This document shows positions 1-38,458 of a DNA stretch of 38,458 bases, piece by piece. The notes under the pieces are model-generated. The model made no database searches and was not told the origin of the DNA. It saw nothing but the letters and a program-made list of their open reading frames with translations. The position numbers and the translations under genes were made by a program. The stretch comes from Bacteroidota bacterium (lineage in GTDB: Bacteria > Bacteroidota > Bacteroidia > Chitinophagales > Chitinophagaceae), in contig SXXL01000008.1 of the NCBI GenBank assembly GCA_005789565.1, forward strand, positions 1 through 38,458, in the 5' to 3' direction. The first letter of the stretch is position 1. Every line of letters starts with the position of its first letter.

Positions 1-1493
1 ACGTCGACCACGGTAAAACCTCCTTGCTCGACTATATCCGCAGCGCCAATGTGGTAGCCGGGGAGGCCGGAGGTATTACCCAGCACATCGGAGCCTATCG
101 GGTCGAATTGCCCAACGGAAAAGACATCACCTTCCTCGATACACCGGGTCACGAAGCCTTTACGGCGATGCGTGCCCGCGGGGCGAAAGTTACCGACATC
201 GCCGTGATCGTCGTGGCCGCCGATGATGCCGTGATGCCCCAAACCCGCGAGGCCATCAGCCACGCCCAAGCCGCCGGGGTGCCCATGATTTTTGCCGTCA
301 ACAAGATCGATAAGGATGGCGCCAACCCTCAAAAGATCTACGAACAACTTTCACAGATGAATATTCTGGTAGAAGAGTGGGGTGGTAAATTCCAAAGTCA
401 GGAGCTGGCGGCGAAATCCGGCTTGAACGTCGATAAATTATTGGAGAAAATTTTGTTGGAGGCGGAATTGCTCGACCTCAAGGCCAACCCCGATCGGGAA
501 GCCAGCGGTACGATCATTGAAGCATCGTTGGATAAGGGACGCGGATTCGTGGCTACGTTGCTCGTGGAGAACGGAACCCTGCATCCGGGCGATCTGATCG
601 TGAGCGGACAATACTACGGTCGCGTGAAAGCCATGTTCAACGAACGGAATAAAAAAGAGAACGAGGCGGGTCCCTCCGAACCGGCCGTGGTACTCGGACT
701 CAACGGCGCTCCCCAAGCCGGGGAGAAATTCCGGGTGTACGAGGACGAGGCCGAGGCCAAAGAGATCGCCAACCGCCGCGCCCAGATCCTGCGCGAACAA
801 GGCATCCGTACCAAGAAACATATTACACTGGATGAGATCGGTCGCCGTCTGGCCCTGGGAAGCTTCAAAGAACTCAAGGTCATCATCAAGGGTGACGTGG
901 ACGGATCCGTCGAGGCCCTCAGCGATTCACTTCAAAAACTTTCAACCCAGGAGATCCTGGTGAGTGTGATCCACAAAGGGGTGGGACAGATCAACGAAAG
1001 CGACATCGTACTGGCGGAAGCGTCCGATGCAATCGTGATCGCATTCAACGTGCGCCCCTCTCTGCAGGCCTCCAAGCTCGCCGAGAACGCCGGTATCGAG
1101 ATCAAGATGTACTCCATTATCTATAACGCCATTGAGGAAGTCAAGAGTGCGATGGAGGGAATGCTGGAACCCAAAGTGCAGGAAAAGATCATTGCCAATG
1201 TGGAGATCCGCGAGGTGTTCAAATTCGACAAGGCCACCGTGGCGGGTTGTTATGTGCGGGACGGTAAGATCAAGCGCGACTCGAAGGTGCGCCTGATCCG
1301 CGATGGCATCGTGATCTATCCGACCGCCGAAGGCGTACAAGCCGAACTGGGTTCGCTGAAGCGTTTCAAGGACGACGTGAAGGATGTATCGACCGGAATG
1401 GAATGCGGATTGACCATTAAGAATTACACCGATATCAAAGTGGGCGATGTGGTAGAGGCCTATGAGCAAGAGGAAGTAAAGCGGACACTTTGA
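1..1493 (+). CDS. infB: Translation initiation factor IF-2, C-terminal part (5' end outside window)
   Basis: IF-2 is a cytoplasmic GTPase that places initiator tRNA on the 30S subunit and promotes subunit joining. The reading frame is open from the first bases: it enters inside the G1 motif ([13 protein letters not shown]), so the N-terminal region and the start of the G domain lie upstream of the window. Visible GTPase motifs are the G2 region ([11 protein letters not shown]), G3 (DTPGHEAF) and G4 (NKID). Domain II, domain III ([10 protein letters not shown]) and the C-terminal tRNA-binding domain ([22 protein letters not shown]) follow in the usual order, ending in [14 protein letters not shown]. 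About 497 codons are present. A SurA-like gene follows 69 bp downstream on the same strand but has its own promoter-like box. The identification is firm; only the true start cannot be given. Confidence 0.97.
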
Positions 1494-1548
1494 TAAAAAG
1501 GTTTTGTTAAAGGAAAAGCGGAAAGCACGGAAGACCCCGGCCGCCCGT

Positions 1549-1556
1549 TAGTTTTG
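1549..1556 (+). promoter_or_regulatory. -7 box TAGTTTTG for the SurA-like gene
   Basis: This is a perfect match to the Bacteroidota -7 element TAnnTTTG. It ends only 6 nt before the ATG at 1563. No TTTG is visible at the usual -33 distance. If functional, transcription would begin at or next to the start codon. Confidence 0.5.
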
Positions 1557-1562
1557 AAAACT

Positions 1563-2921
1563 ATGCGTATACGTCTTATCTCCTTTGTGTTGATCCTGCT
1601 GTGTGCAGGTCAGATCGGCTGGGCACAGCCCAAGAAAGTGGTGACCGATAAGGTGACTGCCATTGTGGGCGATCGGATCATTTTACTATCCGATATCAAG
1701 AATTCGCTGGCCGATATTGCCCGACAGGGGGGCACCATCCCCGAGAACGGAGAGTGTATCCTCACCGAGCAAGCGATCATTTCCAAAGTGATGATGTTGC
1801 AAGCCATGAAAGATTCACTGCCCGTTACCGATGATGAGGTGGAGGCCGATCTCGACAATCGTATCCGCACCTACATCAATCAATTCGGCAGCCAGGAAGC
1901 GTTGGAAGAGGTGGCCGGGAAGACCATCTATCAGATCAAGGACGATGCCCGCGAATCGGTCAAGGAACAGAAGTTCGCCCAAGCCATGCAACGTAAGATC
2001 GTCGAGAATGTGCGCATCACCCCCATTGAGGTGAAAGCTTATTTTGAGAAGATCCCGAAGGACAGTCTCCCGTTCTACGAATCGGAGCTCGAGATCGGTC
2101 AGATCATTGTCTACCCGAAGGCATCCCGCGACGTGGAGCAGTACATCGTCGGCGAAATGAACAATTACAAGAAGCAGATCGAACTGAAAGTGGTCTCTTT
2201 CGATCAGATGGCCAAACGGGTATCGGAAGATCCGGGCAGCCGCGACCGGGGCGGACAGTATCAGGTGAATCGGAACGAGAAGACCTGGGACCCCATCTTC
2301 CTGTCGACCGCTTTTCGAATGAAAGAAGGTGAGATCTCCTCACCGGTCAAATCCAAATTCGGGTATCACATCATACAGATGGTACAGCGCAACGGAGACG
2401 ATGCGATCGTTCGTCACATTCTTCGTATACCGCCGGTGACGGAAGACGAGATCAAAGCGGCCAAAGTGAAATTGGATACGGTTCGCACCAAGGTAATGAA
2501 GGGCGACCTAACTTTTAATGAGGCGGCGACCAAGTACAGCGACGACGAAGCCGCCAAATACACGGGCCCCTACCTCAACGGACGAGACGGCTCTACGTTC
2601 GTCACCATCGACCAGCTCGACAAGGCCCTGGTCAGCTTGCTCGATAAAATGAAAGTGGGCGAATACTCCGTTCCGATGGAATACGAGAGCGAGCAAGGCA
2701 AGAAAGGCGTACGGATCGTGCACCTGAAATCACGCAGTGCCCCGCACCGTATGAATTTGAACGACGATTACAGCAAGATCTCACAGTTTGCCCTGGAGGA
2801 GAAGAAGGCCAAGACCCTGGACAAGTGGTTGCAGGGTAAGTTGCCGACGTATTACGTGATGCTGGATCCCCAAACTGCGGAAGACTGCCCCCTGCTGAAG
2901 AAGTTTGAACCCAAAAAATAA
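1563..2921 (+). CDS. SurA-like periplasmic peptidyl-prolyl isomerase (two parvulin domains)
   Basis: This is a predicted periplasmic chaperone and prolyl isomerase for outer-membrane protein folding. The product has 452 residues. A signal peptide (RIRLISFVLILLCAGQIGWAQ) is followed by a SurA N-terminal chaperone region (VTDKVTAIVGDRIILLSDI). A first parvulin domain covers roughly residues 175-275, with the hallmark SEDPGSRDRGGQ and FGYHIIQMV segments. A second, more divergent rotamase repeat (VRHILRIPPVTEDE, then AATKYSDDEAAKYTGPYLNGRDGS) follows at about 280-390. The ATG at 1563 was preferred to a TTG at 1554, because TTG lies inside the promoter-like box and the signal peptide starts cleanly at MRIRL. 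A strong intrinsic terminator follows immediately. A second, longer parvulin protein lies at 15075. Which of the two performs the main SurA role cannot be told from sequence. Confidence 0.88.
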   Translation: MRIRLISFVLILLCAGQIGWAQPKKVVTDKVTAIVGDRIILLSDIKNSLADIARQGGTIPENGECILTEQAIISKVMMLQAMKDSLPVTDDEVEADLDNRIRTYINQFGSQEALEEVAGKTIYQIKDDARESVKEQKFAQAMQRKIVENVRITPIEVKAYFEKIPKDSLPFYESELEIGQIIVYPKASRDVEQYIVGEMNNYKKQIELKVVSFDQMAKRVSEDPGSRDRGGQYQVNRNEKTWDPIFLSTAFRMKEGEISSPVKSKFGYHIIQMVQRNGDDAIVRHILRIPPVTEDEIKAAKVKLDTVRTKVMKGDLTFNEAATKYSDDEAAKYTGPYLNGRDGSTFVTIDQLDKALVSLLDKMKVGEYSVPMEYESEQGKKGVRIVHLKSRSAPHRMNLNDDYSKISQFALEEKKAKTLDKWLQGKLPTYYVMLDPQTAEDCPLLKKFEPKK

Positions 2922-2926
2922 GCAAG

Positions 2927-2948
2927 CCGCCCCCTCGGGCGGTTTTTT
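2927..2948 (+). terminator. Rho-independent terminator after the SurA-like gene
   Basis: A perfect 6-bp GC stem CCGCCC / GGGCGG with a 4-nt loop is followed directly by a run of six T. It begins 5 nt after the TAA stop. It is the clearest intrinsic terminator on the + strand of this window. Confidence 0.9.
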
Positions 2949-2973
2949 GTTGATATGAACCGCATTAAATTTG
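2946..2973 (+). promoter_or_regulatory. Promoter of the PurF-type gene, overlapping the upstream terminator
   Basis: The box TAAATTTG (2966-2973) perfectly matches TAnnTTTG and lies 13 nt before the ATG at 2987. A TTTG (2946-2949) sits 16 nt upstream of it, at or just short of usual -33 spacing. That TTTG is made from the T-tract of the terminator, so termination of one unit and initiation of the next share bases. Confidence 0.5.
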
Positions 2974-2986
2974 ATTTCTCCATTCT

Positions 2987-4834
2987 ATGAGCGATCCCAT
3001 TAAACACGAGTGCGGCCTGGCCTTCATCCGCCTGCGCAAGCCATTTTCACACTACCATCAACGATATGGCACCGCCTTGTGGGGATTGAACAAGCTTTAC
3101 CTGCTAATGGAAAAGCAGCACAATCGAGGGCAGGACGGAGCCGGCATCGCCACGGTCAAGCTGGATGTGGAGCCCGGTTATCCGTTCATGAATCGTCTGC
3201 GTAGCAATGCCCCGCAGGCCATTGCCGATATATTCCAGCAGATCGGTCAGGAAGTGAGTGAGCTCGAAAAATATCATCCCCAGATCAAAAATCAGCCCGG
3301 CTTGCTGAAAGGACATCTGAACTTTTTAGGCGAGTTGATGATCGGCCATCTTCGTTACGGCACGCAAGGGAAGAATAAGGTTGAATACTGTCACCCGTTC
3401 ATCAACCGAGACACCATCCCGGCCCGCAACCTCGCGCTGGCCGGAAATTTCAATATCGTCAACGCGGACGAGCTGTATTCATCCATAGGCAAAGAGCCAC
3501 AGGAGTCGGTTCGCTTCAGCGACCTTGCCGCCATGATCGAACTCATGTACGCCCGGTTGTGTGAGGAAGATGAGCGTTCACCGCAGCAACTCCATATTGA
3601 ACAGGTATTGAAACAGACCTTGCCCTTGTTGGATGGTGGTTATTTTGTGGGTGGCGCTACCGGTAATGGCATCGGATTTTTATTTCGGGATGCGCATGGC
3701 ATTCGCCCCGCGTATTATTATATGAACGACGAAGTGGTCGTGGGCGCCTCGGAGCGTTCGGCCATTCGCACGTGTTTTAACGTGGGCGAGAACGAGGTCA
3801 AGGAATTGATGCCCGGACAGGCCCTGATCGTAAATGAAAAAGGGGAGGTAGAGCTGCAGCAGATCCTCGAGCCCAAAACAAGATTGGCCTGTAGTTTTGA
3901 GCGGATCTATTTTTCGCGCGGCAGCGACGAGAAGATCTATCAGGAGCGATTGGCGTTGGGATATAATTTGAGCGAGCAAGTCTTGACCTCGATCGATCAC
4001 GACCTGAAGAATACCAAGTTCTCTTTTATCCCCAATACGGCAGAGGTGGCTTTTTATGGATTGCTCAAGGGCATGGAGGACTATCTCAATCGCGTCAAAG
4101 TAGAGCGGATCCTGAGCTGGGGAAAGGATTTTGACGAGGAGAAATTGACCGAAATGATCACGCGCAAGATCCGGATCGAAAAGATCGCGATCAAGGACGT
4201 GAAAATGCGGACGTTCATTACGGAGGATGCGAGCCGCAACGAGATGGTGCAGCACGTGTATGATATTACCTATGGTACCATTCGCGCGGACGAAGACACC
4301 TTGGTGGTGATCGATGATTCGATCGTTCGGGGAACCACCCTTCGGGAAAGCATCATTCGGATGTTATCAAGGTTGAAGCCAAAGAAGATCGTGGTGGTTT
4401 CTTCTTGTCCCCAGATCCGCTACCCCGACTGCTACGGCATTGATATGAGTAAGATGGGTGATTTCATCGCATTCAACGCAGCGGTTTCCCTGGCAAAGAA
4501 GAATGGATTGACGGGAAAGATGGAGGCGTTATTCGATCGTTGTCAGTCGTTAGAAGCCAACAATACCTTGCACACCGTGAATGTCGTGAAGGAATTTTAT
4601 GGTCATTTCTCGACGGAGGCGTTGACGCAGGAGATCGCTGCCTTGATCACCCCGCCCGATGTGTCCGTTCCCGTTGAAGTGATCTTTCAGAATATTGAGA
4701 ATTTACATAAGTCCTGCCCCAACAACCGCGGCGACTGGTACTTTACCGGAAACTATCCTACGCCCGGCGGCAATCGAGTGGTGAATCGGGCGTTTATGAA
4801 TTACATGGAGGGACGGAATGAGAGAGGATATTGA
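2987..4834 (+). CDS. Amidophosphoribosyltransferase family protein (long PurF paralogue)
   Basis: This is a glutamine-dependent PRPP amidotransferase-family enzyme; the canonical reaction is the first step of de novo purine synthesis. The N-terminal Ntn glutaminase part shows KHECGLAFIRL (candidate nucleophile Cys9), QHNRGQDGAGIA and GHLRYGTQG. The phosphoribosyltransferase part carries the PRPP loop VVIDDSIVRGTTLRES near residue 445. At 615 residues it is about 100 longer than ordinary PurF. It has insertions and a C-terminal extension ending DWYFTGNYPTPGGNRVVNRAF. Bacteroidota often carry such a long form beside a standard PurF, so its substrate is not certain. The start at 2987 gives an eight-residue leader before the Cys, compatible with propeptide removal. 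Its TGA stop is formed by the first unit of the heptad array that follows. Confidence 0.85.
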   Translation: MSDPIKHECGLAFIRLRKPFSHYHQRYGTALWGLNKLYLLMEKQHNRGQDGAGIATVKLDVEPGYPFMNRLRSNAPQAIADIFQQIGQEVSELEKYHPQIKNQPGLLKGHLNFLGELMIGHLRYGTQGKNKVEYCHPFINRDTIPARNLALAGNFNIVNADELYSSIGKEPQESVRFSDLAAMIELMYARLCEEDERSPQQLHIEQVLKQTLPLLDGGYFVGGATGNGIGFLFRDAHGIRPAYYYMNDEVVVGASERSAIRTCFNVGENEVKELMPGQALIVNEKGEVELQQILEPKTRLACSFERIYFSRGSDEKIYQERLALGYNLSEQVLTSIDHDLKNTKFSFIPNTAEVAFYGLLKGMEDYLNRVKVERILSWGKDFDEEKLTEMITRKIRIEKIAIKDVKMRTFITEDASRNEMVQHVYDITYGTIRADEDTLVVIDDSIVRGTTLRESIIRMLSRLKPKKIVVVSSCPQIRYPDCYGIDMSKMGDFIAFNAAVSLAKKNGLTGKMEALFDRCQSLEANNTLHTVNVVKEFYGHFSTEALTQEIAALITPPDVSVPVEVIFQNIENLHKSCPNNRGDWYFTGNYPTPGGNRVVNRAFMNYMEGRNERGY

Positions 4835-4945
4835 AGGATGAAGGGTGAAGGATGACGGGTGAAGGGTGAAGGGTGAAGGGTGAAGTGGTAGAGGGTTGAG
4901 CATTGAGAAGTGACGGCGGACGGCCGACTTCATTAGTCATTGGAC
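4832..4945. repeat. Composite heptad array between convergent genes
   Basis: Degenerate 7-bp tandem repeats fill the whole gap between two convergent genes and overlap both of them. From 4832 to about 4885 the units are GGTGAAG/GATGAAG-like, with GGG runs at 4857, 4864, 4871 and 4878 in exact 7-bp phase. Units resembling GGTAGAG and GGTTGAG follow to 4900. From 4904 to 4945, read on the minus strand, six in-register heptads follow, including GTCCAAT and GACTAAT. The upstream stop (TGA) and the downstream gene's stop (TAA, 4933-4935) both lie in repeat units. All three repeat families found in the window occur together here. Confidence 0.85.
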
Positions 4946-5835
4946 TTCTTCTGAACTCCCCTTCGGCTGCTCAAATACACCCCAACAAAGATCAATACAG
5001 CCGCCAGCCCTTTACCCAACGTGAGTTTTTCCTCCAGGAAAAAAATTGCAATAAGCGTGGCGAATACGGGTTGTAAATAAATATAGGAGCCGGTTACGCC
5101 CGCACCCAATACCTGTATCCCTCGAATGTTGAAGGTATACGCCAGGTACGTGCCGCAAAAAACGACTACGATCAGCGCGCCGAGTTCTGGGGTTGTCAAT
5201 CCAATTGTCAGGGCGTCGGTTCCCTGAAGCCATCCGATGGGCAGAATGCCCAGGGCACCGAAGGTGAACACCCACCGAATCACTTGTGTGGGAGGGTAGT
5301 ATTGCATCAGTGGTTTGACTAAAATAAAATAGACCGCATACGAGATCGCGTTGATGATGATGAGTCCGTCTCCCAGCAAGGAGTCGGCCCCCATATTCGT
5401 ACGGTCGAGGATCAGCACCGTTGCACCCGTCATGCCGAGTATCAAGCCAATACCCTGGCCCCACTGCAGTTTTTCTTTCAGAAAGAAGACGGCCAGACCG
5501 GTTATTACCAGTGGCGTACTCAGCATCAGTAATGCCGCGTGAATGGTTGAGGTGAGGGTGAGGCCTTTGATGAACAGCGTTTGATTTAAAAAGATCCCGG
5601 TGAATCCGCAGGCAGCGAGGCGAAGCCAATCTTCTTTACGGATGGGTTTATCGGTATCGGAGCGCATCCAGCCGGCCATACTCCAAAGCAAGAACAGGGT
5701 TCCGCCCACGCGGAAGAAGTTTATGCCGTAGGGACCGATCGGTTCCGGCGACAGGAATTGAACCAGACTCAAATTCAGGGCAAAGAAAAAATTGGTGAAC
5801 AGTACACCCAAGTGTGCGAGGGATCGGGGGGTCAT
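4933..5835 (-). CDS. EamA/DMT-family membrane transporter
   Basis: This is an inner-membrane drug/metabolite transporter of the EamA type; the substrate is unknown. The 300-residue product is strongly hydrophobic, with about ten membrane segments arranged as two EamA repeats. Examples are LTLTSTIHAALLMLSTPLVITGLAVFFLKE in repeat one and GAGVTGSYIYLQPVFATLIAIFFLEE in repeat two. The ATG at 5835 was chosen because it overlaps the stop of the upstream glycosyltransferase as ATGA (5832-5835), a classic coupling arrangement; upstream in-frame codons would extend into that gene. The last four codons (KSND) and the TAA are encoded inside GTCCAAT/GACTAAT heptads, so the array has supplied this gene's end. 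The coupling suggests export of something made by the glycosyltransferase, but this is inference only. Confidence 0.88.
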   Translation of the reverse strand: MTPRSLAHLGVLFTNFFFALNLSLVQFLSPEPIGPYGINFFRVGGTLFLLWSMAGWMRSDTDKPIRKEDWLRLAACGFTGIFLNQTLFIKGLTLTSTIHAALLMLSTPLVITGLAVFFLKEKLQWGQGIGLILGMTGATVLILDRTNMGADSLLGDGLIIINAISYAVYFILVKPLMQYYPPTQVIRWVFTFGALGILPIGWLQGTDALTIGLTTPELGALIVVVFCGTYLAYTFNIRGIQVLGAGVTGSYIYLQPVFATLIAIFFLEEKLTLGKGLAAVLIFVGVYLSSRRGVQKKSND

Positions 5836-6887
5836 GTGGAGGCAAAGGTATCTCTGATCTTCTCTTGTTCGTGCAATCTTTCGATGGCTTGCAACAAAGA
5901 GTCTTTTTGATCGATGCTGACCCACCCGTTCCTTCCCTGTATCCATCCGGCCAGGTATGCTTGCTCTGGCTGACCGGGCGTGGGAATGAAAATGGCTTTT
6001 TTCTGCAGGGCGTCCAGGTCCATGAGGGTACTGTATCCGCTACGGGAAATGATGAGTGCAGCCGTTTCGATGATTCGTTGTAAGGCCTCTGTTGGCAAAT
6101 GATCAAGGACCTGCCAATGGGAAGGCGGATGAATCGACGGTCCGCCTTTTGGCAACCCTCTGATGAGGCGGATCTCCTGCTTGCATCCGCCGAGTTCACG
6201 CAAGCACTTTTCTTCGAGTAGGGTTCGTTGCGGTTCGGGGCCCGACAGCACGATCGTGATCGAATCTTTTTGGATGGGGGGATGCGTGGGGGTGAAGCGG
6301 CTGAGGGGACCAATATATTTTACCGGAACGGGGACGCGGCAGGTGGGGTGACCCAGTTCGCCGCTCAGGCTGGGTTCTTGTTCATGGTCCGGCACCCAGA
6401 TCTCTTGAAAATTTTTCAACAGGCGGATCAGCAAAAGTTGGAGAATTTTATCGGTCAATCGGGAAACCCCGGAACGAATGCCCAGCTGGTGGGTGATCAG
6501 AATGTTTTGGATATCGGGGTGATGCAGGCCGTATCGATTGTCGGAGATGACTTGATCTAGCGGATGTGTTTGTAAATAGTCCCTCAGCCATTTTTTCTCG
6601 GCATTGATTTGTTGGAAGAGTGCGGGGATCTGTTTCAGGGTGGCCCACCAGAGTGGTTCACCGGTCTGGCCATAGCGAATGGTGTGCGAGGGGATCTCTT
6701 GGTAGTCGAGTTGGGGAAATTCGGCATGAAGCAGAAAACCGGAGGCACCGCTTCCGGCGAGGAAAACCTGATTTCCGTCATCCAAGAGGCGGCGGATCAG
6801 GGGGATGCAGCGGGTGGCATGTCCCAGCCCCCAGTCGAGCGGCGCCACCAGTACCCTTTTTAATTTGTTATTTTTGACGACTGTCAT
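5832..6887 (-). CDS. Glycosyltransferase family protein (GT-B, MurG-like)
   Basis: This is a predicted GT-B fold glycosyltransferase; donor and acceptor are unknown. The N-terminus has the characteristic VLVAPLDWGLGHATRCIPLIRRLL glycine-rich turn. The C-terminal half has the donor-site region (IIETAALIISRSGYSTLMDL ... AIFIPTPGQPEQAYLAG), resembling MurG and UDP-glycosyltransferases. Its length of 351 residues fits the family. It has no signal peptide, so it is probably cytoplasmic or peripheral on the inner membrane. It is the first gene of a two-gene unit with the EamA transporter, with a 4-bp ATGA overlap. The 44-bp divergent gap to the small lipoprotein gene holds a symmetrical pair of promoter-like boxes. 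Confidence 0.8.
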   Translation of the reverse strand: MTVVKNNKLKRVLVAPLDWGLGHATRCIPLIRRLLDDGNQVFLAGSGASGFLLHAEFPQLDYQEIPSHTIRYGQTGEPLWWATLKQIPALFQQINAEKKWLRDYLQTHPLDQVISDNRYGLHHPDIQNILITHQLGIRSGVSRLTDKILQLLLIRLLKNFQEIWVPDHEQEPSLSGELGHPTCRVPVPVKYIGPLSRFTPTHPPIQKDSITIVLSGPEPQRTLLEEKCLRELGGCKQEIRLIRGLPKGGPSIHPPSHWQVLDHLPTEALQRIIETAALIISRSGYSTLMDLDALQKKAIFIPTPGQPEQAYLAGWIQGRNGWVSIDQKDSLLQAIERLHEQEKIRDTFAST

Positions 6888-6900
6888 ACGAAACCAGGCT

Positions 6901-6918
6901 CAAAATAGTTTTATTTTG
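6901..6918. promoter_or_regulatory. Symmetrical divergent promoter boxes TATTTTG
   Basis: The stretch holds TATTTTG on the minus strand (6907-6901) and TATTTTG on the plus strand (6912-6918), separated by 4 nt. Each ends exactly 13 nt before its start codon (6887 on minus, 6932 on plus). The box is one base shorter than TAnnTTTG, so the match is close, not perfect. Confidence 0.35.
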
Positions 6919-6931
6919 AAAGCGGAATCAC

Positions 6932-7063
6932 ATGCGACCCTTATACAAAACGATATTATTGCTTTTTCTCTCCGTAGTATTGCTTTCCTGTAACCGGAAT
7001 TATTATTCTGGGGCGGGCAAGGGCGGTAAGAATTGTGGTTGCCCGGGCACGCGCGGGCGATAG
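6932..7063 (+). CDS. Small (43-residue) lipoprotein
   Basis: This short gene encodes 43 residues. The N-terminus MRPLYKTILLLFLSVVLLSC is a complete lipoprotein signal with a good lipobox (VLLSC), giving a mature lipoprotein of about 24 residues beginning CNRNYYSG. The mature part is rich in Gly and Lys and ends KNCGCPGTRGR, with a small CxC motif. Similar tiny Cys-Gly-Cys-Pro lipoproteins occur in other Bacteroidota, but I know no function for them. The ATG lies 13 nt downstream of a promoter-like box. The next gene starts 11 nt after the TAG, so the two are probably cotranscribed. Confidence 0.7.
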   Translation: MRPLYKTILLLFLSVVLLSCNRNYYSGAGKGGKNCGCPGTRGR

Positions 7064-7074
7064 ATTATTGATCC

Positions 7075-7302
7075 ATGCAACGTATATCGAAACATCATTT
7101 GTTGGTCCTTTTCCGGGAAACGCCGTGGGAGGAACGTCGTCGGATGACCTTATGGCTGCGGGATCAATTGGATGATGCTGATTTTGCCCGGGCCTATCAA
7201 TTGGTCGATCGCAACCACATTACGCAGTCTGCACGCAAGATTCTCCAAGAGGCCAATCGGGACGTGATGCGTCCTTTCCGTTTTTTGATCGGGAAGAATT
7301 GA
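7075..7302 (+). CDS. 75-residue hypothetical protein
   Basis: I do not recognise this family. The product is a soluble, charged, probably helical protein of 75 residues (MQRISKHHLLVLFRETPWEERRRMTLW ...) with no signal peptide, membrane segment or cysteines. It follows the small lipoprotein by 11 nt and is probably in the same transcript. Its TGA stop directly abuts the TGA of the convergent aminotransferase, together forming the palindrome TGATCA with no spacer. Clean in-frame coding between two real genes, and the absence of an overlapping alternative, support it as a gene. Confidence 0.65.
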   Translation: MQRISKHHLLVLFRETPWEERRRMTLWLRDQLDDADFARAYQLVDRNHITQSARKILQEANRDVMRPFRFLIGKN

Positions 7303-8574
7303 TCAGGACTTTTTTAGTCCGCGTAACGCTGCGCGTAATTTCCCCAGCATTTCATCGATCTCCTCTTTTTTGCAGGTGCCCACGCTGAGGCGGTACCAGG
7401 GACTTTCCCGCTCACTTCCAAAGGCATAAAACGGAACGATGGCCAGAGAAGCCTCGTTCAATAGAAAATGAGTGACAGCGGCCTGATCGGTCAATCGTTC
7501 TCCACCTTCTTTTTCCCAGCCTTTCGCGTCCACTTTCACCGTGAGGTAGATGGCGGCCTCGGGGGCGATGGCATCCAGCGGAAATCCTTCTTTTTTCAGT
7601 TGGATCAATCCGTCGTGAATGCGGGTCAGTCGGTGTAGGATCTCTGCTTTGAAGTTGGCGAGGTATCGATCGATCGAGGGGAAGTCGGTCAGGTAATCGG
7701 CCAATCCTTTTTGTTCGGCCATGGGGGCCCAGGCACCCATGTGGGTGAGGATGGATTTCATTTTGGCGATCACGGGGGCCGGACCCAATCCCCAGCCTAC
7801 GCGTAGTCCGGTCGACGAGAAAACCTTGCTGATCGCATCCACAAAAAGGGTGTACTCCTTCATGGCGGGTCGCAGTGATACGGGATCGTGGTGTTGGATA
7901 TCGCCGTACGTGAGGTGCCAGTACATCTGATCGAACATCACGTACAATTTTTTTTCCTGGGGTCCGCGTTTGGCATTTTCCTCCAGTACGGCCTCGCAGA
8001 TCGCTTCGAGTTCTTCTTTGCGGAAGGTGGTACCGGTGGGATTTTGCGGCGAGCATAGGGCCAGCAAGGTGGCACCGGCGAGATGTGGTTTCAGCTCGGC
8101 TGCCGTGGGCATGAAGTTATGCGCTGCTTTTGCTTCGAGTACCACGTGGGTACAGTCCACAAAATGCGTGTAATGGTTATTGTTCCAGGAGGGCACGGCA
8201 TAAACAACTTTATCGCCCGGATCGCAGAGTGTTCGGAAAATGGTATAGATCAGGGGGCGGCCACCGGAGGCTACCAGGATCTCGCTCGTATCGTAGTCCA
8301 ATCCCTGATAATGTTTTATGAAGGACTTCAGGGCCTGGCGCAGGTCGAGGTTGCCCTCAGCCATGGGGTAATTGGTATGCTTGTTCTGATACGCTTTTTC
8401 AATCAGGTGTTGCAGTTCAACGGGAATGGGAAAGATGGCGGGATCGAAATCGCCCACGGTGAAATTGTAGACCCGGGCGCCTTGCCGAATGCGCTCCTTG
8501 ATCTCGGCACCCAATTTGACGATCTCCGACCCGATCAGGGTCTCGGCCAGTTGGGAAAGTTTGTGGGTGGACAT
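7303..8574 (-). CDS. PLP-dependent aminotransferase, class I/II
   Basis: This is a predicted cytosolic pyridoxal-phosphate aminotransferase of fold type I, in the aspartate-aminotransferase superfamily; the amino-acid substrate is not determined. Family marks are the glycine-rich cofactor region (LVASGGRPLIYTIF), SPQNPTGTTF, and the Schiff-base lysine segment VDAISKVFSSTGLRVGWGLGP. The length of 423 residues is normal. The ATG at 8574 lies only 4 nt downstream of a perfect TACTTTTG box, suggesting a leaderless transcript. A heptad array begins at that box and fills the space up to the four-helix-bundle gene. There is no sequence for a terminator at its 3' end, where it abuts the convergent 75-residue gene. 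Confidence 0.9.
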   Translation of the reverse strand: MSTHKLSQLAETLIGSEIVKLGAEIKERIRQGARVYNFTVGDFDPAIFPIPVELQHLIEKAYQNKHTNYPMAEGNLDLRQALKSFIKHYQGLDYDTSEILVASGGRPLIYTIFRTLCDPGDKVVYAVPSWNNNHYTHFVDCTHVVLEAKAAHNFMPTAAELKPHLAGATLLALCSPQNPTGTTFRKEELEAICEAVLEENAKRGPQEKKLYVMFDQMYWHLTYGDIQHHDPVSLRPAMKEYTLFVDAISKVFSSTGLRVGWGLGPAPVIAKMKSILTHMGAWAPMAEQKGLADYLTDFPSIDRYLANFKAEILHRLTRIHDGLIQLKKEGFPLDAIAPEAAIYLTVKVDAKGWEKEGGERLTDQAAVTHFLLNEASLAIVPFYAFGSERESPWYRLSVGTCKKEEIDEMLGKLRAALRGLKKS

Positions 8575-8578
8575 GGGG

Positions 8579-8586
8579 CAAAAGTA
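8579..8586 (-). promoter_or_regulatory. -7 box TACTTTTG for the aminotransferase
   Basis: Perfect TAnnTTTG on the minus strand, ending 4 nt before the ATG at 8574. Its upstream bases are shared with the first GTAGAGG unit of the adjacent heptad array. Confidence 0.5.
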
Positions 8587-8689
8587 GAGGAAAAGGCAGA
8601 GAGTAGAGGGTAGAGGGTAGAGGGGTTTAGGGTAGAGGGTAGATGGTAGAGGGGTTGAGGGTTTAGAGTTTAGGGTTGAGGGGTGAGAG
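8584..8689 (+). repeat. Left heptad array (G-rich strand) flanking the four-helix-bundle gene
   Basis: Degenerate 7-bp units of the GGTAGAG / GGTTTAG / GGTTGAG type, G-rich on the plus strand. GGG runs recur at 8608, 8615, 8622, 8630 and 8637, nearly every 7 bp. The opposite-strand version of the same units lies on the other side of the gene (9098-9190), so the gene sits between imperfect inverted arrays. Confidence 0.85.
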
Positions 8690-8749
8690 TTGTGGGATAA
8701 CGGTTTGTGGTATTTACTACTTGTGTTCCACAGCGTATCATCGTGTGGT

Positions 8750-9139
8750 ATGTACTCCTATCCTTTTGAACGCTTGGAAGTTTGGCAGTTGTCGATAGAG
8801 TTGACTGCCAATATATATTCTAGCACCGACAAATTCCCTTTCCGTGAGCAATACGGATTGAGTCAACAGTTGAGAAGAGCCGCTGTCTCTGTTTCATCAA
8901 ATATCGCGGAAGGTTCTGGACGAATTTCGAAAAAGGACCAGGCACATTTCTTTAGTATGGCATACAGTAGTTTGTTAGAAGTATTAAATCAATTAATACT
9001 CGCCCACAGAATTGGATACATCCAGGAAGATGATTTAGCATCAATACGCTCGGGTGTAGAGGTATTGTCCAGAAAAATTGCCTCCCTCCGAACCGCCACC
9101 CTAAACTCTAAACCCTCTACCCTCTACCCTAAACCCTAA
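8750..9139 (+). CDS. Four-helix-bundle protein (23S rRNA-intervening-sequence / Avd-like family)
   Basis: This small helical protein belongs to the family first met as ORFs in 23S rRNA intervening sequences; the same fold is used by the Avd accessory protein of diversity-generating retroelements. The signature is clear: YPFERLEVWQLSIELT, then the conserved FPFREQYGLSQQLRRAAVSVSSNIAEGSGR, then a helix with SLLEVLNQLILAHRIGYI. The molecular role of free-standing members is unknown. The ATG at 8750 gives the usual family N-terminus. The gene looks AT-richer by eye than its neighbours, suggesting transfer. Its last residues (LNSKPSTLYPKP) and TAA stop are encoded inside the right-hand heptad array. 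There is no reverse transcriptase or rRNA nearby, so it is neither a DGR nor an rRNA IVS here. Confidence 0.88.
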   Translation: MYSYPFERLEVWQLSIELTANIYSSTDKFPFREQYGLSQQLRRAAVSVSSNIAEGSGRISKKDQAHFFSMAYSSLLEVLNQLILAHRIGYIQEDDLASIRSGVEVLSRKIASLRTATLNSKPSTLYPKP

Positions 9140-9190
9140 ACTCTAAACTCTAAACTCTCTACCCTCTACGGCCCGCAGGGCCCTCTACTT
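9098..9190 (-). repeat. Right heptad array (C-rich on plus strand) flanking the four-helix-bundle gene
   Basis: Seven-bp units CCCTAAA, CCCTCTA and ACTCTAA continue across the gene's 3' end to the msrB stop. CCC runs at 9113, 9120, 9127 and 9134 are in exact 7-bp phase. The array encodes the C-terminus and stop of the four-helix-bundle gene and supplies the TAG of the convergent msrB gene (9185-9187). It contains the hairpin at 9170-9182, which recurs near 30.26 kb. Confidence 0.85.
9170..9182. repeat. Dispersed hairpin GGCCC-GCA-GGGCC (copy 1)
   Basis: A perfect 5-bp GC stem with a 3-nt loop, directly preceded by CCCTCTAC. A second copy with loop GAA and the same flank lies at 30259-30271. 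Each copy sits shortly before the stop of a minus-strand gene. There is no T-tract on either side, so it is not a typical terminator. Confidence 0.6.
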
Positions 9191-9736
9191 CTTAAAATCC
9201 AACACCACCCCATTAATACAATATCTCAATCCAGTGGGCGGAGGGCCATCTTCGAATACATGACCTAAATGTGCTTTGCAGCGGCCGCATTGTACTTCGG
9301 TGCGGGCCATGCCATGGGTATAGTCGGGGGTATATAGGATGTTGCCTTTTCCGACGGGTTCATAGAAACTGGGCCAGCCACAGCCGCTGTCGAATTTGGT
9401 ATCGCTTTTGAAAAGCGGATTGCCGCAGGCGGCACAGTAATAGGTGCCGATCTCTTTGTGTTTTTCGAAGGGACTGGTCCAGGGCCGCTCCGTACCCTTG
9501 AGGCGGGCGATATAAAACACCTCGTTGGGCAGGATCTTTTTCCATTCGTCCTCGGAAAGATTCACTTTGGAGGTGTCGGTGGTGGAGTAGACGGGGTTCT
9601 TTTTTTCCATGACAGCTTTGATGGCGGGCGGGTTTTTTTCCTGTGCACCGCAATGAAGGGAGGAAAGAGATAACAGCAGGATGCCGGCCCCGGATAATAG
9701 GTTTCTCACAGGGCAAAATTCATCATTTTCCGTCAT
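9185..9736 (-). CDS. msrB: Peptide-methionine (R)-S-oxide reductase MsrB, predicted lipoprotein
   Basis: This enzyme reduces the R form of methionine sulfoxide in proteins. The start at 9736 gives 183 residues with a lipoprotein signal (LLSGAGILLLSLSSLHC), so the enzyme is probably anchored in the envelope; a longer in-frame extension upstream lacks family support. The SelR domain spans roughly residues 60-183. It has NEVFYIARLKGTERPWTSPFEKH, two zinc CxxC pairs (YYCAACG and VQCGRCKAHLGH), GCGWPSFYEPV, and the catalytic RYCINGVVLDF. The TAG stop is formed by a GTAGAGG-type repeat unit of the adjoining heptad array. It is transcribed divergently from adk across 96 bp. Confidence 0.93.
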   Translation of the reverse strand: MTENDEFCPVRNLLSGAGILLLSLSSLHCGAQEKNPPAIKAVMEKKNPVYSTTDTSKVNLSEDEWKKILPNEVFYIARLKGTERPWTSPFEKHKEIGTYYCAACGNPLFKSDTKFDSGCGWPSFYEPVGKGNILYTPDYTHGMARTEVQCGRCKAHLGHVFEDGPPPTGLRYCINGVVLDFKK

Positions 9737-9799
9737 ATCTGGGGGTGTTGGGGGGATTGAATCCGGGTATTTTCTCTCGGAAAATCGGTCTTCCTGCAA

Positions 9800-9807
9800 T
9801 ACATTTG
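9800..9807 (+). promoter_or_regulatory. -7 box TACATTTG for adk
   Basis: Perfect TAnnTTTG, 25 nt before the adk ATG, in the divergent gap with msrB. No clear -33 TTTG is seen. Confidence 0.45.
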
Positions 9808-9832
9808 TCCCGACCCGAATCCATCCCTCATC

Positions 9833-10408
9833 ATGTTCAACCTCGTTTTATTTGGCCCTCCCGGCAGCGGCAAAGGCACCCAATCCGACCACCTGGTGGC
9901 TCGTTACGGACTCAAACATCTGTCGACCGGCAATTTGCTCCGGAAAGAGATCGCTGACCAGACCCCGCTCGGACTGGAAGCCAAGCGGTACATCGATGCC
10001 GGTCAGCTCGTGCCCGATGCCGTGGTCATCGGAATGGTGGGCGCCTATTTCGACCAGAACCCGGATGCTGCCGGATTCTTGTTTGACGGATTTCCCCGCA
10101 CCGTGGCCCAGGCCGAGGCGTTGGATGAGCTACTTTCTCAGCGACAGACCTCCATTGCTCGGGTATTGGCACTGGAGGTGACCGAGGAGGAGTTGGTAAA
10201 ACGGCTGCTGAATCGGGGAAAGACATCGGGTCGAACCGATGATACCGATGAATCGGTCATTCGCAAGCGGTTTTCGGTGTATACGCAGGAGACCAGCCCT
10301 GTTGCCGATTACTATCAGAACAAAGGAAAATTCCAATCCATTCCCGGAGAGGGAACCGTGGAGGGGATCAGCGAGGCGCTTTGTCAAGCCATTGATGCCG
10401 TTCGTTAA
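9833..10408 (+). CDS. adk: Adenylate kinase (short form)
   Basis: This cytosolic enzyme interconverts ATP + AMP and 2 ADP. The P-loop GPPGSGKGT is at residues 8-16. The AMP-site segment LSTGNLLRKEI and the FDGFPRT motif follow. The lid is the short type: a brief RLLNRGKTSGRTDDTD replaces the long zinc-binding LID, consistent with the 191-residue length. The start at 9833 places the P-loop at its normal distance from the N-terminus. Its TAA overlaps the TAA of the convergent rhomboid gene by 4 bp (TTAA), so there is no room for a terminator. Confidence 0.96.
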   Translation: MFNLVLFGPPGSGKGTQSDHLVARYGLKHLSTGNLLRKEIADQTPLGLEAKRYIDAGQLVPDAVVIGMVGAYFDQNPDAAGFLFDGFPRTVAQAEALDELLSQRQTSIARVLALEVTEEELVKRLLNRGKTSGRTDDTDESVIRKRFSVYTQETSPVADYYQNKGKFQSIPGEGTVEGISEALCQAIDAVR

Positions 10409-11304
10409 TCGAGCTCGTTTCGGGAACGTTTCAGGATCTTTTTTTCTTCCTCTGTCAGGCTATCCATTCCTTTCTGGCTGATCTTATCCAGTATCGCATC
10501 GACCCTTGCCTGAGTAACATGCGCCGTTTTTTTGTAGGGCGCTTGGTCGGTCATATAAAACAGTTTCCCTTTCGATGGTTTACGGATCTGTTTCTCGGGA
10601 TTGAACAGATCGTTTCCCCAATCGAACAAACGACTCATCCAATCGGTCAGGTCGATCCCTTCGCGGAGGATCAAGTAATATATGACCCCGGCGATGAGTC
10701 CGGATACCTGCGGCAACGCTCCGGCCAGGCTATAATTGCTTAGGCTACCGAGCGTGGAGAGAATATAGAAAAGGGTGAGTCCCCACAGCGGAATCCCTCC
10801 ACCCAGCAGTGGAAAGATCCGGTAATAGGGAGAGATGAAGGTGGTGGCGACGGCGATGGCCCCCACGCCAGCCGTGGCGCCGAAATAGTATTCGGCTGGA
10901 CCATCCACCAGTAAAAAGCTCAGACATCCAAAAAACGACCCGTAGAGGAACAGCGGGATGATCTTGCGGTTTCCACTCAGGTCTTGCAGGATATAACCAA
11001 AGACCCATAGCCAGAGCATGTTTCCGAAAACGGTCCACACACTCAAATGTGAGAACGGGGCCGTCAGGAGGGTCCACGGTTTGTGCAACCATTCTTTCCA
11101 GGTATCGGGCAGTCCGAACCAGGTGAAGAATTGACGGGTAAAATCACCCAGGGCTTTGACCTCGTCGGGTCGGGTGAAATAAAAATAGGTTCGGGCCATC
11201 ATCAAGGTGATGAAGACCGTTAGATGGATGGCGATGAGTCGGGTCAGCGCGTTGTGGCGGTCGCCTAAGGAAAGTCTCTCTCGGTAATATTCGGGAAGCG
11301 GCAT
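10405..11304 (-). CDS. Rhomboid-family membrane protein lacking the catalytic dyad (pseudo-rhomboid with C-terminal tail)
   Basis: This polytopic inner-membrane protein has the rhomboid core (TVFGNMLWLWVFGYIL, then FLYGSFFGCLSFLLV). The position of the GxSG nucleophile motif reads GATAGVGAI (residues 142-150) with no serine. The segment that normally reads AHLGG reads PQVSGLIAG (from about residue 198) with no histidine, so proteolysis is unlikely. After the last membrane helix comes a soluble tail of about 85 residues (KGKLFYMTDQAPYKKTAHVTQARVDAILDKISQKG), resembling the DUF6576-type tail of Bacteroidota rhomboids. The ATG at 11304 was chosen over a longer in-frame start that would overlap the upstream rhomboid. 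It follows the active rhomboid by 17 bp, so the two are cotranscribed and may form a complex. Confidence 0.82.
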   Translation of the reverse strand: MPLPEYYRERLSLGDRHNALTRLIAIHLTVFITLMMARTYFYFTRPDEVKALGDFTRQFFTWFGLPDTWKEWLHKPWTLLTAPFSHLSVWTVFGNMLWLWVFGYILQDLSGNRKIIPLFLYGSFFGCLSFLLVDGPAEYYFGATAGVGAIAVATTFISPYYRIFPLLGGGIPLWGLTLFYILSTLGSLSNYSLAGALPQVSGLIAGVIYYLILREGIDLTDWMSRLFDWGNDLFNPEKQIRKPSKGKLFYMTDQAPYKKTAHVTQARVDAILDKISQKGMDSLTEEEKKILKRSRNELD

Positions 11305-11321
11305 GGATTCAGCTCTTACGA

Positions 11322-12035
11322 TCAATACAACGATTGCCGGTTCGTTTTGTTCCAATAAAGTACCAATAGAAATCCGGTCAGGGCCCCACCCAGGTGGGCA
11401 AAGTGGGCAATATTATCTCCGCCTACGCTGGCCACCCCTCCGAAGAGGTCGATGCAGGCCAATCCGATCACAGCCCATTTGGCCTTCACCGGAAAGGGAA
11501 TGAACATGATAAACAGCTCGGTATTGGGGAAGGTGTAGGCAAAGGCGGCCATGACGCCCATGATGGCGCCGGAGGCCCCTACGGCGGGGGACAAGAAACC
11601 AGCCTGACTAGCCAGGGCATTCAAGGTGGCCTGGTCGTCGTCCAGATACGCCTGATACAGTTCATTCATCATGGCAGCGTCGAACCGAAGGTGTTGAACC
11701 AACAGGTGACAGGCGGCGGCGCCCACGCCAGAGATCAAATAAAAAAGAAGGAATCGCTTGCCGCCCCAGTGGTTTTCGAGGATCCGTCCGAACATCCAAA
11801 GCGTGAGCATATTGAACAGGATGTGAAAGATCATCTGCGGCGAGTGCGCAAACATGTGGGTCGCGATCTGATAGGGTTTGAAATCGGGCGTATCGATCGG
11901 ATATAGCGCCAGGAGTTGGGTGAACTGGTATTGATTGTCCAGCACCAACTGCGCCACATAGACCAGTGCGTTGATGATGATCAGGTTCTTGATGACGGGA
12001 GGAAACGGATCGGGCCGGGTGAATTCAAAAGACAT
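11322..12035 (-). CDS. Rhomboid-family intramembrane serine protease (active-site intact)
   Basis: This is a predicted inner-membrane protease that cleaves transmembrane helices. The catalytic serine lies in VGASGAIMGV (Ser155) and the histidine in HFAHLGGALTG (His214). The oxyanion-helix motif FHILFNMLTLWMFG and about six membrane segments are present over 237 residues. It is the first of two tandem rhomboids; the second lacks the catalytic residues. The ATG at 12035 is 4 nt downstream of a perfect TAACTTTG box whose TAA is also the stop codon of the upstream rlmD-like gene. Substrate is unknown. Confidence 0.9.
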   Translation of the reverse strand: MSFEFTRPDPFPPVIKNLIIINALVYVAQLVLDNQYQFTQLLALYPIDTPDFKPYQIATHMFAHSPQMIFHILFNMLTLWMFGRILENHWGGKRFLLFYLISGVGAAACHLLVQHLRFDAAMMNELYQAYLDDDQATLNALASQAGFLSPAVGASGAIMGVMAAFAYTFPNTELFIMFIPFPVKAKWAVIGLACIDLFGGVASVGGDNIAHFAHLGGALTGFLLVLYWNKTNRQSLY

Positions 12036-12039
12036 TGGG

Positions 12040-12047
12040 CAAAGTTA
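12040..12047 (-). promoter_or_regulatory. -7 box TAACTTTG for the rhomboid pair
   Basis: Perfect TAnnTTTG ending 4 nt before the rhomboid ATG. Its first three bases are the TAA stop of the upstream methyltransferase (12047-12045), so a stop codon and a promoter element share bases. Confidence 0.45.
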
Positions 12048-13460
12048 CGGCATGCTTCGGGTTAAACGGAGTTGTACGACGTTCTCAATATGCAAGGTGT
12101 GGGGGAAAAGATCGACGGGCTGCACGCGCGTCACCGTATATTTTTCGGCCAGCCGCTGCAAATCGCGTGCCTGGGTTGCCGGGTTGCAACTTACGTAGAC
12201 GACCAACGGAGCTTCAATGTCGAGGATCTTCTGCACCAATTTATCGTGCATGCCTGCCCGGGGCGGGTCGGTGATGACCACATCAGGTCTGCCGTGCTGA
12301 TCAAAGAAGGCATCGGTACAAATCTCAATCACATCGCCCGCAAAGAAGGCGGCACTTGCGATCTTATTTCGATCGGCGTTGATCCGGGCATCTTCTATCG
12401 CCGCCGCTATGAGTTCCACGCCAATGATCTTTCGGGCTTGTTTGCTTAAAAAGATACCGATGCTCCCGGTGCCGCAATACAGATCATACACGGTTTCTTT
12501 ACCGGTCAGTTCGGCAAACTCGCGCGTGATCTGGTAGAGCACCTCGGCCTGCTCGGTGTTGGTCTGGAAAAAAGAAGTGGGACCGATCTTGAACGAGAAA
12601 TCTTCCAGCGTTTCGATGACGTGGCCGGGACCTTTCCAGGTGATGGGTTGAAGATCGGCGAGGCTGTCGTTCCATTTCAGGTTGATCGTGTAGAGCAGGG
12701 TGGTGATCTCCGGAAACGCATCACTGACCGTTTGCATCAGCCACTCGATCTTTTTGGGGTCGTCCTCGCCCACGATGATGTTTACCATCAACGCTCCGCT
12801 TCGACACAAACGGATCTGAAGGTTACGAAGAAATCCGACATGCGCCCGAATGTCGTAGAACGACCATCCTTGGTCCTTCGCCACTTGACACACGAAATTT
12901 CGGATCCGGTTCGTGGGTTCCGCTTGCAGGTGACAAGCATCGATGCGAACCACTTTGTCAAAAAATCCGCGGGCATGAAATCCGGCGACCCCTGCCTCTG
13001 AATCGACCGCGTCACTCATTTTTTCTTTGGGGATGAATTCCCGGGAACCAAAGGTGTATTCGATCTTGTTTCGATAATAGCGTTGTCGATCCGCACCTCG
13101 GATGGGTTGGATCTCAGGAAGGGGAAGGCGACCAATGCGCGTCAGCACATCCACCACTTGTTGGTGTTTGTATTGTAATTGCTTTTCGTACGGAAGCATT
13201 TGCCATTGGCAGCCGCCGCAGGTTCCAAAATGATCACAAAAGGGGGTGGTTCGGTCGGACGAGTAACTCCTATATCGCAAAGGAAATCCTTCGGCCCAGT
13301 CTTTTTTATTTTTGGTGAGCCGCAGGTCCACTACATCTCCGGGTACGGCATGTTCGATGAAGATCACTTTGCCCTCTACCCGCGCTAAACTCTTGCCTTC
13401 GGCGGCATAACTTTCCACGAGTACGTTCTCGAGAATGGGGAGGGGTTTTTTGCGGGACAC
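12045..13460 (-). CDS. rlmD: 23S rRNA (uracil-C5) methyltransferase, RlmD type
   Basis: This SAM-dependent enzyme makes 5-methyluridine in 23S rRNA. An N-terminal TRAM domain (ILENVLVESYAAEGKSLARV) is followed by iron-sulfur cysteines (Cys75, Cys81 and Cys84 in CDHFGTCGGC). The SAM site is VYDLYCGTGSIGIFLS, and the catalytic-cysteine motif is VVYVSCNPATQARDL. I place the start at a GTG (13460), where the family-like N-terminus SRKKPLPIL begins. The frame stays open upstream through the heptad array to 13571, but that part encodes only repeat peptides (FTLHPSP-like), and no ATG lies between array and domain. The array begins only 12 bp before the GTG and may have replaced the original upstream region. 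RlmC or RlmCD specificity cannot be excluded. Confidence 0.88.
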   Translation of the reverse strand: MSRKKPLPILENVLVESYAAEGKSLARVEGKVIFIEHAVPGDVVDLRLTKNKKDWAEGFPLRYRSYSSDRTTPFCDHFGTCGGCQWQMLPYEKQLQYKHQQVVDVLTRIGRLPLPEIQPIRGADRQRYYRNKIEYTFGSREFIPKEKMSDAVDSEAGVAGFHARGFFDKVVRIDACHLQAEPTNRIRNFVCQVAKDQGWSFYDIRAHVGFLRNLQIRLCRSGALMVNIIVGEDDPKKIEWLMQTVSDAFPEITTLLYTINLKWNDSLADLQPITWKGPGHVIETLEDFSFKIGPTSFFQTNTEQAEVLYQITREFAELTGKETVYDLYCGTGSIGIFLSKQARKIIGVELIAAAIEDARINADRNKIASAAFFAGDVIEICTDAFFDQHGRPDVVITDPPRAGMHDKLVQKILDIEAPLVVYVSCNPATQARDLQRLAEKYTVTRVQPVDLFPHTLHIENVVQLRLTRSMP

Positions 13461-13472
13461 GGTGCGAAGATA

Positions 13473-13593
13473 GGGTGAAGGATGAAGGGTGAAGGATGAA
13501 GGGTGAAGGATGAAGGGGGAAGGATGAAGGGTGAAGGATGAACGGTGGTAAGTCAAAAGTTCACCCTTCATCCTTCACCCTTCATCCTTCCCC
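13473..13593. repeat. Inverted heptad array: five 14-bp direct units plus inverted copies
   Basis: Five consecutive copies of the 14-bp unit GGGTGAAGGATGAA start at 13473, 13487, 13501, 13515 (one mismatch) and 13529. After a 17-nt spacer the same sequence runs in reverse complement from 13560 to 13593. The whole therefore forms a large imperfect palindrome, filling the divergent gap between rlmD and the redoxin gene. The plus strand of the left arm contains TGA in every frame. The complementary strand is free of stops, so it reads as a spurious N-terminal extension of rlmD. Confidence 0.9.
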
Positions 13594-13620
13594 AAAATAG
13601 TATCTTTACACCTCCAAGAA

Positions 13621-15057
13621 ATGACCCGTACACTCCTCTTTACCCTCCTGTTTTTCGGTGCCCTGACGAGTCAGGCGCAGGCGCCCGGATATGAGATCCG
13701 CGTGACGCTGAAGCCCTTCAAAAATCAGTACGTCTATCTGGGTCATTATTTCGGGAAAACCTATCCCATTGTCGACTCCGTTCGGTTGGATGCGAATAGT
13801 CAGGCTATTTTCAAAGGCAATAAGCCTTTGCCTGGGGGCATTTACCTGATCGGATATCCCAACAAGAATCAATTCTTTGAGATCCTGATCGATCGGCAAC
13901 AGCAATTCAGCATTGTAGCCGATACGGCCCTGGTCGCTCAAACCATCGGGTTTGTGAATTCGCCCGACAACGTCGCCTTCCTGGCCTATCAGCAGAGAAT
14001 GCGGGATTTTGGGATCCGCATACGAAGCGTGCAGGAGCGGATCCAGTCCGGCAGCCCGGATTCCAATCAACTCCGCGAGCAGCTCACCCAGCTCGATCGT
14101 CAAATGAACTATTATCGAAAGGAGTTGATCAACAACAGCGGGGAAACCTTGCTGGGGGCATTGATGAAAGCTATGCGGGAACCGGAATTGCCGGCTTCCC
14201 TCCAAAAGCCAACGAATGCAGCCGATTCCCTGGCTGCCTATCGATATTATAAAGACCATTATTGGGAGGGCGTGAATTTTTGGGATGGTCGGTTGGCCTA
14301 TACACCGTTTTTCGAGGAAAAAGTGGATCGATACTACAAGCAATTGGTAGCTCCGTCGGCTGATTCCGTCATTCGCGAGATCGACGATATGATGGCCTTT
14401 GCGCAGATCAATCCGGAAATGACGCGGCTGCTGCTCATCAAATTCCTGAACCGCTATCTCACGCAGCAATACATGTGGGAGGATGCGGTGTTGGTACACC
14501 TCTACGAGAAATACGTTGCCAATAAGACCTATTCGTGGCTCGACGAAAAAGGTCGTAAGGTGGTGCAGGACCGGGCCTACAGTTTAATGGCAAATATTCT
14601 GAAGTCACCCGCTTCCGAAGTGGAACTACCCGATGCCAGTGGCACCTCACGCTCGTTGTACGCGCTGGCGGCGGATTATACACTGGTAATTTTCTGGGAT
14701 CCGACCTGCGGTCATTGCAAAGAGACTTTACCCCGGATCGATTCGATCTATCAAAAGAAATGGTCCAAGCAAGGCGTTGGTATCTATGCCATTGCCAAGG
14801 AGACGGAAGGGAGTCAAAAAATGTGGACCGATTTTATCCAGCAAAATCAACTACAGCAGTGGACGCATGTCTACTATTCAAAAAATACGGAAAAGCAGCG
14901 CATAGACAACGGTATTCCGGGCTATTCGCAGTTGTTCGACGTGCAGACCTTCCCCACCTTGTATCTGCTGGATCAGGATAAAAAGATCATCGCCAAAAAA
15001 CTGACCTTTCAGCAAATGGATGAGATCATGGATATGCAGCGGGCCAATAAGAAATAG
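13621..15057 (+). CDS. Exported thioredoxin-like (TlpA/redoxin) protein with long N-terminal domain
   Basis: This is a predicted periplasmic thiol-disulfide protein of 478 residues. A signal peptide (RTLLFTLLFFGALTSQAQA) is followed by a DUF4369-like beta domain (about 23-120) and a helical DUF5106-like middle region (about 130-300). The C-terminal thioredoxin fold (about 335-478) has the active site FWDPTCGHCKETLP and a cis-proline strand FPTLYLLD. This architecture is typical of Bacteroidota redoxins. The parvulin gene starts 17 bp downstream, so the pair is likely an operon for envelope protein folding. A weak box TATCTTTA lies 12 nt before the ATG. The palindromic heptad array occupies the rest of the upstream region. 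Confidence 0.87.
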   Translation: MTRTLLFTLLFFGALTSQAQAPGYEIRVTLKPFKNQYVYLGHYFGKTYPIVDSVRLDANSQAIFKGNKPLPGGIYLIGYPNKNQFFEILIDRQQQFSIVADTALVAQTIGFVNSPDNVAFLAYQQRMRDFGIRIRSVQERIQSGSPDSNQLREQLTQLDRQMNYYRKELINNSGETLLGALMKAMREPELPASLQKPTNAADSLAAYRYYKDHYWEGVNFWDGRLAYTPFFEEKVDRYYKQLVAPSADSVIREIDDMMAFAQINPEMTRLLLIKFLNRYLTQQYMWEDAVLVHLYEKYVANKTYSWLDEKGRKVVQDRAYSLMANILKSPASEVELPDASGTSRSLYALAADYTLVIFWDPTCGHCKETLPRIDSIYQKKWSKQGVGIYAIAKETEGSQKMWTDFIQQNQLQQWTHVYYSKNTEKQRIDNGIPGYSQLFDVQTFPTLYLLDQDKKIIAKKLTFQQMDEIMDMQRANKK

Positions 15058-15074
15058 ATAAACTGCTTACGCGT

Positions 15075-17033
15075 ATGAGACGTTTTATTTTACTTTTCTT
15101 CAGCTGGTCGATCCTCGCTCATGTTTCCGAAGCACAGACTTTATTGACGTATGGCCCTTATAAAGTAGAGGCCAACGAATTTCTTCGGGCCTACAAGCGC
15201 AACAACACGGATACTCTCTCCGATCGGGAAGCCTCCATTCGGGCCTACCTCGATCTTTTCGTAAAGGCTAAAATGAAAGTACGGGAGGCCTATGTCCGTC
15301 GGTACGACACGCTTCCGGCTATCGTGCAAGAAGTGGAGAACCTGCGGACGCAACTCATCGATAAGTATATGGCGGATCCAGTCCTGCTGGAGCGCATGAA
15401 AACAGAGGCGTTTCAACGAAGTCAGACCGATCGGGCGGTCGCCCATCTTTTTATTTCCTTTCGCAACGACAACCGGGAACTTGATTCGGTCCGGTCTAAT
15501 ACCCGAAAAGCAGCAGTAGAAAAAAAACTACGCCAGGGGGTTGATTTTTTGGCCCTTGCCAAAGAGTATTCGGATGATCCTTCGGTCGACCGAAATCAAG
15601 GCCAATTGGGCTATATCACCGCCTTCACGCTCCCCTATGAAATGGAATCGGCCATCTATCAAACACCGGTCGGCAACACCAGCAATTGGGTGCGCTCGAA
15701 CATGGGTTTTCATCTTTTTCGGGTATTAGGGGAAAGACCGGCCGTGGGTACGATCCGTGCCAAACAGATCCTGCTGGCCATTCCCCCCGGCGCGGATGAG
15801 ACAGAGAAAAAGCGTATCGTCTCCGTAGCCGACTCTCTTTATCTGGCCTTGAAGAAAGGAGCTGATTTTGGCGAGCTAGCCCGACAGTACAGCAACGACT
15901 ATGTTTCTGCCGCCAACGGAGGTCTCTTGATGGAATTTGGTATCGGACAGTACGATCCGGTGTTTGAACAGGCGGTAGTTGCCCTTCAAAAAGACAATGA
16001 TATTTCAGCTCCATTCAACACGTCATACGGATGGCACATCGTGCAGCGCCTATCGGTCGTAAGGCCCTTGGCCGACCTCCATCTACCGGAGGTACAGCAG
16101 GCGCTCGATCAGAAAATACGTGCCGATGACCGTTGGCGTCAGGCCAAAGATTTTATTTATGAGCTGGTTCGTGCGAAGGCCGATGCCCGACGGACAGCCT
16201 ACGAGGAGGATGCTCTTTGGCAGTACGCCGATAGTCTGCTCGACCGAAAGGCCATGACCACCCCAGGCAAGGGCATTCAAAACAATACAGCGCTGTTCAC
16301 CCTCGGGAAGCCTCCGTCCAAAAAAGTATTTACGGCCGCCAATTGGATCGAATACGCGACAAATTTTCGCTACCAACCCGACGGAAGTGGACTCAAACCG
16401 CATGCGCAGGTACGAAACGAATGGGAGCAGTATCTGATGGTCGAGTACTATCGAAATAACTTGGAATCCTTCAATCAAGAATACCGCGATCAATTGACCG
16501 AGTTCCGGGATGGAAACTTATTCTTTGAGATCATGCAGCGGGAAGTGTGGGATAAGGCACAAGCCGATACGGCCGGCCAACGAAAGATTTTCAACCAACA
16601 GCCCGGCAAGTACAATTGGAAGCCCAGCGCAGCCGTAGTCATGTTTTTCTGTTCGGATGTGAATGCCGCGAAAGAATTGCATGCGAAGATCCAGGCAAAG
16701 CCTTCCAATTGGAAGAATGAATCCTTATCCTACGGCGAACGCGTCTTTTTCGATTCCGCTCGCATGGAGTGGGAACAAATTCCGAATGGGCAAGGGGAAA
16801 CGCTCGCAGCCGGACAATTGCTGGAGCCGGTCATCAATCAGACCGACAACAACGCCACATTCGCATACATTCTGCGGGTCTTTCCTCAACCCGGACCCAA
16901 GACGTTCGAGGAGGCACGGGGAAGTCTGATTAGTGATCTGCAAACCGAATTGGAAAAAAATTGGGATCAGGCCTTGCAGCAGAAATATCCCCTGAAGGTG
17001 AATCAGAAAGTATTGGCTACGCTGTTCAAATAG
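15075..17033 (+). CDS. Periplasmic peptidyl-prolyl isomerase with two parvulin domains (PpiD/SurA-like)
   Basis: This exported protein of 652 residues has a signal peptide (RRFILLFFSWSILAHVSEAQ) and a helical chaperone region. A first parvulin domain covers about residues 125-220 (RAVAHLFISF ... YSDDPSVDRNQGQLGYI ... MGFHLFRVLG), and a second about 225-325 (RAKQILLAIPP ... YSNDYVSAANGGLLMEFG ... YGWHIVQRL). A long C-terminal region of about 320 residues has no motif I recognise. It lies 17 bp after the redoxin gene. It is longer than, and only distantly similar to, the SurA-like protein at 1563. It ends 6 bp from the convergent metF gene with no terminator. Confidence 0.87.
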   Translation: MRRFILLFFSWSILAHVSEAQTLLTYGPYKVEANEFLRAYKRNNTDTLSDREASIRAYLDLFVKAKMKVREAYVRRYDTLPAIVQEVENLRTQLIDKYMADPVLLERMKTEAFQRSQTDRAVAHLFISFRNDNRELDSVRSNTRKAAVEKKLRQGVDFLALAKEYSDDPSVDRNQGQLGYITAFTLPYEMESAIYQTPVGNTSNWVRSNMGFHLFRVLGERPAVGTIRAKQILLAIPPGADETEKKRIVSVADSLYLALKKGADFGELARQYSNDYVSAANGGLLMEFGIGQYDPVFEQAVVALQKDNDISAPFNTSYGWHIVQRLSVVRPLADLHLPEVQQALDQKIRADDRWRQAKDFIYELVRAKADARRTAYEEDALWQYADSLLDRKAMTTPGKGIQNNTALFTLGKPPSKKVFTAANWIEYATNFRYQPDGSGLKPHAQVRNEWEQYLMVEYYRNNLESFNQEYRDQLTEFRDGNLFFEIMQREVWDKAQADTAGQRKIFNQQPGKYNWKPSAAVVMFFCSDVNAAKELHAKIQAKPSNWKNESLSYGERVFFDSARMEWEQIPNGQGETLAAGQLLEPVINQTDNNATFAYILRVFPQPGPKTFEEARGSLISDLQTELEKNWDQALQQKYPLKVNQKVLATLFK

Positions 17034-17039
17034 GGTTTC

Positions 17040-17990
17040 TCAGATCTGTCCGACTACATCGGCGATCAGCTGCGGACGGCCCAGTGTATAATAGTGCAGC
17101 ACGGGTACACCGCTTTTCTTGAGCTCACGCGACTGCATCAACAACCACTCGGCACCGACCTTTTCAACGTCCAGGTCGGTTTTGCATTTGTGCACGGCGT
17201 TGGCCAGGTCGGCCGGCAGGTCGATGTGAAAGGTCTTGGGCAGGATGGTCAGTTGCTTTTTGCTGTAGATGGGTTTTAGTCCCGGTATGATCGGCACCAT
17301 GATCCCCATTTCGCGGCAGCGGGCAACGAAGTCATGAAACTTCTGGTTGTCGAAGAACATTTGGGTTACGATGTAATCGGCACCGAGGTCCACTTTTCTC
17401 TTGAGATACTGCAGGTCCGTATCCATATTCGGAGCTTCGAAATGTTTTTCCGGATAACCCGCCACGCCGATGCAGAAACCGGTTTTGTGTGAGTCGCGGA
17501 GGTCTTCCTCTAAATAAACACCATCGTTCAGGTCCACCACCTGTTTGAGCAGGTCGGAGGCGTATTTATGTCCCCCCGGCTCGGGCTCGAAACTCATTTC
17601 GTTCTTGGCGGCATCACCCCGCAGGACCAATACGTTGTCGATTCCGAGATAATGCAGGTTGATGAGCGCATCCTCGGTTTCGTTGACACTGAATCCGCCA
17701 CAGATCAAGTGGGGCACGGTATCCACGTTGTATTTATTGAGGATGGCCGCACAGATGCTTTCGGTACCGGGTCGTTTACGAACCACCACTTTTTCAAATC
17801 CGCCGTCCGGGCGTTTCTTGAAAACGTGTTCGCTGCGATGATACGTTACATTGATAAAAGCGGGCTGGTGTTCCATCAAGGGGTCGAGGTGATTATATAA
17901 CGCACCGATACCCTTGCCCTTGAGGGGTGGGAGAACCTCAAAAGACACCAGCGTGTCTTTCGCTTGCCGAATGTGATCGATCACTTTCAT
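17040..17990 (-). CDS. metF: Methylenetetrahydrofolate reductase
   Basis: This cytosolic flavoenzyme reduces 5,10-methylene-THF to 5-methyl-THF, the methyl donor for methionine synthesis. Family marks over 316 residues are VSFEVLPPLKGKG, FINVTYHRSE, VDTVPHLICGGFS, NVLVLRGD, GVAGYPEKHFEAPN and ADYIVTQMFFDN, then PIIPGLKPI. The ATG at 17990 is preferred to an in-frame TTG 9 nt upstream that lies in the promoter box. A perfect TACTTTTG box ends 6 nt before this ATG, which suggests leaderless transcription. It is divergent from lptB and convergent with the parvulin gene. Confidence 0.95.
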   Translation of the reverse strand: MKVIDHIRQAKDTLVSFEVLPPLKGKGIGALYNHLDPLMEHQPAFINVTYHRSEHVFKKRPDGGFEKVVVRKRPGTESICAAILNKYNVDTVPHLICGGFSVNETEDALINLHYLGIDNVLVLRGDAAKNEMSFEPEPGGHKYASDLLKQVVDLNDGVYLEEDLRDSHKTGFCIGVAGYPEKHFEAPNMDTDLQYLKRKVDLGADYIVTQMFFDNQKFHDFVARCREMGIMVPIIPGLKPIYSKKQLTILPKTFHIDLPADLANAVHKCKTDLDVEKVGAEWLLMQSRELKKSGVPVLHYYTLGRPQLIADVVGQI

Positions 17991-17996
17991 CGCGCA

Positions 17997-18004
17997 CAAA
18001 AGTA
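17997..18004 (-). promoter_or_regulatory. -7 box TACTTTTG for metF
   Basis: Perfect TAnnTTTG on the minus strand, ending 6 nt before the metF ATG. No convincing -33 TTTG is seen. Confidence 0.5.
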
Positions 18005-18063
18005 ATGAATATGAGGGTATCTATTCGAACCGTTAAAATGCCCTATGGGCGGGGGGAAGCCCT

Positions 18064-18071
18064 TAATTTTG
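18064..18071 (+). promoter_or_regulatory. -7 box TAATTTTG for lptB
   Basis: Perfect TAnnTTTG ending 4 nt before the lptB ATG, so there is no room for a Shine-Dalgarno if this promoter is used. Confidence 0.5.
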
Positions 18072-18075
18072 CTCC

Positions 18076-18870
18076 ATGTCCATTGCCATACAAACCCGCG
18101 ACTTGGTCAAACGCTACGGTTCCCGAACGGTCGTTAACCAAGTCTCCTTTGAGGTTGCTCAAGGGGAGATCGTGGGATTGCTGGGACCTAACGGTGCCGG
18201 GAAGACTACTTCTTTTTATCAGGTCGTGGGACTGATCAAGCCCGATGCGGGGCAGGTCTTTCTGGATGGAACCGATATTACGGACCTCCCCATGTACAAG
18301 CGGGCTCAATTAGGGATCGGCTATCTGCCCCAAGAGGCCTCTATTTTCCGAAAGCTCAGCGTGGAGGATAACATCCTGGCGGTGTTGGAGATGAAAAATT
18401 ACTCCAAGACCGAGCAGCGCGACCGCCTGGAATCTTTACTCAATGAGTTTCGCTTGCAGCATGTTCGCAAAAGCAATGGCGATGTGTTGAGTGGTGGCGA
18501 GCGTCGCCGAACGGAGATTGCCCGTGCCCTGGCGGTGGATCCCAAGTTCATTTTGCTCGACGAACCTTTTGCCGGCATCGATCCCATTGCGGTGGAGGAT
18601 ATTCAGTCGATCGTAGCCCGACTCAAATACCGGAACATCGGGATCCTCATCACCGACCATAATGTAACTGAAACCTTGTCGATTTGCGACCGGGCCTATT
18701 TGCTCATCGAAGGAAAGATCTTCAAGCATGGAACCGCGGAAGAGTTGGCCGCCGATGAGAAAGTACGCAGTTTGTATCTGGGTCGCAATTTTGAATTGAA
18801 GCGCAAAGATTGGCTTTACGAAGAGGCCATGCAGGTGGGACCGGCCACCGATAACCCTTCCAACCGGTAA
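18076..18870 (+). CDS. lptB: LPS export ABC transporter ATP-binding protein LptB
   Basis: This is the cytoplasmic ATPase of the LptB2FG complex that drives lipopolysaccharide transport to the outer membrane. Walker A is GPNGAGKT (37-44), the Q-loop region reads [17 protein letters not shown], the signature is LSGGERRR, Walker B is [13 protein letters not shown], and the switch histidine is in [10 protein letters not shown]. The EASIFRKL and [14 protein letters not shown] segments are typical of LptB as opposed to other ABC ATPases. At 264 residues it has a C-terminal tail of about 20 residues beyond the usual end. It heads a plus-strand run of four genes (lptB, deaminase, GH3, fabG) with gaps of 19, 57 and 26 bp. 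Confidence 0.94.
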
Positions 18871-18889
18871 AGGTCGTATCGTATACGCT

Positions 18890-19882
18890 ATGGATTTTCG
18901 CTCCCTCCCCAAGATTGAATTGCACTTGCACCTCGACTGCAGCTTGAGCTTGGCCGTGGTGCAACAGCTCGACCCATCCGTTTCCGCGGAGGTATATCGA
19001 AATGACTTTGTGGCGCCGTCCCGTTGCCATGATCTGGTCGATTATATCCAACGCGCCGAAAAACAAATGCTCCTGATGCAATCGCATGAATCCTTGCGCT
19101 TGGTGACGCTCGATCTTTTCGATCAACTGAAAGCGGATGGATTGATCTATGCCGAGATCCGCTTCGCACCCCTGCTTCATATAGCCCGGGGCTTAACGCC
19201 TCGTGAAGTGGTGGAGACCGTGGAAGCCGCCACCCGGGAGGGGATCGCACGTACCGGCGTGGAAGCCGGCATCATTCTTTGCACGCTTCGGAATTACAAC
19301 GAGGAACAGAGCCTGGCCACGGTGCAATTAGCCGAGGCTTTTCGGGGCACGCGGGTTGTGGGCTTTGACATCGCCGGTGATGAAGCGGGTTATCCGATCG
19401 ATGCACATGAATCGGCTTTTGCCTTTGCCCAGTCTCGTGGCATTCCTTGCACTGCACATGCCGGAGAGGCCTGTGGTGCGTCGAGTGTATGGAACGTGTT
19501 GAAGCACTGTCATCCTACCCGGATCGGTCACGGTGTACGGAGTGCGGAAGACCCGGCGTTGATCGAGCATCTGAAAGCGAATGATATTCACCTGGAGGTT
19601 TGTCCCACCAGCAACCTACAAACCAATATCTACCGGCAGATCGAAGACCATCCGGCCGATCGCATCCTTCGTGCCGGCGTATCCATGAGCGTGAATACCG
19701 ATGCCCGGACGGTAACGCCTACTACACTTTCCGATGAATATGCCTTGTTGCATCGGGTGTTCGGGTGGACGCTCGCCGATTTCAAACACTGCAACCTGGA
19801 GGCAATTCGGCATTCTTTCGCCACGCCCGATCTAAAAGCATCCTTGCAACGGCAGGTGGAGGCGGCTTACCGCTTGAGCTGA
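18890..19882 (+). CDS. add: Adenosine deaminase family protein
   Basis: This is a metal-dependent purine deaminase (adenosine to inosine, or a close relative). Zinc ligands are seen in ELHLHLD (His12, His14), in PCTAHAGEACG (His, with the catalytic Glu), in TRIGHGVRS, and the Asp in MSVNTDARTVTPTTLSDEY. CPTSNLQTN is also conserved. Two details depart from classical mammalian-type enzymes: the HLHLDGS loop reads HLHLDCS, and the second Asp of NTDD is Ala. The latter varies among bacterial members, so activity is still likely, but adenine or another purine substrate is possible. Its length of 330 residues is normal. It follows lptB by 19 bp. Confidence 0.85.
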   Translation: MDFRSLPKIELHLHLDCSLSLAVVQQLDPSVSAEVYRNDFVAPSRCHDLVDYIQRAEKQMLLMQSHESLRLVTLDLFDQLKADGLIYAEIRFAPLLHIARGLTPREVVETVEAATREGIARTGVEAGIILCTLRNYNEEQSLATVQLAEAFRGTRVVGFDIAGDEAGYPIDAHESAFAFAQSRGIPCTAHAGEACGASSVWNVLKHCHPTRIGHGVRSAEDPALIEHLKANDIHLEVCPTSNLQTNIYRQIEDHPADRILRAGVSMSVNTDARTVTPTTLSDEYALLHRVFGWTLADFKHCNLEAIRHSFATPDLKASLQRQVEAAYRLS

Positions 19883-19939
19883 CCGAAATCCTGTAATCTC
19901 TCCAGCTCATTCGTTAAAAATGATTTATTTTCAGAAGCG

Positions 19940-21451
19940 ATGAACATCCTGTCTCCCGCTATTTCCTCTCTTGCGCGCATGCGCAGCTGGCGCATCGACG
20001 CCTGGCGGGAAAATCCCATGAATGCCCAGCGAGACGTCTTGCAAGAGTTGGTCACCTCCGCACAGTACACCGAGTTCGGACGGCAATATCATTTTTCCTC
20101 CCTATTCAATATCCGATCGTTCAAAGAGACGGTGCCGGTGCATGAATACGAAGATCTCAAGCCCTATATCGATCGGATCATGCTGGGCGAGCAGAATGTA
20201 TTGTGGGATACACCCATCCATTGGTTCGCCAAAAGCAGCGGCACCACGAGCGACCGAAGCAAATTCATCCCCATTAGTCAGGAGAGTTTGTCCAATGGCC
20301 ACTACAAAGCCTCCAAGGACGTGCTCACCATGTATTATCAATTTCATCCGGATTCCAATTTGCTGACCGGGAAGGGATTGATCATCGGCGGCAGCCACAC
20401 CCTGCATGCGGTCAATCCCGAAGCGCAATACGGCGACCTGAGTGCCGTGTTGTTGCAAAATTCTCCGTTCTGGGGGCACTGGCTTCGCACGCCCGATCTG
20501 AGCATTGCGTTGATGGATGAATGGGAAACCAAAATTGAAAAACTGGCCCAGGCCACCATTGCGGAAAATGTGACCTCTATTTCCGGGGTGCCGACGTGGA
20601 CACTCGTTCTTTTTCGTCGCATCCTGGAGATCACGGGACGGTCGACCATGAAAGAAGTCTGGCCCCACCTCGAACTATACTTGCATGGCGGGGTCTCGTT
20701 TACACCCTATCGAGAACAGTTTGAACAACTCATCGGTAAGCCGATCCATTATCTCGAAATGTACAACGCCAGCGAGGGATTCTTCGCGGCCCAGGACCGT
20801 CCGGGTACCGAGGGCATGTTGTTATTCCCCGATCATGGCATCTTCATGGAATTCATGCCGCTTGCGGAGTACGGGAAAAAACATCCGATAACCGTGGGCT
20901 TGGATAAAGTGGAGTTGGGTAAGCAGTATGCACTGGTGATATCGACCAACGGCGGACTCTGGCGGTATTTGATCGGCGATACGATCCAGTTCACGCAGCT
21001 GAATCCGTATCGGATCAACGTCAGTGGTCGGCTCAAACATTATATCAACGCCTTCGGCGAGGAAGTGATCGTCGATAATTCCGACAAAGCGATCGCCGCA
21101 GCCGCACAAGCCACCCAGGCGGTCGTATCGGACTATACCGCAGCACCGATCTATTTTTCCGCCGATGGAAACGGGGCCCATGAGTGGATCGTGGAATTTG
21201 AACGATCACCGGATTCGATGGATCGATTTGTAGAGGTGTTGGATCGGTCCCTCCAACAACTGAATAGTGATTACGAAGCGAAGCGGCATAAAAGCATCGC
21301 GCTGCGGATGCCGCAGGTACAGGTGGCGCGACCGGGACTTTTCCGGGATTGGCTGAAAGCCCGGGGTAAGTTAGGGGGACAGCATAAAGTACCCCGACTC
21401 AGCAATGAGCGGACCCTGCTGGAAGAATTGCTTTCCATGAATAAGGCCTAA
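19940..21451 (+). CDS. GH3 auxin-responsive-promoter family protein (acyl-adenylate / amide synthetase fold)
   Basis: This bacterial member of the GH3 family is related to plant acyl-acid-amido synthetases, an ANL-like adenylating fold. Diagnostic segments are TVPVHEYEDLKPYIDRIM, the phosphate loop WFAKSSGTTSDRSKFIPIS, VPTWTLVLFRRI, YLEMYNASEGFFAAQD, LWRYLIGDTIQFT and the hinge-region NVSGRLKHYINAFGEEV. The length of 503 residues fits bacterial GH3. Its substrate in Bacteroidota is unknown to me. It has no signal peptide and is presumably cytosolic. It sits between the deaminase and a FabG-type reductase in one apparent transcript. Confidence 0.88.
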   Translation: MNILSPAISSLARMRSWRIDAWRENPMNAQRDVLQELVTSAQYTEFGRQYHFSSLFNIRSFKETVPVHEYEDLKPYIDRIMLGEQNVLWDTPIHWFAKSSGTTSDRSKFIPISQESLSNGHYKASKDVLTMYYQFHPDSNLLTGKGLIIGGSHTLHAVNPEAQYGDLSAVLLQNSPFWGHWLRTPDLSIALMDEWETKIEKLAQATIAENVTSISGVPTWTLVLFRRILEITGRSTMKEVWPHLELYLHGGVSFTPYREQFEQLIGKPIHYLEMYNASEGFFAAQDRPGTEGMLLFPDHGIFMEFMPLAEYGKKHPITVGLDKVELGKQYALVISTNGGLWRYLIGDTIQFTQLNPYRINVSGRLKHYINAFGEEVIVDNSDKAIAAAAQATQAVVSDYTAAPIYFSADGNGAHEWIVEFERSPDSMDRFVEVLDRSLQQLNSDYEAKRHKSIALRMPQVQVARPGLFRDWLKARGKLGGQHKVPRLSNERTLLEELLSMNKA

Positions 21452-21477
21452 TTTTACGGCCATTCAAAACCCTACTT

Positions 21478-22233
21478 ATGAAAATGCTGGAAGGAAAAGT
21501 TGCGATCGTTACCGGAGCGGCCCGGGGCATCGGAGAAGCCATCGCTATTCAAATGGCCGAACACGGGGCGCACATTGCATTTTCGTATGTGAGCGACAGC
21601 AGTGCGGAAAAAGCATTGGCCCTCGAGCAAAAATTACAAGCGATGGGCGTCAAGGCGAAGGCCTGGAAAAGCAATGCCGGTGATTCAGCGCAGTGCGAGT
21701 CGTTCGTCAACGAAGTCTTGCAGACATTCGGACAGATCGATATACTGGTCAACAACGCGGGCATTTCCAAAGACAATTTACTGATGCGAATGACCAATGA
21801 GCAGTGGGAACAGGTCATACAGGTAAACCTGAACAGCGTATTCTATATGACCAAGCAGGTGATCCGGCCCATGATGAAAGCCCGCAACGGGGTCATCCTC
21901 AACATGAGCTCCATCATCGGCGAGATCGGCAATGCCGGTCAAGCGAGCTACGCCGCCAGCAAGGCTGGTATCATTGGCTTCACCAAGTCGGTAGCCAAGG
22001 AACTGGGCAGCCGCAACATCCGTTGCAATGCGATCGCGCCCGGATTTGTGGAAACCGATATGACCCAATATCTAAAAGAGGGCGAAGGCGCCGAAAAATA
22101 CAAAGCCGGAATTCCGCTCGGTAAATTCGCCGCCGCATCCGACATTGCCAACGTAACCGTTTTTCTGGCCAGTGATATGGCTTCTTATATTACGGGGCAG
22201 GCCATTAGTGTTTGTGGGGGGTTAAATATCTAG
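21478..22233 (+). CDS. fabG: 3-oxoacyl-[acyl-carrier-protein] reductase FabG-type SDR
   Basis: This is a short-chain dehydrogenase/reductase of 251 residues, probably the NADPH-dependent beta-ketoacyl-ACP reductase of fatty-acid synthesis. The cofactor motif TGAARGIGEA is at about residues 12-21, NNAG is present, and the catalytic Ser-Tyr-Lys set is in NMSSIIGEIGNAGQASYAASKAG. IRCNAIAPGFVETDMTQ and the terminal ASYITGQAISVCGGLNI are typical FabG. There is no acyl carrier protein or other fatty-acid gene beside it, so a different carbonyl substrate cannot be excluded. A heptad array begins at the base after the TAG stop. Confidence 0.88.
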   Translation: MKMLEGKVAIVTGAARGIGEAIAIQMAEHGAHIAFSYVSDSSAEKALALEQKLQAMGVKAKAWKSNAGDSAQCESFVNEVLQTFGQIDILVNNAGISKDNLLMRMTNEQWEQVIQVNLNSVFYMTKQVIRPMMKARNGVILNMSSIIGEIGNAGQASYAASKAGIIGFTKSVAKELGSRNIRCNAIAPGFVETDMTQYLKEGEGAEKYKAGIPLGKFAAASDIANVTVFLASDMASYITGQAISVCGGLNI

Positions 22234-22380
22234 CTGTCCGCCGACCGCTGTATTACGACTAATGACCAATGTCCGACTTTGACAGCCGAAGCCTTGGCGA
22301 AGGCTGGTGACCGCTGATTTTGCTGCGGACAGCCAACGGCGGACTTTACAACAGACATTAATCCTTCACCTTAACCTTCC
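22234..22380. repeat. Composite heptad array with hairpin between fabG and the DNA glycosylase
   Basis: Six in-register heptads run from 22236 to 22277, including GTCCGCC, GACTAAT and GACCAAT. A hairpin follows (AGCCTT 22290-22295, loop GGCG, AAGGCT 22300-22305). A partly inverted copy of the first units follows (CGGCGGAC near 22338-22345), then GGTGAAG-type units at 22361-22380, read on the minus strand. These last units encode the C-terminus (KVKVKD) and neighbouring TAA of the convergent glycosylase gene. The array occupies the entire gap between the two convergent genes. Confidence 0.78.
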
Positions 22381-22996
22381 TCCGATTCATGTAATCGTGC
22401 CAGAGGATCATGGCGGCGATGGTACGATTGGGGCGCCAGGCTTCGGCGACGGACAACATTTTTTCTTTACTCACGGAATCGGGCAGGTCTTTGTTGCGTT
22501 TGAGGCTATTGACCAGGGCAATGTCGCCTAAGGGGAACAGGTCGGTACGTCGCAGGGCGTGCATAAGATAGACGTCGATGGTCCAGTGACCGATCCCTTT
22601 CAATTCGATCAATTGTTCCCGAACGTCTTCATCTGGTTGATGATATAAGGCGCGCAGGCGAATGCGTTTGGAGCGAACGGCTTCGGTGAGTTCCCGGGCG
22701 TACACGATCTTTTGTCGAGTGAAATAACAATCCTTCAATTCGGAATCAGAGAGGGCGGCAATTTTTTCAGGGGTAACGGTTCCGATTTTGTTTTTGAGTC
22801 GGTTGAAGGCTGCGTAGGCTGCAGCCAGTGATACTTGTTGTTCGAGGATGGTGAGGATCAGGGTTTGAAAGCTGTTGGGGCGCACCCACATCTTGGGATG
22901 TCCGTGCTCGCGTAGGATCCTTTTTAGGTCGGCATCACGTTTGGCCAGTGTATCGCAGAGGCGGTGGAAGTTATCCGCATCAAAACGCCGGATCAT
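22358..22996 (-). CDS. DNA-3-methyladenine glycosylase II-type (AlkA/HhH-GPD) protein
   Basis: This is a base-excision repair glycosylase of the HhH-GPD superfamily. The helix-hairpin-helix is LIELKGIGHWTIDVYLMHAL, and the candidate catalytic Asp is in LFPLGDIALVNSL. The domain opens with SFQTLILTILEQQVSLAAAYAAFNRL. There are no C-terminal iron-sulfur cysteines, so it is AlkA-like and not endonuclease III. The start at 22996 overlaps the stop of the upstream enoyl-CoA hydratase gene as ATGA and gives 212 residues; a longer in-frame extension would lie inside that gene. Its last codons and stop lie in GGTGAAG-type repeats. Tight coupling to phenylacetate-type genes is notable. Confidence 0.85.
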   Translation of the reverse strand: MIRRFDADNFHRLCDTLAKRDADLKRILREHGHPKMWVRPNSFQTLILTILEQQVSLAAAYAAFNRLKNKIGTVTPEKIAALSDSELKDCYFTRQKIVYARELTEAVRSKRIRLRALYHQPDEDVREQLIELKGIGHWTIDVYLMHALRRTDLFPLGDIALVNSLKRNKDLPDSVSKEKMLSVAEAWRPNRTIAAMILWHDYMNRRKVKVKD

Positions 22997-23751
22997 TTTT
23001 TCTTGAATTGCGCGATGGCGTTTTTGGTGAATTCGCTGAGTACCAGCCGACCACTGATGGCGGCTCGGTCGATCAGCAGGGTATCCCAATGTTCGGTACC
23101 GGCCCAGCTAACTTTTTTAATTTCTTTCATGGCTTCCGGATTCGACTGCACCAGTTGTTTGGTGAGTCGATCGATCGAGGCATCAACTCCTTCCATCGAT
23201 TCATGTACTTCGGCAAAAAGTCCTTTTTCCCTGGCCCAGGCGGCCGAGCGCCAGGATTGTGCATCGAAAGCGAGTTGCGTGTATGCTGCAGTCCCGATCT
23301 TTCGTTCCACAACGGGTCCTACTACAAATGGTCCGATGCCCACGGCCAGCTCGCTGAGTTTGATAGAGGCATTCTCGATGGCGATGGCATAATCGGCTGC
23401 TGCGGCTAGTCCCACGCCGCCCCCCACACATTTAGCCTGGATGCGGGCCAGGATCGGCTGTGGCGTTTGGCGCATGGCGTTGATGACATGGGCAAAGCCG
23501 CTGAAGAATTGGAGCCCGCCGGCTTCATCCGAGATCGCTACCAGTTCATCAAACGACGCCCCGGCACAAAATGCTTTTTCACCGACGCTTTGCAGGACGA
23601 TCACCTTGGTATTGGCGTCGTTTCCGGCCGTGCGGATGGCTTCCGCCAGTTCCATCAGGATCTTCCCTGGAAGCGAATTGCTTTGCGGGTGGAAGAATTC
23701 GATGCGGCAGAGGCCGTCTTGTACCGTAGAGCGAACATAGGCGTCAGACAT
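22993..23751 (-). CDS. Enoyl-CoA hydratase/isomerase family protein in the paaZ operon
   Basis: This is a crotonase-fold enzyme of 252 residues. The oxyanion hole is formed by KAFCAGASFDEL and the CVGGGVGLAAAADYAIA segment. Of the two Glu residues of classical hydratases, the first (in GGGxEL) is Gly here, while one in the ASIKLSELAVGIGP segment may represent the second. A standard hydration mechanism is therefore not assured. Its position 9 bp after paaZ suggests a role in ring-cleavage product oxidation (PaaF-like) or a related acyl-CoA step, but the assignment is contextual. The start at 23751 follows paaZ closely, and its TGA overlaps the glycosylase ATG. Confidence 0.82.
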   Translation of the reverse strand: MSDAYVRSTVQDGLCRIEFFHPQSNSLPGKILMELAEAIRTAGNDANTKVIVLQSVGEKAFCAGASFDELVAISDEAGGLQFFSGFAHVINAMRQTPQPILARIQAKCVGGGVGLAAAADYAIAIENASIKLSELAVGIGPFVVGPVVERKIGTAAYTQLAFDAQSWRSAAWAREKGLFAEVHESMEGVDASIDRLTKQLVQSNPEAMKEIKKVSWAGTEHWDTLLIDRAAISGRLVLSEFTKNAIAQFKKK

Positions 23752-23760
23752 AAGCAGGAT

Positions 23761-25842
23761 TTAAGACTGATTTTTTTTGGCGACCATGGTGAGGATGGTA
23801 GCGACCCCGATGATGGGTTCTTCGGTATTGTCGAGCATCTCCACATACCATTTAACGATGCCTTTGGGGATGTCATCGCCTCGTTTTTTATCGGCCGGAT
23901 CCTCGACGATCCGTGGATCGCTGGGTAATTTTTCCTTGCAGGTGAATCGGATATGGACCGAGGCGCCCGGATAAACCGGTTTGGTGAATCGCAGTTCATC
24001 GATCCCGTAATTGAGCAGCACGGGATTTTTTTCGTAGCTGTCCACGAACAGTCCGGCAGCCAGGCTCATCACAAAATAGCCGTGTGCCACTTGCTGCTCG
24101 AACATGGTACCATTGAAATCGGTATCGACCAGGTGTGCATAGAAGTGATCACCACTGAGGTCGGCGAAGGCCGTGATGTCTTCGGAGGTGATCAGTCGCT
24201 CTTCGGTGATCAGTTGGTCGCCGATCTGTAGTTCCTCAAAATATTTTTTGAATGGGTGTTGGCCCGGGTCTTTTCCTTTCGCGTGCGGTTGATAGACTTG
24301 TGTGATCTCCGTGAGCAGGGTGGGTGATCCTTGCAAGGCGGTGCGTTGGAGATAATGTTTGACGCCTCGGAGTCCGCCCATCTCTTCGCCACCGCCGGCG
24401 CGGCCTGGTCCGCCGTGTACCAGTAGAGGCAGGGGCGATCCGTGTCCCGTACTTTCTTTCGCACAGGTATTATCCAGGATCAGGATCCTTCCGTGGTGCG
24501 TGGCGGCACCCAGTACATACGAACGGGCTATTCCGGAGTCGGCTGTGACGATGGTAGAGCAAAGACTTCCTTTACCAAGTTTACTGAGGGCGATGGCTTC
24601 CTCGATGCCTTGGTAGGGCATCAGGGTGCTGACGGGACCAAACGCTTCCACTTCATGGACCGACCGGCTTTCCCAAGGTGTTTCATTCAAGAGGAGCAGC
24701 GGGGAGAGAAAGGCACCTTGCTTGGCATCGGCATCGACTACTTCCACGTCTTCGAGTGAGCCATAGAGGAGTTTGGAATCTTTGAGTAGAATTTCGGTTT
24801 GCTGGCGCACTTCTTCGCGCTGCGCATGTCCGGCCAGCGAACCCATGCGCACTTTTTCATGGAGCGGGTTGCCGATCAGCGTCTGCGAGAGGGCGGTGGA
24901 GAGAAAGCGAGCCATCTCTTCCAGTTTATTTGCCGGGGCAAAGATTCGTCGTACGCCGGTACAGCGTTGTCCCGCTTTCAGGGTCATTTCCTTCCGGATC
25001 TCCTTGATGAATAGATCCCATTCAGGCATGCCGGGAGCAACATCTTCCCCGAGTACGATGCAGTTGAGACTGTCGGCTTCCAGGTTGAAGGGCACGTTTT
25101 CTTGCAGGATCCGCGGGTGGCTGCGCAGCATCAATCCGGTAGCAGCGCTGCCGGTGAAGGTGACGACATCCTGATAATTCACATGGTCGAGTAAATCGCC
25201 GGCCGAACCGCATAGGAGTTGGAGCGATCCTTCCGGAAGAATACCGGAGGCGATGATCTCGCGCACCACGGCTTCGGTCAGGTAGGAGGTAACGGTGGCG
25301 GGTTTAACGATGGCAGGCATTCCGGCCAGCAGGTTGACGGCGATCTTTTCGAGCATCCCCCAAACCGGAAAATTGAACGCATTGATGTGGATGGCTACGC
25401 CTTCTTTGGGGACGAGAATATGCGTTCCCATAAACGTGTTCCCTTTGCTGAGGCTGTGTGATTCGCCGTCGACACAAAATGGATGATCCGGAAATTTCCG
25501 GCGAAGGGAGGCGTTGGCAAACAGGTTGCCGATACCGCCTTCGATATCGACCCAGCTATCGGCCTTGGTGGCACCGGTCTGGTAGCTGATGTGATAAAAT
25601 CCGTCGAGTTTGGTACGTAAATGCAGGGCCAGTGCTTTGAGCATATTTCCGCGCTGGTGGAAGGTCATTTTTCGAAGTGCGGGGTTGCCCACGGTACGGG
25701 CATAGTGAATGGCCGCTGCCATATCGATGCCCCGGGTGCTGGTCTGTGCAATCGGTGCCCCGGTTACAGCGTTATAGAGGGTTTGACCGGCTCCCTCCCC
25801 GGCGATCCACCTGCCTTGGACGTAGTTTTCGAGCTTTTTCAT
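23761..25842 (-). CDS. paaZ: Phenylacetate degradation bifunctional protein PaaZ (hydrolase + aldehyde dehydrogenase)
   Basis: PaaZ opens the oxepin-CoA ring and oxidises the resulting aldehyde in aerobic phenylacetyl-CoA degradation. The aldehyde dehydrogenase domain covers about residues 1-520, with Glu255 (PFNLEADSLN) and catalytic Cys294 (LKAGQRCTGVRR). A C-terminal MaoC/hot-dog hydratase domain follows at about 540-690, with the catalytic Asp-His pair in FADLSGDHFYAHLVD. The length of 693 is close to the known enzyme. It is first in an operon with a crotonase and a DNA glycosylase, and has a perfect TAAGTTTG box 14 nt before the ATG. Most other paa genes lie about 11 kb away (36.5-38.5 kb). 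Confidence 0.95.
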   Translation of the reverse strand: MKKLENYVQGRWIAGEGAGQTLYNAVTGAPIAQTSTRGIDMAAAIHYARTVGNPALRKMTFHQRGNMLKALALHLRTKLDGFYHISYQTGATKADSWVDIEGGIGNLFANASLRRKFPDHPFCVDGESHSLSKGNTFMGTHILVPKEGVAIHINAFNFPVWGMLEKIAVNLLAGMPAIVKPATVTSYLTEAVVREIIASGILPEGSLQLLCGSAGDLLDHVNYQDVVTFTGSAATGLMLRSHPRILQENVPFNLEADSLNCIVLGEDVAPGMPEWDLFIKEIRKEMTLKAGQRCTGVRRIFAPANKLEEMARFLSTALSQTLIGNPLHEKVRMGSLAGHAQREEVRQQTEILLKDSKLLYGSLEDVEVVDADAKQGAFLSPLLLLNETPWESRSVHEVEAFGPVSTLMPYQGIEEAIALSKLGKGSLCSTIVTADSGIARSYVLGAATHHGRILILDNTCAKESTGHGSPLPLLVHGGPGRAGGGEEMGGLRGVKHYLQRTALQGSPTLLTEITQVYQPHAKGKDPGQHPFKKYFEELQIGDQLITEERLITSEDITAFADLSGDHFYAHLVDTDFNGTMFEQQVAHGYFVMSLAAGLFVDSYEKNPVLLNYGIDELRFTKPVYPGASVHIRFTCKEKLPSDPRIVEDPADKKRGDDIPKGIVKWYVEMLDNTEEPIIGVATILTMVAKKNQS

Positions 25843-25856
25843 GGCAGCATTTGAAG

Positions 25857-25864
25857 CAAACTTA
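25857..25864 (-). promoter_or_regulatory. -7 box TAAGTTTG for paaZ
   Basis: Perfect TAnnTTTG on the minus strand, 14 nt before the paaZ ATG, in a 74-bp divergent gap. I see no PaaX- or PaaR-type operator that I could support. Confidence 0.45.
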
Positions 25865-25879
25865 GTCCAAGTTTTGGTC

Positions 25880-25887
25880 TAATTTTG
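25880..25887 (+). promoter_or_regulatory. -7 box TAATTTTG for the lipoprotein/EEP unit
   Basis: Perfect TAnnTTTG on the plus strand, 29 nt before the ATG at 25917. It lies back to back with the paaZ box. Confidence 0.4.
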
Positions 25888-25916
25888 AATCTCTTTTCAT
25901 TCCTAAAATCTTTTAC

Positions 25917-26408
25917 ATGCGGGTGCCTGTTCTTTTCTTTTTTTCATTCCTGTGCGTTGCGGTATGGACCGCTTGCGGGGGAGATCACTCCGGTCACGCC
26001 GAACATCAAAAGGCCCAGACGCCGCGAACCTACACGGATTCTCTTTATGCTTCCGTTTGGGAGGCGCATGATGCGGTGATGCCCAAGATGGGAAAGATCC
26101 GGATGGCACAAAAAACCGCTGCCCGTCTGCTTGATTCCTTGAATCAGACCTGGCTCACTCGGGGGTTGGCAGAACCGTCGGGCGTAACCGCTTGGAAGCG
26201 ATCGCTACAGGGTTTGATCGATCAATTGAATTATGCCGATTATGCAATGGATCGCTGGATGACGGAATTCAATATCGATTCGGCACAGCAACCGGGGGAA
26301 GCCCGCAGACCTTACCTCGAATCGGAAAAAGTAAAAGTCGAAAAAGTGAAGGAGTCCATCCTGCGCAGTTTGTCGCAAGCCGATTCTCTTTTTGCCGCAA
26401 TCAAATAA
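25917..26408 (+). CDS. Hypothetical lipoprotein, 163 residues
   Basis: This is a predicted envelope lipoprotein. The N-terminus MRVPVLFFFSFLCVAVWTAC carries a plausible lipobox (VWTAC), followed by a His/Gly-rich mature start (GGDHSGHAEHQK). The rest is helical and charged, with a repeated pattern resembling a helical hairpin (SLYASVWEAHDAVMPKMGKI, then LNYADYAMDRWMTEFNIDSAQ, then ESEKVKVEKVKESILRSLSQADSL). Similar Bacteroidota proteins are sometimes labelled viral A-type inclusion protein, a name without functional meaning. It lies 9 bp before the EEP gene and is probably cotranscribed. Function is unknown. Confidence 0.75.
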   Translation: MRVPVLFFFSFLCVAVWTACGGDHSGHAEHQKAQTPRTYTDSLYASVWEAHDAVMPKMGKIRMAQKTAARLLDSLNQTWLTRGLAEPSGVTAWKRSLQGLIDQLNYADYAMDRWMTEFNIDSAQQPGEARRPYLESEKVKVEKVKESILRSLSQADSLFAAIK

Positions 26409-26417
26409 TCTTTTGGT

Positions 26418-27539
26418 ATGGCCAGCGGGATGCGAATTTTTACGCGACGATTTTTCATCTATTCCAATGTTATTCTGGGCATCCTGTTTCTATTGGCTTG
26501 TTTGGTTCCGCAACTGCCCCCGCACACCTGGTGGTTCATTGCCTTTTTGGGCTTGATCTTTCCTTTTTTATTGGTGGGGTTATTGATTTTCTTCTTCGGC
26601 TGGTTGGCACTGCTGAAGCCGGCTCGTTTGCTGATATCACTGGTCCCGATCCTGATCGGTTGGGAGCAGATCCAAAAGACCATTGCGTTCCATGCCGTTC
26701 CATCTTTCGTGGAGCAAAAAGCACCGGGATCCATTCGGGTGGTCAGCTGGAACGTCGCACGATTCATCGAACTGAGCCGCAACAACAACAAAGGCAGTCA
26801 GACCCGTCTTCGGATGCTCGATCTCATCCAAGCGCAGCAGGCCGACGTCCTTTGCTTCCAGGAGTTTCAAACTTCCCGCGATCCGGTCTACTATGACAAC
26901 ATCCGACCCATCCAGGAGATGGGGTATCCATATTATTATTTCTGTTACGAGGAAGATGGCGACCTGCAGTATTATAGTTCGATCATCTTTTCCCGATATC
27001 CCATTGTCGATACGGCGAGGGTTCGTTTTCCCCGACCCAGTTCGCCGGAGTTGCTGATCCGGGCCGATCTCTTGGTCGGGAAGGATACGCTTCGCGTCTT
27101 TACCACCCATTTGCAGTCCTTTCAATTCAACCTGTTAGACTATAAGCGGATGGAGGAGATCCGGTCGGGGCAGGATAGTGTACTCAGCCACTCCCGAAAT
27201 ATTTTCAGCAAATGGAAACGCGGGGTGGTGAACCGCACCCTGCAGGCCGAGATCACGGGGGCGGAGGTGTCGAAAAGTCCTTTCCCCAAAGTCTTTTGCG
27301 GTGATTTGAACGAGATCCCCAATTCCTATTCTTATACAAAGGTCCGGGGAGATCTGCAGGATGCCTTTTTGGAAAAGGGGGCGGGTATCGGGCGGACGTT
27401 TTTGGCGTTATCCCCAACGCTTCGGATCGATTATATTTTTGCCGACAAGCGTTTCGAGGTCCGGCAATTCACACGCCGTAAGCAACCCTATTCGGACCAT
27501 TTGATGATCGTAGCCGATCTGGCCCTGAAATCCAATTGA
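26418..27539 (+). CDS. Membrane-anchored endonuclease/exonuclease/phosphatase (EEP) family protein
   Basis: This EEP-fold hydrolase has an N-terminal membrane anchor. About three hydrophobic helices fill residues 10-90 (NVILGILFLLACLV; WWFIAFLGLIFPFLLVGLLI; LLISLVPILIG). The catalytic domain follows at about 105-370 with the family motifs SWNVARF, DVLCFQEFQ, FTTHLQS, FCGDLNEIPNS, RIDYIFADK and YSDHLMI. It therefore retains the metal-binding and catalytic Asn, Glu, Asp and His residues. The substrate could be a phosphodiester in nucleic acid, lipid or inositol phosphate; I cannot choose. In many Bacteroidota such a gene lies beside a rhomboid pair, but here that pair is 14 kb away. Confidence 0.85.
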   Translation: MASGMRIFTRRFFIYSNVILGILFLLACLVPQLPPHTWWFIAFLGLIFPFLLVGLLIFFFGWLALLKPARLLISLVPILIGWEQIQKTIAFHAVPSFVEQKAPGSIRVVSWNVARFIELSRNNNKGSQTRLRMLDLIQAQQADVLCFQEFQTSRDPVYYDNIRPIQEMGYPYYYFCYEEDGDLQYYSSIIFSRYPIVDTARVRFPRPSSPELLIRADLLVGKDTLRVFTTHLQSFQFNLLDYKRMEEIRSGQDSVLSHSRNIFSKWKRGVVNRTLQAEITGAEVSKSPFPKVFCGDLNEIPNSYSYTKVRGDLQDAFLEKGAGIGRTFLALSPTLRIDYIFADKRFEVRQFTRRKQPYSDHLMIVADLALKSN

Positions 27540-27583
27540 TCCTTCGGGGATTCCCTTCTTTTTGTTCATCTTTGTAACTGTCC

Positions 27584-29089
27584 ATGAGCACCCTGCATCT
27601 ATACAATTCACTGACCCGTCAGAAAGAAGTGTTTCAGCCTTTGGTCAAGGGACGCGTTGGTATGTACGTATGCGGTCCCACCGTCAGCGGGGAAAGTCAC
27701 CTCGGCCACGCTCGCCCCTACATCACATTCGACGTGGTGTATCGGTATCTGCTGCACCTGGGTTATCAGGTTCGTTACGTTCGCAACATCACCGATGCCG
27801 GGCATTTTGAGGAGGAGGGTCGTGAGGCGATCGATAAGATCGCCGAAAAATCACAGCTCGAGCGCCTCGAACCCATGGAGCTTGTCAGCAAGTACACCCG
27901 ACTCTACCATTGGGCCATGGCGCAGTTCAATACGTTGCCACCCTCGGTGGAGCCAACGGCTACCGGGCACATCGTGGAGCAGATCGAGATGATCAAGCAA
28001 TTGATCGAGGCCGGTTATGCCTATGAATCGAACGGCTCTGTTTATTTCGATGTAAAAAAATATGCCGCCGGTCATGATTATGGAAAACTGAGCGGACGCG
28101 TATTGGAGGATCTCCTGGAAACCACCCGGGCCTTGGAGGGACAAGAAGAGAAAAAGGACCGGGCCGACTTTGCCCTCTGGAAAGCAGCCGCACCCGAACA
28201 CATCATGCGCTGGGCCAGTCCCTGGGGCGTAGGCTACCCCGGCTGGCACATTGAATGCTCGGCCATGGCCACCAAATACCTCGGCACCCAATTCGATATA
28301 CACGGCGGGGGAATGGACCTCTTGTTCCCGCATCACGAAAGTGAGATCGCTCAAAGCACCATCTGCAACCACACGGCCCCGGTTCGCTATTGGATGCACA
28401 ACAATATGATCACCATCAACGGACGAAAGATGGGTAAGAGCTACAACAATGTCATCAAACTGACCGAGTTGTTTGCCGGCACTCATCCGGAACTGACGCA
28501 AGCCTATCATCCGATGACGGTACGCTTCTTCATCCTCCAAAGCCATTATCGTAGCACGCTTGATTTCAGCAACGAGGCACTGCAAGCCGCTGAAAAAGGA
28601 CTCAAGCGTTTGTGGGATGCGTACAGCGGATTACAGGCGCCAGCTTGGAGTGGCGTGTTCACACATACGGCTGCGGCCGATCCGGAACTGGACCAACGAA
28701 TGAACCGACTGTTGGACGAGGTGGCCGAATGTATCAACGACGATTTCAATACGGCCAAGGCGCTGGCGCAATTTTTTGAGATGGTATCGGTTTGGAATTC
28801 CGTCAAAGACGGATTGATCGCCATGACGGCCTTATCCTCCGAAACCATTCAGCGTATTCGGACCGAGTCGAAGACCTGGCTGGAAGATGTATTTGGTCTG
28901 CAAGCTATCAAGGAAGCGGACAATGAGAAATTAAGCGGGGTGATGGACCTGTTGATCGAGATCCGAAAAGAGGCCAAGCTTCGAAAAGATTTCCCTACCT
29001 CCGATAAGATCCGAGATCAGTTGATCGCCTTGGGCATCCAATTGAAAGATGAGAAAGGGGGCGGCACGTCTTGGTCAGTTGACGCCTGA
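27584..29089 (+). CDS. cysS: Cysteinyl-tRNA synthetase
   Basis: This class I synthetase charges tRNA-Cys. Zinc ligands appear in [10 protein letters not shown] and [10 protein letters not shown], with FPHHESE supplying the His and Glu. The HIGH signature reads HLGH ([10 protein letters not shown]), and KMSKS reads KMGKS ([11 protein letters not shown]), a variation I have seen in Bacteroidota enzymes. The length of 501 residues is normal, with the C-terminal helical domain ending [21 protein letters not shown] near-match box CATCTTTG lies 9 nt before the ATG. The stop is one base from the stop of the convergent epimerase. Confidence 0.96.
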
Positions 29090-29090
29090 C

Positions 29091-30197
29091 CTATCTTGAA
29101 AATCGGCAGGATTCACTTTTCCTCAGCCATTCCTCTGAAATTTTAGCGCCCAGTCCGGGGCTGTCCGGCACTTCGATCACCCCACCCGGGTGGTACATGA
29201 TCCCCCCTTCAACCGGATCTTCCCTGAGCATCAGGGCCGTATCGAAATCATAATGAACGATCTGTTCGCTGCAAAGCGCGAAATGGGCAAAAGCCGTCAT
29301 TGCCAACCGCGATTCGATCATGGCACCCACTTGTAATTTGATGCCGGCCTCCTCGGCCAACTGAACGATCGCTCGGGCGCTCCGGATGCCGCCTGACTTA
29401 CCCAATTTGATATTCATATACTGACAGGCACCGAGAGCGATGAGTCGGGCTGCGTCGTGTTCATCCCCCAAACATTCATCGGCCATGATCGGGATGGGGG
29501 ATGCTTCCCGAACTCGGGGGAGGGACATATAGTTCCAGCGAGCGATGGGTTCTTCGCAGTGTTCAATATTGAGCGGAGCCAATGCCTGCAGGGTTTCGAT
29601 GGCTTCGTCGACCAACCAGCCCTGGTTGGCATCAATGCGCAGGGGAATATCAGGTCCCACGGCCGCCCGTATTTTTCTCATACGAATGACATCGGTTCGT
29701 CCCTGCTTTCCCAATTTCACTTTGATATAGGGAAAACCTCTTTCCAGGATCTTAACGGCATCGGTGGCCATCTGATCAGGATCGCCGATGCTGACCGTAT
29801 AGTCGGTCGTGATGGTTTTATTCTTATTCCCTCCTAAAAATCGATACAGGGGCATGCCGGCAGCCTGCGCGGCAATATCGTAGCAAGCGATATCGAAAGC
29901 ACTCTTGATGCTTTTATTGCCGTAGATCACGGCATCCATCTGCTGGTGGATCGAGTCGATGTCCATCGCATCTTTCCCGATCAGCACTTTTGCCAAGTAT
30001 TGCCCGACGAGATAAGCCGTTTCCTGACTTTCTCCGTTGATGGGCAAATAGGGACTGCACTCTCCAAATCCCACGATCCCCGAATCCGTCTGAATGCGCA
30101 CCACCACATTCAACGCATCATCGTCCCGCCCCAACGAAGTGATGAACGGTTCGATCAGCGGAATGCTGAGTTTGTGGAGGGAGATTTCCGAGATCAA
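29091..30197 (-). CDS. Dipeptide epimerase (L-Ala-D/L-Glu epimerase type, enolase superfamily)
   Basis: This is an enolase-superfamily epimerase acting on dipeptides, in peptide or murein recycling. Catalytic lysines are in the YIKVKLG strand and in MNIKLGKSGG. Metal ligands are in RIDANQG, EHCEEP and MADECLG. The DFDTAL motif near the C-terminus is the DxD that binds the dipeptide amino group in this subfamily. There is no ATG before the domain: I place the start at a TTG (30197) giving LISEISLHKL. An in-frame extension to 30242 is encoded only by heptad repeats (STLYPLPP). The S46 dipeptidyl-peptidase lies 84 bp upstream on the same strand, so both may act in peptide scavenging. The exact dipeptide is unknown. 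Confidence 0.85.
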   Translation of the reverse strand: MISEISLHKLSIPLIEPFITSLGRDDDALNVVVRIQTDSGIVGFGECSPYLPINGESQETAYLVGQYLAKVLIGKDAMDIDSIHQQMDAVIYGNKSIKSAFDIACYDIAAQAAGMPLYRFLGGNKNKTITTDYTVSIGDPDQMATDAVKILERGFPYIKVKLGKQGRTDVIRMRKIRAAVGPDIPLRIDANQGWLVDEAIETLQALAPLNIEHCEEPIARWNYMSLPRVREASPIPIMADECLGDEHDAARLIALGACQYMNIKLGKSGGIRSARAIVQLAEEAGIKLQVGAMIESRLAMTAFAHFALCSEQIVHYDFDTALMLREDPVEGGIMYHPGGVIEVPDSPGLGAKISEEWLRKSESCRFSR

Positions 30198-30198
30198 A

Positions 30199-30287
30199 GG
30201 GGGTAGAGGGTAGAGGGTTGAGGGTTGAGGGTAGAGGGGCAAGATCTCTACCCTCTACGGCCCGAAGGGCCACTTTACTTTCTACTT
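30199..30287. repeat. Inverted heptad array between S46 peptidase and epimerase
   Basis: GGTAGAG/GGTTGAG units on the plus strand have G-runs at 30208, 30215, 30222, 30229 and 30236, exactly every 7 bp. After a short spacer the opposite-strand units follow (CTCTACCCTCTAC, 30246-30258), then the hairpin at 30259-30271 and further TCTACTT-like bases that supply the TAG stop of the S46 gene. This is the same order of parts as around the four-helix-bundle gene, but without a gene inside. Confidence 0.85.
30259..30271. repeat. Dispersed hairpin GGCCC-GAA-GGGCC (copy 2)
   Basis: Same stem as the copy at 9170-9182 with one loop base changed (GCA to GAA). It has the same upstream flank CCCTCTAC and the same placement just before the stop of a minus-strand gene. 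There is no T-tract. Confidence 0.6.
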
Positions 30288-32447
30288 CATAATTTTTAGT
30301 TCCTCAATGATATTGCGGCCGCCGCCCAGTTTGTCGATGCACCAGAGTACGTATCGGATATCGACGCAGATGGTACGGTTGAGGTCTTTGTCAAACGCCA
30401 GTTTATGGCTGAGGGCCTCGTAGTTTCCATCGAATGCCAATCCGATGAGTTCGCCGCGGTTATTGATCACGGGAGAGCCGGAATTACCGCCGGTGATGTC
30501 GTTGGTGGTGATGAATCCGATCACCAGGTCGTTTCGCGTGGGGTCGGCGTATTCTCCAAAATCCTTTTTCTTCAGCAGTTCGATTTGATTGGCGGGCAGA
30601 TCGAACTCATAATCTCCGGCCTTGTATTTTTCGAGGATGCCTCGGGAGGTGGTCACGTAATCATATTTCACCGCATCGCGGGGTTCGTATGATTTTACGT
30701 TTCCGTAGCTGACGCGCATCGTGAAGGTGGCGTCGGGGTACATCATCTTGGCTTTCTCCGGATCCATTTCCCGTATGCCTTTCAGGTAGAGACGACCGAA
30801 CTCGGCATTTTTCGTGTTGAATTGTTGATTGAGCGGGGCGTACCGGGTGTTGTAGTTGTTCAGGAAAGCACGGGCGTGCTGAAAAGCCGGATCTTGTTCG
30901 AGGGCAGCCAGCGTCGGGGCGGCCACAAACGCTTTCCAGCGTTCGTCATCGAAGATCATCGTATTGGCAAACACTTCGGTGGCGTAGTGATCGTACGTGG
31001 CCATGTCGGTCAGCGACCCATGGGTACTCTCCAGTCCTTTGAAGAACTCAACCGGGTGTTGCGTACTGTCTACATCTCCATAAAACATGCGGGTGGTGAT
31101 GGCCAGAATGTTTTCATCGGATACTTTGTTTTCTTCGGCCAGAAAAGCGGTACGCTGCTTGTCGATCGACTCCATCATTTTCTTGGGGTCGCCGGCTTTT
31201 CCGTCGGCTGACTTTAGGGCGGTTTCAAGCGACAATAACGAACCGGCGAAGGCGACCAGGGGAGACCCCATCACTCCCTCGCTCATGTATTGCCGGTGTT
31301 TGGCGTAGGGGCGCCAGTCGTCGTAAGCCTTACCCCAATCCCGAAACAGGTTCTCGTATGTGGGTTTTCCGTTCGCCCACTGTTGAAATTCGGCTTCGGC
31401 CTTTTGTTTTTGTCCCAGTACATCATACTTGAGCAACTGCTTGGTCTCTCCATCAAAAAATTTCCAGTAGTTGGCAATGCCGGCGTACGAGGAGGCCAGT
31501 TGCAATTTTACCTTGGGATCCTTTTTCATCTCTTCGAACATGTATTTGAGACGGGCGTCGCGCAACTTGACGAGGGTGGGATTATTGATGTCGGTTGCCA
31601 GCTTGATCCCGAAGGAACTTTCGTAGCGATTGGTGCTACCCGGATATCCCCAGGTCATCGCGAAATCGCCGTCTTTTAACGGGCGAAGCGAAATCGGCAA
31701 GTACCATTTGGGTTGATAGGGCACGTTGTCGGCGCTGTATTTAGCGGGTTTGCCGTCGGCACTCATGTACACCCGAAACACGGCAAAGTCGCCGGTGTGG
31801 CGAGGCCATTCCCAATTGTCCGTGTCGCCTCCGAATTTTCCCACGCTTTCGGGAGGTGTACCCACCAACCGCACATCATTGTACCGCTGATACACAAACG
31901 CCAGGAATTGATTGCCCTTGAAAAGCGGACTGACCCGCGTCTCCACGCTGCTGTTGGCATCGCTCAGGCGTTTGTTGATCGCAGCCAGCACGGCCGCTTG
32001 CTTCCGCACGCGGTCAGTTCCACTAAGATTGCCCAGCGAATCCATTACCTCCTGCGTAACATCTTCGATCCGCAACAGGAATTGAACCGATAAGGACGTT
32101 TGAATCTCCTCTTTTTGAGATTTTGCATAAAATCCGTCTCGCAGATAATTATTATCGACACTGCTCGCCGCCGCAATGGCACCATATCCGCAGTGGTGGT
32201 TTGTGAAAATCAGTCCTTTCGAGCTGACGATCTCGCCCGTACACCCTCCTCCGAAAATGATAATGGCATCTTTTAAGGAAGCCTGGTTCACATCATACAA
32301 TTGCTTGGCCGTGAGCTTCAGGCCTTTGGCTTTCATTTTGGAATAAACCTGTTCGCCCAGCAGCAGGGGTAGCCACATGCCTTCGTCGGCTATGGCACGA
32401 AATAAAAAAGAGACGAGTAGCGACAGCGTGAGTAAGGAACGTTTCAT
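30282..32447 (-). CDS. S46-family dipeptidyl-peptidase (DPP7-like)
   Basis: This exported serine exopeptidase removes N-terminal dipeptides from peptides, and is typical of asaccharolytic and peptide-using Bacteroidota. A signal peptide (KRSLLTLSLLVSFLFRAIA) is followed by DEGMWLPLLL. The triad is the His in FTNHHCGYG, the Asp in the GGDTDNWEWPRHTGDFAVFR region, and the Ser in TGGNSGSPVI. After the serine comes GLAFDGNYEAL. Gly in FDG is the residue seen in DPP7 (hydrophobic P1), whereas DPP11 has Arg there for acidic P1, so a DPP7-like preference is inferred. The length of 721 is normal. The dipeptide epimerase follows after 84 bp of heptad array. Confidence 0.92.
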   Translation of the reverse strand: MKRSLLTLSLLVSFLFRAIADEGMWLPLLLGEQVYSKMKAKGLKLTAKQLYDVNQASLKDAIIIFGGGCTGEIVSSKGLIFTNHHCGYGAIAAASSVDNNYLRDGFYAKSQKEEIQTSLSVQFLLRIEDVTQEVMDSLGNLSGTDRVRKQAAVLAAINKRLSDANSSVETRVSPLFKGNQFLAFVYQRYNDVRLVGTPPESVGKFGGDTDNWEWPRHTGDFAVFRVYMSADGKPAKYSADNVPYQPKWYLPISLRPLKDGDFAMTWGYPGSTNRYESSFGIKLATDINNPTLVKLRDARLKYMFEEMKKDPKVKLQLASSYAGIANYWKFFDGETKQLLKYDVLGQKQKAEAEFQQWANGKPTYENLFRDWGKAYDDWRPYAKHRQYMSEGVMGSPLVAFAGSLLSLETALKSADGKAGDPKKMMESIDKQRTAFLAEENKVSDENILAITTRMFYGDVDSTQHPVEFFKGLESTHGSLTDMATYDHYATEVFANTMIFDDERWKAFVAAPTLAALEQDPAFQHARAFLNNYNTRYAPLNQQFNTKNAEFGRLYLKGIREMDPEKAKMMYPDATFTMRVSYGNVKSYEPRDAVKYDYVTTSRGILEKYKAGDYEFDLPANQIELLKKKDFGEYADPTRNDLVIGFITTNDITGGNSGSPVINNRGELIGLAFDGNYEALSHKLAFDKDLNRTICVDIRYVLWCIDKLGGGRNIIEELKIMK

Positions 32448-32538
32448 GGTGATTGTTTTTTGATCCCTTGCAAATTACGAAACACCCCCGTCGTTTTTTT
32501 GAATAAATGGGCCTAATTTCAGCCGACAAAACCAACCT

Positions 32539-33876
32539 ATGCGCCTCCGACTGCTGGTCTTTTCCTGGATCACACTATACTGGGTTTCTTGCGGTAAAAA
32601 AGATACGCCCGGACCCGGTCCCAATCCCAACCCGGCCCCCGGTTGTGCAGTGGCTACTGGTCCAACCAACGGCGGTTTTGTGACCGGTACACAGGTTACG
32701 TTGAGCTGGAACGCCGTCTCTGGAGCCAGCACGTACGATGTGTATTTGGGAACAACCTCTAATCCGACCACAACGGTTGCTACCAATCTTACCGGCACCA
32801 GCTACACCCATACCATTCCCGCTACTCCCAACATCACGTATTATTGGTATGTACTTCCGAAAAATAGTAATGGATCCGCTACCGGTTGCAACAGTCAGGT
32901 CAATTCCTTTAGCCTGATCAGCATTTCAGCGCCCCCTCCTTTTGGCTACTATGTGGTGGGTTATTTCCCCTCGTATCGGTCCGTTGCCGATGTGCCGGAT
33001 ATCAAATTCAAGATGACCAACGTGGTGGTCTATGCCTTTTTTGGTGTGAACACCAGCGGTACACTGACGGTGAATAGTCCCGCTACACTCAACGATGTAC
33101 TCACGAAAGCGCGGGCCAACGGTACAAAAGTTTTTGTGGGGATCAACGATGCCAGCGGGGACGGGAAAACGAATTTCAAGAACATGGCGGCCACGGCAAC
33201 GGGTCGAAACAACTTCGTGAAGGATGTAATGAATAAAGTTCGCCAGTACGGGTTTGATGGTGTGGATATGGATTGGGAGTTTCCGTCTACTTCCGATGGA
33301 ACCGACGCAACCTTCACGCTCATGATGAAAGAACTGTCCGATTCACTTCATCGCGATGCACGGTACTATCTCTCCTGCGCCATCACCGCTGGAAAATATG
33401 CGGGCGGTATCCGGGATGCCGTACGAAATGAGTTGTATCCGTACGTTGACTTTTTCAATGTAATGGCCTATGATGATTTCAGCACTTCCACTCCGTATCG
33501 CCATCACAGCGATTATGGCTTGGCTCAAACCTGTTTGAATTATTGGCTCAACACCCGTCAGATGCCGGCGGCCAAATGTGTATTGGGGCTACCCGCCTAC
33601 GGTCGACCCTCCGGCATCACGCAGAGCGGAACCGTCATTTCCTTCCGCGGCATCCTCAATCAGGGCGGAAGCCCGAATTCGGATTCAGCCATCGTTACCT
33701 CCGGCGGATTCACGAATTATACGATCTATTACAACGGACAATACACCATCAAGCGAAAAGCCAAATTAGCCAAGGACATCGCCAACGGCGTGATGATGTG
33801 GGAGAAATGGCAGGATGCCCCCGACGGAAATTCGCTGCTGAAAGCCGCCTGCGATACGGTCGGAAGAACTTATTGA
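32539..33876 (+). CDS. GH18 glycoside hydrolase (chitinase-like) lipoprotein
   Basis: This is a predicted surface or periplasmic lipoprotein of 445 residues hydrolysing chitin or a related beta-1,4-GlcNAc polymer. The lipoprotein signal ends in LYWVSC. A Pro/Gly linker (PGPGPNPNPAPG) precedes a fibronectin-III-like domain at about 36-125 (VTLSWNAVSGASTYDVYLG). The GH18 barrel follows (about 132-445), with the complete catalytic DxxDxDxE motif in GFDGVDMDWEFP, plus NVMAYDDF and VMMWEKWQDAP. All catalytic acidic residues are present. The last codons overlap the convergent zinc-ribbon gene by 7 bp. The substrate is inferred from the family only. Confidence 0.92.
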   Translation: MRLRLLVFSWITLYWVSCGKKDTPGPGPNPNPAPGCAVATGPTNGGFVTGTQVTLSWNAVSGASTYDVYLGTTSNPTTTVATNLTGTSYTHTIPATPNITYYWYVLPKNSNGSATGCNSQVNSFSLISISAPPPFGYYVVGYFPSYRSVADVPDIKFKMTNVVVYAFFGVNTSGTLTVNSPATLNDVLTKARANGTKVFVGINDASGDGKTNFKNMAATATGRNNFVKDVMNKVRQYGFDGVDMDWEFPSTSDGTDATFTLMMKELSDSLHRDARYYLSCAITAGKYAGGIRDAVRNELYPYVDFFNVMAYDDFSTSTPYRHHSDYGLAQTCLNYWLNTRQMPAAKCVLGLPAYGRPSGITQSGTVISFRGILNQGGSPNSDSAIVTSGGFTNYTIYYNGQYTIKRKAKLAKDIANGVMMWEKWQDAPDGNSLLKAACDTVGRTY

Positions 33877-34055
33877 TCTTTCTTGTCTTCGGTGCGGGTA
33901 GGATCCAACCGATCATTCAACATCAGGTTGGTATCACAGTTGTCGCCATCACAACAAGGAAGGGCATTGGTTTTACAGATCGGGCATTGATAGTGTCCGT
34001 GTACGTGGATCATCTCCACCAACTGACCGCAAAAAGAACAGGACTGTTTTATCAT
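33870..34055 (-). CDS. Small zinc-ribbon protein, 61 residues
   Basis: This small cytosolic protein has two CxxC knuckles (CSFCGQ and CPICKTN), followed by a third Cys cluster (LPCCDGDNC), suggesting one or two bound zinc ions. The ATG overlaps the obgE stop as ATGA (34052-34055), so translation is probably coupled to the ribosome-assembly GTPase. The 3' end overlaps the convergent GH18 gene by 7 bp. I do not recognise a named family. The coupling suggests a ribosome- or nucleic-acid-related role, which is only inference. Confidence 0.75.
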
Positions 34056-35062
34056 GATTCCGTAACCACCGGTGTGTTCAGGATCTCCCAGAGTTTGTCC
34101 TTCAATTCTACCAATCCCTGGTTCGTCACCGAGGAGATATAGAGGTGCGGATATTGCTTGGGTAAATGCGTTGAAATCTCTTTTTTCAATTCCTCATCCA
34201 GCATATCGCTTTTACTGATGGCCAGCAGAAATTGTTTGTTCAGCAACTCCGGGTTGTATTGTTCCAATTCATTCAGCAGGATATCAAATTCCTTTTGGTG
34301 GTCGGCACTGTCGGCCGGAATCAAGAACAACAGCACCGAATTTCGTTCGATGTGACGCAGGAAACGATGTCCCAACCCACGGCCTTCGGCGGCGCCTTCG
34401 ATGATGCCCGGCAAGTCGGCGATGCAAAAACTTTTTCCGTCGCGATATTCTACCATTCCCAAATTGGGGGTGATGGTCGTGAACGCGTAGTCGGCGATCT
34501 TGGGTTTGGCGGATGTGATCACCGACAGCAGCGTCGATTTCCCGGCGTTCGGGAAACCAACCAGTCCCACATCGGCCAGTACTTTTAATTCCAACACTTT
34601 CCAGCCTTCGATCCCCGGCAATCCCGGTTGGGCATGCTCCGGTGCCTGATTCGTAGAAGTTGCGAAATGTGAATTCCCCAATCCGCCTCTGCCACCGGGC
34701 AGCCAGATCACTTCCTGTCCGTCCTCTAAAATTTCTACCTCTTGTTGTCCGGTCTCCTCATCGCGGGCGATGGTTCCGAGGGGCACTTCAATTATGATGT
34801 CTTTCCCATCCCGGCCGTGGCAATTGTTCGAGCCGCCTTTTTCGCCATCCTCGGCCAATACGTTCTTGTAATAGCGAAGGTGCAGCAAGGTCCACAGGTT
34901 TCGATTGCCTTTGAGGATGATGTGGGCACCACGGCCACCGTCGCCGCCATCGGGACCGCCCAGTGCGGTGAATTTATTGCGCATGAAATGCTTATTGCCG
35001 GCACCGCCGTGCCCGCTTCGGCAAAAAATTCGGATCTGATCTACAAAATTGCTTTTCTCCAC
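34052..35062 (-). CDS. obgE: GTPase ObgE/CgtA
   Basis: This ribosome-associated GTPase acts in 50S assembly and stress control. The N-terminal Obg fold is glycine-rich ([36 protein letters not shown]). The G domain has G1 GFPNAGKST, a switch region [12 protein letters not shown]3 [11 protein letters not shown] and G4 SKSD in place of the common NKxD. There is no extra C-terminal domain, consistent with 336 residues. I place the start at GTG (35062), giving the usual family opening [13 protein letters not shown]; no suitable ATG is nearby. A perfect TATATTTG box lies 15 nt upstream. It is followed by the coupled zinc-ribbon gene. Confidence 0.94.
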
Positions 35063-35077
35063 AACTAGAATTGGTTG

Positions 35078-35085
35078 CAAATATA
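35078..35085 (-). promoter_or_regulatory. -7 box TATATTTG for obgE
   Basis: Perfect TAnnTTTG on the minus strand, 15 nt before the GTG start. It lies just downstream of the terminator of the preceding gene. Confidence 0.45.
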
Positions 35086-35104
35086 CCCGAAGCGCGGGGC
35101 ATGG

Positions 35105-35140
35105 CCCGAAAAGAAAGATCCCGACCAAGGCCGGGATCTT
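35105..35140 (-). terminator. Rho-independent terminator after the T9SS-sorted protein gene
   Basis: On the minus strand a 9-bp perfect stem AAGATCCCG / CGGGATCTT with an 8-nt loop is followed by TTCTTTT. It starts 19 nt after the stop of the minus-strand gene at 35160 and precedes the obgE promoter box. Confidence 0.8.
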
Positions 35141-35159
35141 AAAAGCGATTCAAGAGCGT

Positions 35160-36362
35160 TTATTGGATCAGGAATTTCTGTTGATAGACCTGTCTGTTTT
35201 CCAGTCCACTCAGTTTGATCAGGTAGAGCCCCTGTGTTTGTCCCCTCGGCAACAACACCGGTAGTGTCGTGCTCTCGGTGCTGATCTGAACGGCCTGCCT
35301 CAGCACCTGCCGACCCATCATATCGGTCACCTCCAGCTGATACCCGCCCGGGGTCAGGTCACGCAAGCGCAATTGAAATTGTTGGTCCAAGATCGGATTT
35401 GGAAAAACCGCGATGGAGCCTTTGGTGGAATGGGTTTTGGGCAGTGCCACCGCTTTTTCAACGGAGGCAGATGTTTGGCTGCTGAGCACATTTCCGTTGG
35501 CGAGATCGGATCCGTTCCACGACGTTTCTTTTACCGGCCAGGCAACCGCGGTCCAATTGGTGGGATCTACCAGAAAATAACCCGGCTGTACAGCACTGGT
35601 CACCAAGATCTGGTTGCGATCGGTGACCGCCATCCCATTCACACTAAAACCAACCGGTAAGCCTTTGACGGTACCAAGGTATGTGGCCACTTTGGATCGG
35701 ATCTGAATGCGGAACAGATATTGTGCGGAGGTCATCAAATACAAATTGCCTTTATCATCGGCGATGATGTCGCCTCCAAAGCTGGTGCAGGAGAGATGAA
35801 TGGATTGTCCGTTGTTGGCCGGATCATCCACCAAGCTGCCGAGGTCCTCGATCACGGGCAAGCCCCCGGTGCTGAAGCGGATCAAATGACGGGCATCGTT
35901 GGTGAGGGCATACACATATCCATCGTTGCCAATGGTCATGCGTGTTACCATCGCACCGGCATCCGACGTGGCCGTGCGATTGCCGGCCAAGGAAGTTTGG
36001 GAAACGTAGTAGGTCTTCCACGTATTCAGGTCGAGGTAACGAAGTTGATCGATCTGCATGGGCGTGTAGAACAGGCGATTGGTGCGAGGGTCTAACGCCA
36101 TGGCAGCCACTCCCGACTGAAAAGGAGCATCAGCGGTGAGGACAGCCTTTCCGCTTTCGGCCTGATAAACGGGACGTTGAGTATTCAATCCCTCATATAA
36201 TACCGGTGTTACGGTTGCTCCGGACAAATCAATGCGTCGAAGGAAATGCCAATTCGATCCGCCAGCCTGCTGGTCGGTGATCGCATATGCAAACCGATCC
36301 GATTGCGCCTCCGCCACTGCGCAACATAATACCGGAACAAAGAAGAGTAGAAGTTTTTTCAT
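35160..36362 (-). CDS. Secreted protein with T9SS type A C-terminal sorting domain
   Basis: This exported protein of 400 residues has a signal peptide (KKLLLFFVPVLCCAVAEAQ). The middle is a beta-rich repeat region of propeller character with recurring segments such as NGQSIHLSCTSFGGDIIADDKGNLYLMT and NGMAVTDRNQILVT. The last 80 residues form a type IX secretion sorting domain (SIAVFPNPILDQQFQLRL ... YQLEVTDMMGRQVLRQAV ... GLYLIKLSG). It is therefore predicted to cross the outer membrane by T9SS and be anchored or released. The ATG at 36362 gives a normal signal peptide. No catalytic motif is seen, so the function is unknown. A strong terminator follows. Confidence 0.87.
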   Translation of the reverse strand: MKKLLLFFVPVLCCAVAEAQSDRFAYAITDQQAGGSNWHFLRRIDLSGATVTPVLYEGLNTQRPVYQAESGKAVLTADAPFQSGVAAMALDPRTNRLFYTPMQIDQLRYLDLNTWKTYYVSQTSLAGNRTATSDAGAMVTRMTIGNDGYVYALTNDARHLIRFSTGGLPVIEDLGSLVDDPANNGQSIHLSCTSFGGDIIADDKGNLYLMTSAQYLFRIQIRSKVATYLGTVKGLPVGFSVNGMAVTDRNQILVTSAVQPGYFLVDPTNWTAVAWPVKETSWNGSDLANGNVLSSQTSASVEKAVALPKTHSTKGSIAVFPNPILDQQFQLRLRDLTPGGYQLEVTDMMGRQVLRQAVQISTESTTLPVLLPRGQTQGLYLIKLSGLENRQVYQQKFLIQ

Positions 36363-36431
36363 GTTCAATGCTTTACTATGCTAATGTATGAAAAGTTATG
36401 AAAGGGAAACCTGATGGTTGTCAGGTGAATA

Positions 36432-36480
36432 GTCCGCGGTCCGCCGACCGCAGTCCGCGGTCTTCTCAACCCTCATCCCC
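36432..36480. repeat. Short heptad array after paaY
   Basis: Four in-register GC-rich heptads (GTCCGCG, GTCCGCC, GACCGCA, GTCCGCG) at 36432-36459 share the GTCCGCC/GACCGC core with 22236-22249. They are followed, read on the minus strand, by GGATGAG/GGTTGAG units (36463-36480). The TGA stop of paaY (36475-36473) lies in these units. Confidence 0.72.
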
Positions 36481-37006
36481 AAACGGGTTCGCAGGGTTTA
36501 AGGCTGTCTTCACAGGCTTGCGGGAGGGACTGATACAATCGGGTGCCGGTTGTTTTCCATTCGATCTGGTCATCACTTACTTTTTTAACCACCTTGCCCG
36601 GATTGCCTACTACCAAACTTCGAGGAGGGATCTTCTCGTCTTCTTTGATAAAGGTGAGGGCACCTACGATGCTTTCTGCGCCCAATTCTACGTTGTCCAT
36701 GACCACGGCATTCATGCCTACCAGACAATTCTTTCCGATATGGGCGCCATGAATGATGGCACCATGACCAATGTGGGCTCCTTCCTCCAACACCACCGTT
36801 ACCCCGGGGAACATATGAATGGTGCAGTTCTCCTGCACGTTGCAACCATCTTTAATGACGATCGCTCCCCAGTCGCCGCGCAGGGCGGCACCCGGACCGA
36901 TATAACAATCTTTCCCGATGGTAACGTCGCCCGTCACCACCGCTTGCGGGTGAACAAAGGCAGAAGGATGCACGACCGGCTTGTGGTCGTTGAATGCGTA
37001 AAACAT
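36473..37006 (-). CDS. paaY: Gamma-carbonic-anhydrase-like hexapeptide protein PaaY
   Basis: This is a trimeric left-handed beta-helix protein of 177 residues. In paa clusters this family (PaaY) acts as a thioesterase on CoA adducts of pathway intermediates, relieving dead-end products. Hexapeptide repeats run through residues 10-130 (VTGDVTIGKDCYIGPGAALRGD, VTVVLEEGAHIGHGAIIHGAHIG). Likely metal histidines are in CTIHMFPG and HIGHGAIIHGA. Its start overlaps the paaI stop by one base (TGATG), indicating coupling. The context supports PaaY over a generic gamma-carbonic anhydrase. The last codons (PVWG) and the stop run into the adjacent heptad array. Confidence 0.88.
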   Translation of the reverse strand: MFYAFNDHKPVVHPSAFVHPQAVVTGDVTIGKDCYIGPGAALRGDWGAIVIKDGCNVQENCTIHMFPGVTVVLEEGAHIGHGAIIHGAHIGKNCLVGMNAVVMDNVELGAESIVGALTFIKEDEKIPPRSLVVGNPGKVVKKVSDDQIEWKTTGTRLYQSLPQACEDSLKPCEPVWG

Positions 37007-37428
37007 CAGATCAAGTTTTTATCGGTGCGGTAGCAAAGTCCCTTGAACCGGGCCACCAATTTCTCTTCCTGATTTAGAATTTGAATGGTGTATAGTCCGG
37101 TCGATCTTCCATTGTGCTCCTCGGTGGCCGTAGCCGTGAGTACATCTCCGACGCGCACTTCTTTGATGAAATTGATGGAGGTATCGAGGGCAACGGAGAG
37201 TTGATTGCGGTTGTTGCAGGCAAAGGCAAAAGCGCTGTCGGCCAGCGAGAAGGCAATGCCGCCGTGTGCGATGCCAAAACCGTTGACCATTTCTTCGCGG
37301 ACTTTCATCCGGATGGTGCTCGCTCCGGTCTTCACCTCCAGCACTTCGATCCCCAGCCATTGCGAGAACCGGTCGTGCTGCATCATGTGATCGACTACCT
37401 GACGAGCCGTGCGGTTTGTGTCTGCCAT
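37006..37428 (-). CDS. paaI: Hydroxyphenylacetyl-CoA thioesterase PaaI
   Basis: This hot-dog-fold thioesterase hydrolyses ring-hydroxylated phenylacetyl-CoA adducts and frees CoA during phenylacetate degradation. The length of 140 residues and the motif VNGFGIAHGGIAFSLADSAFAFACN (catalytic Asp in LADSAF) match PaaI. It lies between paaG (6 bp upstream) and paaY (1-bp overlap) on the minus strand, the common paa arrangement. The ATG at 37428 gives the usual N-terminus ahead of the DRFSQWLGIEVLEV strand. Confidence 0.93.
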   Translation of the reverse strand: MADTNRTARQVVDHMMQHDRFSQWLGIEVLEVKTGASTIRMKVREEMVNGFGIAHGGIAFSLADSAFAFACNNRNQLSVALDTSINFIKEVRVGDVLTATATEEHNGRSTGLYTIQILNQEEKLVARFKGLCYRTDKNLI

Positions 37429-37434
37429 AGAAAT

Positions 37435-38208
37435 TTATTTTCCTTCGAAACGAGGATTTCTTTTTTCCAAAAAGGCATTTACGCCTTCCTGAAAATCGCG
37501 TGTAGCCGCCGCTTGCTGCTGCAGGTCATCTTCCGTATGCAATTGTTGCTCCAGCGTTTGAATGGCCGACAGCTGCAGTTGTTTTTTTATACGCGCCAGT
37601 GCCTGCGTAGGCATTTGTGAAAGTTTTTCGGCGAGGTTTTTGGCAGCGGTCATGAAATCGGCATCGGGATAAACGGCATAGATCATGCCCTGTTGTTCCG
37701 CTTCGCGGGCTCCGATCTTATCGCCCAGCATCATCCAGGCAGCTGCTTTTTGTGGCCCTACGAGTCGCGGTAAAAAATAACTCCCACCCGTATCGGGCAC
37801 CAACCCGATCTTGGAAAAAGCCTGAATGAAAGAAGCCGACTCGGCGGCCACCGTAATGTCGCAACAAAGTGCCAGGTTGGCGCCTGCCCCGGCGGCCACG
37901 CCATTTACGGCAGCGATCACTGGTTTTTCAAGCGATACGATGCGGCGAACGATCGGGTTGTAATGTTCACTTAGGATCTTTTTCATGCCCGGTCCGTTGG
38001 GATCGATGGCTTCGGCCAGGTCTTGTCCCGAACAGAACGCTTTTCCTGCACCCGTGATCAGCACGGCCCGAATCGAAGGATCGGCACAGGTGTCGAGTGC
38101 GGCTTGCAGCGACAGGGCCATCTCGCGGTTGAAGGCATTGTATTTATCCGGCCGGTTCAACGTGAGGATCGCCAGCGCGCCTTGTATTTCGTGAAGAAGA
38201 GTTGACAT
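37435..38208 (-). CDS. paaG: 1,2-epoxyphenylacetyl-CoA isomerase PaaG
   Basis: This crotonase-fold isomerase converts the ring epoxide of phenylacetyl-CoA to the oxepin form, the substrate of PaaZ. The oxyanion-hole segments are KAFCSGQDL and NGVAAGAGANLALCCDITVA. The catalytic Asp of PaaG is Asp139 in KIGLVPDTGGSYFLPRLVG. The terminal ATRDFQEGVNAFLEKRNPRFEGK is typical. Its length of 257 residues is normal. It follows paaD by 32 bp and precedes paaI by 6 bp. Unlike the crotonase at 22993, all expected active-site positions are present. Confidence 0.94.
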   Translation of the reverse strand: MSTLLHEIQGALAILTLNRPDKYNAFNREMALSLQAALDTCADPSIRAVLITGAGKAFCSGQDLAEAIDPNGPGMKKILSEHYNPIVRRIVSLEKPVIAAVNGVAAGAGANLALCCDITVAAESASFIQAFSKIGLVPDTGGSYFLPRLVGPQKAAAWMMLGDKIGAREAEQQGMIYAVYPDADFMTAAKNLAEKLSQMPTQALARIKKQLQLSAIQTLEQQLHTEDDLQQQAAATRDFQEGVNAFLEKRNPRFEGK

Positions 38209-38240
38209 AGTATCTGATTACGAATGTAGGGATAGTAGCG

Positions 38241-38458
38241 TCAATGACATTTGAAATAATCGAATGGTTCCTGACAATCCCGACACTGATAAAGCGCCTT
38301 GCAGGCCGTGGAACCGAATGCGCTGACCAGCCGGGTGTTGTTGGATCCGCAATGCGGACAGCCCACGCCATCTTCCGGAATGGAAAACCGTTTATCCGGC
38401 GGTGCGATGCCGTATTCTTTCAATTTTTGTTTGCCTGCTTCGCTCATCCACTCGGTGG
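38241..38458 (-). CDS. paaD: Phenylacetyl-CoA epoxidase-associated protein PaaD, C-terminal part (5' end outside window)
   Basis: This is the accessory component of the phenylacetyl-CoA epoxidase operon (PaaD/PaaJ, MIP18-related, thought to mature the iron centre of PaaA). The frame is open to the window edge (TEWMSEAGKQKLKEYGIAPP). The C-terminal zinc-binding region has GCPHCGSNNTRLVSAFGSTACKALYQCRDC and ends EPFDYFKCH, typical of PaaD. Only about 72 codons are present; the DUF59-like N-terminal domain and the epoxidase subunits paaABC would be expected beyond 38458. It is the most upstream gene of the visible paaD-G-I-Y run. Confidence 0.93.
   Translation of the reverse strand, partial: TEWMSEAGKQKLKEYGIAPPDKRFSIPEDGVGCPHCGSNNTRLVSAFGSTACKALYQCRDCQEPFDYFKCH

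Follow-up and report, generated by a model that had tools for sequence, protein, structure and literature searches.

Small genes of the PF05635 family, whose product is of a nucleic-acid-binding type, are usually packaged in heptad hairpins that come and go between genes, so that they probably represent a widespread and hardly noticed form of mobile DNA. The case analysed here lies in a window of 38,458 nucleotides (the whole stretch of DNA examined, from the Bacteroidota genome G000), where positions 8582-9190 form an insert of about 610 bp, consisting of an open reading frame (ORF) of the PF05635 (23S-rRNA-IVP, four-helix-bundle) family flanked by inverted (GGGTAGA)n arms. The likely interpretation is that this unit is a mobile element of the type of the rRNA intervening sequences (IVSs), which lives between protein genes.

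Anatomy of the Focal Unit and Its Protein

The anatomy of the unit is established, and its parts are listed in Table 1. The unit is located between an aminotransferase gene and msrB, not inside an rRNA gene, and is antisense to both neighbours, being one of nine such elements in the sample. Its outermost ends are mutually inverted, the right one supplying the stop codon of msrB, and the last residues of the focal protein, ending in TLNSKPSTLYPKP, are encoded together with their stop codon within the right array. Folded as RNA, the 616-nt element has its arms paired in the predicted structure of either strand (z -7.8 and -8.2); this fold, together with the same arrangement in homologues, shows that the arrangement is beyond chance. 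The initial annotation, made from the sequence alone, had described a four-helix-bundle gene enclosed by inverted heptad arrays, AT-richer than its surroundings and with its last residues and stop encoded by the right array: all three claims held, the first on the basis of the profile matches and of the two arrays, the second with a GC content of 0.42 for the gene vs 0.525 for the window.

Table 1. Features of the focal unit and of the other heptad arrays, in window coordinates
Feature	Position	Strand	Basis
Outer left terminus of focal unit, AAGTAGAGG	8582-8590	+	sequence; inverted copy at 9182-9190; junction empty in relative G023
Left arm, G-strand heptad array, GGGTAGA with GGGTTTA/GGGTTGA variants	8593-8689	+	period 7; pairs with right arm in predicted fold
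PF05635/TIGR02436 four-helix-bundle protein, 129 aa from ATG	8750-9139	+	profile matches, AlphaFold2
Right arm, C-strand heptad array, reverse-complement type of left arm	9098-9170	-	period 7
GGCCCGCAGGGCC hairpin, msrB end of focal unit	9170-9182	no strand	sequence
Outer right terminus of focal unit, CCTCTACTT, holding TAG stop (9185-9187) of minus-strand msrB	9182-9190	-	sequence
Cargo-less unit, G-strand arm (GGGTAGA/GGGTTGA)	30196-30243	+	period-7 array
Cargo-less unit, C-strand arm, TCTACCCTCTAC	30245-30258	-	sequence
GGCCCGAAGGGCC hairpin of cargo-less unit, followed by dpp7 stop at 30282-30284	30259-30271	no strand	sequence
Second cargo-less hairpin family, GGGTGAA/GGATGAA arms (13471-13547 and 13559-13593)	13471-13593	no strand	period-7 arrays
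Single GGGTGAA heptad array	4831-4891	+	period 7

The focal protein matches PF05635 with an E-value of 5.8e-35 (120.2 bits, curated cut-off 33.8) and TIGR02436 with an E-value of 1.1e-32 (112.5 bits, curated cut-off 24). Its ORF, with the stop at 9137-9139, most probably starts at the ATG at 8750 rather than at the listed TTG at 8690. The AlphaFold2 model (pLDDT 95.3) is closest to the solved fold 2GSC (TM 0.87, rmsd about 1 A), followed by 2RLD and then by the Avd proteins of diversity-generating retroelements (DGRs), 4DWL/8UBx, with a TM of 0.7-0.76; no nuclease or polymerase domain was recognised in the protein. Across ten pairs of PF05635 genes dN/dS ranged from 0.02 to 0.17; thus, purifying selection acts on the four-helix protein.

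Association of the Family with Heptad Arms

PF05635 was found in 155 of 199 relatives, with a maximum of 16 copies per genome, and a scan of named genomes yielded 80 loci, from many phyla. Period-7 arrays occur at 1.27 per kb within 300 bp of PF05635 genes vs 0.10-0.15 per kb farther out, an approximately tenfold enrichment; within the same 300 bp no arrays of periods 4-6 or 10-12 were detected, and period 8 was weakly present. Matched inverted arrays enclose 16 of 71 focal PF05635 genes vs 11 of 970 other genes from the same loci; three of these 11 are further PF05635 genes, and most of the remaining ones either have an array in common with a focal gene or are ORFs derived from an array. Only two PF05635 genes were met in other stretches, which had been fetched blind, and both had matched arms.

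Since strict lag-7 detection missed units of 8, 9 and 11 nt (L002, G023), an array-free test was used instead, in which the left flank was locally aligned with the reverse complement of the right flank. Median scores were 21 for 140 PF05635 loci, 9 for permuted flanks and 10 for 485 other small genes; about three quarters of the PF05635 loci, from many phyla, had an inverted-flank match above the 95th percentile of permuted flanks, and the other small genes were mostly below it. At the 99% cut-off the odds ratio between the two groups was 47 (p 5e-42). Arms are weak or undetectable in about a quarter of the PF05635 loci at the flank sizes used; they are present at all six cyanobacterial plasmid loci and around most copies of two multi-copy genomes. 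The association of the family with inverted heptad arms is thus demonstrated, and the proposal that arrays flank these genes more often than other genes, which a lack of association among homologues would have refuted, was strongly supported.

Genomes without PF05635 contained no arrays in about 185 kb; they are mostly small and may belong to one clade, and the coincidence that array-free genomes are exactly those without a PF05635 gene is merely suggestive. None of the PF05635 loci in the sample was located in rRNA, as judged by a no-long-ORF proxy without an Rfam scan.

Properties of the Arms

Among 131 armed elements, the unit length is 7 or 14 nt for 105, and 17 others have 8-nt units; G exceeds C in the left arm of 123 of 127 elements. 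Within a locus the two arms match at 12.8/14, vs 8.96 between loci (10,000 permutations). The sixteen PF05635 copies of one genome have differing arm units, which rules out that the units are specific to the genome rather than to the element. At unrelated sites, similar proteins are accompanied by similar units (Mantel r 0.23, p 0.0005); the correlation persists when GC is removed (p 0.001), excluding GC content as its cause. Eleven Bacteroidota genomes have an element at the fadB-fadA junction; its arms vary from lineage to lineage, yet left and right continue to match each other (own 17.6, cross 11.3, p 1.5e-4). The protein tree is poorly resolved and neither shows nor rules out that the fadB-fadA residents share a single origin. 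The arms, matched within each locus and co-varying at fadB-fadA, are hence kept complementary. That the stem is functional, as RNA or as single-stranded DNA, is an inference.

Filled and Empty Junctions

The aminotransferase-msrB junction is 15 bp long in the close relative G023, where it is empty, vs 623 bp in the G000 window, and it is tight in seven further genomes. Three PF05635 units, all different, are found in the homologous phage-like contigs L153, L159 and L143: one junction is empty in L153 and filled in L159 and L143, each by a different unit, and another is filled in L153, occupied by a short hairpin-like stretch in L159 and empty in L143. The PF05635 copy of L159 contains an in-frame stop, as expected of decaying copies. 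Insertion polymorphism of PF05635 units is therefore shown, and the general criterion for mobile elements, occupied and empty sites in otherwise homologous DNA, is met both by G000/G023 and by the phage-like contigs; the reciprocal state of the latter is likely to reflect mobility, for which it is strong evidence, transposition itself not having been observed. No clear target-site duplication was found at the two junctions read, aminotransferase-msrB and that of the phage-like contigs. The initial annotation had proposed a mobile unit and had suggested looking for strains in which the junction lacks the gene; the polymorphism supports the former, such junctions were indeed found, and a conserved syntenic position without arrays, which would have argued against it, was not seen.

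The number of PF05635 copies varies from 0 to 16 within one genus, and the units, which span many phyla, occur on plasmids as well as in phage-like contigs. They are co-directional with both neighbours in 96 of 125 elements vs 69 of 159 small-gene controls. Some placements are probably old and vertically kept, as that between argC and argD, where position and arms are conserved in eight genomes. In L166 and L167, one PF05635 gene with ACGTTGA units is repeated in tandem almost without change, possibly through a recent duplication of the unit.

Cargo-Less Units and Lone Arrays

At 30196-30287 the window contains parts ordered as in the focal unit, without cargo. The 19-bp GGCCCTKCGGGCCGTAGAG, made of hairpin plus array (GTAGAG) and lying here at 30253-30271, is found perfectly at two sites only of the genome, this and the focal unit. 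The same order of parts had been recognised at 30199-30287 at the outset and had been read either as an empty site or as a unit without cargo: the order and the second reading held, and the first failed, since in three close relatives (G013, G036, G023) the same junction holds a cargo-less hairpin of other unit families; the true empty site is the aminotransferase-msrB junction of G023.

Of the heptad sites of G000 compared with G023, at least five are occupied in G023 by a hairpin from another unit family. The junction orthologous to 13471-13593 has GTTTAGN arms in G023 instead, the array at 4831-4891 is missing from the orthologous junction, and one of the replacing hairpins is an 11-mer hairpin matching the arms of a resident G023 PF05635 gene. 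G000 and G023 each have dominant dispersed heptad families. In 1.886 Mb of G023, 38 strict arrays include two dispersed families, GTTTAGN and GACATYG (C6, C1, C3, C8; loci L232, L276-L301 and others). These heptads, the commonest dispersed ones of G023, differ from the units that arm its two resident PF05635 genes, and the 11-mer family alone is common to dispersed repeats and arms; therefore, dispersal in trans by a resident protein is not shown in G023, and the two families may be orphan or host-spread repeats.

The msrB-aminotransferase junction of G040 (L238, 8480-9960) and G013 (L175, 2000-2990) holds a PspC-like gene and a repeat protein between heptad arms and, in G040 only and not in G013, a GNAT gene in its own arms. 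Together with the cargo-less hairpins, these genes show that arms can exist without PF05635 cargo. A short GTCCGCG period-7 array was observed at 36432-36462 of the window, inside or near coding sequence, and a MITE-like hairpin family with an internal GAACAGGGTTTAG motif was noticed at G000 loci L022 and L028; it is present in G023 too.

Alternative Explanations

Two alternatives remain conceivable, both of them unlikely. According to the first, the unit is a resident RNA-regulatory module, inherited vertically, whose stem in the operon mRNA acts as an RNase III/termination or stability switch and whose protein is an autoregulatory binder. This view is favoured by the operon placement of the elements, the co-variation of the arms at fadB-fadA, the conservation at argC-argD, the low dN/dS and the strong predicted fold. 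Against it stand the filled and empty junctions among close relatives, the occupation of a single junction, in homologous contigs, by PF05635 genes that are not the same and have units of their own, the copy numbers of 0-16 within a genus, and the occurrence on plasmids, on phage-like contigs and in many phyla.

According to the second, heptad hairpins are hot spots generated by slippage and hairpin repair, and PF05635 and other genes are passengers that recombine in via the arrays. The GNAT and PspC-like cargo of G040/G013, the different unit families at orthologous junctions of G000 and G023, and the mismatch between the dispersed heptads of G023 and its PF05635 arms are consistent with it; however, the enrichment is specific to one protein family, each copy has its own matched unit even inside one genome, and arm units follow protein similarity.

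It is very unlikely that the unit belongs to a retroelement or REP/RAYT-like system and is moved by a reverse transcriptase or Y1 transposase, with the four-helix protein serving as an accessory in the manner of Avd in DGRs. Such a system would accord with the similarity to the Avd fold (PMC10053308) and with the resemblance of cargo-less copies to REPINs; however, neither the RVT_1 reverse transcriptase nor the Y1 transposase (Y1_Tnp, PF01797) model of Pfam had a match in the unit-bearing genomes G000, G023, G013 and G036, of which G023 and G013 are listed as 100% complete. Enzymes outside these models are not excluded; a requirement for movement driven by either is unsupported. Finally, that low-complexity repeats came to lie beside an unrelated gene by chance, a reading whose support is limited to a single locus, is all but excluded by the period-7 enrichment, the within-locus arm match and the inverted-flank test.

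Proposed Mechanism and Significance

In the preferred reading, that of an IVS-type element between protein genes, a lone ORF of the IVP/Avd four-helix fold occupies the loop of a long stem, with inverted arrays of element-specific 7-8-nt units as arms. Insertion would take place at gene junctions, mostly within operons, directly after a stop codon and directly before the next start; an RNA stem would be tolerable there and, like that of rRNA IVSs, would probably be cleaved by RNase III. Copies of the arms that lack cargo may stay or spread as short hairpins, feeding the heptameric repeat families of bacterial genomes. The protein is inferred to be the stem-binding factor of the element itself and to participate in its movement, which may proceed via a folded RNA or single-stranded DNA intermediate with strand transfer by host, other trans or still unrecognised enzymes. 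That the protein binds the stem and leaves strand transfer to other enzymes is inferred from the lack of a recognised nuclease or polymerase domain and of RVT_1 and Y1_Tnp in the four genomes. The initial suggestion that the protein creates or spreads the arrays is likewise still an inference, though arm units follow the protein and not the genome in which it lies.

A bolder reading envisages a bacteria-wide mobile class built on a lone Avd-like four-helix protein: with no known transposase or reverse transcriptase involved, the protein would recognise its own inverted 7-8-nt arrays, generate them and spread them. The class would then be a main source of bacterial heptameric intergenic repeats and the parent of rRNA intervening sequences; the evidence falls slightly short of favouring this reading.

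Over-represented heptameric repeats of Xanthomonas, Nostoc, Beggiatoaceae and Bacteroidota have so far lacked an origin, and PF05635 units may explain them, although the link was not directly tested for the Nostoc chromosome and Beggiatoaceae. Similarly, no common explanation has been available for the PF05635 proteins recorded in rRNA inserts, in cas loci and as "hypothetical" operon genes. A single protein family with a single stem architecture and element-specific units ties repeats and genes together in a testable way. A further caution is that genes annotated as "four helix bundle protein" within operons (acc, arg, fad, nrd, cas) have probably been inserted as elements and do not belong to the operon.

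Comparison with Known Systems

In rRNA IVSs a PF05635-family ORF is contained in a stem-loop; long suspected to be mobile, they replaced small hairpins or loops of rRNA helices (PMC4990558). Like the 23S rRNA IVSs of Coxiella, Leptospira and others (S23/IVP ORF), the present units have the ORF in the loop of a terminal-inverted-repeat stem, and the hairpin-by-hairpin replacement at heptad sites resembles the replacement of small rRNA loops by IVSs (PMC4990558). Unlike them, they lie in protein-coding operons, have element-specific 7-8-nt arrays as arms, include cargo-less copies and are present in many copies per genome. Among the IVS criteria, the focal unit meets that of an IVP-family ORF in a terminal inverted-repeat stem-loop and not that of a location inside an rRNA gene; its long predicted duplex is compatible with RNase III excision. 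What is likely to be new is the occurrence outside rRNA, the arms made of heptads, the existence of copies without cargo and the connection with heptameric repeats. The initial designation of the unit as undescribed held only in part, given that the architecture of an ORF of this family in a stem-loop is already that of the rRNA IVS (PMC4990558); its combination with heptad arms was not found in the open-access literature searched, an absence that is no proof of novelty.

REPIN/RAYT systems resemble the present units in that palindromes are dispersed in intergenic regions and the one gene to which they relate is itself flanked by such repeats (PMC3116915). The differences are that no Y1/HUH protein was found (the PF01797 criterion is unmet) and that the repeats are tandem arrays of short units, changing from element to element. 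DGR Avd shares the four-helix fold and is a nucleic acid-related accessory protein; unlike in DGRs, the reverse transcriptase criterion is unmet, with no RVT_1 in G000.

Among published heptamers, the GGGAATC and GGGGA(T/C)T repeats of Xanthomonas and Nostoc are G-quadruplex heptamers, the former often found as convergent pairs between aligned ORFs, and no link to mobile elements was found in that study (PMC4692102); the TAACTGA repeats of Beggiatoaceae are also heptameric and have no evident transfer mechanism (PMC4679880). The present arrays resemble them in their 7-nt units, in the convergent G-rich pairs (as in Xanthomonas) and in their position between aligned ORFs, directly behind a stop codon or ahead of a start codon (PMC4692102, PMC4679880). 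The link to PF05635 is absent from the relevant sections of both accounts, whereas here the Xanthomonas family encloses a PF05635 gene: in Xanthomonas vasicola this gene is located between accB and accC (Biotin_lipoyl, Biotin_carb), inside GGGAATC-type arms. Double-unit GGGAATC matches number 408 in X. vasicola vs 4 for the control, and 222 in Pseudoxanthomonas vs 2.

Genes annotated as 23S_rRNA_IVP have been reported in cas loci (PMC3936711), and PF05635 units acting as inserts probably account for them. Heptads on cyanobacterial plasmids also enclose a PF05635 gene. Two such placements were recorded as separate observations: a unit between cas6 and cas4 on plasmid pANA02 of Anabaena sp. 90 (L361), and one between two ribonucleotide reductase subunit genes on a plasmid of Nostoc edaphicum (L356).
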